Positions 1 through 64,000 of a stretch of 64,000 nt of DNA are shown here, one piece after another. The position numbers and the translations under genes were made by a program. The stretch's first letter is position 1, and every line of letters begins with the position of its first letter. The notes beneath the pieces were generated by a model. It was not told the origin of the DNA and did not search any database. It worked only from the letters and a program-made list of their open reading frames with translations. This stretch comes from Candidatus Jettenia sp. (lineage in GTDB: Bacteria > Planctomycetota > Brocadiia > Brocadiales > Brocadiaceae): NCBI GenBank assembly GCA_021650895.1, contig CP091278.1, positions 3,129,659 through 3,193,658 of the forward strand. Direction: 5' to 3'.

Positions 1-1
1 T

Positions 2-172
2 GAGATGTATTGTAATATCTTTGCTAAACCTGTTCATGCCTTTTTTGATAAGGTGTTTGTGAATGTTGAAGATGGAAGAGTGCGTAATAACAGACTGCTG
101 CTCCTCAGGGAGATTAACGAGTTATATTCGAAAAAAATAGCTGATCTTTCCCAAATTATCATGCCCAATTAA
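2..172 (+). CDS. glyS: Glycyl-tRNA synthetase beta subunit, C-terminal fragment
   Basis: This is an open frame running in from the left edge and ending at TAA 170-172, with 56 residues visible. The stretch with PVHAFFDKVFVNVEDGRVRNN followed by RLLLLREI matches the end of the anticodon-binding-like region of bacterial glycyl-tRNA synthetase beta subunits, where 'FFD-V-V---D--vR-NRL-LL' is typical. The enzyme is an alpha2beta2 complex that charges tRNA-Gly. Only the tail is visible, so the assignment rests on this single conserved block. The start and the rest of the gene lie outside the window. Confidence 0.8.
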   Translation, partial: EMYCNIFAKPVHAFFDKVFVNVEDGRVRNNRLLLLREINELYSKKIADLSQIIMPN

Positions 173-522
173 ATGAGGCTGCTTTTGGCAGCACCTCATA
201 AAAAACAGAGTTGATGTAGGGCAGGGCTTGAGCCTTGCTTCCCCTCCTTTGAATATATGCACAGGGATAGTACCCTAAAGAATTGAAATGCCTAACATTA
301 CTTAAATGGAACATTGTTGAACCCCACAGATATCCTGTTTATTTAAGCTAAGCCCGCTTGATACAGCTTATTTATCGCTATTACATTATTTTATGTATGA
401 GTTTCTCATTGACTGTTTTAGAAACATGGTATATATTCTTAACAGAGATGCTTGATAATAAGCAAAAGTATTGCCTCTTTTATGATTAGCAAATTAACAT
501 TTAAGAAAGCGAGGGCGTATAC
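173..522. other. Intergenic stretch with a degenerate palindromic repeat and a promoter
   Basis: No gene is seen. Bases 214-297 are a decayed copy of the paired-hairpin repeat found all over this window (GGCTTGAGCCTTGC arm, then CCCTAAAG-type arm, ending in AATTGAAATGCCTA). Bases 180-197 hold a short GCTGC/GCAGC inverted repeat just downstream of glyS that also occurs near 51030. A sigma-70-type promoter lies at 409-437. Confidence 0.5.
409..437 (+). promoter_or_regulatory. Sigma-70-type promoter of the 58-residue protein gene
   Basis: TTGACT at 409-414 and TATATT at 432-437 are separated by exactly 17 bases. The -10 box is 85 bases upstream of the start codon at 523. No other gene lies between, so this probably drives the small gene and possibly ftsH behind it. 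Confidence 0.5.
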
Positions 523-699
523 ATGAAAAACGTGGAATTTTCTGTCGAGGGAACTATACTCAATATAAAGATAGATTTATCAAAGGAATTTGGTCCTTCT
601 TCATCAGGAAAAAATATCATTGTTGCGTCAACGGAAGGGAACGTCACCATACCGAACCGTGAAGAAAAAATCGGTTTAAACGTCTACCGCAAAAAATAA
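523..699 (+). CDS. Small conserved hypothetical protein (58 aa)
   Basis: The ATG at 523 follows an AAGCGAGGGCG purine-rich stretch, and the product is 58 residues long: [20 protein letters not shown], then [20 protein letters not shown], then a [18 protein letters not shown] tail. This is the layout of a widespread family of tiny bacterial proteins with an N-terminal 'V-eG--L-I-iDL-kefG-S-SGK' block and a C-terminal 'iGLNVYkk' end. I know of no assigned function. The gene lies ten bases upstream of ftsH on the same strand and may be cotranscribed with it. It has no signal peptide or membrane segment and is probably cytosolic. Confidence 0.75.
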
Positions 700-709
700 T
701 CTTTACTAT

Positions 710-2600
710 ATGGAAAAAAAGCAGAGAGACAACTCCAAGGGCTCACAGTGGAGAGTATTCGTAAGCTTGGGGCTTTTTATTATTTTTTTTTATGGACTCA
801 TATACGGATGGCAATCCTTTTATCCCCAACAAACCCTCAATCAACGTATCATAAGCTATAGTCAATTTATTGAACAGCTTGATGCTGATAATATCGATTC
901 TGTCTCCATGAAGAATTTGCGCATAAAGGGGGAGTTTCGTAAAGAAGTGACCCTTCCGCTCCCGGATGAAAAGGAACCTGTTTCAGTAAAAAATTTTCAA
1001 ACATTTTTACCTGTTTTTCAAGGAGAGGAGCTTATTGAGAAACTGAAAGAGAAAAATGTGGTAATACATGTGGAACCACCTGAAGAACGATCCGTTTTCT
1101 GGCAATTCCTTGTTGGGCTACTTCCATGGATGTTTATTATCGGTATATGGATGCTCATGATGAGACGAGCCCAGCAAATAGAGGGAGGACCTGGAGGACT
1201 TTTTTCCTTCGGGCAAAGCAAGGCGATACTCTACGATGTGAAAAAACCACGCATTACTTTCAAGGATGTAGCTGGTATGGACAATGTAAAACAGGAATTG
1301 AAAGAAGCGATAGAATTTCTTAAAGACCCTGGTGTATTCAAGAGAATCGGTGCGAAAGTGCCCAAAGGTATGCTCCTTATCGGTGCTCCGGGAACCGGGA
1401 AAACACTTCTTGCGCGTGCAACGGCAGGAGAGGCTGGTGTCCCTTTCTATAGCATTAATGCATCAGAATTTATTGAGATGTTTGTAGGTGTAGGGGCCTC
1501 ACGTGTCAGGGATATGTTCCGGAAGGCTAAGGCATCTCATCCCAGCATAATCTTTATTGATGAAATTGATGCTGTTGGGCGCACACGAGGTGCAGGTCTT
1601 GGCGGGGGACACGACGAAAGGGAGCAAACGCTTAATCAGCTTTTAGCTGAAATGGATGGATTTCATCCAAACGAAGAAGTTATTGTAATGGCAGCAACCA
1701 ACAGGCCTGATGTGCTTGATCCGGCGCTTCTCAGGCCAGGCAGGTTTGACAGGCAAGTTGTACTAGATAAGCCCGGATGGAAAGAACGAAAAGCAATTCT
1801 TGAAATACATGTCAGGAATAAAAAATTGAAGAAAGACATCAACCTTGAAAGTATAGCGAAAAGGGACCCCTGGCATGACAGGTGCCGACCTCGAAAATCT
1901 TGCAAATGAAGCTGCATTAATTGCAATCCGGAAAAAGAAAGATGTCATTGATCAGAGTGACTTCGATGAAGCGCGTGATAAGGTCCTTATGGGAACTGTA
2001 AGGGAGGAAACTATTAGTGATCTGGAGAAACGGATAACAGCTTATCACGAGGCTGGACATGCTCTTGTTGCCCGCATGCTTCCGGGTACAGATCCTATCC
2101 ATAAGGTTAGTATTGTACCTCGGGGAATGGCTATGGGGGTCACGCAGCTTTTACCAGAAGAGGATAGACATTTTTATCCTAAGAATTACCTTATGAACAA
2201 ACTTGCCGTAGCCCTTGCTGGTAGAGTTGCTGAGAAGCTTAATTTTAATGATGTTAGCACCGGGGCGCAGAATGACCTCAAGGAGGCAACTACCCTTGCT
2301 GAGAAAATGGTTGCACAATGGGGGATGAGTGATAAGGTGGGGCCTCTCAACCTCGGAAGGGGAGAAGAGCATCCTTTTTTAGGGAGAGAGCTTGCACAAC
2401 CGAAACGCTACAGCGAGGATATGGCATGGCTTATGGACCAGGAAATACAAAAGTTAATTGTTGATGCTGAAATGAGAGCGGAAGAAATACTGAGGAATAA
2501 TAAAAGCACTTTGGTTAATTTGGCAGAAACCCTTATAAAAGAGGAATCTTTAGGCAGAGAAGAAATTGAGCAGATAATAAAGAATTTACCAAAAGGTTAG
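710..2600 (+). CDS. ftsH: ATP-dependent zinc metalloprotease FtsH, interrupted by a 1-bp frameshift
   Basis: FtsH is a membrane-anchored AAA+ protease that degrades misfolded membrane proteins and regulators. Membrane segments lie at about residues 17-35 and 131-151 and flank a periplasmic domain. Walker A is GAPGTGKT (about 225-232) and Walker B is IIFIDEID (about 280-287). The second region of homology follows ([20 protein letters not shown]). The frame then breaks near 1862-1866: the sequence AAAAGGGACCCCTGG gives KRDPW where the family has KRTPGMTG. Dropping one G restores [20 protein letters not shown]. The second part (about 1875-2600) carries the zinc site HEAGH and the peptidase domain. 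The combined length of about 630 residues is normal for the family. A +1 indel in a GGG run is more likely a sequencing error than a programmed shift. If real, it would cut the protease domain off the ATPase. Confidence 0.9.
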
Positions 2601-3496
2601 TATGTCAAACTATTTCATCCTTGAATTATAAAACAAATTCACTTCCTCCAAAGTAATATCACACATTTTAAGCACCTTACCATCTTTTATTCTTTGTCTC
2701 TTAATTCTAACAATAACTTTATGAGAATTATGGTAACACTTTCGTTTTTTGAGAAAATACCGTGAACAGCTCCGTTGGGAGCGAAATGTTTATAGACAAA
2801 TCATTCTGCCACAATCAAGCTCCATCGGAGCTAAGGTTTTGTATATCATATATCACATGTTTCTATAAACATTTCACCCCTATGGGGTTATTTTTCAAAA
2901 AACTACCGTGTTACGAGTTATGGTATATCCTGGTTTACTGTTTAGGAATTTCAAGTACGTAGGGCAAGGCTTTAGCCTTGCCGCCCCCGCTTCCCCTTGA
3001 GAAAGAGAGGATCAAGGGGTATAAGTGTTAACTTAAGCAGTATTTGGGGTGGCACGGACAAACTTGTTTGTCCGTGTTTAACCTGAGAGATGCGGTTATA
3101 GTCACGAGGTAAGATTTATTTTACTTCTTAAGTTAACGCATATGCCCCTATGGGGCTATTTTTCAAAAACTATAGTAATCCAAAAATGAAACCGAACACG
3201 ATGAGCCAGGATTTGATTCCATAGAGCACGGACAAACCTCGTCCCTGTTCAAGACATACAGGAACAGGGTTTGTCCGTGCCACCTGTTTAGGAATTTCAA
3301 TTCCGTAGGGCAACCCTTTTGGGTTGCTACCCCCGTCCATGTTCAGACAGGGGAAGCAAGGCTAAAGCCTTGCCCTACGTCAACCCAGTATTTACCATGG
3401 AAACACTCGCAGAGTCGATGTAGGGCGAGGCTTTAGCCTTGCGGCCTTCGCCTGAATAAACCTACACGAGGATAGTAACCCTAAAGGGTTGCCCTA
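2601..3496. repeat. Gene-free repeat cluster downstream of ftsH
   Basis: No credible gene is present. Bases 2760-2920 are matched at 45720-45835 (GAGCGAAATGTTTATAGACA ... CATTTCACCCC-ATGGGGTTA). Paired-hairpin repeats (GGCAAGGCTTTAGCCTTGCC and GCAACCCTAAAGGGTTGC types) occur at 2956-2992 (half), 3304-3381 and 3417-3496. A second family with GCACGGACAAAC / GTTTGTCCGTGC arms occurs at 3050-3080 and 3225-3283. The single open frame at 2762-2962 consists of repeat sequence and is not called. Confidence 0.7.
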
Positions 3497-3688
3497 GTGC
3501 GCCTGAGAGTGTGCGCTGCCAGAGAGGAGAGAGACCCTCTTCAGGGAAAACTCTTTCCGCCCTGTAACCGACCCTAACTGCGTTCCTGTCAATCTCGATG
3601 GAGAACCCCGCTGACCGGAGAGCCATATGCGGGAGATTCGCCTGTACGGTTCGGTGGGAGGTGAGGCGGAAGTCTCCCCTACCCCTAT
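3497..3688 (+). mobile_element. Group II intron remnant (5' tip plus domains V-VI)
   Basis: The 3' part holds a recognisable group II intron domain V: GAGCCATATGCGGGAGA then TTCGCCTGTACGGTTC at about 3620-3655, a hairpin with a GAGA loop. It is followed by a domain VI-like hairpin with the CCTACCCCTAT end (3' boundary about 3688, with the usual terminal AY). The left edge reads GTGCGCC, matching the conserved GUGYG 5' end of such introns. Only 192 bases are present, compared with about 600 for the ribozyme core, and there is no intron-encoded reverse transcriptase. Most of domains I-IV are therefore missing. It begins inside the right arm of a paired-hairpin repeat. It is probably a dead deletion derivative, although a trans-acting role cannot be excluded from sequence. 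Confidence 0.7.
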
Positions 3689-4128
3689 CTATTCAACAAT
3701 AGTTTGTGTAACGACGAGCATCGATGAGGATTGACAAGACCATTCCCCGAATACATTTAACATTGGGAATGACAAATGGAGAATGGGAATGATAAATGAA
3801 ACAAGGAAATGACAGAAGACACGGAGGGTGGCAGAAAAAATAGATGGGAATGATACTATGCATGGATAAATAATCCCTGTTCAAGGCATACCGAGATAGG
3901 GTTTACCCTGCCACCTCAAAAGCCGTTTACCTCAGATGATCCCGTCTCCTGGTAGCAAGCATTTCAAAAGCATCACTCCCCGGCATACCTTTTTCTTTCC
4001 GAATTCCGAAGGTTTTTCTTGGAAAGATTTTTGTAACATCCTTAAAAATCAACCAATATCTCTCGATACTTGTGAGAAAACCTCTTGAATTTCAGACATA
4101 CTGCTCATCAATTGATAATGTTCGTTCT
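3689..4128. other. Intergenic, no gene recognised
   Basis: This holds short fragments only. A degenerate GGGTTTACCCTGCCACC repeat end lies near 3895-3915. The minus strand at about 3940-4110 reads as short broken frames, which could be the trace of a decayed gene that I cannot identify. Confidence 0.4.
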
Positions 4129-4545
4129 TTAGGGGGTGCCGCTTGTATCTATGCAAATATTTAAATGGGTTTCTTCTCTTTCAGAGATGACTGCAATTGC
4201 AGGCAGATCTTTGGCCCATCCAAAAGGAAGAGGCGCTATTTCGATCCAGTAAGATCCTGATGGCAATGAGGCACAGTAAATGCCATTATCATTGGTTACT
4301 ACCGATGTAACTTTCAGACCTTCCATGGTTGATATCAAAAGTCTTACACCCGATAAAGGCTCTAATTTTTCCTTCGGAAACAGAGATTCCTGCATAACGG
4401 TGCCTACTAATTTTCCGTTTCCATCTTCCTCTGCTGTTCCGTTATTTGCAGAAGTAATGTTAGCATTGTTGATGAAGTTGAAATTAAACAAGGCCATAAA
4501 TAGTGCTACGGATTGTGCATTTGGATTATATTGAATATTTTTCAT
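4129..4545 (-). CDS. Hypothetical protein with a SpaA/CarboxypepD_reg-like beta-sandwich
   Basis: A 138-residue protein starting at an ATG with an ACAGGAGA ribosome site. After a weakly hydrophobic start (SVALFMALFNFNF) comes a segment 'GKLVGTVMQE...LSGVRLLIS...VTSVVTNDNGIYCASLPSGSYWIEI'. This is the pattern of the carboxypeptidase-regulatory/SpaA-type fold, where a G-V-V block is followed by 'T-dnG-Y---lp-G-Y-v-i'. Such domains are extracellular or periplasmic add-on modules. The gene lies 30 bases downstream of the large secreted protein at 4576-6264 on the same strand, so they may form one unit. The function is unknown. Confidence 0.65.
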   Translation of the reverse strand: MKNIQYNPNAQSVALFMALFNFNFINNANITSANNGTAEEDGNGKLVGTVMQESLFPKEKLEPLSGVRLLISTMEGLKVTSVVTNDNGIYCASLPSGSYWIEIAPLPFGWAKDLPAIAVISEREETHLNICIDTSGTP

Positions 4546-4575
4546 TATACAGGTATCTCCTGTTAAAAAATTTTG

Positions 4576-6264
4576 CTAAAAACCAATTTGACCTATACGG
4601 GAACCCCATGTGGTAGTAGTGTTTATCTTCTCATTAACAATCCACGCCTTTAACGGATTGATTGGATCTACCGTCACTGCTGAATAATCGCCCCACCGCT
4701 CAGGGTCGGTGCCTGTAGGTTTGTAGAATGTAGTGCTCTGGAACAGTACGCTACCGGACGGTATAACTCCGGCAGGGTCAGTTGAGCGCCGGCCTGAGAA
4801 TCGAACCTGGGCATGGGTAGTAGCAGTTTGTTTTGTAGATGACCATACTACGTATACATCTTTCGTCGTATTTGCTGTAATCGTGGCATTCCAGTCGTTC
4901 GAATTTGCAGATGCGGAAAAGAAACCACTCTGGACGATGGTATTCGTTGAAGTATTGAACTCATAAAATTTAGGCTTTGGAAGGCCGCCCGAGTTTATGG
5001 TGTGCACCTGCCAGAGCGAGTTGCCACTTTGGGTACTTGCATTAATGAAACGGCTATCCGATGTGTCGAGCAGGGCTGTAGTATTCGGTTGTTGTGCATT
5101 GGGCGGTAAACTATATGAGGGTACGGTTATCGTAGATGAAGTTAGTGTAGGATTTGCGCGACTGGAATTTTCCAGCGTATATTTTGTTATGGTTGTACCA
5201 CTTGTTACTGCTGCAACCAGGAACGATTTATTATTTTGATCCAATACAATAGGGGGCGCAAGTGTGCCCTTAAGACCGGAAAATATCGGAACACTGAAGC
5301 CCAGTCCATTGTAAAGTAAAGCCTTTGCTACGGCAAACATTCTGGTAGTCCTGTAGGCTGTGGGTCCGAAGATGTTTGCCGTGATGATAATCGAGTCCTG
5401 ATCCATACCGAGCTGGGGAAAGTCCCAAAAGTCATCATTATTACGGGTGTTAATATCAATTTTGTAAATGTAGAATGAACCGAGTGGATTATCGGTTAAG
5501 GAGACTGCAATGAGTTGCCTCTGAACGGTAGTAGTCTCCGGAAATGCATCCGCTGTTATTATCCACCGGTTCCATGTCTTATCATACACACATCGTGGGT
5601 CAAATATGGTTTTTAAGGTATAACCGAAAAAACTTGCAAGCGAAATGGTCTTCACACGCGAGCCGGTTTTTGTATAGATATCGAGGTGTGAATTGGTTAT
5701 CTCAACAAAGTGTGTCTTTCCAACTGCCCCATGGGTGTCTGGTGGCCGAAAGCCTCCTGCCTCATTCTGGTTAACACCTTCAATATTTATTCCTTTTAAA
5801 ACTGGCGGAGCAAGCGGTTGTGGGGGAGTGACCTCAGAACGATCAGTATCTGTACTTTTGGCAGAAATAGCAGATTTGGCAGCTTTGTATTCAGTGTCAT
5901 TCATGGTGGGGCGAAAGGGTATTTCAACTCCTTCTGGTGCTTTACTTGGCGTGAGTAAAGTTGTTTCGTCTGTCTCCATTTGCTTTGGTGTTCGTATACG
6001 TGCCTGTCTTGATTTAAGGATGCCTGCCGGGCGTATTTTTTTTACATCTTTTATAGCATTTTCCGGGATTGTGTCATCATTATTTGTTGTTGCGGTTTCT
6101 TCAGAGTTTTCCGGGAGTAATTCATCATCATTTGTCGCTCCCGTGCCTTCAGGATTTTCCGGGATTAATTCCTCAGCAGCGTGTGATGTTGATATCGTAT
6201 AAGCAAATACCATAAAGGCTATAATAACTTGTGCCAGAAAGAGCATTTTAAGTGCTTTGTGCAT
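4576..6264 (-). CDS. Secreted hypothetical protein, probable beta-propeller
   Basis: A 562-residue protein. The first 29 residues form a signal peptide (hydrophobic FLAQVIIAFMVFAYTIS, then TSHAAE). A low-complexity acidic linker follows with repeated 'PENPEGTGATNDDELLPEN' units. The remaining 400 or so residues are rich in Ser, Thr, Asn and aromatic residues. They contain the block 'GGFRPPDTHGAVGKTHFVEI' and repeated 'V-D-dS--i-ta' strands, as seen in large secreted bacterial proteins with a propeller-like body. No catalytic motif was recognised. The ATG follows GGAGAACG. It is likely exported and may be surface or periplasmic. Confidence 0.7.
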   Translation of the reverse strand: MHKALKMLFLAQVIIAFMVFAYTISTSHAAEELIPENPEGTGATNDDELLPENSEETATTNNDDTIPENAIKDVKKIRPAGILKSRQARIRTPKQMETDETTLLTPSKAPEGVEIPFRPTMNDTEYKAAKSAISAKSTDTDRSEVTPPQPLAPPVLKGINIEGVNQNEAGGFRPPDTHGAVGKTHFVEITNSHLDIYTKTGSRVKTISLASFFGYTLKTIFDPRCVYDKTWNRWIITADAFPETTTVQRQLIAVSLTDNPLGSFYIYKIDINTRNNDDFWDFPQLGMDQDSIIITANIFGPTAYRTTRMFAVAKALLYNGLGFSVPIFSGLKGTLAPPIVLDQNNKSFLVAAVTSGTTITKYTLENSSRANPTLTSSTITVPSYSLPPNAQQPNTTALLDTSDSRFINASTQSGNSLWQVHTINSGGLPKPKFYEFNTSTNTIVQSGFFSASANSNDWNATITANTTKDVYVVWSSTKQTATTHAQVRFSGRRSTDPAGVIPSGSVLFQSTTFYKPTGTDPERWGDYSAVTVDPINPLKAWIVNEKINTTTTWGSRIGQIGF

Positions 6265-6741
6265 AAATCGTTCTCCATGTCTAAATCAATATTTATGTAT
6301 AGGAATTTCAAACAAGCTATGTAGTGGCAAGGCGCGCCTGCCACTACTGCTATAAAAGTTACGTAGGGTAACCCTTTAGGGTTGCTTTCTCCCGCATGCA
6401 CATTCTCATGCGGGGAAGCAAGGCTAAAGCCTTGCCCTACAGTTTAATAAAAAACAAAAGTAGCCGAAGGCCTAATTTAATGTTTAGGAAATTCAAAGTT
6501 TTTCATTATGCTGTTGACACACCCCTAACTACAATTGTACAGACGCAAGATTTTGCGTCTCTCCAGGGGAATGAACCCACCCCTAGCCCCTCCCAAGAGG
6601 GGAATAAAAAGTCCCCTCTCGGGAGGGGATTTAGGGGTGGGTAAAAAAGAAAAGTCGTTGGGTTTTGCCTTTTAAAACCCAACCTAATTAAAGGGGAATT
6701 TCCCTGAATTTTATAATCGGGAAGTGCTTCATCAGGGTTCA
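6265..6741. repeat. Repeat-filled intergenic region
   Basis: A paired-hairpin repeat lies at 6361-6441. A GACGCAAGATTTTGCGTC palindrome lies at 6541-6558. At 6563-6650 there is a self-complementary block (CCCTCCCAAGAGGGG ... CCCCTCTCGGGAGGGG) whose start GGGGAATGAACCCACCC is the intact version of the site into which a MITE has inserted at 38231-38761. No gene is seen. Confidence 0.65.
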
Positions 6742-7974
6742 TCATACTGATAAAATAGTTGCTGTTTCAAGAACTACTTTAATCCAGCCAGGTTGTCGCT
6801 CATCAAACGCTTTATATGCTTCAATAGCGGAATCTAAAGGCTCATGATGAGTTTGAGCAAGAACCTTTTCCGGATCGATGACTCCACTGCGGACCATGTC
6901 AATAAGCATGGGAATATAGTCCCGATGGTTGCAATTTCCCATTTTGATCGTGAGATTCTTGTTCAGTGCAGTACCAATAGGAAAAAATTGTGCGGTTTGT
7001 GGGTAGACACCGATGATAGAAAGGCTCCCTGCTTTTGCCAGTGCTTTTACTGACCATAGTAATACCAGAGAGGGTGCGTTACCCTGATGCCAGTTATCAC
7101 CTTCAGGATTCGTTTTTGGGGCAACCTGTTCCATTTCCTGTTCAAATTGTGATTCTAAATATTTTGCCTGCTTGAATGCCGGACCTTTCTGAGGACGGTT
7201 TGCGTCAATACCAACAGCATCAATGGCCCGGTCAACGCCGATACCGCCGGTGAATCTATGGATAGCCTCGATAGGGTCCTCTGCATTAAAATCAATAACT
7301 TCCGCCCCATTCTTTTGTGCCGTCTCCAGACGGGAAGGGATTGTATCAACTGCTAAAATTCTGCCTGCTCCCAAAAGTTTAGCGCTTACAATCGCAAACT
7401 GTCCTACAGGGCCACATCCAAAGACTGCTACGGTGTCGCCATGTTTGATCTCAGCCAGTTCTGCTCCAAAATAACCTGTGGGGAAAATATCGGATATAAA
7501 GATGGCCTGATCGTCGCTTACTTCATCAGGGAGTTTGACCAGGACGGTATTCGCAAATGGAATACGCGCCTTTTCTGCCTGGAGACCATGAAAAGGCCCG
7601 CTCTGTTGAGGACCTCCAAAATAAGCAGTTCCGGCATGCGGCCCGTTAGGATTTGCATTATCGCATTGAGCATAATACCCGGCACGGCAATAAGAGCAGT
7701 ACCCACAAGCAATCGTAGAAGGAATGACTACTCTATCGCCGACACTCAGATTACGCACGTCGGATCCGAGTTCTTCAACAACGCCAACTCCCTCGTGTCC
7801 CATGATTGTGCCCCGGACCATTCCAGGGAGCGTTCCCCGGATCATATGTAAATCAGTCCCACAAATAGCGCTGGTTGTAATACGTACAATAGCGTCTGTT
7901 GATTGTTCAATTTGGGGATCAGAGACTTCATCAAGGCGGATATCGCCTACTCCATGAAAAACAACAGCCTTCAT
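6742..7974 (-). CDS. Zinc-dependent alcohol dehydrogenase (MDR family, formaldehyde-dehydrogenase-like)
   Basis: A 410-residue medium-chain dehydrogenase. The catalytic zinc ligands are visible as ICGTDLH (Cys near 38) and GHEGVGVVEE. The four-cysteine structural zinc lobe is CGYCSYCRAGYYAQC (about 95-109). The NAD(P)-binding Rossmann turn is FGCGPVGQFA. The extra C-terminal segment and the GGPQQSGPFHG stretch resemble glutathione-independent formaldehyde dehydrogenase-like members. These enzymes oxidise alcohols or aldehydes in the cytosol; the exact substrate is not evident. The ATG has a TAAGGAGT ribosome site. A cupin protein lies 25 bases upstream on the same strand, so the two probably share a transcript. 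Confidence 0.9.
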   Translation of the reverse strand: MKAVVFHGVGDIRLDEVSDPQIEQSTDAIVRITTSAICGTDLHMIRGTLPGMVRGTIMGHEGVGVVEELGSDVRNLSVGDRVVIPSTIACGYCSYCRAGYYAQCDNANPNGPHAGTAYFGGPQQSGPFHGLQAEKARIPFANTVLVKLPDEVSDDQAIFISDIFPTGYFGAELAEIKHGDTVAVFGCGPVGQFAIVSAKLLGAGRILAVDTIPSRLETAQKNGAEVIDFNAEDPIEAIHRFTGGIGVDRAIDAVGIDANRPQKGPAFKQAKYLESQFEQEMEQVAPKTNPEGDNWHQGNAPSLVLLWSVKALAKAGSLSIIGVYPQTAQFFPIGTALNKNLTIKMGNCNHRDYIPMLIDMVRSGVIDPEKVLAQTHHEPLDSAIEAYKAFDERQPGWIKVVLETATILSV

Positions 7975-7998
7975 AACATACTCCTTATAAAATGTAAA

Positions 7999-8340
7999 CT
8001 AAATCTTATCACGTCCATGTACATGGAAGGGGGGAGATGTAGCCTCAACTGCCGTAAATGGCTCAAGAATTTTATAAAAATGAGTGGCTCCCCTGGGCAC
8101 AACCCATGAATCACCGGCCTCAAGCAAAATCAGTTGACCCTCGGAGTGTAATTCGGCCCTGCCTTTAACCACGTAGCCGACGGTCTCGTAATCACGGCTG
8201 GTTTCTGGTTTTGGCTTGTCGGGTTGCTCATCTTCCCATAGACGCATTGCGACCCTGATCCCTGATGCCAGATACTTCTGGCAATTTTCACCTTTAGGCG
8301 AATATTTAGATTGAACTTTCTTAATAGTTGTATCACCCAT
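7999..8340 (-). CDS. Cupin-domain protein
   Basis: A 113-residue single-domain protein with a cupin core: 'SRDYETVGYVVKGRAELHSEGQLILLEAGDSWVVPRGATHFYKIL'. The first cupin motif is partly degenerate (few metal ligands), while the second has the PRGATHFY histidine. Cupins of this size are sugar- or metal-binding or regulatory proteins, and no specific reaction can be given. The start has GAGGAGC nine bases upstream. It sits between the alcohol dehydrogenase and a small charged protein, all on the minus strand with short gaps, suggesting an operon 8691 to 6742. Confidence 0.8.
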   Translation of the reverse strand: MGDTTIKKVQSKYSPKGENCQKYLASGIRVAMRLWEDEQPDKPKPETSRDYETVGYVVKGRAELHSEGQLILLEAGDSWVVPRGATHFYKILEPFTAVEATSPPFHVHGRDKI

Positions 8341-8370
8341 AATAATGCTCCTCTTCAGGCATGTTCGCTT

Positions 8371-8691
8371 TTATTTCTTTGCCGTATCACGGCTAATAAT
8401 TTTATTAAAACGACTTTGCTTACCACCTTTCGTTTCTTCCTGATAAAGGAACGCTAGTTCCTCTTTTTCGAATTTTTCGAAAAATTCATCCCAGGTGATT
8501 TCTTGCAGTTTCTCCTCGCTTCCATAACCGGGAAAGTCAATACGAAGGAGGCCTGGCTCATTTTCCTTCCCTGTTCCTCTGATGGTTGCTGGTCTGCCGC
8601 CACGTTCTTCTGCCCATTTCTTAATTTCTTCATGATTCGTTGTAATTTTGGCTTTTGCTTCGGTCGGAGTTTTAATATTATCTTTTACCAT
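8371..8691 (-). CDS. Small charged conserved protein (106 aa)
   Basis: The start was placed at the ATG with GGAGGTATTCC directly upstream; an in-frame upstream ATG lacks a ribosome site. The product is hydrophilic: a lysine/glutamate-rich N-terminus, then 'HEEIKKWAEERGGRPATIRGTG', then 'LLRIDFPGYGSEEKLQEITWDEFFEKFEKEELAFLYQEE'. This matches a small family in which 'W-E-RgG-Pa-V-gT' and 'WeeFFekFe---LafLYq' are conserved. Database entries of this family are often labelled 1,4-alpha-glucan branching enzyme, but no glycosidase motif is present. The function is unknown. It is probably the first gene of an operon with the cupin and the dehydrogenase. Confidence 0.75.
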   Translation of the reverse strand: MVKDNIKTPTEAKAKITTNHEEIKKWAEERGGRPATIRGTGKENEPGLLRIDFPGYGSEEKLQEITWDEFFEKFEKEELAFLYQEETKGGKQSRFNKIISRDTAKK

Positions 8692-8736
8692 GGAATACCT
8701 CCATAATGAAATATACGAGATTATTTTCCTCTTCAA

Positions 8737-9098
8737 GAGTGGTTATTATAGATAACTTACCGAGAAACACTCATGATCATGGTTCTCTCGCTCGGTAAAA
8801 AATGGAGTCGATGCAAGGCAAGGCTTTAACCTTGCAAAAGGCAATCCTAAACAGGCTGTCCGGGAATGCAATTGCGATCTTCAATGTATACGCTCTATTG
8901 TTTAAATTCTCATGATTGATTTATAAGAGAGTATAACTTTCAGCCTGCAAAATAATTCTCGAACAACCTGTTTAGCCTTGCTACCCGATGCCATTAAGTT
9001 AAGAATCTGCCGTAAAACTCCCTATCACCAAAGGAAAAACAACTCCCTGAATCCCCTTTAGTAAGGGGGAACAAACCATCAAATCCCCCTCAACAAAG
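8737..9098. repeat. Intergenic repeats upstream of the MITE at 9099
   Basis: Half of a paired-hairpin repeat lies at about 8807-8850 (GCAAGGCTTTAACCTTGC). Decayed repeat sequence follows, with CCCCTTTAGTAAGGGGG at 9053-9069. Bases 9090-9098 (TCAACAAAG) are the left target duplication of the adjacent MITE. No gene is seen. Confidence 0.5.
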
Positions 9099-17505: not shown

Positions 17506-18603
17506 ATGCCAAAAGAGAATCACGCCACACCAGAACTAACACCAATAGAAGTAAAGCTTTTAGAAGCCGCCAGGAGTGGTCAATCAGTCTTGTTGTATGG
17601 TAAAGACAGTATAGGGCGTAAAGAACTAATTCTCAAAATCCATAAACAAGCCATATGTTTAGATGAAACAAAAAGACTTACCTATACCAAAGAGCTTTTA
17701 GAGAAAGTAGATCAAGGCTTGATTGAAAATACTATAAGCCGTAAATCGAAAGCTTACTATGTTAATTGCGGAACTATGAACGGTAATGAAATATACGAAA
17801 CAATCAAAAATATTTATACTGGAATCCTACCTTCCAATGTTGAAATATCAGACGCTTTTACAACTAATCCTTTGCCAGAATTAAGCCTTGAGAATCTTAG
17901 AAAATTATATTTTCTGGACAATACATATTGTGATTCTCAAACTAATCAAGACTTTTTGAATTCGGCGGGCATAGCAAAGAGTACAGACGGGAAATGGCTT
18001 GTTATTTACACTTATGATATTGATAAACTTCCGCAATACTTCAGAGAGCAATTCCAGGAGATAAGCCTTGAGAGCACACCAGAGATGCAGGGCAACGGGC
18101 AAAGGCTGCCACACATGGTTAATACTTTCCCTATGCCTCCTGGAGCTAATATAAATGATATTAAAATGTGCCTCCTGGATGATGAAAATATCCGCATTGA
18201 TGTTAAAGAAGAATCTAAGACTTTCCATTATGCACAAATGGGACTTTCTGCTAAAACCAACAATCGTCCATTGGCTGCATGGGATGCTTTGCAAGATTAT
18301 GCCGAATATAATGGGAACCTGCATAAGGTTGATAATGCAAGACAAAAACGTAGTGAAAGATTAAACAAATTGCTAAAGAGTTTTTTTCAAACCGATAAAG
18401 ATTTAATTGTGAGCAATCAAACCCTTTTTAAGATCAGTAAAAGGAAAGCTAGTAGCAAGAAACCCGTCCATATTCAGCTTACGGAATGTCCAGTATGCAA
18501 AAAAAACCATAGGCATTATTGCTATGTGTGTGAGGATACAACAAACCATTGTCAAGAATGCCATGATGGCATTTATACCGAAGCCCATAATAAACTAAAC
18601 TGA
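17506..18603 (+). CDS. Degenerate AAA+ (sigma-54 activator-like) protein with a zinc-binding C-terminus
   Basis: A 365-residue protein; the ATG has AGGGGGTAGC upstream. The N-terminal half follows the outline of sigma-54 enhancer-binding ATPase cores but with eroded motifs. 'SVLLYGKDSIGRKELILKIH' sits where GESGTGKE belongs. 'YYVNCGTMNGNEIYETI' resembles the FVAVNCAAL-type segment. 'LENLRKLYFLDNTYCD' stands in for the Walker B strand, and 'WLVIYTYDIDKLPQYFREQFQEISL' resembles the AATN-to-FREDLYYRL region. The ESELFGHEKGAFTGA loop needed for sigma-54 contact is absent. A wHTH-like 'AWDALQDYAEYNGNL' stretch and a Cys/His cluster CPVCKKNHRHYCYVCED plus HCQECH (from about residue 327) follow. The homology is inferred by eye. 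It is probably an element-specific regulator without normal ATPase activity. Confidence 0.5.
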   Translation: MPKENHATPELTPIEVKLLEAARSGQSVLLYGKDSIGRKELILKIHKQAICLDETKRLTYTKELLEKVDQGLIENTISRKSKAYYVNCGTMNGNEIYETIKNIYTGILPSNVEISDAFTTNPLPELSLENLRKLYFLDNTYCDSQTNQDFLNSAGIAKSTDGKWLVIYTYDIDKLPQYFREQFQEISLESTPEMQGNGQRLPHMVNTFPMPPGANINDIKMCLLDDENIRIDVKEESKTFHYAQMGLSAKTNNRPLAAWDALQDYAEYNGNLHKVDNARQKRSERLNKLLKSFFQTDKDLIVSNQTLFKISKRKASSKKPVHIQLTECPVCKKNHRHYCYVCEDTTNHCQECHDGIYTEAHNKLN

Positions 18604-18630
18604 TAGCCAGTCCCCCTTTTCTCTCGAAAG

Positions 18631-18668
18631 CCTTGTTATCGACAAAACGGTAGCAAGGTTTTTTTTAT
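18631..18668 (+). terminator. Rho-independent terminator
   Basis: CCTTGTTATCG and CGGTAGCAAGG pair (two G-U pairs) around an ACAAAA loop and are followed by eight Ts. It lies 27 bases after the stop of the AAA+-like gene. Confidence 0.8.
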
Positions 18669-18752
18669 TCCCAGATTTTATAAAATATTCTCATTCCATT
18701 TAACCCCAGTATTTAAGCCATTTCACAGCACATTTCGCCAAAATTTGTATCG

Positions 18753-18784
18753 TCGACAAATCGACAAACCTCCGACAGTCGACA
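18753..18784 (+). promoter_or_regulatory. Four CGACA repeats upstream of the MerR-type gene
   Basis: CGACA occurs at 18754, 18762, 18773 and 18780, three times preceded by T, within 32 bases and about 50 bases before the start at 18835. It could be an operator for one of the element's HTH proteins; this is suggested by clustering alone. Confidence 0.35.
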
Positions 18785-18834
18785 CATCAGGGTGAGAATT
18801 TTATATTTCTGATTCTGATATAAGAGGGGTGAAT

Positions 18835-19047
18835 ATGACTGAAGAAGGTTTAGGGCGGGAAAAATTGTATACACTGGGGCAAGTGGTAGAAATTTTAAAT
18901 GTGCCGAAGTATCGAATTGTTTACCTGTTTGATTCGAGGAAATTGAGGGGGGAAGACTTTTTAAAATCGCCAGGCGGTGAGCGGGTTTATCGGGAGTCAG
19001 ACATTGAAAAGATCAGGCGGGCTTTATTCGAGGTGGGCAATAAATGA
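18835..19047 (+). CDS. MerR-type helix-turn-helix protein (70 aa)
   Basis: The start is at the ATG behind AGAGGGGTGAAT; a GTG two codons upstream is also possible. The product is a single winged-helix domain of MerR type: 'LYTLGQVVEILNVPKYRIVYLFDSRKL' with the tyrosine/phenylalanine wing, then 'GGERVYRESDIEKIRRAL'. There is no effector or dimerisation domain, as in small phage and plasmid regulators. It overlaps the next gene by four bases (ATGA), so 18835-21649 forms a translationally coupled unit of three genes ending with the primase-helicase. It likely regulates replication genes or helps excision. Confidence 0.75.
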   Translation: MTEEGLGREKLYTLGQVVEILNVPKYRIVYLFDSRKLRGEDFLKSPGGERVYRESDIEKIRRALFEVGNK

Positions 19048-19349
19048 AAGATACCAAAACAATTATTTGCCAGAAGTGCGGCTATTACCAGGAAGAGCCG
19101 TTGGTCAAGCGGATCGCATTGCCTAACGGTGGCTATCACATGTCGGCATATTGTTCAGGATGCGGGCGGTATATCCAGCACATTAAACATGCCGAGCCAG
19201 TGTTACCTTTTGGCAAGTACAAGGGTAAGCGCATTGCCGATATTGCAAAGAGTGATCCGGGCTATCTTCGATATTTGCTTAGCGTGGATATCAGAGAAGG
19301 CTTGAGAAAGAATATCCAGGATGCGTTATCGGCGGAGGTGCAAGAATGA
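19044..19349 (+). CDS. Zinc-ribbon protein with a DUF3820-like domain
   Basis: A 101-residue protein. The N-terminus has a zinc ribbon (CQKCGYY ... YCSGCGRY). The C-terminal half, 'VLPFGKYKGKRIADIAKSDPGYLRYLL', matches the short DUF3820/exodeoxyribonuclease X C-terminal-type module ('pFGKYKGk-i-dIa--DP-YL-Wl') found in many phage proteins, where it is thought to bind nucleic acid. It overlaps both neighbours by four bases. It probably assists the primase-helicase encoded just downstream. Confidence 0.7.
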   Translation: MKDTKTIICQKCGYYQEEPLVKRIALPNGGYHMSAYCSGCGRYIQHIKHAEPVLPFGKYKGKRIADIAKSDPGYLRYLLSVDIREGLRKNIQDALSAEVQE

Positions 19350-21649
19350 GCGAGGCGGCTACTTTGTCAGATGTTTCGATCCGTTTATATCAAAATTCAT
19401 TCGATAGGACAGGTGCTACCAGCAATCTTGATGCGGTCATGGACGGAATCAAAAGCGGAAAATGGAGAAAGCAAGTTGAGCAGGTGCGGAACGAAGCGGA
19501 CACCAAAAAGCGAAATGCTTTGAAACAAAGACTTCCTGCATTCACTCCAAGCGGTGTCTTCTCCGAGCGGAAATCAAGCGGGCTGCAAAGCCATAGCGGG
19601 CGGCTGGCGATTGATTTTGACCTTCAAGACAATCCCGAATTAGAGACGAGCCTTGAAGCGGTGCGGGAGAATTTACAGAAAGATAAATATTCCGAGTGTG
19701 TTTCTTCATCTGTTTCCGGGCAGGGGCTTTTCGTGATCGTCAAGATTGATGGCGACCAGCATGCGGAAAGCTTTGAGTTTCTCCAGGCATATTACCAGGA
19801 GAACTACGAGCTTTGTATTGATAAGTCATGCAAGGATGTCTCACGGCTTCGTTTTGTTTCATATGACCCTAAGCTGCACTATAACGAAAATGCTGAGACG
19901 GTCATTGTTCCTGATGCAGAAGATTTTGGCGAATCAACACAAGAGGATTTGAAAGCATACCCAAGCGGCCAGAGTAATAATAAAAGCATTATGGAGGCCA
20001 TTATCAAGAGCGGCAAAATGATCGGCGACGATGGCCATCCAGATTGGACAAAGGTGGGCTTTGTACTAGCTCATGAATTCGGTGAGGCAGGTAGGAGTTA
20101 TTTCCATGCACTGAGTCAAAGAAGTTCTAAATACGATGAGGCGGAATGTGATCGGAAGTATGACAATTGCCTTCGGACGAATCGAGGCGATGTTACCTTT
20201 GCAACTATCATTCACATGGCGAAGGTGGCGGGGATTGAGCTTCCTAAAACTAGACGGCTGGTAAATTCCGAATTGACAGAGAACGTCTTAAGCAATGAAC
20301 GATTACAGGTAAAAGCTTTTAATCTCACGGATTTAGGCAATGCAAGACGTCTCGTATCTTTGTATGGCGATAAGATTCGTTACTGCTTTGCATGGAAGAA
20401 ATGGCTAATTTGGGACGGGAAGTCCTGGTCTGTCGATGATGACGGCCAGATCATATGGCTGGGCAAGGAAACTGTTAAACGCATATATCAAGAGGCTGCG
20501 GGCGAATCCGACTTCAACGCCAGATCGAACATTGCGAGATGGGCTTTGAGGTCTGAGGAAGAGAAAAAGATTAAGGCTATGATCTCCCTTGCACAAAGTG
20601 AGGAAGGCATCCCTATTTCACCAGATGAGTTAGACGGTGATCCGCATTTATTGAACTGCCTGAATGGGACATTAGATTTACGGACAGGTGATTTGATGCC
20701 GCATAATCCGAAGGACTTCATTACCAAGATGATTCCCGTTGAATATCACCCAAAGGCAGAATGTCCGACATGGCTTGAATTTCTTGAGACTGTCTTCAAT
20801 TTCAATTACGACATTATCCGCTTTCTCCAAAGGGCTGTGGGGTATTCGTTGACGGGTAGCACTTCTGAACAATGCCTTTTTCTCCTACATGGAAGTGGCG
20901 CAAACGGAAAGTCTACTTTCGTAAAAACTGTAATAAATTTACTGGGTGATTTTGCACAGATTGCCGATTTCGAGACGTTCTTAATTCGGGGGAATGACGG
21001 CGGTATTAGAAACGATTTGGCACGGATGAAGGGGAAGCGATTTATTTCGGCGGTAGAGATGGAAAGCGGAAAGCGCCTTGCCGAGACAGTAATCAAACAG
21101 TTAACAGGCGGCGATATTATTTCTGCACGTTTTTTATTTGCTGAGTATTTCGATTTTTCACCCACCTTCAAGATATGGCTGGCGGCTAATCACAAGCCTA
21201 ACATTCGAGGCACAGACCATGCCATTTGGCGGCGGATAAAGCTAATCCCGTTTAACGTCACGATTCCTGATGAGAAACAGGATAAGGGGCTTGATGAGAA
21301 ATTAAAGGCGGAACTTCCTGGCATTCTTGCATGGGCGGTACAGGGGTGTCTTGAATGGAAACAGACTGGCCTGCAAACTCCTGAAGAGGTAAAAAATGCA
21401 ACGAGTGAGTATCGCAATGAGATGGACACTATCCAAGCGTTTTTTGATGAGTGTTGCATCATAAACACAGAAGTAAAAGCAAAGGCAGGTGTTTTATACG
21501 AAAGCTACAAAAAATGGTGCACGGATAATAATGAGTTTACTTTGAACAATCGGCAATTCGGAAGAAGACTGAACGAAAAGGGCTTTCAGAGTTTTCAATC
21601 AAGCGGCAATTGGTGGCGTGGCATCGGGGTAAAAAGTGAAAATTCATGA
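19346..21649 (+). CDS. Phage/plasmid primase-helicase (D5/P4 family)
   Basis: A 767-residue replication protein. The N-terminal region (about 15-190), with 'SGRLAIDFDLQDNP' and 'SSSVSGQGLFVIVKIDGDQHAESFEF', resembles the BT4734/VirE-N-type primase-like domain. A PriCT_2-like segment follows (about 210-285, 'WTKVGFVLAHEF...Y..FH.LS'). The D5_N region comes next ('LLNCLNGTLDLRTGDL'). The superfamily 3 helicase has Walker A HGSGANGKST (about 514-523) and a later 'KIWLAANHKPNIRGTDHAIWRRI' sensor. Such proteins prime and unwind DNA at the origin of P4-like satellites and related plasmids. An iteron-like array lies directly downstream. The protein implies autonomous replication of the excised element. 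Confidence 0.88.
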   Translation: MSEAATLSDVSIRLYQNSFDRTGATSNLDAVMDGIKSGKWRKQVEQVRNEADTKKRNALKQRLPAFTPSGVFSERKSSGLQSHSGRLAIDFDLQDNPELETSLEAVRENLQKDKYSECVSSSVSGQGLFVIVKIDGDQHAESFEFLQAYYQENYELCIDKSCKDVSRLRFVSYDPKLHYNENAETVIVPDAEDFGESTQEDLKAYPSGQSNNKSIMEAIIKSGKMIGDDGHPDWTKVGFVLAHEFGEAGRSYFHALSQRSSKYDEAECDRKYDNCLRTNRGDVTFATIIHMAKVAGIELPKTRRLVNSELTENVLSNERLQVKAFNLTDLGNARRLVSLYGDKIRYCFAWKKWLIWDGKSWSVDDDGQIIWLGKETVKRIYQEAAGESDFNARSNIARWALRSEEEKKIKAMISLAQSEEGIPISPDELDGDPHLLNCLNGTLDLRTGDLMPHNPKDFITKMIPVEYHPKAECPTWLEFLETVFNFNYDIIRFLQRAVGYSLTGSTSEQCLFLLHGSGANGKSTFVKTVINLLGDFAQIADFETFLIRGNDGGIRNDLARMKGKRFISAVEMESGKRLAETVIKQLTGGDIISARFLFAEYFDFSPTFKIWLAANHKPNIRGTDHAIWRRIKLIPFNVTIPDEKQDKGLDEKLKAELPGILAWAVQGCLEWKQTGLQTPEEVKNATSEYRNEMDTIQAFFDECCIINTEVKAKAGVLYESYKKWCTDNNEFTLNNRQFGRRLNEKGFQSFQSSGNWWRGIGVKSENS

Positions 21650-21650
21650 T

Positions 21651-21960
21651 AGTACGTTTCTCGACAAACGTACTATAACGTACTATCAAACGTACTACAA
21701 ACGTACTAGCATTCTTTCTCAATATTGGTGAGGCTTGCAGCAAGACACCTTGAATATTTTTAGTATATTAGCGTGTTACGAAACGTACTATCATTCTTTT
21801 TCAACATTGGTGCGGCTTGCATGGTGTGTGAGAGGGGAAAAACGCCAAAAAAGTACGTTAGTACGTTGATTTGGGGTACTTTCCCTTGTCTGTGCCTCGT
21901 GAGGGACTTTACCGAAATCAACGTACTAACGTACTAACGTACTAACGTACTAACGTACTA
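21651..21960. repeat. Iteron-like array of ACGTACT motifs, candidate origin
   Basis: About 13 copies of (A)ACGTACTA in both orientations lie in this gene-free stretch. Five form a perfect 8-base tandem array AACGTACT at 21920-21959. The others are at about 21651-21712, 21779-21791 and 21853-21870. Two copies of CATTCTTT-TCAA-ATTGGTG-GGCTTGCA (about 21711-21739 and 21791-21820) are interleaved. Position just after the primase-helicase supports an origin or a replication/control site. It is not a CRISPR: there are no spacers. Confidence 0.65.
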
Positions 21961-22049
21961 AAATTCTTTTGTTTTGTTTTTATCTCTTTTGCTGTGTATT
22001 GAAATGCAGAAAAAACGGGAGAACTAATCTTTTTAGGAGAACAAGAAAA

Positions 22050-22202
22050 ATGGATAGCGAAAAAGTGTTAGGTGAAATCATTAAGAATGAAACAGAGAAA
22101 CTCATCATTGCGGAAAAAGAGTATAAAGGACGTAAATACATCGACATGCGGATTTACTTTCTAGGTGATGATGGCAAATTCATAAAAAGGATAACGACAT
22201 AA
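22050..22202 (+). CDS. PC4/YdbC-like small ssDNA-binding protein (50 aa)
   Basis: The start is at the ATG with TTAGGAGAACAAG upstream; longer in-frame starts run into the iteron region. The product, MDSEKVLGEIIKNETEKLII then AEKEYKGRKYIDMRIYF and LGDDGKFIKRITT, matches the compact PC4 fold ('i-kn--ekl-v---eykGk-yidiRiyy---dGef--T'). It is shorter than most homologues and lacks the C-terminal helix. PC4-like proteins bind single-stranded DNA and assist transcription or replication. It sits between the iteron array and the ERCC4-type nuclease, consistent with a DNA-processing module. Confidence 0.65.
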   Translation: MDSEKVLGEIIKNETEKLIIAEKEYKGRKYIDMRIYFLGDDGKFIKRITT

Positions 22203-22205
22203 GCT

Positions 22206-22673
22206 ATGAAGAAATCTGACATGACCATATTGCAGGACACACGAGAACAGAAGCCTTTGACATTCCCACAGGCTAAGGTGTTGGTCAAGATGCTTAAGAC
22301 GGGTGACTATTCGCTTGAGGGCTTCGAGGACAAGATTACGATTGAGCGCAAATCGCTTCCAGACCTTCTAGGATCGCTTGGGAATGATCGGGATAGATTC
22401 ATTGCGGGGAAGATACAGAGAATGCAGGCGTTCGAGTATGCAGGGGTTGTTATCGAGGCTTCCATGCAGACTATAGCGAATGGCAATTGGCGGTCTGAGA
22501 TACACCCAGCATCGGTAATGGGATCGCTGCAAGCGTTGTCGAGCAAATACGGCATTCACATCTTCTTTGCAGACAATCGAGAACTGGCAGCAAAAACAGT
22601 TGAAGGGCTTTTATTTCAATTTCTCAGGAAACAACACGAATTGCATGAGAGATTACCACTTTTGAACTTATAA
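22206..22673 (+). CDS. ERCC4-type nuclease
   Basis: A 155-residue protein starting three bases after the PC4-like gene stops. It has the XPF/ERCC4 nuclease core with 'ILQDTREQKPL', 'TGDYSLEGFEDKITIERKSLPDLLGSL' (the G-DY and ERK-S catalytic motif) and 'RMQAFEYAGVVIEAS'. It lacks the helicase and HhH2 parts of full XPF. Such stand-alone nucleases are frequent in phages and mobile elements and are thought to cleave branched or flapped DNA during replication or recombination. It likely works with the primase-helicase and PC4-like protein. Confidence 0.88.
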   Translation: MKKSDMTILQDTREQKPLTFPQAKVLVKMLKTGDYSLEGFEDKITIERKSLPDLLGSLGNDRDRFIAGKIQRMQAFEYAGVVIEASMQTIANGNWRSEIHPASVMGSLQALSSKYGIHIFFADNRELAAKTVEGLLFQFLRKQHELHERLPLLNL

Positions 22674-22693
22674 CTTTCAGGAGGATAAACGGA

Positions 22694-22885
22694 ATGGAAT
22701 TAAAAACAATTGAGATTACCAACGGATTGATGGACATGAATCAAACTGCGGCTTATCTAAACATAAAGCTTGCAACACTTTACAGTATGACAATGCGGAA
22801 GGAAATTCCTGTTGTAAAGATTGGGCGGCTTAATAGATTTCGTAAGCTTGACCTAGATATCTGGATTGATAAAAACATGAAGTAA
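22694..22885 (+). CDS. AlpA/excisionase-type helix-turn-helix protein (63 aa)
   Basis: The ATG has TCAGGAGGATAAACGG upstream. The single HTH_17-type domain reads 'DMNQTAAYLNIKLATLYSMTMRKEIPVVKIGRLNRFRKLDLDIWIDK', the standard layout of excisionase and AlpA proteins (helix-turn-helix, wing with G-l-RF, then 'dLd-Wi'). In P4-type elements such proteins regulate integrase or act as recombination directionality factors. Here it is the best candidate for the excision factor of the tyrosine recombinase at 24651. It follows the nuclease by 20 bases. Confidence 0.82.
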   Translation: MELKTIEITNGLMDMNQTAAYLNIKLATLYSMTMRKEIPVVKIGRLNRFRKLDLDIWIDKNMK

Positions 22886-22935
22886 AGAGGGGGTAGTTTT
22901 AAGCGACACCCTTTAAAGGAACATCGATTCAAACT

Positions 22936-24039
22936 ATGTTGCTTGAGAATAGGAGATATAACAAGGATGTCATTTCAAATGACACCCTTAACACCATGAC
23001 TGTAAATCTTAAATCGCCAGTAAATCGCATAGGTGGTAAATACTTCCTCAAGGATTGGCTAGTCCAGCATATACCACAGCATACCCTCTATTGTGAGGTG
23101 TTTGGGGGTGCTGGACATGTCCTATTCAACAAGTCACCTAGCCGTGTCGAGGTCTTGAATGATGTTGATGGTCACTTGATTAACTTCTTCTGTGTGCTCC
23201 AGCATCCAGAGAAACGGGGGAAGTTAGTTGAGGTGCTCCAGCACATGCCATACTCACGGCAGTTGTGGCAGGAGATGCGGAACAAGATTCGAGGTGGAGA
23301 CGTGGCAACAGTTATCACGCCAGTTAAAAAGGGAAGGGGGAAAGGCCAGAAGTATCAAAAGATAGTGTCCAGGCTAAAAGAAAGCCCTGAACTATCCGAC
23401 AGGCAGATTGCAAGAGAACTAGGTGTGAGTAATAAAACAGTGAGCGTAATAAGAAAAACAAATTACACAGCAAATTACACAGTTGATTCACAAACTACAC
23501 AGTTGACCGATGTTGAAAGAGCGGCACAATGGTATTACTTGAACAGGTGTTCCTTCTCAGGTGATCAGTTAAAGGGCGGCTTTGCTGTGCCTTCTACCAG
23601 TGGCAGGAATCCCGCATTGAGTTATGCCAACAGCATCGGCATCTTCCATGATGTAGCCAGGAGATTGCAGGGCGTGACTATTGAATGCCTTGACTATCGG
23701 GAATGTATCCAGAGGTATGACAGTCCAGGCACATTATTCTTCATTGATCCACCATATTTGCATGCAGAAGGATACTATGGAGAAAAAAACTTTTCATTAG
23801 ATGACCACCAAGCCCTTGCAAAGATGCTCAGCATGGTAAAGGGTGTTGTAATGGTCACACACTACCAGAATGGCTTGTATGACGAGCTATACGAAGGCTG
23901 GCATAAATATGAGTTTCAATCCTTCAAGGGAAGCAGCAAGGCGGATGCAGGAGAAGAGAAACCAAAGACCGTTGAGACCTTGTATTGTAACTTTTCACCA
24001 GAGGTTAAGTTTAGGAGTCTATTTAATGGATTATCATGA
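22936..24039 (+). CDS. Dam-type DNA adenine N6-methyltransferase with inserted HTH
   Basis: A 367-residue D12-class methylase. 'SPVNRIGGKYFLKDWLVQHIP' and 'YCEVFGGAGHVLFNKSP' form the AdoMet-binding start (FGGAG about 56-60). 'LNDVDGHLINFF' follows, and the catalytic DPPY is at about 271-274 ('GTLFFIDPPYLHAEGYYG'). Residues about 130-185 are an insertion not normal for Dam: a basic linker KKGRGKGQKYQK, then a complete HTH 'LSDRQIARELGVSNKTVSVIRK'. The insertion sits in the target-recognition region. The start at 22936 is uncertain; an ATG at 22996 directly before the conserved core is possible. There is no partner endonuclease, so it is an orphan methylase likely used for self-protection or regulation. 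Confidence 0.85.
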   Translation: MLLENRRYNKDVISNDTLNTMTVNLKSPVNRIGGKYFLKDWLVQHIPQHTLYCEVFGGAGHVLFNKSPSRVEVLNDVDGHLINFFCVLQHPEKRGKLVEVLQHMPYSRQLWQEMRNKIRGGDVATVITPVKKGRGKGQKYQKIVSRLKESPELSDRQIARELGVSNKTVSVIRKTNYTANYTVDSQTTQLTDVERAAQWYYLNRCSFSGDQLKGGFAVPSTSGRNPALSYANSIGIFHDVARRLQGVTIECLDYRECIQRYDSPGTLFFIDPPYLHAEGYYGEKNFSLDDHQALAKMLSMVKGVVMVTHYQNGLYDELYEGWHKYEFQSFKGSSKADAGEEKPKTVETLYCNFSPEVKFRSLFNGLS

Positions 24040-24109
24040 TTTCGTTATATGGTATGTTTCTTTCGAGCTTATGCGGTTAGCATGCTTCGGGCTGTATTGG
24101 TCTATGTAG
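24026..24109 (+). CDS. Possible small membrane peptide (27 aa)
   Basis: ATG at 24026 with TAGGAG eight bases upstream, overlapping the methylase 3' end. The peptide MDYHDFVIWYVSFELMRLAC plus FGLYWSM is hydrophobic. It is supported only by the ribosome site and composition and may not be real. Confidence 0.3.
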   Translation: MDYHDFVIWYVSFELMRLACFGLYWSM

Positions 24110-24114
24110 GCATA

Positions 24115-24216
24115 TTAATGAGTATGCTTTTTCTTTCGTTCCTGGTAATAGACAATACCAAAGCCTATCCAGATACTAGCGAGGACAAGAATTAAAAATA
24201 TGCTTAAAGAATCCAT
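24115..24216 (-). CDS. Small single-pass membrane protein (33 aa)
   Basis: ATG at 24216 with GAAAGGAGTAAAGGAAT upstream. One transmembrane helix, 'LSIFLILVLASIWIGFGIVY', is followed by a basic tail YYQERKKKHTH, which suggests the N-terminus faces out and the tail stays in the cytoplasm. It lies six bases downstream of the 84-residue membrane protein gene on the same strand, so the two probably form a pair. The function is unknown. Confidence 0.55.
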   Translation of the reverse strand: MDSLSIFLILVLASIWIGFGIVYYQERKKKHTH

Positions 24217-24222
24217 ATTCCT

Positions 24223-24477
24223 TTACTCCTTTCTGCTAATCCAATATCCAACAACAAAAAATGATATAGATATGCTTAACCCTAAAACAATATGAGACAA
24301 ATTAAAACCTTTAGGCGATATGATACCACCTACGATAAAACCCGTATAAGTGAGTTTAACCATATCATAGAGAAACTTGGTAATGTCTTCTTTTTGTTTC
24401 TTCGTCATATCAGTAGACATATTATACACCAGATACAAACAGATAGCAAAAGGTAAAAAGATATAAGAATATATCAA
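24223..24477 (-). CDS. Small two- or three-helix membrane protein (84 aa)
   Basis: Hydrophobic segments are 'MIYSYIFLPFAICLYLVYNM', 'MVKLTYTGFIVGGIISP' and 'HIVLGLSISISFFVVGYWI'. A central amphipathic stretch 'TKKQKEDITKFLYDMVKL' resembles small phage/plasmid-borne membrane proteins of unknown function. It is transcribed opposite to the rest of the element and shares a divergent gap with the integrase gene. It may act in host interaction such as exclusion, but nothing in the sequence proves it. Confidence 0.6.
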   Translation of the reverse strand: MIYSYIFLPFAICLYLVYNMSTDMTKKQKEDITKFLYDMVKLTYTGFIVGGIISPKGFNLSHIVLGLSISISFFVVGYWISRKE

Positions 24478-24586
24478 GAATATCCTTGAATTATTACGAG
24501 AAGTACGATAGTACGTACCACCAATAAATCGGTGCGTGGACAGACGCTAATTAAGATATGCTTGGGGTAATACTCAGGCGATAAAG

Positions 24587-24631
24587 AGGCAATGACTGGC
24601 ATGCTGTCCCATGCTGGTTGTTGCCTTTTGT
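24587..24631 (+). terminator. Hairpin with a T-run in the leader of the integrase gene
   Basis: AGGCAA ... GGCATG-loop-CATGC ... TTGCCT followed by TTTTGTGTTT. It ends 20 bases before the GTG start. The tail GCCTTTTGTGTTT is the same as after the hairpin at 17011, so the element uses the same terminator-before-start arrangement twice. Confidence 0.6.
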
Positions 24632-24650
24632 GTTTAGAAAGGGGGTAATT

Positions 24651-25859
24651 GTGGCGGTAAGGTATCGTAAGTATTTCCAGCAATGCAAGGGGAAGAGAAA
24701 CAAAGGCGACCAATACGGTAAGCTGATTGCAAAGGGTGTTAACTGCGAAGGGAAACGAAGTAAGAATTGTCCAGAAGGTATACCAAAAGATAAGCCTTGT
24801 GGTGGATGGGCAATCGAATTTAGAGACCAGCATGGCAAATGGCAAAGCATTATCAAGCCAGGATTCACCAAGACGACAGCTAAAGAAGCATACCTTGAGA
24901 TAACAAGAAATATCCAAAGAGGTCTCTTTGACCTGCCTATCCTGCAAAAGATGCCTAAAATTATCGTTGAAGCATATGCCAGGAAATACCTTGAACATAT
25001 CAAGGGTAGCATACCAGAGAATACCTTTGTAAATAGACAAACGGCGGTGAATGCTATCATAAGACGTCTAGGGGGCTTTGAGCTTTCCAGGCTTAATGTA
25101 GTTCTAATACAAAGATTTTGTACAGATGTATTGCAGATAGATAAGGCGAAAGCGTCAACGGTGAATCAGTATTGTTCTATTCTTAAGCTTATCCTTGATA
25201 TGGCCATACAAGAAAGAGTTATTAACACGAATCCTATGCAGGGATTTAGACGGCTAAAGGTGGATGAAACTTCCAAGAGGATATTGACGAATGAGGAAAT
25301 AAGGACAATTCTTGACGAATCTATACTACCTATGGATAGTGATCGCATGGCTATTCTTATTGGTATGTTTACGGGTCTTCGCCTGATGGATGTTATAGGG
25401 CTTGAATGGTCAAACATAGATTTTAGTAACGCTAAGATTACTTTAATACCACAGAAAACAGGCAGATGCATTACACTGCCGTTATCTGGCTATCTGCTAG
25501 GTGAATTAAAAAGGTATAAAGAATTAATGCCTGACAGAGGATGCCACTTATTCTGTGATGGAGAACTTGACATTATTGCAGGGAGAAACTTTAGCAGGTA
25601 TTTTGTAAACCTATTCAAGAGATTAGGCATGAACGGTATTTCATTCCATAACTTACGCCACACGAATGCCAGCAAGTTTACTGAAGTTGTCCAGGACGTT
25701 ACTATTGCATCAAAGCTATTAGGCCATAGCCACACAGATATTACTATGGGCTATATCCATAAAGACTTTAACTCACAGAAAGAAGCTATTGAGAAGTTCA
25801 CAAATCACATGCTTTCTTTGCAAGAGTACGAACGTGGTACGAATCAGAAAATAGCATAG
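24651..25859 (+). CDS. int: Tyrosine recombinase / integrase
   Basis: The start is GTG at 24651 with GAAAGGGGGTAATT upstream; longer frames would run through a terminator hairpin. The product is 402 residues. The N-terminus is a basic arm-binding region ('RYRKYFQQCKGKRNKGDQYG'). A core-binding SAM-like domain follows ('PKIIVEAYARKYLEHIKGS ... AVNAIIRRLGGFELSRL'). The catalytic domain holds R in FTGLRLMDVIGLEW (about 244), HNLRHTNAS (about 332), LLGHSHTDITMGY with the H and the nucleophilic tyrosine. It integrates the element by recombination between 16-base cores; the right core is 43 bases downstream. Control probably involves the leader hairpin and the AlpA-like protein. Confidence 0.93.
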   Translation: MAVRYRKYFQQCKGKRNKGDQYGKLIAKGVNCEGKRSKNCPEGIPKDKPCGGWAIEFRDQHGKWQSIIKPGFTKTTAKEAYLEITRNIQRGLFDLPILQKMPKIIVEAYARKYLEHIKGSIPENTFVNRQTAVNAIIRRLGGFELSRLNVVLIQRFCTDVLQIDKAKASTVNQYCSILKLILDMAIQERVINTNPMQGFRRLKVDETSKRILTNEEIRTILDESILPMDSDRMAILIGMFTGLRLMDVIGLEWSNIDFSNAKITLIPQKTGRCITLPLSGYLLGELKRYKELMPDRGCHLFCDGELDIIAGRNFSRYFVNLFKRLGMNGISFHNLRHTNASKFTEVVQDVTIASKLLGHSHTDITMGYIHKDFNSQKEAIEKFTNHMLSLQEYERGTNQKIA

Positions 25860-25901
25860 TATCGTAAGTATTTTATAATCAAAGTGTTATGAAAAATTGG
25901 A

Positions 25902-25917
25902 TTATTTTACGGTAAAT
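25902..25917. repeat. Right attachment core (attR) in the 3' end of the cupredoxin gene
   Basis: TTATTTTACGGTAAAT is identical to 15985-16000. On the minus strand it reads ATTTACCGTAAAATAA, covering the codons Thr-Val-Lys-stop and most of the preceding Phe of the host gene, so recombination preserves the reading frame. Confidence 0.85.
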
Positions 25918-26537
25918 TCCACCTTAGCAGGGGGGCCTGATATAACCTTGATTTGTTGATCTTCCGATTTGCCCCGTTCACTCCATAATTTTACCGTATA
26001 CTCTCCTGGCGGTACATCGGTAATGGAAAAACTCCCATCGTTACTCACCCTTGTAAAATATGGATTTTGTAAAACCAGGATGTAGGCAAGCATGTCGACA
26101 TGCACGTTGCAACGGATAGAGGCAATACCTGATTTATGAAAGGTAAAAGATCTTATTTCACCCTTAAGCCACGTCCCCAAATTCATATTGTCCGCTACAA
26201 TATCCGGAGAATAGACATTATGCTGAACGCTATCGCTGTTAAGAAAATCAACGGTAGTTCCCTTTACTATAGGAAGTACATGGGGAATGAAGGCCATATT
26301 TTTTTGATCCATAACAGCATGTTCTGTTGGTGGCTCAAAAGTGTTTGGCATATTTTCAATATAAACAATGGCATCCTTTAAGTATTTAGGCTTTTTTGCA
26401 GTGATAGTGCCAGTGATTACTGCTGAACTGCTTTCACCGGCGGATATATGGCGCAGGTGAATTCCTGTTACAAAAAATACGGTAAAAACTAAAATAATTG
26501 GGACCTTTATATAAATCCACATATTTTTAGTGTACAT
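25902..26537 (-). CDS. Cupredoxin-domain protein with a carboxypeptidase-regulatory-like C-terminus
   Basis: The start is at the ATG behind TAAGGAGATTATCT, giving 211 residues. A signal anchor (IYIKVPIILVFTVFFVTGIHL) is followed by a plastocyanin-like domain: 'AVITGTITAKKPKYLKDAIVYIEN', 'PIVKGTTVDFLNSDSVQHNVYS' and 'GIASIRCNVHVDMLAYILVL'. These provide the His ... Cys-x-x-His type copper ligands of the 'methylamine utilization protein' group. A short beta-sandwich 'VSNDGSFSITDVPPGEYTVKLW' ends the protein. It is exported and probably carries electrons or binds copper in the periplasm or anammoxosome-like lumen. Its 3' end is the integration site of the neighbouring element. Confidence 0.85.
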   Translation of the reverse strand: MYTKNMWIYIKVPIILVFTVFFVTGIHLRHISAGESSSAVITGTITAKKPKYLKDAIVYIENMPNTFEPPTEHAVMDQKNMAFIPHVLPIVKGTTVDFLNSDSVQHNVYSPDIVADNMNLGTWLKGEIRSFTFHKSGIASIRCNVHVDMLAYILVLQNPYFTRVSNDGSFSITDVPPGEYTVKLWSERGKSEDQQIKVISGPPAKVEFTVK

Positions 26538-26635
26538 AGATAATCTCCTTATAACATGCTTCAAAAGGTATCTATAAAAGGCAAAAAATATAGAGTTGGG
26601 AGCAAATGAGTCACAAAAGAGATAAATACATTTAC

Positions 26636-27661
26636 CTATCCTCTATGGAATATATCCAAAAAGAATAATAAGAAATATCCAATCAGTAAAACAAACCAAC
26701 TAAAAGTCATGATAAATTCCAGGGTTGTAGAAAAGGACATAGAAAAATTTTCGGAGAGCATGCTGTAAATATCCTCCAGGGCATCGAGTGTTTTGTTAAT
26801 ATTCGTCTTCCATGCCTCCAGATGAAGTTTTTTCGCCACAAGATCAAACAACCGTGCTGAATACCAATCCCCGATAAGTTTGATATTGCGTTCCGTAGCC
26901 TCAGATTCCAGGATTGATTTTGTGCGTATTTCTATAATCTCACGCAGTGAATGCCGGATCTCCCGTGATTTAAGCCACGGTATTTTCCTTGCTGTTGTCT
27001 TCTGTAAAAGGAGTGCCGCCTTCTCTAGCCGCTTTTCCGATTCGTGTTCCAATACCCGTAATCTCAGTAACTGAAGATGGGCAATCTCAAGAAGTTCGAT
27101 ATTACTGGCAAAATCACCACGGGGGTCAAAGATAAAAGTCCCATCCCAGTCTACAATGGTTATGTCATCCTGGGTATATTTAATATTGAATTTAAGTGTT
27201 GTATTAATCTCCTCTTCGTCTAAAGGTATTCGTTCTGTTTTGAGAAGCCCTGCGATACTGCTCTTATGTTCTGAGATAATGTTCTCAGGATTTCCTTCAT
27301 AATCAGATACACAATATACGCTGTGTTCTTCATCAAAGTAAGGATCGCATTGATATTCCCCCAAAAAGGTTCTGCATTGAATAAGGAGCGCTTGTTTGAG
27401 ATCAAAGACATGTCTGTCTAATATATCCTCCAAAGCGACAGATGCCTCCACAATGACAATTTTTGGCGGGCAGTATTTTACGATGAGATCAACTATCCTG
27501 TTTTCAATAGATATTTTTTCGATTTTAACGATCATCTGCTTTGGCATTACATCGGGATACGAAGGCGAGCTCTTGGCCTTTTTAATATCAACAATCTCGG
27601 CAGTGCCGAGATCCATCTTCGTAATTCCCAGAAGAAAAAAGACCAAAGTGCCTTTGACCAT
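26636..27661 (-). CDS. RMD1/YagE (DUF155)-like membrane protein
   Basis: The preferred start is the ATG at 27661 with TGGAGATTAATCGT upstream (341 residues); a TTG at 27754 would add 31 residues but lacks a ribosome site. The central block 'DWDGTFIFDPRGDFASNIELLEIAHLQLLRLRVLEHESEKRLEKA' matches the RMD1/DUF155 pattern, in which an 'n-eLle-a--QLL-lR-yd' helix precedes a long coiled coil. A C-terminal membrane anchor 'FIMTFSWFVLLIGYFLLFFL' follows. Family members sit in mitochondrial or bacterial membranes with unclear roles. It is downstream of the MAT gene on the same strand. Confidence 0.65.
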   Translation of the reverse strand: MVKGTLVFFLLGITKMDLGTAEIVDIKKAKSSPSYPDVMPKQMIVKIEKISIENRIVDLIVKYCPPKIVIVEASVALEDILDRHVFDLKQALLIQCRTFLGEYQCDPYFDEEHSVYCVSDYEGNPENIISEHKSSIAGLLKTERIPLDEEEINTTLKFNIKYTQDDITIVDWDGTFIFDPRGDFASNIELLEIAHLQLLRLRVLEHESEKRLEKAALLLQKTTARKIPWLKSREIRHSLREIIEIRTKSILESEATERNIKLIGDWYSARLFDLVAKKLHLEAWKTNINKTLDALEDIYSMLSENFSMSFSTTLEFIMTFSWFVLLIGYFLLFFLDIFHRG

Positions 27662-27789
27662 ACGATTAATCTCCACAGATAAATTTCCGGTTAGCGGTGG
27701 AAGACGATTGTTTGTTCGTATCTCTTGATCCTTTACTGGCGCATCGGAGAACAAGGTATTATTTTGATAGGGATTATCGTTTTACAAGA

Positions 27790-28971
27790 CTAAAAGAGTA
27801 AATAATGCCTTTCTAAAATCCCGACCCATAATTGCGGCATTTGATCGAGGTGCTTTTTTATGATACTTCTGCATCTCTCTTCCCACACTTTTTTTGTAAG
27901 GTCAGTGTGAATCTTTACGTGTACCATTTGGGGTTCCGTGATCGGCATCCCTATCTGACTTACGAGATAGCATTCTGCCTCTAAAATATGAGGGTCCTGC
28001 GTTAGCTCTGCCGATATCCCGTTGGCAACGAGATTATATAATTTACCCGTATGGGTAATAGGATTTTTCCCTGCTGCAGCCTCAAGAGTCATGGGCCGGT
28101 AAGGGGTGATTAACCCATTAGCCCTGTTACCTCTGCCTACCTGCCCATCGTCCCCGCATTCAGCGCTTGTCCCGGTCACGGTTAAATACACAATATCCTT
28201 CTCATAGTTATCGGCAGCATTTATTACCACGGTGACTTTGAGAGATGTCCTTTTTCTTACAAAGATCTGGACATATTCAAGTATGTCTTTTTTTACCTGA
28301 AAATATTTTTCCTTGGATGGGATGAACCTTGAGACAAGAGCCATAGCAATGGTAAGGTTTATGTGGTCCTGTACTCGTATACCCATGATTTTAATGTCTT
28401 CGCCAATTACAGGAAATTCTTGTTTCACCGCAGGTGAATTTAAAAATTGTTCGGTTTGATAGACGAGAGATTCCGTTTCTGTGAAAGGTGAAAAACCAAC
28501 ACCAATCGAGGTATCGTTTGCCAGTGGGATTAAGCTTTCGAAAGTTGCCCGCAGGTCTGCACTCCCTGTTCTGATCTTCGTTTCAACAATGACATTTTTT
28601 TCGGGTTCTAAAAATCTCAACTGTTTACCGAGCCAATGATGAGTTGTCTTCCTTGCGATCTCTTCCAGAGGTACTTTTTCATCTCCCAGGGCTTCCACGG
28701 CCCTGCCTACAGCAATGAATTGCAGGGGGGTTATTACCTTTCCACCGCCGAAATATACCTCGGAGCGCCCGCCTACAAGAAGGCACTTATCGATGTTATG
28801 GTGTAATACCCTGCCAAATTTTTCTCTGTAATATCGGGAGAAGGCAATGCTTAATTCTTCGGCTGCACGGTCGCATAACGTGTCGGGATGGCCCAATCCT
28901 TTGCGTTCAACAATTTCAGCGGCAGATTCCCGGGAAGGCAAATTTTTCGTTTTCTCTATAAGTATTTCCAT
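27790..28971 (-). CDS. mat: Archaeal-type methionine adenosyltransferase
   Basis: A 393-residue enzyme making S-adenosylmethionine from methionine and ATP. It is unlike bacterial MetK and matches the archaeal MAT family: '[20 protein letters not shown]', '[21 protein letters not shown]', '[15 protein letters not shown]', '[17 protein letters not shown]', '[48 protein letters not shown]'. The length is normal for the archaeal group (about 400). Its presence in a bacterium suggests ancient transfer. The upstream neighbour is a universal stress protein gene (28985), separated by only 13 bases and on the same strand, so the two are probably cotranscribed. Confidence 0.92.
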
Positions 28972-28984
28972 ATCAGATGAGGGT

Positions 28985-29449
28985 TTAAGGTACTACAAAC
29001 TCATGCCCGGGGCGTTTAACGCATAAAACCGGGCAGGGGGCTTGTCTCACAACCTTTTCTGCCGTGCTTCCCAGTAATGCATGGGAAAGGCCTGTTCGTC
29101 CGTGGGTTGCGATAGTAATCAGATCAACATTATATTTTTTAGCAGCTTTAATAATCTCAAGATGTGGCGTTCCCCGTGTGATAATGTTTTCAACCTCTAT
29201 CTTCTCAAGAAACCGTTTTGGTACTAAACGGTGGATGGTCTTTTTCGCTTCCTGTTCCATATTGCTATATATTTGGGAAAGAGGACTGGTAGTCCCTCCA
29301 AGACCTATACTGATATCTAACTTGGGAATTACATGCAGAATATACAGCTTTGACTTCCGTTCCAAAGCAAAATCCAGTGCATATTTTAAGGCATGTTTTG
29401 CGTACGTAGAGAAATCGGTAGGAAATAGAATTTTTTCAATTTTAATCAT
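28985..29449 (-). CDS. Universal stress protein (UspA family)
   Basis: A 154-residue single UspA domain. It starts 'KIEKILFPTDFSTYAKHALKYALDFA' and has the ATP-binding end 'IDLITIATHGRTGLSHALLGSTAEKVVRQAPCPVLCVK'-type block (read here as VDLITIATHGRTGL, then GSTAEKVVRQAPCPVLCV). The G-2x-G-9x-G(S/T) signature suggests nucleotide binding. Such proteins accumulate under stress or growth arrest. The ATG has CAGGAGC upstream. It is adjacent to the MAT gene and close to heat-shock and carbon-storage genes. Confidence 0.92.
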   Translation of the reverse strand: MIKIEKILFPTDFSTYAKHALKYALDFALERKSKLYILHVIPKLDISIGLGGTTSPLSQIYSNMEQEAKKTIHRLVPKRFLEKIEVENIITRGTPHLEIIKAAKKYNVDLITIATHGRTGLSHALLGSTAEKVVRQAPCPVLCVKRPGHEFVVP

Positions 29450-29557
29450 GATATCAGCTCCTGAACAAGGGTTTATAAACTATCCGAGAATTAAGATCGT
29501 AAAATGTATGTATGAAAATAGCTATTCTCGTATAACCTTTTTGATAGATGTGTCGTA

Positions 29558-30070
29558 TTATCTTCTCCACTCTACGCGTATAAATTTCCTATTTTCGTAT
29601 TTTTTATATTCTACTTCTCCGTCATATGCCTTGAATAAGATAGATCCGATACGCTGTGCCAGCGTGCCTGTTGTGGTATGTATCTCAATTTCATTCGTTT
29701 TTTCCTGAATCTTCATGATTCTTTTTAAAGGATTAAATGTCTTTGAGCGCTCATCCTCATTGCGGATAAGGTTCATTATCTCTTGTTTATGCTCCTTGAG
29801 AAAATTGCCCTTCAGTTTTACGATACCACCCGGCACATTTTCTTTTATCTTCTTGCATGCGGGACAAATCTTCCAATTGATGTTTTTCAGCGCTTTTTTC
29901 TCTTTGTAAAGTTTGGGATCGAGAAACCACTTCTTATTGTGGTAAACGGCGGTACAATCCTTACAAATAGAAACATCCGGTAATCCCTTCCCCTTCGGTG
30001 GCAAATAGGGATCGTTTTCATCAAAAAGCTGAGATCTTGTATGTTTGTTAAACCTTGAACTTTTTTTCAT
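29558..30070 (-). CDS. BCAM0308-like zinc-binding protein
   Basis: A 170-residue protein. Two CxxC pairs, ICKDCTAVYHNKKW and ICPACKKIKENVPGGIVKL, form a zinc ribbon. They are followed by 'KEHKQEIMNLIRNEDERSKTFNPLKRIMKI' and a C-terminal part with 'IEIHTTTGTLAQRIGSILFKAYDGE'. This order matches the BCAM0308 family of small bacterial proteins, which look like the N-terminal zinc part of NMD3. The function is not established; nucleic-acid or ribosome binding is a guess from the fold. It lies between UspA and Hsp20 genes on the same strand. Confidence 0.75.
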   Translation of the reverse strand: MKKSSRFNKHTRSQLFDENDPYLPPKGKGLPDVSICKDCTAVYHNKKWFLDPKLYKEKKALKNINWKICPACKKIKENVPGGIVKLKGNFLKEHKQEIMNLIRNEDERSKTFNPLKRIMKIQEKTNEIEIHTTTGTLAQRIGSILFKAYDGEVEYKKYENRKFIRVEWRR

Positions 30071-30170
30071 AATTATTCGTTTTCCTTTTTATTGAACATG
30101 TATAAATTCTTATAGAAAATAGATGACGTATTATACCTATTACGGTTCAGAGTAATTTTTATAATCTCTT

Positions 30171-30611
30171 TCAACCTCCCTTCACAGGAATCTTTTTTAT
30201 TCCTGATTTCTCACATTTTGGTAAGATAATCTCAAGTATCCCCTTTTTATATTCTGCCTTTACCTGATGGAATTTTACTGATGCAGGCAGCGCAACAGAC
30301 CTGGAAAAATATCCGCAACATCTTTCCAAAAGGTGATAATTCTTTTCTTTTTCTTCTTTATCGACCCTCTTTTCACCCTGAATTGTTAACGTATTGCCGA
30401 TGATTGAAATATTAATATCCTTTGGTTCAATTCCAGGTACCTCCATCTTTATCATAATGCCTTTATCGTCTTCAGAGACATCCAAAGGAGGCATCAACCC
30501 TGTTCCTACGATTATATCTCCTTCCTGAAAATTACTTAAGAGTTTATTCATCTCATTCCTAAATGCATTTAATAGGGGTAAATAGGATAATTTCTTTGTT
30601 ATAGGCGACAT
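30171..30611 (-). CDS. Hsp20 / alpha-crystallin small heat-shock protein
   Basis: A 146-residue chaperone; the start is the ATG behind TTGGAGGAATATTTC. The alpha-crystallin domain runs from about 45 to 140: 'PPLDVSEDDKGIMIKMEVPGIEPKDINISIIGNTLTIQGEK', then 'YHLLERCCGYFSRSVALPASVKFHQVKAEYKKGILEIILPK' with the canonical A-y-dGvL-i--PK pattern (here AEYKKGILEIILPK) and a short C-terminal IPVKGG. It holds unfolding proteins in the cytosol in an ATP-independent way. It is one of several stress genes grouped here. Confidence 0.95.
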   Translation of the reverse strand: MSPITKKLSYLPLLNAFRNEMNKLLSNFQEGDIIVGTGLMPPLDVSEDDKGIMIKMEVPGIEPKDINISIIGNTLTIQGEKRVDKEEKEKNYHLLERCCGYFSRSVALPASVKFHQVKAEYKKGILEIILPKCEKSGIKKIPVKGG

Positions 30612-30653
30612 GAAATATTCCTCCAAAATAGAAAATAAACCCGATGGTATGTT

Positions 30654-32240
30654 TTATTGATAAATATGGTAATCGATATCCGGAAAGATATTATCCTTAC
30701 TTTCAATATCAGAGAGCCACATATCATCGATAGCGTTTGTCCGGATATCATCATACAGTTTTGTAAAACGGAAGAGGTGGTCTTTTGTCCTCTTTGCAGC
30801 ATATTCCGCCATCTTACCGGTTTTCATGATAAAAGCCCAATCGCTGCTTTGTGCCAACAGAAGTTCCCGAGCAGCCTGATTGAGCGCCCGGTTTTGTAAT
30901 GAGTTTCCCTGCACGTGCGGATATGCTTTCACCAGCTCGACCATACGATCCGCTGCCTTATGGAGGTGACGGTAAATCCAATCGTTGTTTTCATTCTGCC
31001 AATACTCATGATATCCCTTATATCCCCAACTCGAGGGAGAAGGTGTGGAAATCTGATTATTCGGATACATCTCAAGGTAATCTGATGGGGTAATAAGTGA
31101 GATTATCTTCTGATGAGATGCAATTTTTCTGAGTAAGAAATTAATCCAGTCAGGCCCTTCAAACCACCAATGGCCAAAGAGCTCTGCATCGTAGGGTGCG
31201 ACAATAACAGGCTTCCGGTCCATGATCGATGCAAGATGCTCTACCTGTTTTTCCCGGTTAAAGAGAAAGTTTGCTGCATGCTCAGAGGCCTTGTTTAAGG
31301 CATTTTCACGCAGATAGGGTTCTTTATGGTTGGTCTTGCCGGTGATCCGATAATATTTAATGCCTATGTTTGAACGCTTACCATCCCCGTGGAGATAAGG
31401 TTGTATGTAATCATAATCAAGGTCAAAACCTACATCCCGGTAAAATTCACGATAGGAGAAATCACCGGGGTATCCTTCCTGAGAACTCCAAACCTGTTTG
31501 GAGGATTCCGCATCCCTTCCAAAAGCTGCTATACCTGAAGAGCAATAAATAGGGGCGTAAACACCGTACCGAGGCCTGGGAGATGCGAAGATGAGTCCGT
31601 GCGTTTCCAGGATAAAAAAACGGATATTTGCCTCCCTGAGTATCTGTTCTATCGCATGATCGTAAGCACATTCAGGCAGCCATATGCCCTGCGGCTTTTT
31701 ACCGAAATGCTTCTCATAATGCTCTGTTGCTACATGAATTTGAGCGCGCAAAGCGTTCATATTGTTACCGATAAGGGGTAAGAAACCATGGGTAGCAGCA
31801 CACGTTATTATCTCTAGTTTGCCCATGTCCTGGAATTTCCTGAAAGCCTGGACAATATTTTGATGATATTTTTCCTCATATACCTGTTTAGCGTTCTTGA
31901 AATACGTGTGATACATCTGTGCAAGTTTGTTAAATTCCGGTTGTTGTTTCGTTCTCCGTATTTCTTTTTCAGCCAGCTCGATCCGTTTATCGATATATCG
32001 GATATAGCGGGATTGTAAAAGCGCATCAGTGAGCATAGAAATCAATGGGGGGGTCAGGGACATCGTTAAACGGAAATCAATCCCATCCTCAATCAGTTTA
32101 TCAAAGACGTTAATAAGGGGGATATAGGTTTCCGTAATAGACTCGAAAAGCCAATCTTCTTCCAGGTATTCATGATATTCCGGATGACGGACAAACGGCA
32201 GGTGTGCATGCAAAATGAGTGACAGATAGCCCTTTCCCAT
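30654..32240 (-). CDS. Glycoside hydrolase family 57 protein, probable 1,4-alpha-glucan branching enzyme
   Basis: A 528-residue GH57 protein. It starts 'GYLSLILHAHLPFVRHPEY' (GH57 motif 1 with the HAHLP histidines) and has 'GIWLPECAYDHAIEQIL' with the catalytic Glu near 190. 'VIVAPYDAELFGHWWFEGPDWI' holds the catalytic Asp near 350, followed by a DUF1957-like C-terminal helical part ('LLLAQSSDWAFIMKTG'). The length and motifs fit branching enzymes of the TK1436 type, which introduce alpha-1,6 branches in glycogen. It is followed by the Hsp20 gene and preceded by a DUF4912 gene 21 bases away; that pairing is common for GH57 enzymes. Confidence 0.9.
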   Translation of the reverse strand: MGKGYLSLILHAHLPFVRHPEYHEYLEEDWLFESITETYIPLINVFDKLIEDGIDFRLTMSLTPPLISMLTDALLQSRYIRYIDKRIELAEKEIRRTKQQPEFNKLAQMYHTYFKNAKQVYEEKYHQNIVQAFRKFQDMGKLEIITCAATHGFLPLIGNNMNALRAQIHVATEHYEKHFGKKPQGIWLPECAYDHAIEQILREANIRFFILETHGLIFASPRPRYGVYAPIYCSSGIAAFGRDAESSKQVWSSQEGYPGDFSYREFYRDVGFDLDYDYIQPYLHGDGKRSNIGIKYYRITGKTNHKEPYLRENALNKASEHAANFLFNREKQVEHLASIMDRKPVIVAPYDAELFGHWWFEGPDWINFLLRKIASHQKIISLITPSDYLEMYPNNQISTPSPSSWGYKGYHEYWQNENNDWIYRHLHKAADRMVELVKAYPHVQGNSLQNRALNQAARELLLAQSSDWAFIMKTGKMAEYAAKRTKDHLFRFTKLYDDIRTNAIDDMWLSDIESKDNIFPDIDYHIYQ

Positions 32241-32261
32241 ACGCTATATTCCTCGTAAACG

Positions 32262-33224
32262 TTAAGTTCTCAAAAGATTTGCAGGCGATGATACAGCCTC
32301 TTTGAGCATTTCCTGCCAATCCCTGTGTGCCCTCTCAAATACAGATTCACTGATTCCGAGGCCTATAGGGATGAATGCCTTTTTGTAAAGCTCTTCAATA
32401 TACATCCACTCTCTGTCAATTACCTCTGATACGCCCGCAGGAGGAGTCCTGATGATATTTGATCTTGCCAGGATACGGAATGTTCCATTCGGGGTGAGGA
32501 ATCCGATATCAACACAAAAGGATGTATTTGGTTTATCCGCGTAAATATACCAACTTTGTGCCCCGGCAGGAATTTCAATATCAAAACGGGTATTGGCGTT
32601 ATTGCCGTTAAAGATTGTATTCGTCACATCATAGACCCTTAATATCATTTTTACATTACGCGCCAGGGTACCAAGGGTACTCAACACGGTATCTATTACA
32701 TCCTTCCTTATCTCCCAATAAGTAAAGAGATAGGATGGATCCCGCGCCATTAATACAATCTGATTATCCTGGTAACCAATCGGAAGCTCTGGAGTAATCT
32801 GTGGAGAAAAGACCTTTTTTTCTTCAAGTATGTGTTGAACCTCTTTCTCCCTATCATATGCCACCTCATAATCACTTACCGGTTTATCCTTATCGGTAAC
32901 TTCCTGTTCTTGTTGTTTTTCTTCAGGAATACCAGGAAGTTCTGGAATTGCCGGAGCGCTTATAGCTTCTTTTTCCCCGGTTCTGTAAGGGGATTTTTTC
33001 AACTCATCGGAAGGGATTTCCTGAATATCTGGCCACATATCTTCATTAACAACTCCCCATTCCTGCTCAGAAGCCTCTTCATGAGACGAGATGTCGGCCA
33101 TGCCAAAAAACCTGTTCCAGATAAGTCTGATGTAATCTTTTATCTTTTTCCAAAGTATCCCGCAAATGGCCTTGATAACTTCAAGAGTAAGAAAAAATAT
33201 TTCTTTTATAATTTCTTTATCCAT
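32262..33224 (-). CDS. DUF4912-domain protein
   Basis: A 320-residue protein. An N-terminal region with a possible amphipathic segment ('EIIKEIFFLTLEVIKAICGILWKKI') and a Pro/Glu-rich linker (about 45-150) lead into the DUF4912 domain. That domain reads 'QIVLMARDPSYLFTYWEIRKDVID', 'LRVYDVT' then 'FDIEIPAGAQSWYIYADKPNTSFCVDIGFLTPNGTFRILARSN', then 'PPAGVSEVIDREWM'. DUF4912 proteins are usually encoded beside GH57 alpha-glucan enzymes, as here, and are thought to bind glucans or regulate the enzyme; this is inference from context. A possible head of the transcript for the GH57 and hsp20 genes. Confidence 0.85.
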   Translation of the reverse strand: MDKEIIKEIFFLTLEVIKAICGILWKKIKDYIRLIWNRFFGMADISSHEEASEQEWGVVNEDMWPDIQEIPSDELKKSPYRTGEKEAISAPAIPELPGIPEEKQQEQEVTDKDKPVSDYEVAYDREKEVQHILEEKKVFSPQITPELPIGYQDNQIVLMARDPSYLFTYWEIRKDVIDTVLSTLGTLARNVKMILRVYDVTNTIFNGNNANTRFDIEIPAGAQSWYIYADKPNTSFCVDIGFLTPNGTFRILARSNIIRTPPAGVSEVIDREWMYIEELYKKAFIPIGLGISESVFERAHRDWQEMLKEAVSSPANLLRT

Positions 33225-33417
33225 AAGAAGAGTAATCCATAATCAAATTCTCATTTTTATCATGAAGTATTTTGCCTTTATTTAAATAATGGCAAAATAC
33301 AAACTTAACCGGGATATTATAATTTAAAAAAATTATATATCAAATAACAGCGAACGGTCAATAAAATTCAATTTGAGAAACGCTCCTGCTGCTTTTTTTC
33401 CCGATCTGATATTTGGC
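33225..33417. other. Divergent intergenic region
   Basis: AT-rich gap between the minus-strand DUF4912 gene and the plus-strand stress protein gene. Apart from the promoter at 33418-33445 nothing specific is seen. Confidence 0.4.
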
Positions 33418-33445
33418 TTGACAAAGACTTGCCATTCGGTAATAA
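33418..33445 (+). promoter_or_regulatory. Sigma-70-type promoter of the tandem UspA gene
   Basis: TTGACA at 33418-33423, a 16-base spacer and TAATAA at 33440-33445, 81 bases before the ATG at 33526. Confidence 0.6.
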
Positions 33446-33525
33446 TCGCACTGCCACGAGCAAATAATGAGAATTATATTCTGAATAAAATCTTTAACAG
33501 CCAGACATCCGGAGGCATTGTATTT

Positions 33526-34365
33526 ATGATACAGCAAATTCTTGTCCCTACTGATGGTTCTGAAAACAGCCTTACAGCCGCTGATTACGCAATACACATA
33601 GCACAGCTATTTCATGCCAGTATTCGGGGGTTATTTGTTAAGGACGTAAAGATATTAACCGGTCCTCTGATCCATGATATTGGAACAAGTATTGGGGGTG
33701 CTGTTCCTTACGGAACATTTAACCAGACTATCCGGGGTGTATTAGAATCGCAGGCAGATGCAGCCCTGAACCTGGTTGAAGGGAAATGTGCCAAGGCTGG
33801 GATACCATTTAGCCGGGAGATACGGGAAGGTGTTGTAAGCCGTGAAATTGTTAAATCTGCCGAGAGCTGCGACCTAGTTGCTATGGGAAGAATGGGAACT
33901 CATGCTGAATGGCGCGATGTGTTTTTAGGCACTACGGTGGAATTCGTAGTACGGCAGACCCATAGACCGGTGCTTATTACACCGTCCGAATTCAGATCTT
34001 TTAAAAGGACGCTGATTGCTTATGATGGAAGTTCCTATGCAGATAAAGCGTTGCGGAGTGGTGCCGAGATAGCAAAGGCTATGAAGTTGCCCGTAACGGT
34101 GGTATGCGTATCAGATAAGAAAGATGATGCCCTGGAGAAGCTGACACGAGCGAGGACCTTTCTGGAAAGTTACCAGCTTACGGTAGAGACGATTACAAAG
34201 GGGGGATATGATCATGCAGGCGGGATTCTGGAAGTATGCAATGATGAAACGGACCTCCTGGTTATGGGCGCCTATGGCCATTCAAGGATTCAGGAAATGA
34301 TTCTGGGAAGTACCACCGTAAGGGTAATGAGAGCCACAAGCTGCCCGATTTTATTATGCCGATAA
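33526..34365 (+). CDS. Universal stress protein with two UspA domains
   Basis: The start is at the ATG behind GGAGGCATTGTATTT, giving 279 residues; the longer frame upstream covers the promoter. The first domain starts 'QQILVPTDGSENSLTAADYAIHIAQ' and ends 'DLVAMGRMGTHAEWRDVFLGTTVEFVVRQTHRPVLITP'. The second starts 'RTLIAYDGSSYADKALRSGAEIAKAM' and ends 'DLLVMGAYGHSRIQEMILGSTTVRVMRATSCPILL'. The second keeps the G-2x-G-9x-G-S/T ATP-binding signature better than the first. Tandem UspA proteins mediate stress endurance in the cytosol. It is transcribed opposite to its neighbours, from its own promoter. Confidence 0.93.
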   Translation: MIQQILVPTDGSENSLTAADYAIHIAQLFHASIRGLFVKDVKILTGPLIHDIGTSIGGAVPYGTFNQTIRGVLESQADAALNLVEGKCAKAGIPFSREIREGVVSREIVKSAESCDLVAMGRMGTHAEWRDVFLGTTVEFVVRQTHRPVLITPSEFRSFKRTLIAYDGSSYADKALRSGAEIAKAMKLPVTVVCVSDKKDDALEKLTRARTFLESYQLTVETITKGGYDHAGGILEVCNDETDLLVMGAYGHSRIQEMILGSTTVRVMRATSCPILLCR

Positions 34366-34535
34366 CATCTTTATCTTTCGGATTGTTTACGCAAATCATA
34401 ATTATTCAGAATAAGATGCAAAACTGTGTGAAGTAGTACTTGTTCCATGATTGGCAACTACTTCTCCTCTCCGTGCGACTACAGATAAAATCGCGCCAAA
34501 AGCCTTGTCCTGCATCGGCTCTGTTTTTGTCATAA

Positions 34536-34560
34536 AGGGGCAGGTTTAAAACCTGCCCCT
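34536..34560. terminator. Bidirectional hairpin between convergent genes
   Basis: A perfect palindrome AGGGGCAGGTTT / AAACCTGCCCCT located between the stops of the UspA gene (34365) and the minus-strand Asp-box gene (34584). There is no long T-run, so termination strength is uncertain; it may instead be one of the window's palindromic repeats. Confidence 0.5.
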
Positions 34561-34583
34561 ACTACTGCCAAAGGCATCCTGAT

Positions 34584-36333
34584 TTAAGGTATTTTCTGAA
34601 ACTGGATATTTGCATCCCCTAAGGTATTATCACTCCAGTTGGTAATAAAACCAGATGTTGATGTTCCTGCGCTATCAGAAGATGGGGCTTCGTAATCTGA
34701 CATGTAGTGGTCATCGAACAAATCATCTTCCCAACCAGTGATGGCCGGAAAAGCACCACTCATTGATGACTGGTTTGTCCAGGTATTTCCACTGTCACTG
34801 GAAATAGCACGCCAAAACCGTATGGTAAAGTTCCTTTTTATATCATGTCTGCGATCATAGAAAGTGACCAGTATCCTGCCTGTGTCCTTTTCCACGGCAA
34901 TACCTGGCATGAACTGATCAATTTTTGCATTCGCAGAGTCACTATTCACCTTGATAGGGTCTGACCAGGTTGAGCCTCCATCGGTAGAACGCCTGAAGTA
35001 GATGTCTGAAAAGTTGTAGTAACCGCACTCCCCAAATGAGTCTGGTAAGGATGGGCCTTTTCCATCCTGGTAGACCACATAAACATTGCCGTTTTTTGGA
35101 TTTACCGCCAATCCGGAATTATCCATGAAGTTACTGAAATTTCCTTGCATACGAAAGCCGTCACCACAGCCTACAATATCGGCGACCTGTACCGGGGCTG
35201 AAAAGGTAGCTCCATTATCTATGGATTTTCTTATTTTAATGCGTCGATCGCCACAAGGAAATGTATCATATTCTTCCCAGGTTATATAAATTGTACCATT
35301 TGGTGCTGGAAGTGGAGAAAAGACTACTTGCGAACCTTGAACTACTCCAGAATAGCTCGGAGCAGTGCCGATAACTATAGGCGCCGACCATGCAGCTCCT
35401 CCATTAACGGATTTAACAAATTCGATTGTATCAAAAGAAGAGTTAACACTGGTATACGTTACATAAAGCGTATCAGTAGCAGCGCTGTTACCGGATTTTA
35501 CAGCCATCCATGGCTTATCTAATACGTAGCTGGGATAACCGCCAGTAGGTTTTTGGGCTACAGGAACTGCTGACCCAAACGTTTCACCACCATCCAGAGA
35601 TTTAGCAACAGAGATAGCGCTTTGTATGACGAAATCACCAGAAATTGTTCGTTTATAAAGCGTTGAAATACTACTGCAATAGAAACGCTCAGGACTCATG
35701 CACACTGCTTTAACATCACCCAGGAGGTCTTGAAGTACTATGCCTCGAGGATTGGGGCCGGGAGTCATTACCCCTTTATCTGTAAAGGTTGGCGTGGTGG
35801 CAGCAGGATTGATTGAACGGGACCATCCGATAAAGCTGAAGTCTCCGCACGCTACAGGATCAATGAATGTACGCATAAAGCTTCCGGAGTCGTTAAAGGC
35901 TATCATGGCATTTGTTCCACACCACGCAGAGCTCGTTTGGCTTTGAGTCATTCCGGCAAACCTGGATAAGAAATCGTCTGAAGAATTAAAAGCACTTCCG
36001 GGCGTAAGTATGTTGTATTGAGGAGCCTTCCTCGGAGAACTTCCTTTTTCCATTAATTTTTCTAAAACAGGTTTGAGCTTATCCCATTTTTCTCCAAGCC
36101 CGATAAGTCTTTGATTTCCGGCAGAAAGCAGCTTAACCTTTTCCCCAAGTTGTTCCTTCATGACATTCCCGTAGTTAGCAAGTTGTTCAAGGTGTTCTAA
36201 TTGGTTTCTTGGAAGAGAGACCTCAATTCCTTGCTGCGTATGAGTATCGGTACTATCAACGTGCATAGCTGCCAAAACAGAGGCTGTCCCCAATAAACCT
36301 GTAATCAAACCGCATGCTACTATATTTTTTCAT
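34584..36333 (-). CDS. Secreted Asp-box (sialidase-fold) protein with a frameshifted signal peptide
   Basis: The main frame (34584-36308) encodes about 570 residues with five Asp-box motifs, the S-x-D-x-G-x-x-W/F hairpins of sialidase propellers: SLDGGETF, SVNGGAAW, SIDNGATF, STDGGSTW and SSDSGNTW. A leucine-rich N-terminal helix region comes first (LPRNQLEHLEQLANYGN). The only start with a ribosome site (CAGGAGGGGAAG, ATG ending at 36333) is one base out of frame. Reducing the A6 run at 36325-36330 to A5 gives MKNIVACGLITGLLGTASVL followed by AAMHVDS, a typical signal peptide. A homopolymer indel is therefore likely. The protein is probably exported; no proof of sialidase chemistry is seen, since the catalytic RIP and Tyr motifs were not found. 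Confidence 0.75.
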
Positions 36334-36945
36334 GTAATACTTCCCCTCCTGGATAATAATATTATTTTCATATGCTCACACTATTTACCGTTCAAATAGG
36401 TATCATTGTATCGCCAACACCTCCTTTCATACGTTCAACAGAGATTCCAAATTTACAGCTTGATTGTATAGGAATTTTCATTTTATGAAAGCGGGTTTCA
36501 GGGTGGCATGGACAAACGTTGTTTGTCCGTGCTGGTTTCAATACCAATGGAGGGACAGAATAGAACACACTGACAAACAGAGTTTGTCAGCGCCACCCTT
36601 GACTAAAAAATAACTTGAAAACACCATAAAGCACACGAAGCACATGAAGAATGAGGAAGTTCCAATAAATTCCCTCCCGATAGGGGATTTAGGGACGTGT
36701 TGATACCGTCGCATGCTTCGATTCTCATGTAATGCTTACATTGCCGGACGGTTCTTTCTGAACACTCAATGGTTACGGTTTTTGGTATTTTCTCTATCTG
36801 CTTTTTATCCGTTCAATATCAGTAAAGACGCAAAACCTTGCGTCTCTACATTCTTTTTTCTTCGTGTACTTTGTGCTTCTTTTTTCGTGCACTTCGTGGT
36901 TTGCCTTTCCTGAAAAATAAACGCTTTTGGCTATAGAAACGTTTA
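36334..36945. repeat. Gene-free repeats between the Asp-box gene and tadD
   Basis: GTTTGTCCGTGC-type palindromes lie at 36504-36535 and 36569-36598. A degenerate relative of the 240-bp MITE body follows (about 36605-36910, ACACGAAG-CAC-TGAAGAAT ... CTTCGTGTACTTTGTG), with GACGCAAAACCTTGCGTC at 36828-36845. No gene is seen. Confidence 0.6.
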
Positions 36946-38052
36946 TTACCGGGTTTGTTTTTCCATAGCTTCTTTTACCATCGCCTTGTTTTCGTGGGCC
37001 TTTACGTAATAACTTGGTTTGATTTCAATTGCTTTTTCAAAAGAGCGAAGCGCCTCCTCGTATTTTTGTTCTTTCATGTAGACACATCCTATATTATTAT
37101 ACGCACCCGCTTCATCTCCGCCTTTTTTAAATGCAGTAAAGGCCTCATCGTACCTGTTCAACCTGCATAAGGCCAGGCCTAAATTGTTATAAAATATCTG
37201 GTTTGTTGGTTCAATCTTTAATGCTGTAGTTAAGGTTTCTACTGATTTTTCATATTCCCCTTTTAAATAATATGACATCCCCAGATTGTTATACAGGATA
37301 CTCGCATTTGGATTAATTTTTATGGCATTATGATATTCATTGATAGCAACTGCAAATTCTCCCTGACGGTCGTGAATTATTCCAAGAAGCGTGTGCGACT
37401 GCCACCGTTCCGGATCAATATGTATTGCCTGCCTGAAGTATTCTTTCGCTGTATCAAAATCGTTTCTTGCAATGAATACCATACCCTTACCCTCGTAAGC
37501 AGGTGCGTTAAGAGGGTCATTTTTTATAACTTCTTCAAACTCTCTCATTGCTTCTTCCATCAATCCCCTTCTGAGGAAGAGATGCCCTGTTTTATTACGT
37601 ATGCCTGTTTGTTTTGGGTCTAAACGAAGGGCTTTATCATACTGGATGAAAGCCATCCCAATATTATCCCGTCTCAGATAATCATCTCCCGATTTTTCAT
37701 ATCCCTCTGCCGTCATTTCAGGTACCTTCTTTGATATTTCATCTTCAATATCTTTTGAAGTTTTTTGTTCTTGCAGTTCCATCGCTCTTCTATATTCGCT
37801 CTGCTCTTTGAGAGTATTCTGCTGGTTTTTTTGTGTAGCGCATCCGAATATGCCTCCTATTGCTGCAAATACAAGAAGAGCTATAAAAATGTATGAACGT
37901 GATGATTTTGCAGTTAGTATCTTCCATCGCCCCGCAAATCTGACCTTCGATAGTTGTCGGGTTATTTGAGACGAAAACCCGGAACTATCTTTTTGACAAT
38001 AGATGCTGGCTCTGGTGTAATGAGAAGACTTACTACCGGTGTTTGGTGTCAT
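36946..38052 (-). CDS. tadD: TPR-repeat lipoprotein of the Tad locus (TadD-like)
   Basis: A 368-residue protein with a hydrophobic segment ending in a lipobox-like IGGIFGC near residue 71, later than usual, so the true start could be downstream. Seven or so tetratricopeptide repeats follow (about 115-360), with typical 'A-y-N-G-vy---g-ydeA---f-kAl-i-P' units such as 'SILYNNLGMSYYLKGEYEKSVETLTTALKIEP'. TadD is a TPR lipoprotein needed for Flp pilus assembly, probably helping secretin placement. It is the last gene of the Tad locus, separated from tadC by 1 kb of repeats. Confidence 0.8.
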   Translation of the reverse strand: MTPNTGSKSSHYTRASIYCQKDSSGFSSQITRQLSKVRFAGRWKILTAKSSRSYIFIALLVFAAIGGIFGCATQKNQQNTLKEQSEYRRAMELQEQKTSKDIEDEISKKVPEMTAEGYEKSGDDYLRRDNIGMAFIQYDKALRLDPKQTGIRNKTGHLFLRRGLMEEAMREFEEVIKNDPLNAPAYEGKGMVFIARNDFDTAKEYFRQAIHIDPERWQSHTLLGIIHDRQGEFAVAINEYHNAIKINPNASILYNNLGMSYYLKGEYEKSVETLTTALKIEPTNQIFYNNLGLALCRLNRYDEAFTAFKKGGDEAGAYNNIGCVYMKEQKYEEALRSFEKAIEIKPSYYVKAHENKAMVKEAMEKQTR

Positions 38053-38230
38053 GTTATATCCTCTTTCCTTTTTGCTTTTTTTGAGACAAGATGAACAATA
38101 TAAAAATAATAATTCTGTTTATCCTGTTATCCTGTCTCAACAAATTTTTTTATGATCTATCCGGAAGCAACATACCCTCAACTCAATTGTAGAGACGCAA
38201 GATGTTGCGTCTCTACAGGGGAAACAACCC
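38053..38230. repeat. Intergenic sequence left of the nested MITEs
   Basis: A short AT-rich stretch upstream of tadD with a GAGACGCAAGATGTTGCGTCTC palindrome at about 38191-38212. The right end GGGGAAACAACCC forms the left target duplication of the long MITE. Confidence 0.5.
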
Positions 38231-38761
38231 CATATGCATCAGGCTAAGAGTATTATTCCCTAAGAGAGGAGGATGTGTGTCCATTTTTCCTCCCTAATCC
38301 CCCTTAATCCCCCTTTAGAAAAGGGGGATTTCCCTATTTTCCCCCTTTTCTAAACTTGTCCTTACCCACATCTTTAAATACCACAAAGAACACGAAGTAC
38401 ACGAAGAATAGGAGAGTTCCAAATCTCAATAAATTCTTTTTATGATCGATCCCTTCTTGAGGCGAAGCAACACACCCCTACCTCAATTGTAAAAGCGCAA
38501 AATCTTGCTTCTCTCCGTTCTTCTTTCTTCGTGTACTTCGTGGTTTACCTTGCTTCTACCTTCGCTCCCTACCTAACTTGTGGGTAAGGATAAGTTTTCT
38601 AAAGGGGGATTTCCCTATTTTCCCCCTTTTCTAAAGGGGGACTAAGGGGGATTAAAGGATGTGTATGGTATTTCTTCCATCTCCACACCCCTCAATCCCT
38701 TCTTGTTAGAGGGGAAGCCTTGATGTTTTTACCTCTATCAACTCTTAGCTTGATGCGTATG
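38231..38761. mobile_element. Long-type MITE, copy 3, with a 240-bp MITE nested inside
   Basis: It is bounded by CATATGCATCAGGCTAAG and the inverted end CTTAGCTTGATGCGTATG. The left flank GGGAAACAACCC and right flank GGAATGAACCC duplicate a site that is present once and uninterrupted at about 6568-6580 (GGGGAATGAACCCACCC), giving an empty-site comparison. Without the nested 240-bp element and its duplication, the unit is about 280 bases, close to copy 1. Confidence 0.75.
38355..38594. mobile_element. 240-bp MITE, copy 2
   Basis: Ends CTTGTCCTTACCCACATC and TTGTGGGTAAGGATAAG, flanked by a perfect 9-base duplication TTTTCTAAA (38346-38354 and 38595-38603). Removing the element and one duplication restores the palindrome CCCCCTTTTCTAAAGGGGG. 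Confidence 0.9.
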
Positions 38762-39084
38762 GGAATGAACCCACCCCTAACCCTTCCCAAAAGGGGAATA
38801 AAAAAGTCCCCTCTTGGGAGGGGATTCAGGGGTGGGTTGATACCATCATATACTTCGCTTCTGTTATAATGTTTGCATTGCCAGACGGTTCTTTCTGAAA
38901 ACTCACTGGTTACGGTTTTGGGTATTCTTCTCTGTCTGCTTTTTATCCGTTCAATATCAGTAGAGACGCAAAACCTTGCGTCTCTACAGCCTTCTTTCTT
39001 CGTATACTTCGTGCTTCCTTCTTCGTGTACTTTGTGGTTTACCTTGCCTTTACTTTCGTTCCCTACCCAACTTTGAGTAATTAT
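38762..39084. repeat. Intergenic repeats upstream of tadD, downstream of tadC
   Basis: Bases 38762-38840 are the CCCTTCCCAAAAGGGGA / TCCCCTCTTGGGAGGGG block also present at 6575-6650. Bases about 38960-39070 are a partial 240-bp-MITE-like body (GACGCAAAACCTTGCGTC, CTTCGTGTACTTTGTGG), without intact ends. No gene is seen. Confidence 0.55.
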
Positions 39085-40056
39085 TTATTGGCTATTATAT
39101 ATTCTAAATGCCTGGATAAGCGCCGGCCCTAAAATTACAATAAAAAGGGATGGGAAAATACAGAGGATGAGGGGAAGTAATAATTTCACGGTTAGCTTGG
39201 CAGCTTTCTCCTCTGCCATTTGATATCTCTGTATCCTCATGGTATCGGAATGGATTCTCAATGCCTGCGCCACGCTGGTACCAAATTTATCTGTCTGGAT
39301 CAATAAGGTTACCAAACTCTTCATGTCGTCCAGGTCGGTCCGGCTGGAGAGACTCTTTAAGGCATCCGTGCGTGATTTCCCTATCCGCACTTCCATCTGA
39401 TACAGTCTGAATTCTTCACTGATCGCTTCGTTACTTAATTTCATTTCTTCTCCAACCCGATCTATTGCAGCGTCCAGGCCCATTCCTGCTTCTGTACAAA
39501 CAACCAGGAGATCAAGTGCATCGGGAAAGCCCTCCAGTATCCTCTCTTTCCTTTTCGCAACCTTTATCCGAAGCCAGAGATTGGGCAAATTAAATCCGGC
39601 TAATGCAAACCCAAGAAAAAATAGTATAAGAAAAAGAGGATGAACAGGTTTCTGAATAAAGAGTTTGAGAAACGAAAATCCTGCCGGCAATAGAACAGCA
39701 CATAAGACTTTGGTACCGAAAAAAATCATTACCATATTTCTGCTCCGGTACCCGATCGTTAATAACATTTTCTGTATATGGGAGAACTCTTTTTCCTGTT
39801 CTGGTTTCGCAACACTTCCAAATGTGCCTGTGATCTTCAAAAAAGATTGTTTAAGCCATGTCTGATAGAGTTTAACAATAGTGGTAGTTGATAAGGCATC
39901 CCCGGTCTGTTTTCCGGCAAAACTACGCTCCGCCTGTTTAATTTTTTGCATTAACTTTCGGCGTTCCAGCCGTGATCTGATGGAGTAAAAAATAGCTGAA
40001 ACAAGAAGCGCTACCCCAATAAACAGTATGATAGGTATTAATACCGTAGCATCCAC
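39085..40056 (-). CDS. tadC: Tad pilus inner-membrane protein TadC
   Basis: A 323-residue protein; the start is GTG with AAGGAGGCCTGAGA upstream. An N-terminal membrane helix is followed by the T2SSF (GspF) domain. It contains 'LEGFPDALDLLVVCTEAGMGLDAAIDRVGEEMKLSNEAISEEF' and 'LVTLLIQTDKFGTSVAQALRIHSDTMRIQRYQMAEEKAAKLTVKLLLPLILCIFPSLFIVILGPALI', the standard TadC block with C-terminal helices. With TadB it forms the platform for Flp pilin extrusion. It lies 12 bases downstream of tadB. Confidence 0.93.
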   Translation of the reverse strand: MDATVLIPIILFIGVALLVSAIFYSIRSRLERRKLMQKIKQAERSFAGKQTGDALSTTTIVKLYQTWLKQSFLKITGTFGSVAKPEQEKEFSHIQKMLLTIGYRSRNMVMIFFGTKVLCAVLLPAGFSFLKLFIQKPVHPLFLILFFLGFALAGFNLPNLWLRIKVAKRKERILEGFPDALDLLVVCTEAGMGLDAAIDRVGEEMKLSNEAISEEFRLYQMEVRIGKSRTDALKSLSSRTDLDDMKSLVTLLIQTDKFGTSVAQALRIHSDTMRIQRYQMAEEKAAKLTVKLLLPLILCIFPSLFIVILGPALIQAFRIYNSQ

Positions 40057-40068
40057 TCTCAGGCCTCC

Positions 40069-41034
40069 TTATACCTTTATCTCAATAATCTTTTTCATTA
40101 CAACAATTCCCACAATCATCATAAAAAAAGAGAGAGTAATGAATATCTTTCCGATAGGATCAAGTATTAAAACTCTTATATAATCAGGGTTTATAACTGA
40201 GAGGGCAAGAGCAACGAGAAAAGGAATGGCAATTAACATGATTGCTGATAACTTTCCCTCTGCCGCTAAGGTGCGGATACGGCCGTGCAGTTTAAATCTC
40301 TCCCGAATGATGCGGCTGATCTTTTCTAAAATTTCACAGAGATCGCCTCCGGTTTCCCTTTGAAGGGTAATAGCAACGGCAAAAAAATTAAGGTTTGAAC
40401 AATCAACACGTTCTGTAAGGTTTGTTAAGGCCTCCTTAATACCGATTCCAAAATTGATCTCATCAACTACCTTGGCAAATTCACCACGAATAGGATCATC
40501 AAACTCCTGTACCACCATCTGCAATCCACTTGAAAGGGCATGCCCGGCTTTCAACGATCGGGCAATTAAATCAAGGGCTTCAGGTAATTGCCGTTCAAAT
40601 TTCTTCATCCTGCTTTTCTTTTTCATGGAGATATAAAAAAAGGGTATGATACCGAGCAGTGGAGTTATAACCAGCGATAACAGATGGATTTTTATTACAC
40701 AAGAGATAATAAAAAATCCGGCAAAAGCCATAGCAAGTGAGGCCAGGATAAAAATACCGAGGGGATACTGAAGGTTGGACTGCAAGAGAATGCAATCGAT
40801 TCTCTGGAGAAAAGGGATGCCCAGGAGTAATCGGTTGAGCCATGGTATATCACTCAACGGCCTCTTTTTCCTTACAATATCAATAGTCTGGTTTCTGCCA
40901 ATCCTTGTTGAAAATTCCCTGATCTGTTCCTGGATTCTTCTCGAATCTGGTTGTCTCTTTCCCATGAGAAAAAAGATTCCTGTTATGATAAGGAGCATAG
41001 CAAAAAATACAGCGATACTGATAACAAGTTCCAT
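40069..41034 (-). CDS. tadB: Tad pilus inner-membrane protein TadB
   Basis: The start was chosen at the ATG 11 bases after AGGAG (321 residues); a GTG three codons earlier is too close to that site. An N-terminal membrane helix is followed by two central helices ('ILASLAMAFAGFFIISCVIKIHLLSLVITPLLGIIPFFYI'). The GspF domain comes next ('FERQLPEALDLIARSLKAGHALSSGLQMVVQEF', 'FFAVAITLQRETGGDLCEILEKISRIIRERFKLHGRIRTLAAEGKLSA'). It is a partner of TadC in the pilus motor platform. The gene lies between tadA and tadC with short gaps. Confidence 0.93.
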   Translation of the reverse strand: MELVISIAVFFAMLLIITGIFFLMGKRQPDSRRIQEQIREFSTRIGRNQTIDIVRKKRPLSDIPWLNRLLLGIPFLQRIDCILLQSNLQYPLGIFILASLAMAFAGFFIISCVIKIHLLSLVITPLLGIIPFFYISMKKKSRMKKFERQLPEALDLIARSLKAGHALSSGLQMVVQEFDDPIRGEFAKVVDEINFGIGIKEALTNLTERVDCSNLNFFAVAITLQRETGGDLCEILEKISRIIRERFKLHGRIRTLAAEGKLSAIMLIAIPFLVALALSVINPDYIRVLILDPIGKIFITLSFFMMIVGIVVMKKIIEIKV

Positions 41035-41057
41035 TTCTCCCACTTCTCCTTTTCTTG

Positions 41058-42377
41058 TTAAATTTTCAACACCTTTACAGGATCAAAAATGCCGCCCGGA
41101 AGTGGCACGCCGATGGCGTGAAACTTATCAAAAAATTTTGGTAAAATCCGGCTCATTTCAAAGCTTCCTTTTACTCTGCCGTTTTCATCTATTCCATGCT
41201 GTTTGAAGGAAAATATCTCTTGCATGGTTATAATATTTCCCTCCATTCCGGTAACCTCCTGCAGGCTTACTAATTTCCTGCTTCCGTCAACAAGACGCGA
41301 AACTTGAATAATAACCTGTATGGCAGAACTGATATATTTCCTTATTGCTTCATTGGGGATGTTAAGTCCGGACATTGCCACCAGGGTTTCCAGCCGTAAT
41401 AAAGCATCCCGTGGTGTATTGGCATGTATAGTCGTAAGAGAACCATCATGTCCGGTATTCAGGGCCTGGAGCATATCTAAAACCTCTCCGCCTCTTACCT
41501 CGCCCAGGATAATGCGGTCCGGGCGCATTCTCAAACTGTTTTTAACCAGATCCCTCTGGGTAATCTCTCCTTTGCCTTCAACATTTGGCGGTCTTGTCTC
41601 CAGACGGACTACGTGCTCTTGTTTTAGTTGGAGTTCGGCAGAATCCTCGATCGTTATAATCCTCTCATGCGAAGGGATAAACCGGGAAAGAACATTCAGC
41701 ATGGTTGTCTTTCCTGTGCCGGTTCCTCCTGAAATCAGAATATTTAATTTTGCAGTAACCAGTCCCTTGAGAAGTTCACCAATCTCTGTGGTCAGTGTTT
41801 TCAGGGTAATCAAATCTTCTATCTCTAATGGAGTGACTGCAAAACGCCTGATCGATAGCATAGGACCTTCTATGGCCAGAGGCGGGACGATGGCATTGAC
41901 ACGGGAACCATCGGGTAACCGTGCATCTACCATAGGGCATGATTCATCAATCCGGCGTCCCACCGCCGATACGATTCTATCGATAACGTTTTTCAGGTGG
42001 ACATTATCTTTAAACCTCGCTTTTGTAAGTTCTAACCTTCCGTATCTCTCAACGTATATCTGTCTGTACGTATTAACGAGCACATCGGTGATGGTCGGAT
42101 CGTGCATAAAGGGCTCCAGAGGGCCGAGACCGAGCACCTCATCCTGAACCTCTCTGCAAAACTGCTCCTTCTCTTCAGCATTGAGGGGAATGAACTTTTC
42201 TTCCGATAGTATCCGCTCTATCACCCTTTTTATCTCATACTTTAGCGCTTCCTGGCTGAGAGAACCAATAAGTGACAGATCCAAAACCTGTACGAGCCGT
42301 TCGTGAATCCTGGTTTTTAACTCATGAAATTCATTTGTTACCGGAGATAGACCCGATCTTTCATGTAATAGCGCCAT
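41058..42377 (-). CDS. tadA: Tad pilus secretion ATPase TadA/CpaF
   Basis: A 439-residue PilT/VirB11-type ATPase. The N-terminal domain contains '[34 protein letters not shown]'. The ATPase core has Walker [18 protein letters not shown], the Asp/Glu box '[14 protein letters not shown]', Walker [44 protein letters not shown] with its His box. It powers Flp pilus assembly at the cytoplasmic face. The length is typical for CpaF. The ATG has GAAGGAGAG upstream. It is flanked by tadZ and tadB. Confidence 0.96.
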
Positions 42378-42388
42378 TTATCTCTCCT

Positions 42389-43582
42389 TCATGTACTTGC
42401 AGATTCCTTCCTTTGGCTAAACAGGGAGAAGATGCCCTTTCCCTTTTTCCTTTCACCATTTTCCAAAAATGCAGAGGCCAATTCCTTAAATTTCTTGTGG
42501 ATCTCAGTTCCCTGTGCCATGGTGCAAAGAGGTTTTCCCTGATGTATCGCACTCATCGTGGTTCTGTAGACATTCGGAATACAGCACAGAACTTTTTTAT
42601 CTATTCCTTTCTCCAGCATATCCAGAGAAATATCAGCATTTTTCACGAAGCGGTTTACAATGATCCCGGTATTCTCCTGGAGCGGATAACCATATTTCCG
42701 AAATGCATCCTGAAGTTTTTTAAGATTGATGATACAGGGAAGGTTTTGTATACAGACAAGTAGTACGGTATCTGACATCTTCATGACTGCTTTTGAATTA
42801 TCATCAAGATGCTTTCCGCTATCTATGATAATAAAATCAAACATAGTTTGCATGAGTTTCAAAAGGGCCTCCAGGTCTTGAGGACTTACGGGGTAGTCCT
42901 CCGTCAATTCAACGGGGGACGGAAGTATGTAAATTCCGGAAGTATGCCGGGAAAGGATACTCATCAAATAAGTCTCATCCAATCGGGTAATGTTTTTGGC
43001 AACCTTTATCCAATCGAAAACGGATTCTATATTTAACATGGATGATATTTCCCCGAAAAAGCGGTTCATATCTACAAGAGCTACCGATGAGGTACTCTCT
43101 AACTCAGCAATGCTCGTAGCAAGATTGGCAGCAATCAGGGTTGTCCCAACCCCACCCTTACATCCAAATATATCGATAATCTTTCCCCTTTTCCCTGTTG
43201 TACTTGCTGCTTTTTCATGTTCCCTGAGTGCTTTTATCTTTACCAGGGCATCCCTTACCTCTCCTTTATTAATTGGCTGAAGGAAAAATCCCCTGGCTCC
43301 TACCTTTAAGGCTTCAAGCAGGGTCTCCGGGCTTGTAATCGATGATGTTAAAAAAATATCCCGGACAGTTCCTGACATCTGAAGATTATTCACCATCTGT
43401 AATTCTTTTTTTGGGTTGTCTCCCAGCTCTTGAATCAGGAGATCATAAGACCCGTTATTTTTCATCTGTGATGTGGTATGATGGATTTGAAACCCGCCGA
43501 GAGACGAAATAATCTCTTCCAGCTCTTCCCGTATTTTTTGATTCTGTATCTCCAACCTGATAGAAATGATATTCTTTACCAT
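42389..43582 (-). CDS. tadZ: Tad pilus localisation ATPase TadZ/CpaE
   Basis: A 397-residue protein with an N-terminal receiver-like domain (about 1-125; no clear phosphorylatable Asp triad). A MinD/ParA-like ATPase domain follows with deviant Walker A 'IIDIFGCKGGVGTTLIAANLA' and 'FDFIIIDSGKHLDDNSKAVMKMSDTVLLVC'. Family members place the Tad machine at a cell pole or other site. The ATG has GAGGAATTT upstream. The C-terminal end is charged (KKGKGIFSLFSQRK). Confidence 0.92.
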   Translation of the reverse strand: MVKNIISIRLEIQNQKIREELEEIISSLGGFQIHHTTSQMKNNGSYDLLIQELGDNPKKELQMVNNLQMSGTVRDIFLTSSITSPETLLEALKVGARGFFLQPINKGEVRDALVKIKALREHEKAASTTGKRGKIIDIFGCKGGVGTTLIAANLATSIAELESTSSVALVDMNRFFGEISSMLNIESVFDWIKVAKNITRLDETYLMSILSRHTSGIYILPSPVELTEDYPVSPQDLEALLKLMQTMFDFIIIDSGKHLDDNSKAVMKMSDTVLLVCIQNLPCIINLKKLQDAFRKYGYPLQENTGIIVNRFVKNADISLDMLEKGIDKKVLCCIPNVYRTTMSAIHQGKPLCTMAQGTEIHKKFKELASAFLENGERKKGKGIFSLFSQRKESAST

Positions 43583-43592
43583 ATAAATTCCT

Positions 43593-44804
43593 CTATTTTA
43601 CGAGTACCGGTATTTTTGCCAGTATCCCGAAGTTTTTTCCGCCGCTGGTGCCTGTAGGTGGTATATGTGGATTACAATCCGGTTTGAAATATATACTTTT
43701 CTTCTCATAGGGAGCAGGATTTCCATCTACATCTTGTAAGTTAAAATGTGCAACAAAGCTATCCCATCGTTTCTCTCCATCCTTATCGCTGGATGTCCAA
43801 TCCCCCATCTTATAGGGGGCATCTTTAGGATCATCTTTGTCGGTTATCCAAACGATATTGACGTTAACAGCGCCAACTACTTCCTCACAGGTACCTACAT
43901 TATTACCCGGACAGGTTACTACCGGGAGAGTAAGATTCCACAGTATTTCCTTTCCCGTTTGATTTTCCCAACACTCGATAATATCTTTAAGGGCAGACGC
44001 TACTACTCCTCCAATTGTTGCCATATCTTTGCCAAGATAGATCGGTTCTGGATTTCCTTCCCCGCAAACGAGGGCTTTTACATCGTGAGCGTTCGTACCG
44101 CCCTGGCAGGGATTTTCCTGGTTAAAATCAGTCCATCCTGCGGTTTCATCATTACTCATGCGACCAACAGTACACTGGTATCTATCGTTCTGGAGAATAC
44201 TATCTATACAAATAGCTATAGGCTGATAGACATCGCCTGGCTGCAATGTCCCGGCAAATCCAATATACGCCACTGCCTCCTTTTGCAAAGTAAAACCTTG
44301 ATAACCGAAGACCCTGGCAAAGAAAGAAGATGCGGGGGATGATTTCCTCCTCGTTATTACCCTGACCGCATTAATGAAATCTGGATCAGCATCTAAATCT
44401 TCATCTGATCTGTTTATGAGGTCGACAGGGTCGAGGGATGCATTCGGGGTAAAGGTATTGGTAGCAAAACTCCAATGGCCTCTCTGCACGTCCCCGCCAT
44501 TTCCACCCAACCAGTTAACTTCAACAGCTTTTCCTTCGCCCGTGTTTGTCGTAGCGGTATTGTATGCAATTTGGTTTGCATCCTCATTTATGGCAGCACC
44601 GTCTTTGCTATACAAAAACCTTGCGCCGGCCAATGCACCTGCATCGGCTGCGTTTTGCAGTTCGTTTTGCACCACACAGAGATGGCCTATATCAATGGCA
44701 AAGGCAGCAAAACCAATGAATGTTACCATCAAGAGTGCAACGATGATAATAGTGGCTCCCCGCTCATTTTTTAATCTTACGTATAATTGGAAACGTGTTC
44801 TCAT
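43593..44804 (-). CDS. tadG: Tad pilus TadG-like protein
   Basis: A 403-residue protein with a short cytoplasmic start and a pilin-like helix 'RGATIIIVALLMVTFIGFAAFAIDIGHL'. The TadE/G signature 'QNELQNAADAGALAGARFL' follows. The rest is a large extracytoplasmic region without a von Willebrand domain, containing several cysteines ('CQGGTNAHDVKALVCGEG', 'CPGNNVGTCEEVVG') that could form disulfides. TadG-type minor pilins or anchors are needed for Flp pilus assembly. It is separated from tadE by 76 bases holding a long hairpin. Confidence 0.88.
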   Translation of the reverse strand: MRTRFQLYVRLKNERGATIIIVALLMVTFIGFAAFAIDIGHLCVVQNELQNAADAGALAGARFLYSKDGAAINEDANQIAYNTATTNTGEGKAVEVNWLGGNGGDVQRGHWSFATNTFTPNASLDPVDLINRSDEDLDADPDFINAVRVITRRKSSPASSFFARVFGYQGFTLQKEAVAYIGFAGTLQPGDVYQPIAICIDSILQNDRYQCTVGRMSNDETAGWTDFNQENPCQGGTNAHDVKALVCGEGNPEPIYLGKDMATIGGVVASALKDIIECWENQTGKEILWNLTLPVVTCPGNNVGTCEEVVGAVNVNIVWITDKDDPKDAPYKMGDWTSSDKDGEKRWDSFVAHFNLQDVDGNPAPYEKKSIYFKPDCNPHIPPTGTSGGKNFGILAKIPVLVK

Positions 44805-44824
44805 GGTTTTTCCTTTTTAATCGG

Positions 44825-44876
44825 CTTAAACGGCTTGAACCGTTTAAACCGTATTAAGTCGTTCAAACCGTTTAAG
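44825..44876 (-). promoter_or_regulatory. Long hairpin between tadE and tadG
   Basis: CTTAAACGGCTTGAAC (44825-44840) pairs with GTTCAAACCGTTTAAG (44861-44876) with one mismatch around a 20-base loop that itself contains GTTTAAAC. There is no T-run. It could reduce read-through or protect mRNA ends between the two cistrons; this is inference. Confidence 0.45.
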
Positions 44877-44880
44877 CTGT

Positions 44881-45294
44881 TTATTCCATTCTCATTACCG
44901 TTACTGCCGATAGGGTTCGTCCTCCGGTGAGACCAGTTATAAAATTGGGGAGAAATAAAAAATCATAGTCATATGTTACGGTAACGGTAAGCTCACTTCC
45001 GGATTCTTCGCCGGTCCATTCGGGGGTGACCGTCGGTGGGCTGTTAGTTCCAAAGGTAATAAGATAATTCGAGCAATAATTATTTACTATAGCTATGATT
45101 TCATCGGCTGATACCCGATCCTCTTTCCATACTATTCCGGCACGTGCTCCTTCTCTGCTAGCATTGGTGATTACCTGTTTATCATATAAGAGTAAACTGA
45201 ATTCGATAATCCCAAAAATAAGGAAAATCAATACCGGCAAAATAATGGCAAACTCTACAGCGGCTCCCCCTTTTTGGTCTCTGAATTTCTTCAT
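44881..45294 (-). CDS. tadE: Tad pilus minor pilin TadE
   Basis: A 137-residue protein with a class IVb-like N-terminus: basic 'KKFRDQKGGAAVEFAIILPVLIFLIFGIIEFSLLLYDKQVITNASREGARAG'. This is the TadE signature with Glu at position 5 after the cleavage Gly. The mature part is a short beta-rich region ending 'TGGRTLSAVTVMRME'. It is processed by the prepilin peptidase TadV and needed for pilus assembly. The start has TGAGGTGATG upstream. It lies between a small lipoprotein gene and tadG. Confidence 0.93.
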   Translation of the reverse strand: MKKFRDQKGGAAVEFAIILPVLIFLIFGIIEFSLLLYDKQVITNASREGARAGIVWKEDRVSADEIIAIVNNYCSNYLITFGTNSPPTVTPEWTGEESGSELTVTVTYDYDFLFLPNFITGLTGGRTLSAVTVMRME

Positions 45295-45313
45295 AACATC
45301 ACCTCATGGTTCT

Positions 45314-45592
45314 CTATTTCACACTAGTTTGGCCAATAGTAACACCTAGAGGATACATAGGCGGTGCTGAACGTATCTCAAAACCTTTCCGGTATTTTTC
45401 CATGATTATCAGGGCAGCATGACCATCGAGTCCATGCACTGGATCCAGATTTTTCCCGGCTTCAGGGTTTAACATCTGATTGGATTTGACAAGCTGAAAT
45501 GAGTTTCCATAATCCTTTTCCACCTGGCTTGTCGCACAGCCGGCCAAAGATATACCTGCTAAACTTATTAAAACAAGGTATTTTTTTGTCAT
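45314..45592 (-). CDS. Tad-locus small lipoprotein (92 aa)
   Basis: The start was placed at the ATG behind GGGGAAAGGAT; the longer frame lacks a ribosome site. The signal peptide KKYLVLISLAGISLAGC carries a lipobox (SLAGC). The mature part, 'SFQLVKSNQMLNPEAGKNLDPVHGLDGHAALIIMEKYRKGF', resembles a family of short lipoproteins in Tad loci with the pattern 'Q--nP-Ag-n--pv-GLDG--a---me-Yr-gF'. It is probably an outer-membrane helper of the secretin. It is the first gene after the 1.4-kb repeat gap and just ahead of tadE. Confidence 0.78.
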   Translation of the reverse strand: MTKKYLVLISLAGISLAGCATSQVEKDYGNSFQLVKSNQMLNPEAGKNLDPVHGLDGHAALIIMEKYRKGFEIRSAPPMYPLGVTIGQTSVK

Positions 45593-46295
45593 ATCCTTTC
45601 CCCACTCTCTGATTGTTCTTTGCTGGTTCAATCTTCTTTGATTGAACTGAGACACAAGTAGATAAAACGTATAGATAACTTTATGAGAATTATGGTAACA
45701 CGGTAGTTTTTTGAAAAAATACCGTGAGAAGCCCCGTTGGGAGCGAAATGTTTATAGACAAATCATTCTGCCACAATCAATTCTATAAACATTTCACCCC
45801 TATGGGGTTATTTTTCAAAAGACTACCGTGTTACGAGTTATGGTATATCCTGGTTTACTATTTAGGAATTTCAATACATTAGGCCTTCAGAGACTTTTAT
45901 CTTTTATGCAAGATGTAGGGCAAGGCTTCAGCCTTGCCGCCCCTCCTGAATACATACACGAGAGGATAGCAACCCTAAAGGGTTGCTCTACAGAATTGAA
46001 ATTCCTAAACATCAAGTTAAAGACGGCAACACGGACAAACGGAGTTTGTCCGTGCCACCCTGAAAACCGCTTACATAAATTGAAAATTCCTATACATAAA
46101 ATAGGTCTTTCGGCTACTTTTGTTTTTAATCAAAACGTAGGGCAAGGCTTTAGCCTTGCTTCCCTGCATGAACGTACATGGGGGAGAGCAACCCTAAAGG
46201 GTTGCCCTACAGAATTGAAATTCCTATACATTAAAATAGGTCTTTCAGCGACTTAAAATACCTATTTTCCCGGCACTGATCCACCCCCTTTACCC
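45593..46295. repeat. Repeat cluster inside the Tad locus, upstream half
   Basis: A short hairpin GGTTCAATCTTCTTTGATTGAAC lies at about 45627-45649 (relatives at 49331-49353 and 55646-55668). Bases 45720-45835 match 2760-2920. Full paired-hairpin repeats lie at 45911-46011 and 46135-46229. A GCACGGACAAACGGAGTTTGTCCGTGC palindrome lies at 46031-46057. No gene is seen. Confidence 0.65.
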
Positions 46296-46740
46296 CATAT
46301 GCATCAAGCTAAAATGTGGAAACGGCGAAGAATAACATAATCCCCCTTAATCCCCCTTTAGAAAAGGGGGAGATGCATAGTCCCCTTTCGTCCCCCTTTA
46401 AAAAAAGGGGAAATGGTGAATGCTTTAGAAAAGGGGGAAATATTTGATATTTTTGATCAGCTTTAGAAAAAGGGGAAAAGTTTGATATGTTTGACCAGAC
46501 AAACTTTTCTCAGGAGAAAATCCTTCCTTCTTTCCCCCTTTTCTAAATTTATCTTTCTTTCCTCCTTTTTTAAACTTATCCTTCTTTTCCTCCTTTTTAA
46601 ACTTATCTTTACTTTCCCCCCTTTTTTAAAGGGGGGTTAGGGGGGATTAGAGGGGAACATGGACACACCTTGCTCTTTTTCCAGGGGGATACCTCTTTTT
46701 TATGGAACACTAATCTTCTATTCTTAGCTTGATGCACATG
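46296..46740. mobile_element. Long-type MITE, copy 4
   Basis: Bounded by CATATGCATCAAGCTAA and the inverted end TTAGCTTGATGCACATG, with a perfect flanking 10-base duplication CCCTTTACCC (46286-46295 and 46741-46750). The body contains several CCCCTTTAGAAAAGGGG palindromes and three partial AACTTATCCTT starts near 46550-46615, possible scars of small MITE insertions. Confidence 0.7.
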
Positions 46741-46994
46741 CCCTTTACCCCGCCATCGGGGGACAGTGCTTTTCCCCCTCCATGAAGGGAATTCAGGGGG
46801 AGGCAACACGTTTGAAATTCCTATACATATACATAAGGCAAGGCTAAAGCCTCGCCCTACAGGTGATCTATGTAACTACAGAGTAAGAGGATAATAACTA
46901 GAGGTGTTTCTCTTTAAGATATCTATAGTTATTCAAAATAATGTTGGATTATCAGATTTTGTAGAGACGTAAGATTTTGCGTCTCTCCTTAATG
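46741..46994. repeat. Intergenic repeats downstream of cpaC
   Basis: A half hairpin repeat lies at 46830-46862 and a GAGACGTAAGATTTTGCGTCTC palindrome at 46964-46985. No gene is seen. Confidence 0.5.
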
Positions 46995-48473
46995 CTAAGG
47001 TTTTATATGCCCAAAATCTCCTTCTAATCCTCCATTTTTACTCAAGATTGAAGGTGAAGATGCGGTGCCCGGGGATGATTCCTTCCCTTTCCCTTCCATC
47101 CTTCCAAGGAGATAAAATTCATAATCATTTGGTTCTCTATACGCATCTGTGGGTAGTGTTTGTTTTGCCATATCAATTGGTTTTACCAGATGAGGGGTAA
47201 CGACAATAACGAGCTCCGTCTCATTTTTCCGAAATTCATTGCTTCTGAACAGGGCGCCTAAAACCGGAATATCACCGAAAAGAGGGAATTTCGTTACCGT
47301 TTGTCTGACTTCTTCATTAAGCAGACCAGCAATAGCAAAGCTTTGTCCTTCCGCAAGTTCTATTTCTGTTGATACACGTCTGGTCGTCAATGCCGGTATG
47401 GTAAAACCCTGAAGGGTAATGGCATTGGTAAAATCCAGTTCAGATACCTCCGGGGCTACCTGCATATTAATTTTATTGTTACTTAATACGGTGGGGGTGA
47501 AGTTGAGTCCGACCCCGAACGGTTTATAATAAATGGTAATTGTTGGGATTCCTCCTCCTGCCCCTGACTGAGGAACAGGAACGGGGAATTCACCGCCGGC
47601 GAGGAAATAAGCCGTTTTTCCACTTAAGGTAATGAGTGTTGGCTCTGCCAGGATCTTTAACAGGCCATTTTCCTTTAAGGCGTCAATAAACATCGTCCAG
47701 GTAGCACCGCCTGACAAAAACCGAAAGATGAGGTTAATACTATCTGAGGTGTTTAATGTTGCTGCCGGAGGAGTGCCGGGCGGTATCCTTGCGAGGTTAT
47801 CGAGGATCGATATCCCAAACTGCCTTCCGCTGTTACTCAAAAAGTTAAAATTTACCCCTAATCTCTTAATGAGGGTGCGGGACATCTCGGATACGCGGAC
47901 CTCGAGCATTACCTGATGAACGCCTCCTACCTCAAGAAAGTTGTTAATCAGATATTTTCCCTCTCTGTTTACCGGGGCGTATGACTGAGCAAGCTCGATC
48001 ACCTGAGAGATATTTGTTGTACTGGAAACGGTGCCTGAAAGAGTAATACTCTCGTTCGTAGCGGTTACTCGTATATTCTCTTCGCGGGGAAACATCTCGT
48101 AAAGGTGCTCTTTCAACCGGTCAATATCGGGTAATACCTCAAGGTCAAAGATAGTGGAGGGTCTTTCGTTCTCATCCCATAAGGTAAGATTCGTCAGGCC
48201 GGGGGTCTTTCCGGTAATATAAATCTCCCTGGGTGTAAGTACTGTAACATCCGCTATATCGGGGGCGGCCAGAGATATCCGCTTTACCGGCCTCTGGCTT
48301 CTCACGATGGTAGACTTCCGCACGGTCAGAATAAGCTTCCGTGGTTGCGTAGTATCGACCCTTACCATTGCGGGGTTGCCCGCCCAGCCTTGAAAGGAAA
48401 AAATAAGCACGAGGATAAGGGTTACCAGAAAAGAGACCCTGTTATACCGATGCGTTGCGGCCCGGCCTGCCAT
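46995..48473 (-). CDS. cpaC: Tad pilus outer-membrane secretin CpaC/RcpA
   Basis: A 492-residue protein with a signal peptide (VSFLVTLILVLIFSFQGWAG). An N-terminal pilus/secretin domain follows ('SLAAPDIADVTVLTPREIYITGKTPGLTNLTLWD') and a BON-like part ('NESITLSGTVSSTTNISQVIELAQSY'). The secretin domain itself contains 'GGEFPVPVPQSG', 'GVGLNFTPTVLSNNKINMQVAPEVSELDF', 'TRRVSTEIELAEGQSFAIAGLL' and 'KFPLFGDIPVLGALFRSNEFRKNETELVIVVTPHLVKP'. It forms the outer-membrane pore for the Flp pilus. The start has AAGGAGAGTAAATAAC upstream, and it begins five bases after cpaB ends. Confidence 0.95.
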   Translation of the reverse strand: MAGRAATHRYNRVSFLVTLILVLIFSFQGWAGNPAMVRVDTTQPRKLILTVRKSTIVRSQRPVKRISLAAPDIADVTVLTPREIYITGKTPGLTNLTLWDENERPSTIFDLEVLPDIDRLKEHLYEMFPREENIRVTATNESITLSGTVSSTTNISQVIELAQSYAPVNREGKYLINNFLEVGGVHQVMLEVRVSEMSRTLIKRLGVNFNFLSNSGRQFGISILDNLARIPPGTPPAATLNTSDSINLIFRFLSGGATWTMFIDALKENGLLKILAEPTLITLSGKTAYFLAGGEFPVPVPQSGAGGGIPTITIYYKPFGVGLNFTPTVLSNNKINMQVAPEVSELDFTNAITLQGFTIPALTTRRVSTEIELAEGQSFAIAGLLNEEVRQTVTKFPLFGDIPVLGALFRSNEFRKNETELVIVVTPHLVKPIDMAKQTLPTDAYREPNDYEFYLLGRMEGKGKESSPGTASSPSILSKNGGLEGDFGHIKP

Positions 48474-48478
48474 GTTAT

Positions 48479-49306
48479 TTACTCTCCTTCCTTTCCAAAG
48501 TTCAACTCGGTTACACAGCTTCCTTTGATTAATTGCACAGATAAAACCTGCGGTTTTGGTGACGTCCGGTCCGCCCTTTTCTTTCCCCTATAAGAGGTGA
48601 GTAACGTGGGTATTGTAGTGCCTCGCGTGATTACATCTTCACTATCAGTAAAATTTCTCAGCGCCAACTGAATATTCCCCTCAGTAACTGCCAAAGCCAG
48701 CCTTTCTGCCTCATCAGGGGTTACTTCCAGGGTAATCACCTCTACCTGGGCAGGTTTCTCCTTTTTATTATCTTTTTCTACCTGAGGACCTGCAGCAAGA
48801 ACAAGGATATTTTCAAGCACAATCTTGGTTATCGGGGTAGAAACCTTTCCTCTCTGTCCCATGGTTACGAGTACATCTACCCGGTTTCCTGGATGGATAA
48901 AGCCCGATATGCCTATTACCTTATCGACCTTTACTGACATTGCACGCTTTTGTGGGGTGACTACCGCAGCTACCCCGCCGGTTTTGATCGTAGTTGGCGC
49001 CAGCCTTGACTCGAATATCGGTTCATTTGCCTTTACGGGGTAGAGCAAGACCCTTCCCTCTATGGCGGAAGGGTCAGAAAAATAGCCTGCTGGCAAACTT
49101 TCTTTTAAAAACGGTACTAATTTTATCATACTTTTGTCAAGCGGTGTGCACCAGGGTAAATCGAGTGTTGCCACTGCCACTGGCACGGTGTTGGAAGATT
49201 TTGTCTGCGTTTTTGTCTTTTTTTGTAATTTGCTATAACTAAGTAAAGCGACAAACAAGGCAATACTTATTGCCAGGCTAAACATGAGTATTGGTTTCAT
49301 TTTCAC
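48479..49306 (-). CDS. cpaB: Tad pilus assembly protein CpaB/RcpC
   Basis: The start is GTG at 49306, ten bases after AGGAG, giving 275 residues; an ATG two codons on is also possible. A membrane anchor (MKPILMFSLAISIALFVALLSYSKL) is followed by a SAF-type domain ('VPVAVATLDLPWCTPLDKSMIKLVPFLKESLPAGYFSDPSAIEGRVLLYPVKANEPIFESRLAP'). The RcpC domain comes next ('RAMSVKVDKVIGISGFIHPGNRVDVLVTM', 'VTLEVTPDEAERLALAVTEGNIQLALRN'). It supports secretin function, possibly by binding peptidoglycan through the SAF domain. It is directly ahead of cpaC. Confidence 0.93.
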   Translation of the reverse strand: MKMKPILMFSLAISIALFVALLSYSKLQKKTKTQTKSSNTVPVAVATLDLPWCTPLDKSMIKLVPFLKESLPAGYFSDPSAIEGRVLLYPVKANEPIFESRLAPTTIKTGGVAAVVTPQKRAMSVKVDKVIGISGFIHPGNRVDVLVTMGQRGKVSTPITKIVLENILVLAAGPQVEKDNKKEKPAQVEVITLEVTPDEAERLALAVTEGNIQLALRNFTDSEDVITRGTTIPTLLTSYRGKKRADRTSPKPQVLSVQLIKGSCVTELNFGKEGE

Positions 49307-49646
49307 AGGTATATCACTCCTATTCCAAGGCTGGTTCAATCGTCTTCGGTTGAACTATATGTTTGAACTCAAAAAGTACAAACGAACCGCCGGGTGGTTT
49401 CTACAAATTTGTCCGTGTTAATGTAACGTTCATGTATAGGAATTTCAATTCCGTAGGGCAACCCTTCAGGGTTGCTCTCTCCCGTATGCACGTTCATGTG
49501 GGGAAGCAAGGCTAAAGCCTTGCCCTACGGTTTCATAAAAAACAAAAGGCGCCAAAGGCCTAATTTAATATTTATTGCAGGGAAGAAGCATTTGCTTTCC
49601 AACGTATAAGACCACGCTCATGGTAACAACAGCAAGTGCTTCGTTC
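49307..49646. repeat. Gap between tadV and cpaB with a paired-hairpin repeat
   Basis: A GGCTGGTTCAATC-GTCTTC-GGTTGAACT hairpin lies at about 49329-49353 and a full paired-hairpin repeat at 49450-49530 with AATTTCAATTCCGTAGGG at its edge. No gene is seen. Confidence 0.6.
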
Positions 49647-50192
49647 CTACAACTGCCATTTCTCCATAACAACAACCCTGGCAACAGAGAACAATGTGCC
49701 CAGGGCAATCGCTACCCCGTATGCCAAAACAGGCATTTTCTCTTTTTTTTCCGGAGGGAGATACGTAAACCTTCCCGTGAGTACAAATATCTTCAGGATT
49801 GTTCCGTATCGTTTGAGCGTCTCCATAAGATACCCATGGAATGCAAGGAGTATCATGGCATAGATACCCCCGATCAAAGCTGTACCGAGGGAGGCTATGA
49901 ATACCCCTTTCATCCCAAGGAATCCGCCCACAGCGCCCATAAGTTTTACATCGCCTGCTCCCATGCCTGCAGCAAGGTAAAAAGGCATGAAAAGGGCGAT
50001 TCCCAAAAACAGGCCCTCTACACTGGAAATAAGTCCCGGAATTCCTTTTGTACAGGTATAAAATGCAATTCCTATCGTCATAGCAGGGAATGTTAACCAG
50101 TTCGGTATCCTATGAGAGCGGATATCATAGAATGCAGCAATGAACAAAATGATAACTAAGGATAAAAGAGGGATTATCTCAATGAGGTCCAT
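49647..50192 (-). CDS. tadV: Prepilin peptidase TadV/CpaA
   Basis: A 181-residue integral membrane aspartic protease of family A24 (short form without the methylase domain). The two catalytic aspartates are in 'YDIRSHRIPNWLTFPAMTIG' and 'GMGAGDVKLMGAVGGFLGMKG'. There are about six membrane helices. It cleaves the Flp prepilin and TadE-type pseudopilins after the conserved glycine. It is the second gene of the locus, after flp. Confidence 0.93.
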   Translation of the reverse strand: MDLIEIIPLLSLVIILFIAAFYDIRSHRIPNWLTFPAMTIGIAFYTCTKGIPGLISSVEGLFLGIALFMPFYLAAGMGAGDVKLMGAVGGFLGMKGVFIASLGTALIGGIYAMILLAFHGYLMETLKRYGTILKIFVLTGRFTYLPPEKKEKMPVLAYGVAIALGTLFSVARVVVMEKWQL

Positions 50193-50351
50193 ATTGATTT
50201 TTTCTTTCTTTTGACAGATAACAATTTGTTATTTATACTTCCTCTTAAAGGGGATACATTATCCGACATCTAGTCCCATACCATTTGAGTTTTCGAAATA
50301 GATAATGTATCCCTTACCTATGAGTTATCTTAACGGATTCTTCATTACAAC

Positions 50352-50519
50352 TTACTCAGGCGCCATTTTATCTCCGAGACTCTCAAATGCAGTTTTCATT
50401 TTTGAGTTAAGAACTGTAACAGCAGCAACAATACCTACAGCAATAATAGCAGCGAGTATACCATACTCAATAACGGTAATACCTTCTTCACCCTTTAAGA
50501 AATTTAAGAATTTCTTCAC
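50352..50519 (-). CDS. flp: Flp-family type IVb pilin
   Basis: The start is GTG at 50519, behind AAAGGGGGTGATTAAG, giving 55 residues. The N-terminus MKKFLNFLKGEEGITVIEYG has the Flp cleavage site (after Gly in KGEEG) and the Glu/Tyr pair of the Flp motif. A hydrophobic helix 'ILAAIIAVGIVAAVTVL' and a short tail 'NSKMKTAFESLGDKMAPE' follow. It is the structural subunit of the pilus that gives tight adherence, fitting biofilm or granule growth. It is the first gene of the locus and is separated from tadV by about 160 bases. Confidence 0.93.
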   Translation of the reverse strand: MKKFLNFLKGEEGITVIEYGILAAIIAVGIVAAVTVLNSKMKTAFESLGDKMAPE

Positions 50520-51234
50520 CTTAATCACCCCCTTTCTCTTATGGAAAAAATGTGATTTCAAGACACATCAATGATAATTGATGCGCTACATCATCTGTCT
50601 CATAATACACACATGCGTAGTTTGACAGATTTACTATAAAACATGTAACACATCTCCTGGGTGAATTTAATTGCATGAAATTCCTAGTATTTTGCTCCAA
50701 ATTATAGTATTCCAAGGATGAAATCGAACATATCCTCAACATGCTTATCCTTATCTCTCCTGAGATTTTCCTGTAAACATTATAAAACGGAATATGCGTT
50801 TTATTTCTGGCTGTAAAAACAAAAAAACCTTACTACGAAAATACATACATATGTATTTTCGTAGTAAGGTTTTCTCTTTGTTTTTCCCTGAATTTATTTA
50901 TAACCATTTTCGGTAGTAGGGCTATCTTTTCAGCAATAATTTTGGGGGCCTTAAAGATCCTTTACTTTGCGTCCTCTGATCACTCAGAGTTTGCCTTTAT
51001 CGTTCTGTGTTGAAAAAGAACTTATGAAATTAAGCTGCCTTTGGCAGCGAATCATGAAAAAATGGTGCCAGTGTAGGGCGAGGCTTTAGCCTTGCCGCCC
51101 CGCCTGAATACCTGCACAAGGATAGCAACCCTGAAGGATTGCCCTACAGATATTGAAATTCCTATACATGAACTCGTGAGATATTTAACATATCACGCTA
51201 TCGTATGTCAATCAAAAAATTGCAAAATATCTTC
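50520..51234. repeat. Intergenic region upstream of flp with palindromes
   Basis: Contains a 24-base perfect palindrome at 50823-50872, a CTGCCTTTGGCAG stem near 51030-51043 and a full paired-hairpin repeat at 51070-51170. The flp promoter must lie at about 50540-50800 on the minus strand, but no clear -35/-10 pair is seen. No gene is seen. Confidence 0.5.
50823..50872. terminator. 24-base perfect inverted repeat, terminator-like
   Basis: AAAACCTTACTACGAAAATA plus CATA pairs with TATGTATTTTCGTAGTAAGG plus TTTT with a loop of only two bases, flanked by A and T tracts. It lies far from any stop codon of a plus-strand gene; on the minus strand it follows sdhA by about 360 bases. Confidence 0.5.
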
Positions 51235-52958
51235 TTAATACTTTCTTTCTTTCGGTTCAAAGGGTCCGATGTTTACGGGCTTGTAGTCTAATTTCACGCC
51301 TTCAGGGGTAAAATGGGCTACGGTATGTTTCAGCCATCCGATATCGTCTCTTTTTGGAAAATCGGTACGGAAGTGAGAACCACGGCTTTCCTCGCGGGCT
51401 AATGCGCTGGCGATGACGGCCTCGGCCACATCCAGGCTGCCCTTCAGCTCCAATGCCCATGCAAGACTGAGGTTCACCCGTTTACCGGTATAATGCAATT
51501 TAATTTGCCTGTATCTGTCGCTTAAGGCTTTTACCTCATACAATGCTTCTTTTAAGGCAGAAGCATTACGGAAGATACCGACCTTGCTGTCCATAACCTT
51601 ATTGAGAGCCACCTTGATATCAGCAGGTATTTCATTCCCTTCTGATTTACATAATGCATCGAACCTTTGCTCTGTGTGTTTCAGGGTGTCTTTGAGAATC
51701 GCTTCACATTTCCGGCCTTTCAAATCCTGCAGGTAATGAACGACATTTTTACCTGCAATGGCGCCGAAGACAATAGTATCAAGAAGTGAATTGCCGCCTA
51801 GCCGGTTCGCTCCGTGTACACTTACGCATGCTGCCTCGCCTGCTGCATACAATCCTTTTATAATAGTCTCACATTCAATAGTACAGTCAATTCCGCCCAT
51901 GGTGTAGTGTTGACCTGGTTGAATGGGAATAAGATCTGTGACGGGATCTATACCGGTAAATTCTCTGCAAATCTCCCGTATTCCAGGCAATCTTTGTTGA
52001 ATCTTTTCTTCTCCCAGATGTCTTAAATCAAGATGTATGTAGCTATTGTCAATACCGCTGCCTGCCATGATCTCACGGATAATATTTCGTGAAAGAATGT
52101 CTCTGGGGGCTATTTCCATAGCATTTACTGAATCGCTGTATTTCGCCAAAAAACGTTCACCCTTGTTGTTGAGTAAAAAACCGCCTTCACCGCGGCATCC
52201 TTCTGTAATCAGAATATTTTTGCCTACAAGGTTGTTGGATGAAACTGGATAAACTCCATATCTTTGAGTGGTACTCCCGCCCAATACGGTACAGCCATAC
52301 CCATACCGGTATTAATCAGGGCATTGGTGCTGCATCCGTATATACGGCCAACGCCTCCTGTGGCGAAGATTACTGCCCCGGCCTGCAACGCCTCTAATCT
52401 TCCGCTGACAATATCCCATGCGATCACACCCACACAAACATCATCTTCGATTACGAGGTCTGTCACGAGCCATTCCTGATACATTACCATCTCTTCTCGT
52501 TCGGCCTCTTGTTTATATTTAATAATTTGCTGATACAGGGTATGCAAAAGGGCCTGGCCTGTTGTATCCGATGCATAGCAAGCGCGCGGAAAACCAGCGC
52601 CACCAAAGGGCCTTTGTGCAATCTTTCCTTCAATCGTGCGGCTAAAAGGGCAACCCAAGTGTTCCATTTCGTAGATACGTTCAGCAGCCTCTTTGGTCAT
52701 ACGGATAACGGCATCCTGGTCTGCCAGGTAATCACTTCCCTTTACCGTATCAAAGGCATGTTTTTCCCAGGTATCATAAATACCGCGGGGGTGATTCCCC
52801 AGGGCGGCATTAATGCCTCCTTGCGCAGCAACGGAATGCGACCTGACGGGATGTACTTTTGAAATAATGGCAACCTTGATATTATGGCGATTGAGTTCAA
52901 TAGCTGCCCTTAAACCAGCGAGACCTCCGCCGACCACGATGGCATCATGATAAATCAT
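51235..52958 (-). CDS. sdhA: Succinate dehydrogenase / fumarate reductase flavoprotein subunit, frameshifted
   Basis: The FAD-binding start 'DAIVVGGGLAGLRAAIELNRHNIKVAIISKVHPVRSHSVAAQGGINAALGN' and the substrate-site part 'QRPFGGAGFPRACYASDTTGQALLHTLY' are in the upstream part (to about 52224). The downstream part begins 'VGKNILITEGCRGEGGFLLNNKGERFL' and contains 'GQHYTMGGIDCTIECETIIKGLYAAGEAACVSVHGANRLGGNSLLD'. At 52224-52229 the frame stops (HPTTL then TAG). Adding one G in TTG-TAGGC gives HPTTLVGKNILITEG, as the family requires. The total would be about 574 residues, normal for SdhA. It is a core TCA enzyme, so an assembly error at a GG run is likely. The Fe-S subunit gene is not adjacent. 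Confidence 0.92.
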
Positions 52959-53260
52959 ATAAGTTCCTTTTCCTTAAGGAAGGCACATAAATCCATAACG
53001 CAGCAAAGCTGCAACCAAAAAGAGTTTAACCACAAAGTGTACAAAGTTTTACACAAAGAACACAAAGAAAAACTTACAAAAAGAAACGTCATTGGGTTCT
53101 GTCTTTTACAATCCAGCCTGATTATTAAATATATAAGAATTTCAATTCTGTAGGGCAGCCCTTCAGGGTTGCTATCCTTGTGCAGGTATTCAGGCGGGGA
53201 GGCAAGGCTAAAGCCTTGCCCTACATCTTGAATACAAGATATATGTTCAGTATTGAATGA
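52959..53260. repeat. Paired-hairpin repeat between sdhC and sdhA
   Basis: Bases 53140-53226 hold a full repeat copy (GGCAGCCCTTCAGGGTTGC arm and GGCAAGGCTAAAGCCTTGCC arm). ACAAAG-rich repeats lie at 53030-53075. No gene is seen. Confidence 0.6.
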
Positions 53261-53635
53261 TTACAGAATTATGGTAAAAATCCCTATAATCGCAATTATG
53301 AGAAAAATGAAAAATGATATCCATAATAATTTCTTTTGTAAACGGGTGAGATGCCAGAAATCGACTATGGTAATCCTTATTCCGTTTAGCAGATGTATAG
53401 CTACTGCCAGGAGTAATACATATTGAAAAATATATCCGAATGTTGTATCAAATTTACTAATCGCATAATCATAAGCGGTTTTGCCCCGGAAGACATAGCT
53501 CAATGTCCAGATGTGTAAAAAAAGGAATAGTGTGATCGCTATTCCGGTAATCCGGTGGATCCAGAAGGCATACATGCCTGGATACCTGTTCTTAATAAGG
53601 TCTTTAAAGCCTTCCTTTAATTTTTGCATATTCAT
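53261..53635 (-). CDS. sdhC: Succinate dehydrogenase cytochrome b subunit (SdhC-like)
   Basis: A 124-residue membrane protein with three helices: 'GMYAFWIHRITGIAITLFLFLHIWTLSYV', 'IFQYVLLLAVAIHLLNGIRITIVDFW' and 'LLWISFFIFLIIAIIGIFTIIL'. The 'HR-TGi---lFlf-H' pattern and the second-helix 'H--nGiR' histidine match cytochrome b subunits that bind haem and anchor SdhAB. It lies upstream of sdhA in the same direction, separated by a 300-base repeat region. Confidence 0.85.
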   Translation of the reverse strand: MNMQKLKEGFKDLIKNRYPGMYAFWIHRITGIAITLFLFLHIWTLSYVFRGKTAYDYAISKFDTTFGYIFQYVLLLAVAIHLLNGIRITIVDFWHLTRLQKKLLWISFFIFLIIAIIGIFTIIL

Positions 53636-54120
53636 GTTTTTTAATTTAGAGGAAGTAATCCCCCTTGATCTCCCTTTAAAAAAGGGGGAAATCCCTCATC
53701 CCCCCTTTAGAAACTTATCCTTACCCGTATCTTTATACATAGCGACATAAGTTTACAACTCCCCGATAACTACATTCGAGGACAAGCGTCTGTCATTCCG
53801 GGCTTGACCCGGAATCCAGTATTTTTCTGGATTCCCGCTGGAGTTTATCCTCGTGAAAGCGGGGGCGGGAATGACATACTTGTCCCCGTGAAAACGGAGA
53901 TTCGTATCTGATTAATGACGCTGTGTATAGAATACCATGAAGGGGTGTCTCGCCGGGGACGTCTACGGAAAAATGTTTATTCTAGGTAAGCCTATTCCCG
54001 GGTGGCACTGACAAACTCTGTTTGTCAGTTTTTAAATACTCTCATTTCCCTCTTTTAAGATAGTTTAAGGAAATTTTTCCCCTATTCTAATTATATTCAC
54101 ATATTTTCCCCCTTTTCTAA
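53636..54120. repeat. Repeat cluster between the two sdh membrane-subunit genes
   Basis: An AACTTATCCTTACCCGTATC end at 53709-53728 looks like one MITE terminus without a clear partner. Bases 53785-53875 hold a TGTCATTCCGGGCTTGACCC repeat pair with its inverted end GGGCGGGAATGACA. Bases 53940-54035 resemble the inside of the 272-bp MITE (TCTCGCCGGGGACGTC, GGCACTGACAAACTCTG). No gene is seen. Confidence 0.6.
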
Positions 54121-54360
54121 CTTATCCTTACCTACATCTTTAAATACCACAAAGAGCACGAAGTACACGAAGAATAAGAGAGTTCCAAATCTCAATAAAT
54201 TCTTTTTATGATCGATCCCTTCTTGAGGCGAAGCAACACACCCCTACCTCAATTGTAAAGACGTAAAATCTTGCGTCTCTACGTTCTTCTTTCTTCGTGT
54301 ACTTCGTGGTTTACCTTGCTTCTCCCTTCGCTCCCTACCTAACTTGTGGGTAAGGATAAG
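54121..54360. mobile_element. 240-bp MITE, copy 3
   Basis: Ends CTTATCCTTACCTACATC and TTGTGGGTAAGGATAAG. The right flank TTTTCTAAA (54361-54369) and the left flank TTTTCTAA (to 54120) show the same target as copy 2, one A shorter on the left. The body is almost identical to copies 1 and 2. Confidence 0.88.
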
Positions 54361-54432
54361 TTTTCTAAAGGGGGATCAAGGGGGATTAAGACGATCCCGC
54401 CGTTCCTCCTTCTATGATACATACTACCTGAT

Positions 54433-54810
54433 TTAATTCCATACCGGGGTACTGCTGTTTTGTGTTGCAAACCAGATGAGTATATACACGCCAATGCCAA
54501 ATAGGACCAAACCGGTAAACCAGAGGATATATTTAAAAAAGAATTGTATTTTCTTGCTGAGATTAAAATCGATACCTATACCCCAAAGTCCATTAAGACC
54601 ATGAAAAATAACCAAAGAGAGGAGGCAAATATGAAAGGTAATCCATCCCGGAGTGCAGAACCGGTTGACGATTTCATCGTAATAGCGGGAGGTATACCTG
54701 CCGGGGCTAAAATGAAACAGAAAGAAATGAACGGCCATTCCGATAACGAGCAACAGGGCTGTAATCCTCTGGAGGAACCACGACCAAAAACCTTGATTTT
54801 GTGTATTCAT
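54433..54810 (-). CDS. sdhD: Succinate dehydrogenase membrane-anchor subunit (SdhD-like)
   Basis: The start is at the ATG at 54810 (125 residues); no strong ribosome site is present. Three helices: 'GFWSWFLQRITALLLVIGMAVHFFLFHF', 'WITFHICLLSLVIFHGLNGLWGIGIDF' and 'YILWFTGLVLFGIGVYILIWFA'. 'QRiTal-L--g---H' and 'FHglNGlwgi-iD' are typical of the second small subunit of SQR. It probably pairs with the protein at 53261-53635. The 3' side is filled by repeats, which separate it from sdhC by 800 bases. Confidence 0.78.
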   Translation of the reverse strand: MNTQNQGFWSWFLQRITALLLVIGMAVHFFLFHFSPGRYTSRYYDEIVNRFCTPGWITFHICLLSLVIFHGLNGLWGIGIDFNLSKKIQFFFKYILWFTGLVLFGIGVYILIWFATQNSSTPVWN

Positions 54811-54992
54811 TAAATTTACTTTTGCCACAAAGTCACGAAGACACAAAGGTAATAATTTCTTCTTTGTATCTTAGTGGCGGCCTAAATCTTTCGTTATTAA
54901 GGTTATAAAATCTTTCGCGCTATATCTTCTTCTTTGTTGGAGAGAGGTTCATATTTTATGCTGTTTTACTTTACGTCTTTGTGTCTTGGTGG

Positions 54993-55565
54993 CTATCGTT
55001 TTTTATAAAGATTCATTAAATCATCTTTGGTAAAGATAGACTCGAAGGAAATATCTTTTGCCTCGATATTCTCTCGCCCGCCTTCCTGCCGGTCTACCAG
55101 GGCAATGGCCTTAATGGGATTCAGATTTGACTCCCTGGCACGATGTATAGCTTCTATGGTGGATTGACCTGTGGTAACTACATCGTCTACAATCACAACC
55201 CGGTCTCCTTCCCGTACGTTTCCCTCAATCCACTTCATTAATCCGTGCTCCTTTGCCTTTTTTCTTACGACAAAGGCATTAATAGCGTCATCCTGCATGC
55301 CACTAACCATCGCAGTAGCAAAGGCAATAGGGTCTGCGCCCAGGGTTAAACCACCAAGAGCGTTAACACGGAGGTCTTTGACCTTATGGTAAAAGAGGTG
55401 CCCAATCAACAGCATAGCTTCGGGGTCTAACGTTGTTGTCTTGCAATTAATGTAATAGTTACTCATCCTTCCTGATACCAATTTAAAGACAGGTTCTTCG
55501 CTGTATTTGAAAGATTTCATGAGAAGGATTTCCAGTAACCGTTTTTCGGCCTTAATAAGGTTCAT
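54993..55565 (-). CDS. pyrE: Orotate phosphoribosyltransferase
   Basis: A 190-residue type I phosphoribosyltransferase. 'FKLVSGRMSNYYINCKTTTLDPEA' (substrate end), 'LGGLTLGADPIAFATAMVSGM', 'AFVVRKKAKEHGLMKWIEGNVREGDRVVIVDDVVTTGQSTIEAI' with the PRPP-binding VVIVDDVVTTG loop, and 'IKAIALVDRQEGGRENIE'. It converts orotate and PRPP to OMP in pyrimidine synthesis. The length is slightly below the E. coli enzyme, as in many archaeal and planctomycete forms. Confidence 0.94.
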   Translation of the reverse strand: MNLIKAEKRLLEILLMKSFKYSEEPVFKLVSGRMSNYYINCKTTTLDPEAMLLIGHLFYHKVKDLRVNALGGLTLGADPIAFATAMVSGMQDDAINAFVVRKKAKEHGLMKWIEGNVREGDRVVIVDDVVTTGQSTIEAIHRARESNLNPIKAIALVDRQEGGRENIEAKDISFESIFTKDDLMNLYKKR

Positions 55566-55812
55566 CGGTGTCGATAGGGGATTTCCACCGGATCATCCCC
55601 GTTCCTCCTTAATGTACAGTATCAAAATAATTCATAATAGTACGGCTGGCTCAATCTTCCACGATTGAATCGAGACGTTGAGCATTTCTCTCAGATATTA
55701 TCTTGTCATTGCGAGGGTATTGTCCGAAGCAATCTCTTGAATAGTTAAGAAGAGATTGCTTCGGGAAAAAACCCCTCGCAATGACAAATACGAGAAAGTT
55801 TGTTATAGTAAA
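55566..55812. repeat. Intergenic with a GTCATTGCGAGGG inverted-repeat element
   Basis: A GGCTGGCTCAATC-TTCCAC-GATTGAATC hairpin lies at about 55644-55671. A self-complementary element at 55704-55786 has GTCATTGCGAGGG and CCCTCGCAATGAC ends with GAAGCAATCTC / GAGATTGCTTC inner arms. Relatives are at 60109-60188 and 60733-60832. No gene is seen. Confidence 0.65.
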
Positions 55813-56757
55813 TTAAGTTGACAGTAATAGTGTATCTACCTGCTTGCATAATACTCGTACCGCTTCGGCTGATTGTTTTAAAGCGGCTGATTCTTCTTCA
55901 TTTAACATGATCTCAAAGATCTGTTCAATACCTTTTGCACCAAGTTTTACCGGTACGCCCACAAAGAGCCCATCAATGTTGTATTCGCCTTCACATAAGG
56001 CGGCACAGGGCACTATCTTTTTCTTATCCTTGAGTATTGCCTCAACCATTTCTACGACTGCTGCTGATGGGGCATAAAAGGCGCTCCCTGTCTTGAGCAG
56101 GCTAACAATTTCAGCACCGCCATCCATCGTACGTTTTACTATGGCATTCAGGCGTTCTTTGGGCAGTAATTCTTCTACCGGGACGCCTGCAACGGTGGTA
56201 TATCGGGTGGAAGGGACCATGGTATCCCCGTGTCCGCCCAGTACAAAGGCCTGAATGTTCTCAACGGATACCTTAAGCTCCCTTGCAAGAAAGGTACTAA
56301 AACGGGCAGCATCTAATACACCCGCCATACCCATGATGCGGTGTTTCGGAAAACGGCTCACTTTATGAGCCACATAAGTCATGGCATCCAGGGGATTGGA
56401 TACGACAATCAGGATAGCGTTGGGCGAGCTTTTCGCAATATTTTCTGCCACCCCTTTTACAATACCCGTATTGATCTTGAGCAGGTCATCCCTGCTCATG
56501 CCGGGTTTCCTTGCTACACCTGATGTAATGATTACAATATCAGAATCCTTCGTCTCTTCATATCCATTTGTACCGATAATTTCTGAATCATAGGAGTAGA
56601 CAGGTCCTGACTCCAGGATATCCAGGGCCTTTCCCTGTGGCATATCCTGGAGAATGTCCACCAGCACCACATTACCTAACTCTTTTTCAACCAAACGCTG
56701 TGCCGTTGTAGCACCCACATTTCCAGCGCCAATAACGGTTATCTTCTTCCTCGACAT
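55813..56757 (-). CDS. mdh: Malate dehydrogenase
   Basis: A 314-residue member of the LDH-like MDH group. The NAD-binding start '[32 protein letters not shown]' has an acidic residue after the second strand (NAD preference). '[27 protein letters not shown]' gives the mobile loop with Arg for malate, and '[11 protein letters not shown]' and the catalytic '[18 protein letters not shown]' follow. It interconverts malate and oxaloacetate. It is encoded just downstream of icd on the same strand, after a 257-base gap. Confidence 0.96.
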
Positions 56758-57014
56758 AATAAATCTCCGATAAAATATTTCACCGCAGAGTACGCAAAGG
56801 GCACAGAGGGAAGGCAGAATACAGAATTCAGGAGCCAGAATACCCGTTGGGTTTCGTTCCTCAACCCAACCTACTTGACTCTCGTAAAGTATACAAATAT
56901 TTATGGACAGATACTTATATTCATCCTCTGCGCTCTCTGCGTGCTCTGCGGTGAACTGAATTATTGTTTTTCTTTTATTCGTGACTATTCGTGTTCATTC
57001 GTGGCGAAAAATAA

Positions 57015-58256
57015 TCATTCCATATTCTTTATTATTTCGTCTGCAAACTCAGAGCATTTCACTAATCTGGCACCTTCCATCTGGCGTTCGAGGTCGTATG
57101 TTACCGTCTTTTTCTGAATCGTTTTTTCTAACGCCTTTACAATCATAGTTGCCGCCTTATCCCATCCCAAATGTTCAAGCATCATAATCCCTGATAAAAT
57201 GACTGAGCCGGGATTAACCTTATCTTGTCCTGCATATTTTGGGGCAGTGCCGTGAGTGGCTTCAAAAATGGCGGCTTTATCGCCAATATTAGCGCCAGGG
57301 GCCATACCCAGTCCGCCCACCTGCGCTGCGCAGGCATCAGAGATGTAATCGCCGTTGAGATTCGGTGTAGCGATTACCTCATATTCCTCAGGTCTTAAGA
57401 GCACCTGCTGGAACATGGCATCGGCAATTCTGTCTTTTATAACGATCTTGCCCTTTGGTACAACGCCCTTGTGCTTTTCTTGAACAGCCTCTTCTGTTAT
57501 AACATATCGGGAGAATTCCCCTTTCGCCAATTCATAACCCCATTCACGGAAGGCGCCCTCGGTAAATTTCATAATGTTCCCCTTGTGCATAAGGGTCACA
57601 CTCTTCCGCCCCTTATCAATTGCATATTGTATGGCGCGCCTTATTAATCTTTTTGAACCAGTTACGCTCATGGGCTTAATACCAATGCCTGAGTCCTTTC
57701 GGACCTTTTTCCCAAGTTCCTTTTCCAGGAAAGCGATGAGTTTCTTTGCTTCGGGAGAGCCTTTTTTATATTCAATCCCTGCGTACACATCCTCCGTGTT
57801 TTCCCGGAAAATAACAACATCCAATTTTTCAGGTGATTTTACCGGACTCGGTACGCCATCGAAATAACGGACGGGACGGACGCAGGCATACAAATCAAGC
57901 TCTTGCCTGAGGGTTACATTCAGGCTTCTGATGCCGCCTCCAACAGGTGTGGTGAGTGGTCCCTTGATAGCAATTTTATATTTCTTAATGGCATTAAGGG
58001 TATCTTTCGGAAGCCATTCCCCATATTCTTTGAAGGCATGTTCACCTGCAAAAATCTCTTGCCAATAAATACGCTTTTTGTCTTTATAGGTCTTACTCAC
58101 CGCTGCATCGAATACCCGGACGGATGCATTCCAGATGTCAGGACCGGTTCCATCTCCTCTTATAAAGGGAATAATAGGGTTATCGGGTACGATGAAACGG
58201 TTCTTCTCTATTTGTATTGCTGTGCCACTGGTAAAATTACTCTTCTTTTTAGACAA
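57015..58256 (-). CDS. icd: Isocitrate dehydrogenase (NADP-type)
   Basis: The start was placed at TTG 58256, eight bases after GGAGG; upstream ATGs lack sites and would add a basic, poorly conserved tail. The product is 413 residues, near the E. coli length of 416. '[14 protein letters not shown]', '[34 protein letters not shown]' with the substrate serine/arginines, '[12 protein letters not shown]', '[23 protein letters not shown]', '[28 protein letters not shown]' and '[24 protein letters not shown]' are all present. It forms 2-oxoglutarate from isocitrate. Confidence 0.95.
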
Positions 58257-58575
58257 CGTCCTGCCTCCTCTTATCCTTTTCATGATCCTTATAGCGATTA
58301 ATTTCTTCAAAATATACTTTTGCGGTATCCGTAAATCTCTGCTATACTACCTGCATGGCAGTTTGATTTCAACTGAATATTTGCGTTATTATTGCAGTTT
58401 TATTGCAGTTGGATACAGATAAACACAGATTTTTCAGCCGCAGAGAGAAGAATTGGTAATCGCCTGTTAGGTGAGTTACCTAGCCTGCATGATTAATTTT
58501 CCTGGTATGTATCTGTGTTTATCTGTGTCCCATTGCAGAATTCAAACGTTAAATAATGTATAGTTCTGACTAACT
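58257..58575. other. Divergent intergenic between icd and the beta-CASP gene
   Basis: No gene is seen. It contains GATACAGATAAACACAGATT and its partial inverse ATCTGTGTTTATCTGTGTCC (about 58410-58530), a long imperfect inverted repeat of a type seen again near 63070. Confidence 0.45.
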
Positions 58576-59964
58576 ATGAAGATTAAATTTGTTGGCGCGG
58601 CAAGGGCAGTTACCGGCTCATGTTACTCCATTCAAACAAAGGAAGCCAACATCCTTGTCGATTGTGGTCTCTTCCAGGGCACGAGAGATTACGAGAAAAG
58701 GAATATGAAGCCTTTCCCGTTTGAGCCATCGGAAGTTCAGTACCTGTTACTGACCCATGCACATTTGGATCATTCGGGCCTTATTCCAAAACTGGTAAAA
58801 GACGGTTTTCGGGGTAAGCTCCTTGCTACCAGTGCCACGGTGGATTTAGGCAGTATTCTCTTATTGGATTCAGCCCATATCCATGAACTTGATGCGGCGT
58901 GGGAAAATAAGAAGCGCATCAGGTCTGGAAAATCTCTTATCAGACCGATGTATACTGTTCAGGAAGCCACCGAAAGTCTTGCCTATTTTCAGGCTGTAGC
59001 CTATAACGAGATACGGGATTTGGGTAACGGTATTAAGGTGAGGTTCCGGGATGCAGGCCACATCCTGGGTTCTGCTGTTGTTGAGCTATGGATAAAGGAT
59101 GATGATGCAGAGGAAAAAAAGCTCATTTTCTCCGGTGATCTTGGACAAAAGGATTTACCCTTCATTAAAGACCCGACACCTATTGAAGAAGGGGATTTTG
59201 TCTTTATAGAATCGACCTATGGCAACCGAAAGCACAAAGGTATGCAGGAAACGATCAATGAATTTGCCGGGGCAGTCGCAGAATCATTGAAAAGGGGCGG
59301 TAACGTGATTATCCCTTCCTTTGCAGTCGGCCGTACTCAGGATATTTTGTATATTTTGAACCGATTATCGGGAGAAGGGAAGCTCGATCATCTTCAGGTT
59401 TTTGTAGACAGCCCTATGGCGTTGCAGGCTACCCGTGTCATGCTAAAACACCCGGAATGTATGGACAGTGAGACCTTAGAACTGGTGAAGAAAGGATACA
59501 AGAGTACGCTCAATTTGAAATTTACAGAGACCGTTGAGGATTCGATGGAGATCAATAAAGTGAAGAGCGCCGCTATTATCATATCTTCCAGCGGGATGTG
59601 TGAAGCAGGTCGCATTCGTCATCATCTCAAACATAACCTGTGGCGTCCGGAATGTAGTGTTATCTTTGTAGGATACCAGGCAGAAGGAACCTTAGGACGT
59701 AAAATTATAGAAGGGGCAAAGAGGGTAAAGATATTTGGTGAAGAGATTGCCGTGAATGCCAGAATTTATACCATTGGAGGTCTTTCAGCTCATGCTGACC
59801 GTGATGAGCTTATAGACTGGCTTGGAAAATTCAAAAAGAAGCCAAAGCGTGTTTTTGTAATACACGGTGAAGAGGAAACATCCCTCGGCTTTGCAGAAAC
59901 TATAAGAAAACAGTTAAACCTCGATACCTTTGTGCCAAATAGCCTGGAACAAATTCAAATCTAA
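58576..59964 (+). CDS. Metallo-beta-lactamase / beta-CASP ribonuclease-like protein
   Basis: A 462-residue protein. The MBL motifs are 'THAHLDHSGLIPKL' (HxHxDH), 'FRDAGHILGSAVVEL', 'SGDLGQ', and 'LSAHADRDELIDWL'. The beta-CASP part has 'FIESTYGNRKHK', 'VIIPSFAVGRTQDILYIL', 'FVDSPMALQATRVM' and 'IISSSGMCEAGRIRHHLKHNL', and the protein ends near 'VIHGEEETSLGFA'. This is the CPSF/YsxA-type exonuclease family that processes RNA in the cytosol. No KH domain is attached. It stands alone on the plus strand after the divergent icd gene. Confidence 0.93.
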   Translation: MKIKFVGAARAVTGSCYSIQTKEANILVDCGLFQGTRDYEKRNMKPFPFEPSEVQYLLLTHAHLDHSGLIPKLVKDGFRGKLLATSATVDLGSILLLDSAHIHELDAAWENKKRIRSGKSLIRPMYTVQEATESLAYFQAVAYNEIRDLGNGIKVRFRDAGHILGSAVVELWIKDDDAEEKKLIFSGDLGQKDLPFIKDPTPIEEGDFVFIESTYGNRKHKGMQETINEFAGAVAESLKRGGNVIIPSFAVGRTQDILYILNRLSGEGKLDHLQVFVDSPMALQATRVMLKHPECMDSETLELVKKGYKSTLNLKFTETVEDSMEINKVKSAAIIISSSGMCEAGRIRHHLKHNLWRPECSVIFVGYQAEGTLGRKIIEGAKRVKIFGEEIAVNARIYTIGGLSAHADRDELIDWLGKFKKKPKRVFVIHGEEETSLGFAETIRKQLNLDTFVPNSLEQIQI

Positions 59965-60260
59965 ATAAAAACAAAATAGTACAATTATATCCTACATAGT
60001 GCATTGGGCACAGAAGAACACTGATTTTTCAACGAGAGAGAGAAGCATGTTATAGCGCTCTCTGTATGAAATCGAGCATATCATCAACAGAGGAAGACTG
60101 CTTCGCCGGTCATTGCGAGGGTCTTTTCCGAAGCAATCTCTCCTGAAACATGCAAAAGGATTGCTTCGGACAATACCCTCGCAATGACCTGTTCAGGTAT
60201 TCCGTAACGTTCCCTATACCAGCATAATTTTTAACAGAATAATCCAGGAGGAATTAAGCA
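59965..60260. repeat. Intergenic with a GTCATTGCGAGGG element
   Basis: A complete inverted-repeat element at 60109-60188 with GAAGCAATCTC and GATTGCTTCGGACAATACCC inner arms. No gene is seen. Confidence 0.6.
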
Positions 60261-60437
60261 ATGGAAACAATGGAAACTGAGGTTAAAAAGATACCTATTC
60301 GTGATACCCCAAATCTTAGTGAAAAAATTAAGGAGGAATGCGATTTTATGAACAGCACAAGTTACAGCTTAGTGGCTACCTTTGTTCTTGATGATTTGCT
60401 ATACCTTATTTTTCAACGACAGATTCAAAATGTTTAA
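60261..60437 (+). CDS. Small hypothetical protein (58 aa)
   Basis: The ATG has AGGAGGAATTAAGCA upstream, one of the strongest ribosome sites in the window. The product is METMETEVKKIPIRDTPNLS, EKIKEECDFMNSTSYSLVAT, FVLDDLLYLIFQRQIQNV. The first half is a charged helix, the second hydrophobic. I do not recognise it. The hydrophobic end stops abruptly and the following DNA contains repeats, so it may be a truncated gene. Confidence 0.45.
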   Translation: METMETEVKKIPIRDTPNLSEKIKEECDFMNSTSYSLVATFVLDDLLYLIFQRQIQNV

Positions 60438-60937
60438 GGTGGTTTCAAATGGGAAAATGTGCATAACTATCCTAAGAATGAGCGCAAGATAGACAGCCTG
60501 ATTGAAAAGGCATTCTATAGATAAATTCAATAGAATTATGGTATGCAATAGCTTACACATCAAGGTATTATTGAGCCGGGGTGGCACGGACAAACTCTGT
60601 TTGTCCGTGCTTGTTTCAATATCGGAGTGGAGAGGGAATATCATACACTGACAAACAAAGTTTGTCAGTGCCACCCTGAACCCGCTTACATAAAGTAAAA
60701 ATTCTTGTACATCAAATGGAATCCCTAAACATGTCATTGCGAGGGTTTTTTTCCGAAGCAATCTCTCCTGAAATATGCAAAAGATTGCTTCGGTAGAGAC
60801 GCAAGATTTTGCGTCTCTACCCTCGCAACGACCGACAGGAATGGCAACCTTGAATGCCCTACGGAATTAAAATTCCTATACATCTACATCAACATTCTAA
60901 ATGGGAATACGATTATAAGATTTAGGAGGATTGAGCT
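60438..60937. repeat. Repeat cluster upstream of the amylase gene
   Basis: GCACGGACAAACTCTGTTTG-type palindromes lie at 60582-60612 and 60646-60677. A GTCATTGCGAGGG element lies at 60733-60832 that carries, at the place where its relatives have ACAATA, a GTAGAGACGCAAGATTTTGC palindrome. The end of a paired-hairpin repeat lies at about 60840-60880. No gene is seen. Confidence 0.6.
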
Positions 60938-62664
60938 ATGGCTGAGAGAATTACATCAATAAAAGAATTAGACTTTAAACCTCAGGAAAAGGCCTTTCCA
61001 TCACCCGGTGATTGGCGTGATCTCTTCATCTATTTTTTACTGGTAGACCGGTTTGATGATAATAAAGAGAATATTCCAGCCTACGATCCTGCAAGTGCAC
61101 CCGTGGGGAGAGACCCGAAACAGGGTGGGGTTTTCCAGGGAGGAAATATCAAGGGTATTATTCGCCGTCTTGATTATATTCGTGGGTTGGGTGCCAATGC
61201 GATATGGCTGAGTCCCGTATTGAAAAATCGTCAGGAGAGAATGGATAGTTATCATGGATATGGTATCCAGGACTTTCTGGAGGTAGATCCGCGGTTTGGT
61301 ACGAAGCAGGATTTACAAGAGTTAGTTCGTCAAGCTCATAAAAAAGATATGTACGTTATTCTTGATATTATCATTAATCATACCGGTGACAATTGGGCAT
61401 ATCCAATGATTATTCTTATTACTATTGGAAAGAAGCATCAGGTCCATTTGACTTTGGCTTCTGGCGGGAAGTCGATTCTGCACCGGGTTTCCAGGGAGGT
61501 GATGCCGTGTGGCCACAGGAGCTTCAACACCAGGGATATTATAAAAGAAGAGGACAGATCAGGGATTGGAATGATCCTGATGAAGCCATACATGGAGACT
61601 TTATGAGCCTGAAGGAATTGGATATTGCTCAACCTGAGGTACTAGATACCCTTATCAAGGCCTATAAGTACTGGATTACGGTTGCGGATATTGACGGGTT
61701 TCGGGTGGATACGGTAAAACATATTGAAAATAGCGCAACCGCTATTTTTTGTAATGCAGTGCGTGAATATGCGAAACGTATCGGTAAACAGAATTTCTTT
61801 CTCTTTGGTGAAGTAGTCGCTGATGACCCAACCCTGGAGCGCTATATTGGGCGTAACAGCCGCATAGAAGGGACGAATGAACGGTTTCCTTCCCTGGATG
61901 CCTGCCTGGATTTCCCCCTGTATTTTATGCTGGAAGAGGTTATCAAAGGCCTCGCCAACTCCTCAGGTTTGCGTGAACGTTACGAGCGGTTCAGGACAAT
62001 GTATGCAGATCATGGAGCTGCGGGCCAGTACTTTGTGACATTCGTAGACAACCACGATCAGATGGCCCGGCCTTACCGCCGTTTTATGCATCGCAACCCT
62101 TACCCAAAACAAATCGTTCTTGCACTTGGGTATCTGCTGACCAGCCAGGGTGTGCCTTGCATGTATTATGGGACGGAACAAGGTTTTGATGGGGGCGGGG
62201 ATAACGACCGCTACATCAGAGAATGTATGTTTGGCGGTCAATGGGGCGCCTTTGACAGTACAGGACATCATTTTTTTAATAAGAATCACCCGATATATCA
62301 GGGCATTGCCGGCATAGCATCTGTTCGGCAGCGCGAACCGGCGTTACGCTATGGCAGACAATATTTCCGGGAGATTTCCGGGAACGGAGTAGACTTCGGA
62401 TATCCTATTGACGGGAAATGCGTACTGGCGTATTCAAGGATACTTGATGATAGTGAAATCCTTATTGCCCTTAATTTGGATGCCAATCCCAGGAATGATT
62501 TTATCACGGTCGACATCAATCTGAACCCGGCAGGACAGAAGATGGTCAACATGCTCGCTCCGGAAAAAGAGGTAACCGTAGAGCAAAGAGGTTTAAGACA
62601 TGCCGTTAAGGTGCCGCTTGATGGCCACGAGTTGGTTATTTTAAAGAGATCCGGATCTTTCTAG
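60938..62664 (+). CDS. GH13 alpha-amylase family protein, frameshifted
   Basis: The ATG has TAGGAGGATTGAGC upstream. The first part (about 60938-61405) shows the barrel start 'DWRDLFIYFLLVDRFDDNKENIPAYD', 'GLGANAIWLSPVLKNRQER' and 'DMYVILDIIINHTGDNWAYP'. The second part (to 62664) shows 'DIDGFRVDTVKHIE' with the catalytic Asp, 'FFLFGEVVADDP' with the catalytic Glu, 'VTFVDNHDQMARP' with the transition-state Asp, and a C-terminal beta domain. At 61405 one A is missing (CCAATGAT for CCAAATGAT), which shifts the frame from P to NDYSYYYWKEASG. The intact length would be about 575 residues. It hydrolyses or transfers alpha-1,4-glucans and fits the glycogen genes at 30-33 kb. Confidence 0.9.
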
Positions 62665-63133
62665 TATTTGAATACAACCTGGTAGATTTCCTTAACACCT
62701 AAATTCTGTAATGGGACACAAGCTTAGAGTGATCCATGATTGAAACCAGACAGCATATGACGAGACGAAATTTTGTAACCACATGCTCTCCGGTATCGTG
62801 ATCAATATTTAATGGAGAGGAATTTTAATTCCGTAGGGCAACCCTTCAGGGTTGTGCTATCCCCGTGCACATATTTAGGCGGGGCGGCAAGGCTAAAGCC
62901 TCGCCCTACATCTTATTATCCCTTCGAGGTTGAATGCGGTACGTTCGGTTTCGTACGGAAGGTCTTACAATGCAGATACGTACACATAAAATAATGAGCA
63001 GGTAATTTGTTTCACTCACTTAACAGGTAATTCCATTGATTTTCTCTACGGTTGGAAACCCAGTGTTTATCTGTGTTCTTCTGTGTCCAACTGCAATTTT
63101 TCGGTAACACTATTTTAAGAGGGAGTGACAGCT
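62665..63133. repeat. Intergenic with a paired-hairpin repeat
   Basis: Full repeat copy at 62826-62911 (GGCAACCCTTCAGGGTTG arm and GGCAAGGCTAAAGCCTCGCC arm). A TTTATCTGTGTTCTTCTGTG stretch at about 63066-63085 resembles 58505-58530. No gene is seen. Confidence 0.55.
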
Positions 63134-64000
63134 ATGGCAACAAAGAAGAAAGAGGCAAGACGTATCCTGGATGCCCGGCCTGATACGCTTGATTTTCGGG
63201 ATAAGATGTATGTGGCAACATTGATGGAAGTACCAATACATATCGACCTTAGTGATTATAAACTGTGGCAGGTGCCAATTCTTGATCAGGGGAATGAAGG
63301 TGCTTGTACCGGCTTTGGTTTGGCTACTGTGGCAAATTACCTGTTGCGTAAGCGTAGAGTGATGCCGGATGATATGTCAGTAAGCCCGCGCATGTTTTAT
63401 GAAATGGCAAAACGTTACGATGAGTGGCCGGGAGAAGATTATGAGGGCTCCAGCGCCCGTGGGGCGATGAAGGGTTGGCATAAGCATGGGGTTTGTGCCG
63501 AAACAATTTGGCCGTATGATACCCGCCAGTCAGATCAACACCTGAATGATGAACGGGTAAGCGATGCGTCCAGGCGACCGCTTGGTGCTTATTACCGGGT
63601 TAACCACAAGGATTTGGTCGCTATGCATACCGCCCTTGCTGAGGTGGGGATTCTCTATGCTACTGCCGTTGTGCATGAGGGATGGAATATGATCGATGCT
63701 GATGGAATAATTCCTCCTGACGACACCATCTTAGGGGGGCATGCCTTTGCCATCGTGGCTTATGATGGACGGGGCTTTTGGATCCAGAACTCCTGGGGAG
63801 TAGACTGGGGAAGGGAAGGATTTGCCCTGATCACCTACGATGATTGGCTGGAACACGGGACTGATGTTTGGGTGGCGAGATTGGGTGCGCCAGTTACACT
63901 CCGCACTGCAAAGGCTACTGCCACGAGCCAATCAGCTGCGGCCAGACAGTCTGAGACATACGCCTTCCGGGATATCCGTCCGCACATTATCAGTATTGGT
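63134..64000 (+). CDS. Papain-like (C1) cysteine peptidase, 5' part
   Basis: The ATG is behind GAGGGAGTGACAGC, and the frame is open for 289 codons to the window edge. No signal peptide is seen. 'WQVPILDQGNEGACTGFGLATVANYLL' holds the catalytic Cys (about 58) with an upstream Gln (DQG), 'ILGGHAFAIVAYDGRGFW' the His, and 'IQNSWGVDWGREGFALI' the Asn. The order Q-C-H-N and the NSWG block define the C1A papain fold. No pro-region of the usual type precedes the Cys. The remainder of the protein (from about residue 255) is low-complexity Ala/Thr/Ser and continues outside the window. Confidence 0.9.
   Translation, partial: MATKKKEARRILDARPDTLDFRDKMYVATLMEVPIHIDLSDYKLWQVPILDQGNEGACTGFGLATVANYLLRKRRVMPDDMSVSPRMFYEMAKRYDEWPGEDYEGSSARGAMKGWHKHGVCAETIWPYDTRQSDQHLNDERVSDASRRPLGAYYRVNHKDLVAMHTALAEVGILYATAVVHEGWNMIDADGIIPPDDTILGGHAFAIVAYDGRGFWIQNSWGVDWGREGFALITYDDWLEHGTDVWVARLGAPVTLRTAKATATSQSAAARQSETYAFRDIRPHIISIG

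Follow-up and report, generated by a model that had tools for sequence, protein, structure and literature searches.

Directly behind the primase-helicase gene of a 9.9-kb integrative element in an anammox-type planctomycete lies an array of 13 short repeats (iterons) in both orientations around a palindromic core, and in related elements iterons of a similar type accompany the same kind of helicase. Copying of this element very probably starts at the array. The fuller reading, in which the array is the element's origin and its own primase-helicase binds the iterons, opens the DNA and primes the excised circle, is given a probability of about 0.85. Judged by sequence, the plan appears to be the same as that of known origins of phages, plasmids and phage satellites; it is of an already known kind. 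The origin of replication suggested in an earlier note on this DNA is well supported, both by the arrays of relatives at the same place and by the arrangement of published origins.

The iteron array

The window (the whole 64-kb stretch of DNA analysed) holds 15 occurrences of ACGTACT, 13 of them inside 21651-21959 (in shuffles 2.75 on average and at most 7). Each of the 13 is a complete AACGTACT 8-mer, with 10 forward and 3 reverse, and no other AACGTACT exists in the window. The earlier description of about 13 motifs in both orientations within 310 bases thus agrees with the count, and the five 8-base tandem copies at 21920-21959 are indeed perfect. The 29-base unit reported in two copies is also real; it sits within a 41-bp direct repeat whose copies are 90% identical and which itself includes an iteron. 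By eye, the 29-bp units might pass for degenerate duplicates of the 3' end of the primase gene, but this was rejected, the local alignments being no better than those of shuffles (p 0.65 and 0.88). Tandem AACGTACTAACGTACT is unique to the array in the whole 3.8-Mb genome. In the 450 bp past the primase stop codon, the best two-orientation 7-mer scored 13.5 against a shuffle mean of 2.6, and none of 200 shuffles equalled it. The array is far beyond chance.

The array begins one base past the stop codon of the primase-helicase gene (gene end 21649, first iteron 21651) and is lopsided, with 3 reverse against 10 forward copies. The core between the iteron sets is 50% G+C; A+T-rich sequence is found instead between the two clusters and beyond the tandem copies (Table 1). 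A 24-bp inverted repeat (21852-21875 with 21912-21935, 96% complementary, 36-bp centre) is made up of the pair of reverse copies at 21852-21867 and the first of the forward tandem copies, and this region, folded as single-stranded DNA, has a z-score of -7.3. So strong an inverted repeat and fold might also be expected of a transcription terminator or an RNA structure after the primase gene, but the unpaired centre is long, the hairpin has no directly following T run, and the repeated 8-mers reach far past one hairpin; such a role is highly improbable.

Table 1. Positions of the array, the initiator gene and other features of the element in the window
Feature	Position	Strand	Remark
attL, 16-bp direct repeat TTATTTTACGGTAAAT	15985..16000	.	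second copy at 25902
MerR/HTH_17-like protein, 72 aa	18829..19047	+	Pfam HTH_17/MerR_1
Primase-helicase replication initiator, 767 aa, intact	19346..21649	+	Pfam and PHROGs
AACGTACT copies, forward	21667, 21677, 21689, 21700, 21782, 21920, 21928, 21936, 21944, 21952	+	
AACGTACT copies, reverse	21651, 21852, 21860	-	
Iteron cluster 1	21651..21707	.	one reverse and four forward AACGTACT
41-bp repeat, copy 1	21699..21739	+	iteron and CATTCTTT...GGCTTGCA
A+T-rich stretch between clusters, candidate unwinding site	21750..21789	.	27.5% G+C; putative function
41-bp repeat, copy 2	21781..21821	+	one iteron at 21782
Palindromic core, left arm	21852..21867	-	two tandem iterons, reverse orientation
Core GATTTGGGGTACTTTCCC...GAGGGACTTTACCGAAATC	21868..21919	.	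common to helicase relatives; 50% G+C
Right arm	21920..21959	+	five perfect tandem AACGTACT
T-rich tract adjoining tandem iterons, candidate unwinding site	21960..21999	.	22.5% G+C; putative function
ERCC4-type nuclease	22206..22673	+	Pfam ERCC4 4e-11, phrog_3490; relatives in five related elements
HTH_17 excisionase-like protein, 63 aa	22694..22885	+	Pfam and PHROGs
D12-class adenine-N6 DNA methyltransferase	22936..24039	+	Pfam and PHROGs
Tyrosine integrase	24618..25859	+	Pfam Phage_integrase 2e-21
attR	25902..25917	.	at 3' end (stop codon) of host gene 25902-26564(-)

The surrounding element

The element is complete and spans 9.9 kb (15985-25917) between 16-bp att repeats. A genome of the same genus, G002, provides the empty site (L110), where the chromosomal flanks are adjacent and a single att copy is present. 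The att repeats and the empty site together place the array inside a 9.9-kb element integrated at the 3' end of a host gene. The element carries an integrase, HTH genes and the primase-helicase. None of the ten proteins scanned against Pfam and PHROGs was recognisable as a packaging protein, and the element is not filed as a phage-inducible chromosomal island (PICI). The D12 methyltransferase is present in most related elements. At the left end, 16287-16736 encodes a 149-aa protein with an N-terminal CENP-B_N-type HTH and a relative in L031, which is small terminase- or regulator-like by eye only. Left of attL, 15188-15806 contains dispersed repeats of about 110 bp, which L036 has reordered and reoriented.

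Short direct repeats are often bound by excisionases. This habit counts in favour of the array being mainly an operator or architectural site for an HTH protein of the element, either the MerR-like or the Xis-like one, with a role in the control of transcription or excision. Both proteins are DNA-binding by family, and Xis-like relatives are present in most related elements. Against such a role, attL and attR are 5.7 and 3.9 kb away from the array, and comparable arrays follow the initiator gene in phages and plasmids whose accessory genes differ. A relative of the MerR-like protein was found only in L032, L006, L029 and, weakly, L039; the gene went undetected in L028, L030, L035 and L036, all of which have arrays, and the protein was rejected as the common binder. 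Of the two binders proposed earlier, the primase-helicase is therefore favoured and the MerR-type protein disfavoured, and an array serving chiefly an HTH protein is quite improbable.

Arrays in relatives sharing the helicase

Seven loci of the same order (L006, L028, L029, L030, L033, L034 and L035) encode helicase halves 55-69% identical to that of the window, and in all seven the stop codon is directly followed by GTACC-core iterons, which face both ways around a core. Their plan consists of up to three (A/C/G)GTACC-type iterons, the core, and then up to three inverted copies. The core can be aligned with that of the window in all but L033; in L006, CCTGGTACTTTCC...GTAGGGACTT clearly matches GGGGTACTTTCCC...GAGGGACTT of the window, and GGTACTTTCC and AGGGACTT occur in both. 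The window iterons read AGTACGTT and number 13, against about six of AGTACC type in the helicase relatives, and the window core has 50% G+C against 28-39%.

By the exact 7-mer statistic, four of the seven arrays are individually significant and L033 is borderline (p 0.06); L030 and L034 are not significant because their iterons differ between copies, and their arrays were read from the sequence. Folded as single strands, five of the seven regions are far better than shuffles (z -4.1 to -5.8). A DNA hairpin was nevertheless rejected as a general property, for it is strong in most relatives but absent in L030 and in the folded stretch of L045. The constant feature is the inverted iterons, not the hairpin as such.

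Comparison of the same gap in relatives, the check proposed earlier, shows that place and plan are kept while bases and copy number vary around a GTAC core. Absence of the array in otherwise conserved relatives would have spoken against the proposal; arrays are present in all those with an intact 3' region. Behind the truncated helicase of L031, in the same genome, no array follows. This third, damaged element (L031 5641-7790) has a frameshifted primase half, and its shortened helicase is fused in frame to a methyltransferase-like tail.

The two-part layout leaves room for a locus of copy-number control or incompatibility, comparable to P4 crr or to control iterons, apart from the true start site: cluster 1 and the 41-bp repeats (21651-21821) are extra relative to the 3+3 arrays of relatives. 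The palindromic part at 21852-21959, however, matches the relatives' sole array, and no second array of equal strength was found in the window. A separate control locus is improbable.

Generality among D5 helicases

The association was also examined more widely by applying the two-orientation 7-mer statistic, against dinucleotide shuffles, to the 450 bp past the helicase gene. When the full primase served as a single query against viral contigs, nothing matched; a search with the helicase alignment found 50. Inverted 7-mer arrays follow the D5 helicase in 27 of 44 viral contigs, compared with 3 of 44 gene-internal controls, the contigs including close relatives of one another and so not being 44 independent cases. 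The array is significant in phages A2, rho14, A9Y and phiEG37K and a Listeria phage, as well as in the archaeal virus L4768 and a Singulisphaera plasmid; the positives comprise many phages, plasmids and planctomycete loci, while a sizeable minority of D5 helicases have no array by this statistic. In the phage A2 record, a rep_origin is annotated from the end of the primase. In L038, a CTATGGC array (5909-6320) lies within the 3' end of the primase frame; there, origin and coding tail may overlap.

The initiator and its mosaic structure

The primase-helicase comprises a BT4734-like archaeo-eukaryotic-type (AEP) primase, PriCT-2, a D5/SF3 helicase and a Pox_D5 C-terminus (Pfam: D5_N 2e-41, BT4734-like_N 4e-16, PriCT_2 1e-15, DUF5906 1e-8, Pox_D5 3e-8), and its open frame carries Walker A GANGKS and an IDFD motif. 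Annotated records call this type 'phage/plasmid primase, P4 family'. It has the D5_N, SF3 ATPase and Pox_D5 C-terminus fused to a primase that mark D5/P4-family phage-plasmid proteins; the TOPRIM, DnaG-type primase half of P4 alpha is replaced by the BT4734-like AEP. No PDB match to the N-terminal half was found by sequence, and an AlphaFold model of the helicase half, made from two sequences, was unusable (pLDDT 33).

The stretch 18060-20261 is 98.3% identical over 2.2 kb to a stretch of L032 (9256-11461), the second element of this genome. This identity ends inside the primase-helicase gene, with the break near codon 305, and BLASTP shows no similarity between the helicase half and the L032 helicase. 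The window protein reads as a mosaic whose primase half was apparently acquired by recent exchange with an L032-type element.

Which part of the protein may read the iterons

The primase halves of the relatives with GTACC iterons are diverse: Prim-Pol in L006 and L035, a PriCT-1 type in L033, and a DnaG-type zinc ribbon in L029 and L030, with TOPRIM in addition in L030; in L028 a primase domain could not be recognised. C-terminal similarity among these relatives is 0.44-0.65, and most N-terminal halves are at background. L006 and L030 both have AGTACCC, with a C-terminal similarity of 0.59 and unrelated primase halves (0.06), and pairs of this type join primases of AEP and DnaG/TOPRIM types. 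AGTACCC recurs in the Singulisphaera plasmid, which is more distant (46%). Iteron similarity follows C-terminal similarity (rho 0.21, Mantel p 0.0005), and over the same pairs it correlates at 0.18 with the C-terminus and 0.13 with the N-terminal half. All three are weak correlations; some pairs are related by descent in both halves, and six of the motifs were supplied manually. The pairs with swapped primases are the stronger argument. Since the iteron core persists while unrelated primase modules are exchanged, the reader is probably the C-terminal winged helix of the helicase, as in SaPI Rep and SCCmec Cch2, which recognise iterons directly downstream through a C-terminal domain (PMC7581432).

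The iterons might instead be single-stranded sites for the primase half, in an array that would still be the origin. The NrS-1 primase-polymerase (NrSPol) offers the model: it recognises the 8-nt TTTGGTTA, which has been proposed to tie replication of the genome to one particular site, and its helix-bundle domain binds the primase recognition site (PMC8718748). L032 has a primase half 98% identical to the one in the window, and the L032 iterons, AGTACGC, share six of seven bases with AGTACGT of the window. Yet the GTACC core is kept with primases of Prim-Pol, DnaG zinc-ribbon/TOPRIM or PriCT-1 type, and BT4734-like primases with other helicases have other repeats (CTATGGC in L038). Recognition by the primase half is, on this evidence, unlikely. 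That iteron sequence tracks the primase half in general was rejected, as similar iterons are found with unrelated primase halves and unrelated repeats with BT4734-like primases joined to other helicases.

The primase half may also matter, because L032 and L036 share it, and not the helicase half, with the window and have similar iterons. Both possess strictly symmetric 12-copy AGTACGC origins, six per orientation (4+2, core, 2+4), with a core rich in A+T and G runs, and their helicase is of another type, without BLASTP similarity to the one in the window; L036 belongs to a genome of the same genus and has a related integrase. The window AGTACGT agrees with AGTACGC in six of seven bases, against five of seven with AGTACCC, and its copy number is similar to theirs. 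One rather speculative and doubtful reading is that the initiator is chimeric and its origin is being retuned, the iterons retaining the helicase-type core while their variable bases (AGTACG in place of AGTACC) and 13 copies match the donor's 12-copy AGTACGC origin. The likeness, a single case, may be coincidence or adaptation.

Comparison with known systems

In PICIs, whose origins have been functionally tested, an AT-rich region with a set of iterons on either side comes immediately after pri-rep (PMC6092414). The window shares with PICI and SaPI systems the helicase-bearing initiator, the position immediately 3' of the rep/pri-rep gene, two groups of short iterons (10 forward, 3 reverse) and the setting in an integrated island with a tyrosine integrase (PMC6092414, PMC7581432). 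It differs in that its core is not A+T-rich and its 13 copies form two sub-clusters, in its anammox-type planctomycete host and BT4734-like AEP primase, and in lacking a recognised packaging gene.

Phages with P4-family primases (Lactobacillus phage A2, phi105-like) have a homologous D5 helicase (40-46% identity) and an inverted repeat array directly downstream of the gene, but their iterons differ (ACGGGAG, AGTAACA), and the element in the window is a small integrative one. Cch2 of SCCmec is likewise a D5_N-type helicase, whose C-terminal domain binds iterons downstream of the operon; it differs in having three AAGTG iterons and no fused primase (PMC7581432). The pRN1 protein ORF904 combines an AEP primase, an SF3 helicase and a winged helix, and pRN1 needs a stem-loop downstream of this PrimPol-SF3 gene (PMC4234260). 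Specific binding of the protein to the region could not be demonstrated there, which calls for caution, and pRN1 is reportedly without iterons, unlike the window with its iterons and stem-loop (PMC4234260). The NrS-1 enzyme also joins an AEP, a helical domain and a helicase and uses a specific 8-nt motif, but it recognises TTTGGTTA on the template strand and also uses 5'-GTG-3' (PMC8718748).

Proposed mechanism and significance

The primase-helicase, encoded immediately upstream, would bind the 8-bp iterons as double-stranded DNA, probably via its C-terminal winged-helix (Pox_D5) domain. The oppositely oriented iteron groups would load SF3 helicase rings face to face across the core, and the DNA might open at the core or in a flanking A+T-rich stretch. 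The AEP domain would prime the exposed strands, so that the excised circle could replicate. Binding, unwinding, priming and replication itself are expected here from what homologues do.

An initiator gene and about 310 bp would thus make up a well-delimited replicon from a mobile element of anammox-type planctomycetes, and origins of this plan follow D5 helicases widely. If the origin is indeed being retuned, the iterons would be read jointly by the winged helix and the primase/PriCT-2 part, and once modules had been swapped, all iteron copies would change in concert. With the natural chimeras, it can be tested directly which domain determines origin specificity.
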